From positions 1 through 9,288 of the forward strand of contig JALVIU010000289.1 of NCBI GenBank assembly GCA_027028665.1: a DNA stretch of 9,288 nt, given 5' to 3'. Made by a program: the position numbers and the translations under genes. Of this stretch, positions 1 to 9,288 are shown in pieces. Position 1 is the first letter of the stretch; each line of letters starts with the position of its first letter. The notes below the pieces were generated by a model. That model saw nothing but the letters and a program-made list of their open reading frames with translations, was not told the origin of the DNA and ran no database searches. This stretch comes from Candidatus Atribacteria bacterium. GTDB lineage: Bacteria > Atribacterota > JALVIU01.

Positions 1-754
1 CAGGTACTCTATAAGGGGTCTCAGTCCTTCTCCCAATAGGTAGTCCTAATTTATGCATAAAGTATCCAAAAGCCCTTGAAGAGACCTTTGTTGAGAATTC
101 CCTTGTATTAGTTATATATCCATCATCATTCCATGGAGTTTTTATTTTGATCTTTCTATCCCTTACATGTAAAGCGGAAGTCTTTATTCCTAAATCCTCA
201 AAATCCTTGATTAAGGCAACAAGCCCATCTTTTTCACCATAAAAGATTAAAGTAAGTCTATTAGAATTATATGAAAGAGAGGCATCTCCAAATGCAAAAC
301 CTAAGAGTCTTGCTATTTTCCCTATCATAGGATGATTATATGTAAAGGGGATGAGCCCTTTCTTCTCTAAAAAAGAGGCTATTTGTGAATCGTATTCTTT
401 AAAATCACCTCTGGCTAATATACTGTCCCCTTTTTCCTCATAAGGAACCCCTTCAAATGGATAGACTACAATTTGATCTCCCTCTTTTAAAGAGCTTAAG
501 TCTTTATATCCATTATCTGTCAATACAGGATGGGTACCACTACCCTCCATTTCTCTATCATTTTCGGTAATGATCCTCAAGGCAGGTTCATCTTTTTCCT
601 TTTGTGCTACAAATAGGATATTTGAACTATCATTATGCCCTTCATCTATATTATATATCTTAAGGTGTTTCTCAGAAATGCCTCTTTCCATAAGTTCAGT
701 TGGTAATACCCAATACCCTTCATCTGTCAAGATCTTAGTATCTGGGGCAATACA
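1..754 (-). mobile_element. Intein with LAGLIDADG homing endonuclease inside RtcB (partial)
   Basis: This is a protein-splicing element that should excise itself and rejoin the RtcB halves. It starts at Cys102 of the precursor, directly after GVGYDIN. Block A is [10 protein letters not shown] with a following G-Y (residues 102-115). Block B is G-S-G-T-H-P-V-L-T (172-180), with the block B histidine at H176. A typical end of the N-terminal splicing half follows: L-K-E-G-D-Q-I-V-V (190-198). After that, [10 protein letters not shown] (251-260) matches a first LAGLIDADG (DOD) helix with its acidic residue D258, and [18 protein letters not shown] near the edge is a sequence type usual in these endonuclease domains. 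251 intein residues are visible. The second LAGLIDADG helix, the C-terminal splicing blocks and the final Asn lie off the edge. The reading frame is intact throughout, so the element looks functional. Family knowledge: an intein at the same active-site cysteine is known in P. horikoshii RtcB. Confidence 0.93.
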
Positions 755-1057
755 GTTTATATCGTAGCCTACACCTCCAGGGGATATTACACCACCCTCT
801 TCCGGGTCAGTAGCACCTATACCCCCTATAGGAAAACCGTATCCCCAATGTATATCAGGCATAGCTATGGAGTACTTTTTTATACCAGGCAGGCATGCTA
901 TATTGGCAAGCTGGGTAAGGGCATTATCCAGAAGTGCCTTATCCAGAAGTTCCTCATCTGCATAGAATATCCCGGGAACCTGCATACAGGGGATAGTACC
1001 CTTAGGTATTATATATTTATACTCTTCTATCTTTTCTATGTCTTTTCTTGAGATCAT
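1..1057 (-). CDS. rtcB: RtcB RNA 3'-phosphate ligase, N-terminal part, interrupted by an intein (runs off left edge)
   Basis: RtcB joins RNA 2',3'-cyclic phosphate or 3'-phosphate ends to 5'-OH ends using GTP and Mn2+, in tRNA splicing or RNA repair in the cytoplasm. I read 352 codons open to the window edge. Residues 1-101 are RtcB N-terminal sequence, with [14 protein letters not shown] around residues 66-79 and PGGVGYDIN at 93-101. D99 corresponds to the Mn-binding Asp of the family (Asp95 in Pyrococcus horikoshii RtcB). The expected next residues, CGVRL, are replaced from residue 102 by an intein, so the C-terminal extein and the catalytic histidines lie beyond the left edge. The ATG at 1057 has AGAGGAGGT ending five bases upstream. 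It is transcribed divergently from the lipoprotein gene. No archease or rtcA gene is visible here. The gene is easy to miss because it has no stop codon inside the window. Confidence 0.95.
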
Positions 1058-1080
1058 ATATACCTCCTCTTACTTTTTGT

Positions 1081-1089
1081 ATTATAACA
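1081..1089 (-). promoter_or_regulatory. Probable extended -10 promoter of rtcB
   Basis: Read on the minus strand, this is TGTTATAAT, a perfect TGn extended -10 element. No convincing -35 box sits at 16-18 bases upstream. Transcription would start near 1074, giving a short leader of about 17 bases that contains the AGAGGAGGT ribosome binding site of rtcB. Confidence 0.5.
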
Positions 1090-1129
1090 TATTTTTCAAA
1101 ACACTTTTACACCTTACTTAAAAGCTTTT

Positions 1130-1148
1130 GTTTTAGAAAGTCTAAAAC
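1130..1148. repeat. Short inverted repeat upstream of rtcB
   Basis: GTTTTAGA and TCTAAAAC form two perfect 8-base arms around AAG. The repeat lies about 40 bases upstream of the putative rtcB -10 box, so it could be an operator. It lies in AT-rich sequence and may also be chance. Confidence 0.35.
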
Positions 1149-1321
1149 TACTGTGAAAATAAAAATTAGGTATAAGGAATAAATAAGGGAGAAAACTACA
1201 AAGTAAATTATTTTAAGATATTCTTAAGGATAATGGATAGGTATAAGAGACAAAACGAAGGGAAGATCTCCTCTATGTCCAGAAAAGAGAAATGTTAAAA
1301 ATAAAAATTTATTTTGGTATC
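1149..1321. other. AT-rich divergent intergenic sequence, no gene seen
   Basis: This is the middle of the 324-base gap between the divergent rtcB and lipoprotein genes. It contains only weak structure: a 6-base inverted repeat TTAAGA/TCTTAA at 1213-1227 and two copies of TAGGTATAAG at 1167-1176 and 1238-1247. I see no RNA gene, and no open frame worth calling. Confidence 0.5.
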
Positions 1322-1350
1322 TTGAAATTTTTGAAAATAAGTATTATAAT
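1322..1350 (+). promoter_or_regulatory. Sigma-70-type promoter of the lipoprotein gene
   Basis: TTGAAA (1322-1327), a 17-base spacer and TATAAT (1345-1350) make a near-consensus promoter. It lies about 30 bases before the GTG start. The run of seven Gs at 1369-1375 serves as ribosome binding site. Confidence 0.8.
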
Positions 1351-1381
1351 TGAAGTAGTTTAATAATAGGGGGGGATAGAA

Positions 1382-1702
1382 GTGCAAAGGAGACACCTTT
1401 TTTTCATCTTTCTTATTGCATCAGTGCTTCTCTTTATTTTCTCAGGCTGTACAGGAAGCCAAGTGGCAGGCTACATTACTCTTGTAAGTGAAGATGAAAT
1501 TGCGGGTGGAGGCGTATGGCTAGACAATGAATATCAAGGAGTTGATTTAGAAGGAAATGGTAGCGTCACATTATATAATGTAACATTTGGGGCTCACCAC
1601 CTTGGTATAGGTTACAATAATGCCATTGATTATGGAACAATCTATGTAACTCATACAGGACAGACCTTCTATCTGAATGGGCAAGGGCAAGTACACGAAT
1701 AA
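1382..1702 (+). CDS. Small lipoprotein with a PEGA-like domain
   Basis: This is a 106-residue secreted lipoprotein of unknown role. Residues 1-22 are a short basic start (MQRRH) and a hydrophobic stretch ending in FSGC, a plausible lipobox. Cys23 would be lipidated after signal peptidase II cleavage; the -3 Phe is less usual than Leu. The mature part is only about 84 residues. It contains V-W-L-D-N-E-Y-Q-G (45-53) and a later V-T-F-G-A-H-H-L (67-74), the spacing of a PEGA-like beta fold in which a V-x-x-D-x-x-x-x-G strand is followed by a G-x-H turn. The start is GTG; a G-rich ribosome binding site and a strong promoter precede it, and no better start is present. It is monocistronic and converges on lrgB with a shared terminator. 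It is the only plus-strand gene here. The lipoprotein call is fairly sure; the PEGA call is by pattern only. Confidence 0.82.
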   Translation: MQRRHLFFIFLIASVLLFIFSGCTGSQVAGYITLVSEDEIAGGGVWLDNEYQGVDLEGNGSVTLYNVTFGAHHLGIGYNNAIDYGTIYVTHTGQTFYLNGQGQVHE

Positions 1703-1705
1703 TCC

Positions 1706-1742
1706 TTATAAAGAAGTAGGGGTAACCCCTACTTCTTTATAA
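1706..1742. terminator. Bidirectional terminator between lipoprotein gene and lrgB
   Basis: Two perfect 17-base arms (TTATAAAGAAGTAGGGG and its complement) flank a three-base loop, TAA. The GC core followed by TTCTTTATAA reads the same on both strands, so it can end the plus-strand lipoprotein transcript and the minus-strand operon. The lrgB stop codon (1729-1731) and its last codons lie inside the hairpin. There is no clean U-run beyond the stem. Confidence 0.85.
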
Positions 1743-2421
1743 ATAATTCCACTACCCAGATTACATATGGTGCAAAAATAGCTGTTGCAATTCCCATAAG
1801 AATAAATCCTACACCACTTGCAGCACCCTGAAGTATCCCCTCTTCCACAGCCCTTGCTGTTCCTATTCCATGTGATGTAATCCCCATGGATATTCCCCAC
1901 ACAATAGGATGATCTATCTTAAAGATTTTGAGAAATAAAGGGCCTAAAAGTGCACCTTCAATCCCTGTTATTATTACAAATACAGCGGTAAGTGATGGCA
2001 CTCCTCCCACAATTTCAGATACTTTCACAGCTATAGGTGTTGTTATAGATTTGGACACCATGGAGAGGGCCACTACCTCGGTACCACCAACTATCTTTAC
2101 AAATAGATAGGCAATAAGAATCCCTATTATTGAGGAAAGGGTAACGGTAGATATTATTTCAAAGAAATACCTCTTTATAATATCCCATTTCTTATATAAA
2201 AGATATGCAAGGGCGACTGTTGCAGGGTTTAAAAAAAATATAAAAACCCTTCCTCCTTCCCAGTATGTATTAAAATCTATACGGAATATCTCTATAAACA
2301 GGACTATAAGAATAGATGGCAAAAGCACAGGATGTGTAATAAAATTTCTGTAATGGCTATACAATCTCTTTGAAAGCCAGAAGGTAAAGAAGGTGATAAA
2401 GAAACCAAAAATCCACTTCAT
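1729..2421 (-). CDS. lrgB: LrgB/CidB family integral membrane protein
   Basis: This is the larger partner of a CidA/LrgA-CidB/LrgB pair. The family was described as modulating murein hydrolase activity and cell lysis; several pairs are now known to move pyruvate or related small acids. The 230 residues are at the usual family length. Recognisable blocks are NPATVALAYLLYK (65-77), SKSITTPIA (123-131), LTAVFVIITGIEG (144-156) and G-I-T-S-H-G-I-G-T-A-R-A (180-191), followed by GAASG (199-203). Most of the protein is hydrophobic, with several membrane segments. The ATG overlaps the lrgA stop by one base (TAATG), which suggests translational coupling. It is the last gene of a four-gene operon, and its stop lies inside the terminator hairpin. 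The family call is firm; the transported substrate or role is not visible. Confidence 0.93.
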   Translation of the reverse strand: MKWIFGFFITFFTFWLSKRLYSHYRNFITHPVLLPSILIVLFIEIFRIDFNTYWEGGRVFIFFLNPATVALAYLLYKKWDIIKRYFFEIISTVTLSSIIGILIAYLFVKIVGGTEVVALSMVSKSITTPIAVKVSEIVGGVPSLTAVFVIITGIEGALLGPLFLKIFKIDHPIVWGISMGITSHGIGTARAVEEGILQGAASGVGFILMGIATAIFAPYVIWVVELFIKK

Positions 2422-2795
2422 TATCTTTTTTTCCTTAACATAAGAAACCTAAAAAACCAAGATGCAAAAAAGAGAACAACAATATATGAGCCAAAAAGAG
2501 AAAAAGCTATCGCAATGGCTTCTTTCTTTAAAAGTGATTTATAAGTTATAATTTGTACAAGATATGGGATAAAAAATAGTATAAGATATCCAATAAGGAG
2601 GTTACTTGCATCCTCTATGATTTTCTCCTTTAAAATTCCTGTCTCCAACAAGAAAAACATGAGTATAAAACCTATTACATTCCCTGGAATAGAAAGATGT
2701 AGGAAATGTTGAATAAGCTCCCCTACAAGATAGATCCCATAAATAATAAAAAACCCTAACAGGATTATACTAAATTTCGCCAAATACTTCTTCAT
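2421..2795 (-). CDS. lrgA: LrgA/CidA family holin-like membrane protein
   Basis: This is the small partner of LrgB; the two are expected to act together in the cytoplasmic membrane. The 124 residues are of normal family length, with about four membrane segments. The family signature S-I-P-G-N-V-I-G-F (35-43) is clear, followed by LLIGYLILFFIPYLV (66-80), equivalent to the LL-x-x-M-x-L-x-F-V-P block of LrgA proteins. The C-terminus is strongly basic (RKKR), as expected for a cytoplasmic tail. The start at 2795 lies inside the end of the serine hydrolase gene (26-base overlap), with GGGAG placed four bases before the ATG within that gene. Coupled translation with its neighbours is therefore likely. 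It could equally be annotated as CidA or YohJ; sequence alone does not separate these names. Confidence 0.9.
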   Translation of the reverse strand: MKKYLAKFSIILLGFFIIYGIYLVGELIQHFLHLSIPGNVIGFILMFFLLETGILKEKIIEDASNLLIGYLILFFIPYLVQIITYKSLLKKEAIAIAFSLFGSYIVVLFFASWFFRFLMLRKKR

Positions 2796-3777
2796 GAAAC
2801 TCCCTTCTCAGTATCTGCATCTCTTCTTTGTGGATATCCTTTGGATGCACCCTATTTGTAAATAGTATAGCCACCCTTCCTACCTTACGAGAAAAGTAAA
2901 GAGATGTACCTGTATAACCTGTATGCCCAATAAGTTTCCCAAGTATTTGCCACCCAAGACCCCTATCGCTTTCAAGCCCTTTTGTATAATTTTTCTCCAT
3001 CTTACCTATTATAGCCTCTGACAAGATACCTTCTCCATAATTCAGGATCATCTTTGCATATCTATAGAGATCTTCTATCCTGGCAAAAAGACCTGCATTT
3101 CCTGATATCCCTTCGAGATGTGCGGCAAGGGGATCATGAACCACACCATGAATAAGTCCCCTCTCTGGGTCACACTTGGTAGGGACAATCTCATCCCTTT
3201 TTATACCATATTTAAGGGGTGTATATGTAATATGGTTCATGCCAAGTGGTTTATAAATCCACCTTTTTGCCACATTATAGGGTTCATCTTCTACTACCTT
3301 TTTCACAATATAAAAGAGTGTAACAAAATTGATACAACTATAGGTTACACCTTCTCCTGGTGTTTTCTCCAGGGGTTGGACAAGGACTTTTTTCATTACA
3401 TTATTCCTTCTTATACCCCTTAGATCCAGAAGGTATGAATAAAACCCTGATGTATGGGTAAGGAGATGGAGAAGGGTTATATCCCTTTTTTCAGAAGGTA
3501 GTTCAGGGAAAAATCTATAAAGTGTATCAGAGAGTGAGAGTTCCCCCCTATCTACAAGGATCATTATGAGAGGTGTGGTAATGAGTATCTTTGTAAGAGA
3601 TGCAAGATCATAATACATAGAATCCTTTATCCCTTTTTCATATGGGACAATCTGATAGTGGCCTAAAAAACCTTTTACTTCTACATGATCCTTATCTCCT
3701 ACAAGATATGTAGCGCCTGGAATAACCCCTTTTTGTATATATTTGTCTATAATCTCTCTTATTTTCTCTTCTCTCAT
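2770..3777 (-). CDS. Serine hydrolase, beta-lactamase / AmpC-like fold (PF00144 type)
   Basis: This is a 335-residue serine hydrolase of the class C beta-lactamase, esterase and D-Ala-D-Ala peptidase superfamily. The S-x-x-K motif is S60-L-T-K63 within LASLTKILITTP. LLTHTSGF (105-112) is the usual family block. The second motif is Y146-S-C148, where many relatives have YxN or YSD. The KTG-equivalent is H285-T-G287 within GHTGYTGTS, followed by LFTNRVHP (305-312), a block seen in a bacterial subgroup of cytoplasmic or surface hydrolases. GVVHDPLAA (211-219) and GNAGLFA (226-232) also match that subgroup. No signal peptide is present, so it is probably cytoplasmic. The ATG at 3777 has GAGGTGA upstream, overlapping the stop region of the AEC gene 9 bases away. 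Substrate unknown: ester, lactone, amide or a muropeptide are all possible. Antibiotic resistance is not implied. Confidence 0.9.
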   Translation of the reverse strand: MREEKIREIIDKYIQKGVIPGATYLVGDKDHVEVKGFLGHYQIVPYEKGIKDSMYYDLASLTKILITTPLIMILVDRGELSLSDTLYRFFPELPSEKRDITLLHLLTHTSGFYSYLLDLRGIRRNNVMKKVLVQPLEKTPGEGVTYSCINFVTLFYIVKKVVEDEPYNVAKRWIYKPLGMNHITYTPLKYGIKRDEIVPTKCDPERGLIHGVVHDPLAAHLEGISGNAGLFARIEDLYRYAKMILNYGEGILSEAIIGKMEKNYTKGLESDRGLGWQILGKLIGHTGYTGTSLYFSRKVGRVAILFTNRVHPKDIHKEEMQILRREFHEEVFGEI

Positions 3778-3786
3778 TTTTTCACC

Positions 3787-4740
3787 TCAACCAAATTTTA
3801 AAAGTGCAAGCATCACAAAAAGTGGATATGTAATAAGTGATACTATATATACAAACACACTCACTTTACCAATAAGTGCATCATTTCCCCCATAGACCAT
3901 GGAGTATGTAGCAGAATTAACAGCAGTTGGCGCTGCTGCCTCAAGTATAAATACTATCTTTATATATGAAGGGATGTTAAGAGGTAAAAGTATTAAGAAG
4001 AAGCTAATTGGAACAATAACAAGTTTTATAAGGATGGCCCATAAGATATAAGGAAGGGTAGGTTTTGTTTTTGTAGTGTAGGCATAATAAAGGCTCCCAC
4101 CAAGTGTAAAAAGGATAAGAGGTATAGTAACATCTCCTATCTTGGAAGATACATCTACAAAAAATGTAGGTATAAACCTATAAAGGCCAGTATACACCAA
4201 GAGAATGGAAAATACTACAGAGATAAATGGGGGATTAAATATGGATTTTAACACATCTATAACTTTCGGTATTTTTTTCTGAAAAAGAAGTCTGGAAAAG
4301 GTAATGATAAGTGGTGTAAAGAATAGAACAAATAAAAATATATAGATATAATAAGTCTCTGCCATAGCCTTTGAAAAAAGGGCACTTACCACAGCTATAG
4401 GGAAAAAAGCCCCATTCTGAAAAGAGGATATAAGGTAAAATTCTTTTTCTCCTTCCTTTGGTCTTATCATCTTTATAATAAAAAAAGAAATTATAAGGGC
4501 AAAAGCTGTAAGTAAAAGATCTAAAAAGGGAAGTACATACCATGTCTTTCCTATTACCTTTGGAAACCTTCTCATCATTGAGGAAAAAATAAGAAAAGGA
4601 AGTGTAATGTTTATAGTGAAATTCCCGATTTCTATAGCAGTGTTACGAGAAAGTATTCTCCATTTAAATGCCAGAAAACCTAAAAAAACAAAAATAGAAA
4701 GCTCAGCTACTACTTTAAATACTATACTTATGGTAGTCAT
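3787..4740 (-). CDS. AEC (auxin efflux carrier) family permease
   Basis: This is a 317-residue polytopic membrane transporter of the AEC/Mem_trans family (PF03547), with about ten hydrophobic segments in two halves. Family-like blocks are SFQNGAFFPIAVV (106-118), corresponding to the N-x-x-F-x-x-P region of the first half, FNPPF (168-172), IPLILFTLGGSL (206-217) and EAAAPTAVNSATYS (267-280), near the conserved A-x-P of the second half. Bacterial members include malate and malonate carriers, so an organic acid is the most likely cargo, but this is inference. It is the first gene of the operon with the serine hydrolase and lrgAB. The stop TGA merges with the ribosome binding site of the hydrolase gene. 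The ATG at 4740 has only a weak, distant AAGGA upstream; no better in-frame start is seen. Confidence 0.9.
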   Translation of the reverse strand: MTTISIVFKVVAELSIFVFLGFLAFKWRILSRNTAIEIGNFTINITLPFLIFSSMMRRFPKVIGKTWYVLPFLDLLLTAFALIISFFIIKMIRPKEGEKEFYLISSFQNGAFFPIAVVSALFSKAMAETYYIYIFLFVLFFTPLIITFSRLLFQKKIPKVIDVLKSIFNPPFISVVFSILLVYTGLYRFIPTFFVDVSSKIGDVTIPLILFTLGGSLYYAYTTKTKPTLPYILWAILIKLVIVPISFFLILLPLNIPSYIKIVFILEAAAPTAVNSATYSMVYGGNDALIGKVSVFVYIVSLITYPLFVMLALLKFG

Positions 4741-4764
4741 ATTCTTGACTCTTATCCTTTTTGA

Positions 4765-4785
4765 GATGATGTTTAGTATATCATC
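4765..4785. repeat. Inverted repeat over the -10 region of the operon promoter
   Basis: GATGAT and ATCATC form 6-base arms separated by nine bases. The -10 box of the minus-strand promoter (4775-4780) sits between and partly inside the arms. A repressor binding here would block transcription, so it is a candidate operator. The arms are short and the protein is unknown. Confidence 0.35.
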
Positions 4786-4804
4786 AATACACAGAGATTG
4801 TCAA
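4775..4804 (-). promoter_or_regulatory. Sigma-70-type promoter of the AEC-hydrolase-lrgAB operon
   Basis: On the minus strand a perfect TTGACA (4804-4799) is followed after 18 bases by TATACT (4780-4775). Transcription would begin near 4768, about 28 bases before the AEC start codon. No other promoter is evident within the four-gene operon. Confidence 0.78.
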
Positions 4805-5007
4805 ATATTAACTGAATCCGGACAGTATCAACTTAACTTCCGGTTGAAATATATCCCACTATAATTTCCTATGGGTCATAAATAATTTTTTCCATTATCT
4901 GAGGATAAAAGAGAGGGGAAGCAATCAAGATAGAGCTCATCTCTCAAGCCCCTTTAGATGAATAGAGAGTTAGAAGGGGTTAAAAAGAAGAGAAAAAGCC
5001 AAACCCA
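4805..5007. other. Non-coding sequence upstream of the operon promoter
   Basis: This is part of the 388-base gap between the AEC gene and the chemoreceptor gene. I see no gene in it. It contains an imperfect inverted repeat with CCCCTT (about 4950) and AAGGGG (about 4974) as core arms, and purine-rich stretches that read as T-rich downstream of the chemoreceptor terminator on the minus strand. Confidence 0.45.
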
Positions 5008-5040
5008 TAAAGCCCTCTCCTTTGTAAGGAGAGGGCTTTA
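5008..5040 (-). terminator. Hairpin terminator downstream of the chemoreceptor gene
   Basis: Two perfect 15-base arms (TAAAGCCCTCTCCTT and its complement) flank a TGT loop. Read on the minus strand, the stem is followed after a short gap by T-rich sequence (GGCTTTTTCTCTTCTTTTT). It lies about 90 bases after the chemoreceptor stop. The CTCTCCTT/AAGGAGAGGG core also resembles palindromic intergenic repeats found scattered in many bacterial genomes, so it may be one of these acting as a terminator. Confidence 0.65.
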
Positions 5041-5065
5041 AATCCCTTCCTGATGAGAAAAATCG

Positions 5066-5128
5066 CCCCATATACACCTTCCTTCCCTACCAAAAAGGAG
5101 GGCTAAGGAGAGGGTGTGGTAATTGGGG
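5066..5128. repeat. Imperfect palindromic element after the chemoreceptor gene
   Basis: CCCC (5066-5069) can pair with GGGG (5125-5128), and ACACC (5074-5078) with GGTGT (5113-5117). Partly paired CCTTCCCT and AGGAGGGCTAAGGAG segments lie between them. It directly abuts the chemoreceptor stop codon and shares the AAGGAGAGGG word with the hairpin at 5008-5040, so the two may belong to one REP-like element. Confidence 0.4.
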
Positions 5129-7108
5129 TTAAGCTTTAAAACCTTTAACAAGCTCTGCTAGCTCTTCTGCATATACTTTAATATTTTCGGACTCTTTACC
5201 CAGATTTTCTGCAAGGGTCGCATTTTTCTGTGCTACCTCACTTACTACCATTACTGCATTTCTCATCTCTTTAGAGGCCGATGCCTGCTCTTCTGTTGCC
5301 GCTGAGATTTGTGCTACAAGGTCACTTACATTGGATATGCTGTCCCCTACTCCTTCCAATTTCCCTAAACTTGTCTTTATATCATCCAGTATCTTCTCTA
5401 TTTTTTGGATAGATGCCTTTGCAGCCTCACTTGCTGTTTCTCCTGCTTTTTTCTCTATTTCAATATTTTCACTTATGGTATCTATCATCTGGGTAATCTG
5501 TCCTATGCTATCATCAATAAGAATAAAGGTATCCCCTGCTTCTCTTACAAGCTTCATACCCCTTTCTACTTCTTCCTTTCCTTCTTCAGAAGATCTAACT
5601 GCAATCTCTACTTCACTCTGTATACCCTTTATAAGCTCTCCTATCTCACCTGCTGCCTGCTGTGATCGCTCTGCAAGTTTCCTTACCTCATCTGCCACAA
5701 CGGCAAAACCCTTACCATGTTCACCTGCACGTGCTGCCTCAATGGCTGCATTTAATGCAAGGAGATTTGTTTGATCCGCTATATCTGATATAACATCTAT
5801 AATTTTACCTATCTCTTCTGAGGATTTTCCAAGCTTATCCACAACACCTGCAAGTTCTTCTACCTTACCATTTATATTTTCCATACCCTGTATACTATTT
5901 TCTATGGCCTTTCGACCATTTTCTGCATAGGTATTTGCAGTCTCTGAAAGCTTTCTCGTATCCTGCGCAGAGGTTATCGATCTCTCTATGGATGCACTCA
6001 GCTCACCCATTGCTATCCCTGCCTTTTTTGCATCATCCCCTACACTCTTTGCATACTCTACTATATTTCTCATCTGTTCTATCACATTATCTGCACTTTG
6101 AGCAAGTTCCTCACTCTTTTTTGTTATGTTCTGTGCACTCTCTGCTACCTCCCCAATAGATGATGTAAGCTCCTCTACTGTTGCAGACACTTCTTCAGCA
6201 CTTGATGCAAGGGATGAAGATGCATCCACCATATCATTTGATACATTAGCCAGGGTATTTGATGTATCTGTAAGGGCATCTGAAGTACGTTTTGTTTTTG
6301 AGACTATATTTCTAAATGCATCAAGTAGGGCATTAAATGCACTTACCAAGGTAGATATTTCATCATTTCCTTTTACAGGGATTCTAACTGTAAGGTCTGC
6401 TTCTCCCCTGTTTATCTTCTCAGCAAAACCACTTATAAGAGAAGTTGCATTTTTAATAGGTTTTGTAATCATGCTGTGTGCAGCAAAAAGACCAATTGCT
6501 ACAAAGATAATGGCAAGACCAATAATTAGAAATATCTTTATCATCATAGCATTCATCGTTTTTTGTATATCATCAATATAAAATCCTGTAGCAATGACCC
6601 AACCCCATTCAGGAAATCCCTTTACAAATGAAAGCTTTGGTGATGGTTTTTCTTCTCCTGGTTTTGGCCACATATATCTTTCAAAACCTTCCCCTTTCTC
6701 TTTTGCAATATTTACAATATCTGCAAAGAATTCTTTTCCTGTGGGATCTTTTAAGCCTAATAGATTTTTTCCATTAAGAGATGGCTTTATTGGATGCATA
6801 ATCATATCACCATTATAGTCATTTACCCAGAAATATCCATCCTTTCCGTACCTTAGCTTTTCTATAACTTTAAGCGCCTCTTTTTTTGCATCCTTTTCGG
6901 AAATTTTTCCTGCTTGTGCCTCCTTATAATAAGTAGAAATAACAGAATAAGCAGACTGGGTAAGTAGTTTCAGTGTGGATTCTTTTTCTGTTATTATAGC
7001 GGATTTCATTGCACCCATCACAAAGATTCCAGAAGCTATAATTAAGATTAGAAATAATATTATAAAAACAAACAGCTTTCCCTGGATGCTTAATTTGCGA
7101 AGACCCAT
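5129..7108 (-). CDS. Methyl-accepting chemotaxis protein with single Cache sensor (sCache_2)
   Basis: This is a 659-residue transmembrane chemoreceptor signalling to CheA/CheW. After a short cytoplasmic start it has TM1 (about 11-32), an extracytoplasmic sensor (about 35-185), TM2 (about 189-210), a HAMP domain (about 212-268) and a long coiled-coil signalling domain. The sensor has the sCache_2 pattern: DGYFWVND (90-97), MIMHP (102-106), LKDPTGKEF (119-127), Y-M-W-P-K-P-G (145-151) and [13 protein letters not shown] (169-181). Members of this class often bind small organic acids. The hairpin tip is the highly conserved block from [20 protein letters not shown] through [20 protein letters not shown] (436-476). 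No CheR/CheB-binding pentapeptide is seen at the C-terminus (LVKGFKA). The ATG follows a GGAGGAGGAG ribosome binding site, and the gene has its own promoter. It lies next to a TRAP transporter gene, which suggests a shared ligand, though this is not proven. Confidence 0.97.
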
Positions 7109-7157
7109 TATCTCCTCCTCCTTTATTTATTGTTAGTATATAAAAAATATTTAAATA

Positions 7158-7186
7158 ATTATACTAAATAAAAAATAGGAAGTCAA
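7158..7186 (-). promoter_or_regulatory. Sigma-70-type promoter of the chemoreceptor gene
   Basis: On the minus strand TTGACT (7186-7181), a 17-base spacer and TATAAT (7163-7158) make a near-consensus promoter about 50 bases before the start codon. A sigma-28 flagellar-type promoter, common for chemoreceptors, is not seen. Confidence 0.82.
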
Positions 7187-7209
7187 GAAGGAGAGGAAGT
7201 CAAAAAGCC

Positions 7210-7239
7210 AATAAATATAATAAGAATAAATATAATAAG
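7210..7239. repeat. Perfect tandem duplication of a 15-base AT-rich unit
   Basis: AATAAATATAATAAG occurs twice with no gap (7210-7224 and 7225-7239). It lies just upstream of the chemoreceptor -35 box on the minus strand. It may be replication slippage, or an AT-rich upstream promoter element. Confidence 0.7.
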
Positions 7240-7316
7240 TAGCATAACAAAAGAAAACAAATTATTTTTTATTATTTTTAATTTCTTAATAAGGTAAGAA
7301 TTGAGGACCAAAAAAT

Positions 7317-7344
7317 TAGGTAGGGTAGATATCTACCCTACCTA
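7317..7344 (-). terminator. Rho-independent terminator of the TRAP permease gene
   Basis: A 28-base perfect palindrome (TAGGTAGGGTAGAT and its complement) has no separate loop, so a few central bases must open. On the minus strand it is followed by AATTTTTTGG, a proper U-run. The TRAP stop codon (7342-7344) lies within the first arm. The orientation of the U-run makes it act on the minus strand only. Confidence 0.88.
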
Positions 7345-9288
7345 TGCTGTTTTCACTGGAGCACTTTCTTTTATGAGGAACTTCATCCCCAAAAGGATGG
7401 CAAAACTTATAGCCACAGGAATTATATTAAGTGTTGCACTTACAAAGCCTAAAGCCCCAAGGCCAAGCCTTATAAGTATGTTTAGGTCTTTCTTAAACCA
7501 TCCTGTAAGGGATACACCAAATAGATACATGGTAAGTACCGTAGCCAGTAAATAATAGAGTATTCTTATAACAGTCATGACATCCCAATGTGTAACAGTA
7601 ATCAAAAACATATCAGGATGTGTGAAATAGATATATGGGCCAATATACCCTGCAAGTGCGTACTTTACCGAGTTCTGAGCGGTCTTCCAGAAGTCTCCAC
7701 CTGCCAGGGCAGAGCCTGCATAAGATGCGAGTGCCACAGGGGGAGTAAGGTCTGCAAGGATACCAAAATAGAACACGAAAAAGTGCGCCGCAAGTAGCGC
7801 GACAGCTGCACCATATCCCAATACTGGCTGACTATATACAGGTGAATTAGCAACAATATTATAGACAGCAGGTGCCGCAACCAGGGATGTAATAACATAG
7901 TTTGCTGTGGTAGGTACACCCATTCCAAGGATAAGACTAAATATCATCGCCATAAACAAAAGAAGTAATAGATTTCCACCTGCAAGGTCTGTAAGTTTGT
8001 ATCCAAGACTTGTAACAAGACCTGTCATAGTAAGTACACCCTGAATAAGTCCTGCACTTGCTGCAGCAAGCATAACTGTAGAACTCGTTTTACCTGCATC
8101 TATCATAGACTGATAAGTGGCACTGTACATCTTCTTCCCCTCTTCACTCTTTGAGACAGAACCCACTATAAGGGAGAATATAATACCAAATACACCACTC
8201 ATAAGTAGTATAGATTCTTTGGTAATCCCTATATATTTCATAAGTGCCACAAAAAGCGTAAATAAAAGAGTTATGAATAATTTTTCGTTAAACTTAACAT
8301 ATTTTCCTGAAAACCCAAGTACAAATAGTACTATGGACATTATCAAAAGCACGATAGCCGATATCTTTGCAAGACCTGCACCACTAAACATGAAAAATAG
8401 TGTAATAAGTACTACCACTACATAGAGCTGTTCATTTCCCTCTATCTCATCACGGGATACCCATGCAACCCATATACCTATACCAAGTGAGGATATAGCT
8501 GCAATGTGTGGTGCAATACCCCAGATAAGGGCAACAGTAATAATCAATATCGGAAGTAATATGTAGAGTTTTCTTATGAAGTAGGCCACAGGGGTAAATT
8601 GATCACTGGTTAGGCCTCTTAAACCCAGACGCTTTGTTTCAAGGTCTATAAAGAGGTAGACCCCCGTATAATAGATAATAGCAGGAAGGATTGCCGCTAT
8701 TATGATCCTATTGTACGGGATACCCAAAAACTGGGCCATAATAAATGCAGCTGCACCCATAATAGGTGGCATAAGCTGTCCCCCTGTAGATGCCACAGGT
8801 TCTACAGCACCTGCCGTCTCTGGAGGATAACCCGCCTTTTTCATAAGTGGAATAGTAAAGGTACCTGTTGTCAAAACATTGGCAACAGAGCTTCCACTGA
8901 CAGTTCCCATAAGTCCACTTGATACAACTGCTGCCTTTGCAGGGCCACCAGAACGGGAGCCAAATACAGAGATCATAAACTCTGTTACATAATCACTTAT
9001 ACCGATCTTAAGCAGAAATGCGCCAAAGAATACAAATGCGAACACATAAATGGTCATAACAAAAAATGGGATTCCAAAGATACCCTGATCCAGATAGAGG
9101 TACTGAACTATCCTGGACCAATTAAAATAGGTATCCTGCACACCATATATTAAAAAGACAAACACTATGGCAGGGAGGATCCAACCAAGGGAACGCCTCG
9201 TAGCCTCAAGTACGGCAAGTATCGCGATTATGCCAAATATTATATCAAAGGTGTTTACCTCATAGTAGACCATATATGTGGGGTATCT
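7342..9288 (-). CDS. TRAP transporter fused permease (DctQM-type, TAXI-TRAP), N-terminus beyond right edge
   Basis: This is the membrane component of a TRAP transporter, a sodium- or proton-coupled importer that takes substrate from a periplasmic binding protein. In the fused form one protein carries both the small 4-TM and large 12-TM subunits. The visible 649 codons are strongly hydrophobic. The family block L-E-A-T-R-R-S-L-G-W lies about 28-37 residues in. Next come GSRSGGPAKAAVVSSGLMGT and V-S-G-S-S-V-A-N-V, then EPVASTGGQLMPPIMGAAAF, all typical of fused permeases. L-G-M-G-V-P-T-T-A-N-Y is the matching block of the second half. An in-frame ATG at 9273 has no ribosome binding site. The frame stays open to the edge (RYPTY before that Met), and the family normally has further N-terminal sequence, so the true start is probably outside. 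A TAXI-type binding protein gene may lie just beyond the edge. Substrate unknown, probably an organic or amino acid. Confidence 0.93.
   Translation of the reverse strand, partial: RYPTYMVYYEVNTFDIIFGIIAILAVLEATRRSLGWILPAIVFVFLIYGVQDTYFNWSRIVQYLYLDQGIFGIPFFVMTIYVFAFVFFGAFLLKIGISDYVTEFMISVFGSRSGGPAKAAVVSSGLMGTVSGSSVANVLTTGTFTIPLMKKAGYPPETAGAVEPVASTGGQLMPPIMGAAAFIMAQFLGIPYNRIIIAAILPAIIYYTGVYLFIDLETKRLGLRGLTSDQFTPVAYFIRKLYILLPILIITVALIWGIAPHIAAISSLGIGIWVAWVSRDEIEGNEQLYVVVVLITLFFMFSGAGLAKISAIVLLIMSIVLFVLGFSGKYVKFNEKLFITLLFTLFVALMKYIGITKESILLMSGVFGIIFSLIVGSVSKSEEGKKMYSATYQSMIDAGKTSSTVMLAAASAGLIQGVLTMTGLVTSLGYKLTDLAGGNLLLLLFMAMIFSLILGMGVPTTANYVITSLVAAPAVYNIVANSPVYSQPVLGYGAAVALLAAHFFVFYFGILADLTPPVALASYAGSALAGGDFWKTAQNSVKYALAGYIGPYIYFTHPDMFLITVTHWDVMTVIRILYYLLATVLTMYLFGVSLTGWFKKDLNILIRLGLGALGFVSATLNIIPVAISFAILLGMKFLIKESAPVKTA

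Follow-up and report, generated by a model that had tools for sequence, protein, structure and literature searches.

Does an intein lodged at the metal site of an RNA ligase regulate its host protein, or is it a mobile element that happens to sit there, and where did it come from? These questions are raised by an rtcB gene at the end of a contig from an uncultured bacterium. The DNA analysed here (the window) is the whole 9288-bp contig G000:C289 of an Atribacterota MAG of 1.79 Mb, 413 contigs and 90% completeness. Compared with other contigs of its MAG, it shows a tetranucleotide correlation of 0.981; with contigs of other organisms the values are 0.67-0.91, which makes bin contamination an unlikely source; the host of the gene is the Atribacterota MAG. 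Among the 50 Atribacterota genomes searched, there was no other member of the family to which the window's genome belongs.

The explanation that we hold with high confidence is that of a spliced LAGLIDADG intein at the ...DIN↓C site (arrows mark splice junctions) of an Atribacterota rtcB, a mobile element rather than a regulator of its host.

An intein interrupts RtcB at its metal-site cysteine

Positions 2-1057 of the reverse strand hold an open frame of 352 codons, with an ATG start and no stop, which the left contig edge cuts. A probable ribosome-binding site, AGAGGAGG, can be read ahead of the ATG (1062-1072, reverse strand). The frame encodes an RtcB RNA ligase interrupted by an intein after GVGYDIN. 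It matches the Pfam RtcB family (PF01139) with E=7e-20, and together with structure matches this delimits an N-extein of residues 1-101 (755-1057, reverse strand) that ends in GVGYDIN. Residues 7-102 match the solved RtcB structures 2epg (E=3e-29) and 1uc2 from P. horikoshii (E=2e-27). In both, GVGYDIN-C is aligned, which places the metal-binding aspartate of the RtcB N-terminal domain at Asp99 (codon 761-763, reverse strand).

P. horikoshii RtcB is itself the product of protein splicing, with its splice junction at Cys98 (PMC4150793). One of its Mn sites is formed by Cys98, His234 and His329 and the other by Asp95, Cys98 and His203; Cys98 thus ligates both Mn ions, while the nucleotide binds His404 (PMC10630183). 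Judging from the alignment, the insertion site in the window is that of P. horikoshii Cys98, and Asp99 is the counterpart of Asp95. The original prediction, an intein placed exactly at the RtcB cysteine and at the site known from P. horikoshii, is thus borne out by the open frame, by the intein models TIGR01445 and NF038162 and by the N-extein match to 1uc2 up to that cysteine. Its label of a catalytic cysteine has to be corrected: the residue is a Mn ligand, and the guanylylated residue is His404.

The remaining 251 residues are the N-terminal part of the intein (2-754, reverse strand), delimited with TIGR01445, NF038162 and an alignment against 35 other RtcB intein sequences, from which all residue counts below are taken. 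It starts with Cys102 (752-754, reverse strand), the nucleophile at position 1 of block A in a class 1 intein; a cysteine stands here in all 35 other sequences. TIGR01445, the intein N-terminal splicing region, scores 36.5 bits over residues 102-180 (cut-off 24.5); this is the single match to the intein N-terminal model in the searchable assembly. Splicing block B reads SGTH (residues 173-176; 530-541, reverse strand), a conservative SxxH variant of the class 1 TxxH pattern: His176 is invariant (35/35), and the -3 position is Thr in 31 of the other sequences and Ser in four.

The first LAGLIDADG-type homing-endonuclease motif follows at residues 248-259 (281-316, reverse strand), with its conserved acidic residue Asp258 (codon 284-286, reverse strand). 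G257 and D258 are common to all 35 aligned rows, and the next position is A in the window and G in 34 of the 35 rows. With Ser in place of Thr in block B and a final A instead of G in this motif, endonuclease activity may have been lost. Altogether, these residues describe a predicted standard class 1 intein, with Cys1 and of LAGLIDADG type, at the conserved ...DIN↓C site.

NF038162, the intein-containing RtcB family protein model, covers residues 7-352 with 404 bits (E=1e-120) over 343 of its 961 positions; its curated whole-protein cut-off of 1150 bits is out of reach for a frame truncated by the contig end.

Elsewhere in the window, lrgA- and lrgB-type genes lie side by side (1729-3777), and a beta-lactamase-fold (PF00144) gene stands just upstream of lrgA on the same strand and overlaps it. 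A small lipoprotein-like frame of 106 aa (1382-1702, forward strand) has a GTG start and a hydrophobic N-terminus followed by FSGC; a Pfam search with it gave no match.

Full-length relatives outline the missing half

Because the contig ends inside the intein, the first LAGLIDADG motif alone lies in the window; the second falls beyond the edge, as do the C-terminal splicing blocks and the C-extein. A search of the own assembly for a C-extein with PF01139 and NF038162 returned only the window frame and a different RtcB paralog on contig C196. Such searches see the readable contigs, and the sampled contigs below 3 kb (six) read as N throughout, so that this absence is uninformative.

The expected continuation can be seen in bacterial and archaeal relatives of full length, at least 17 of them distinct, which carry HNF...VxN↓CGVR or CGIR followed by an RtcB C-extein. 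Relatives also have the C-extein histidines that bind metal and the guanylylated one (CHGAGR). Their frames are mostly about 945-1013 aa long, with an intein usually of 463-517 aa. At the intein end, HNF is followed some eight residues on by V(S/H)N and directly then by CG[VI]R. The original prediction of an intein end before CGVRL thus holds in the relatives, although their final pair is more often Ser-Asn than His-Asn. By analogy with these relatives, the window protein would have the C-terminal blocks, the +1 cysteine and a C-extein, and would be capable of splicing and homing.

The missing C-terminal part could also mean that the gene is a dead fragment, with intein or C-extein broken to the left of the contig edge, as no such part was found in the searchable assembly. 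We consider this very improbable, given 352 codons kept open, conserved splicing residues, and a fragmented MAG (413 contigs) whose sampled contigs below 3 kb read as N.

Same-site inteins are patchy in Atribacterota and widespread beyond

Inteins at the DIN↓C site occur in six of the 50 Atribacterota genomes: that of the window and G013, G023, G009, G019 and G047, which all belong to one family, other than the window's. Most of the remaining genomes have an intact, intein-free rtcB. Such patchy occupancy fits a mobile element. Beyond this phylum, the same site is occupied in Omnitrophota, Bacillota, Planctomycetota, Binatota, WOR-3 and Elusimicrobiota as well as in archaea, Thermoplasmatota among them. 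A bacterial host, initially read as suggesting cross-domain transfer or old retention, is therefore common for inteins at this site. As for a viral source, tblastn against 50,697 phage records gave no match, and viral contigs gave no confirmed one.

A divergent intein with several compatible origins

In sets without thermococcal and Methanocaldococcus sequences, the window intein is 19-28% identical to the archaeal sequences, and the bacterial sequences that match it best reach about 29-32%. Its best alignment reaches about 32% over the 251 residues, and one local match 35%. In intein trees built from sets of the same scope, the window intein forms a branch of more than two changes per column with no supported neighbours, and the inteins of G013, G023, G009 and G047 form a clade with that of one Clostridia bacterium (support 96/97). 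The window row is also a long branch in the N-extein tree, which contained two mis-trimmed rows (L022 and L116); both were left out of the set used for the AU test of the N-exteins. Grouping the window sequence with the other Atribacterota is not rejected by AU tests, either for the intein (p 0.48) or for the N-extein (p 0.74), and the trees thus demonstrate neither transfer nor vertical descent.

That the intein arrived recently from archaea by cross-domain transfer is unlikely in our view. Archaeal RtcB genes do have inteins at the same site, and one control genome, most likely M. jannaschii, exceeds the NF038162 cut-off. However, there is no close archaeal sequence at the identities given above, and the partners of the long window branch are unsupported. 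The trees do not discriminate between an origin from archaea, an origin from other bacteria and old retention.

Further insertion sites in RtcB

A second intein site, site A (GYGF↓C...SN↓CIGGVAA), lies 25 residues upstream of DIN↓C. It is occupied by inteins of 508-509 aa in one Atribacterota and several Omnitrophota genomes, at loci L116 (G019:C79, 5665-7680), L117 (G019:C324), L022 (4105-7059), L206 and L208; G019 has inteins at both site A and DIN↓C. Site-A inteins cluster with the DIN↓C-site intein of the Omnitrophota sequence L013 (support 100/99), as if an intein had jumped between the two neighbouring sites.

Of 129 sequences, 90 have Pro directly after GYGF, 21 have Cys and 10 have Ser, and Cys is the only +1 residue seen with site-A inteins. 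This agrees with a report on another site, where a Pro at +1 blocks splicing (PMC10643990). We dropped the idea that the site-A cysteine is a scar of intein loss, as the sequences with Cys at this position are mostly without any intein.

L009 (CP070780.1, Omnitrophota bin17) encodes in one ORF of 1412 aa an RtcB that is interrupted twice: an intein stands at DIN↓C, and another, 412 aa long, at FYST↓C...VKN↓CHGAGR. The latter site adjoins the residue that we take to be the equivalent of the guanylylated His404. In another Omnitrophota sequence, L195 (G402:C53), two stretches of a 1510-aa frame match the window intein, which makes it probably another double-intein RtcB.

Expected splicing dependence without a sign of a switch

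In the proposed mechanism, extein and intein would be translated as a single precursor chain, from which the intein would excise itself. Splicing would join Asn101 to the +1 cysteine of the C-extein, which would become the cysteine bridging both metal ions in mature RtcB. As the original prediction had it, the anatomy keeps Asp99 apart from the C-extein cysteine until splicing. Since the +1 cysteine would become metal-bridging only then, the precursor should lack ligase activity, and the ligase activity of the window protein should depend on splicing. The intein itself would persist as a mobile element and not as a host regulator; its probable means of spread is homing from one rtcB allele to another.

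Full dependence on splicing, as first claimed, is therefore expected of the protein made from this gene, but a second RtcB-family frame exists in the genome, on C196. This frame has no intein, is cut by a contig edge and carries GTDIGCG and GGGNHF motifs. Its protein appears to be a member of another RtcB subgroup, so it weakens the dependence argument without abolishing it. Archease, an activator of RtcB, is encoded in the same genome. At L172 (G000:C307:2713-3111), a single frame of 302 aa carries a Mut7-C RNase domain followed by the archease domain, a fusion of an RNA nuclease with the RtcB activator.

Could the intein serve as a conditional switch over RtcB activity, responding to redox state, metal or temperature? 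It does sit at a metal-binding cysteine, and precedents exist: conditional splicing has been described for P. horikoshii RadA (PMC5790916) and, under oxidants or zinc, for the mycobacterial DnaB intein (PMC6195587, PMC7360933). Nevertheless, the sequence bears no regulatory sign, most relatives in the phylum lack an intein, and the C196 gene is intein-free. Active-site insertion would likewise result from a mobile element that targets the most conserved DNA. We thus give a switch very little credence, and the earlier suggestion of one is left unsupported. The chance that metal or redox state controls splicing and, through it, the repair activity of RtcB in the uncultured host is slimmer still. 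A mobile intein remains our preferred reading.

Comparison with known RtcB inteins

The insertion site is already documented in archaea and many bacteria. To this known set of inteins at the metal-site cysteine of RtcB, the window intein adds a new, divergent member from a bacterial phylum that is uncultured. By itself, this single case changes little. The wider set, with three RtcB insertion sites, several phyla and both mini and full-length forms, could help to trace the spread of inteins and to ask whether insertion into an active site is tolerated or put to use.

The intein of P. horikoshii RtcB (PH1602) shares with the window intein the gene and the insertion point, the Cys98 junction. 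Unlike the window's host, P. horikoshii is an archaeal hyperthermophile, and the likeness is one of site and N-extein. The archaeal mini-inteins of G082 and G300 have the same site and the same splicing ends, but comprise only 133 aa and lack an endonuclease. The NF038162 family profile spans residues 7-352 continuously, extein and intein together, and the window provides the first 343 of its 961 positions. The other Atribacterota inteins (G013, G023, G047, G009 and G019) share phylum and site with the window intein. These are complete inteins of 483-512 aa with LAGLIDADG motifs that end in VSN↓CG[VI]R, and the window intein is about 29-30% identical to those of G013, G023, G009 and G047.
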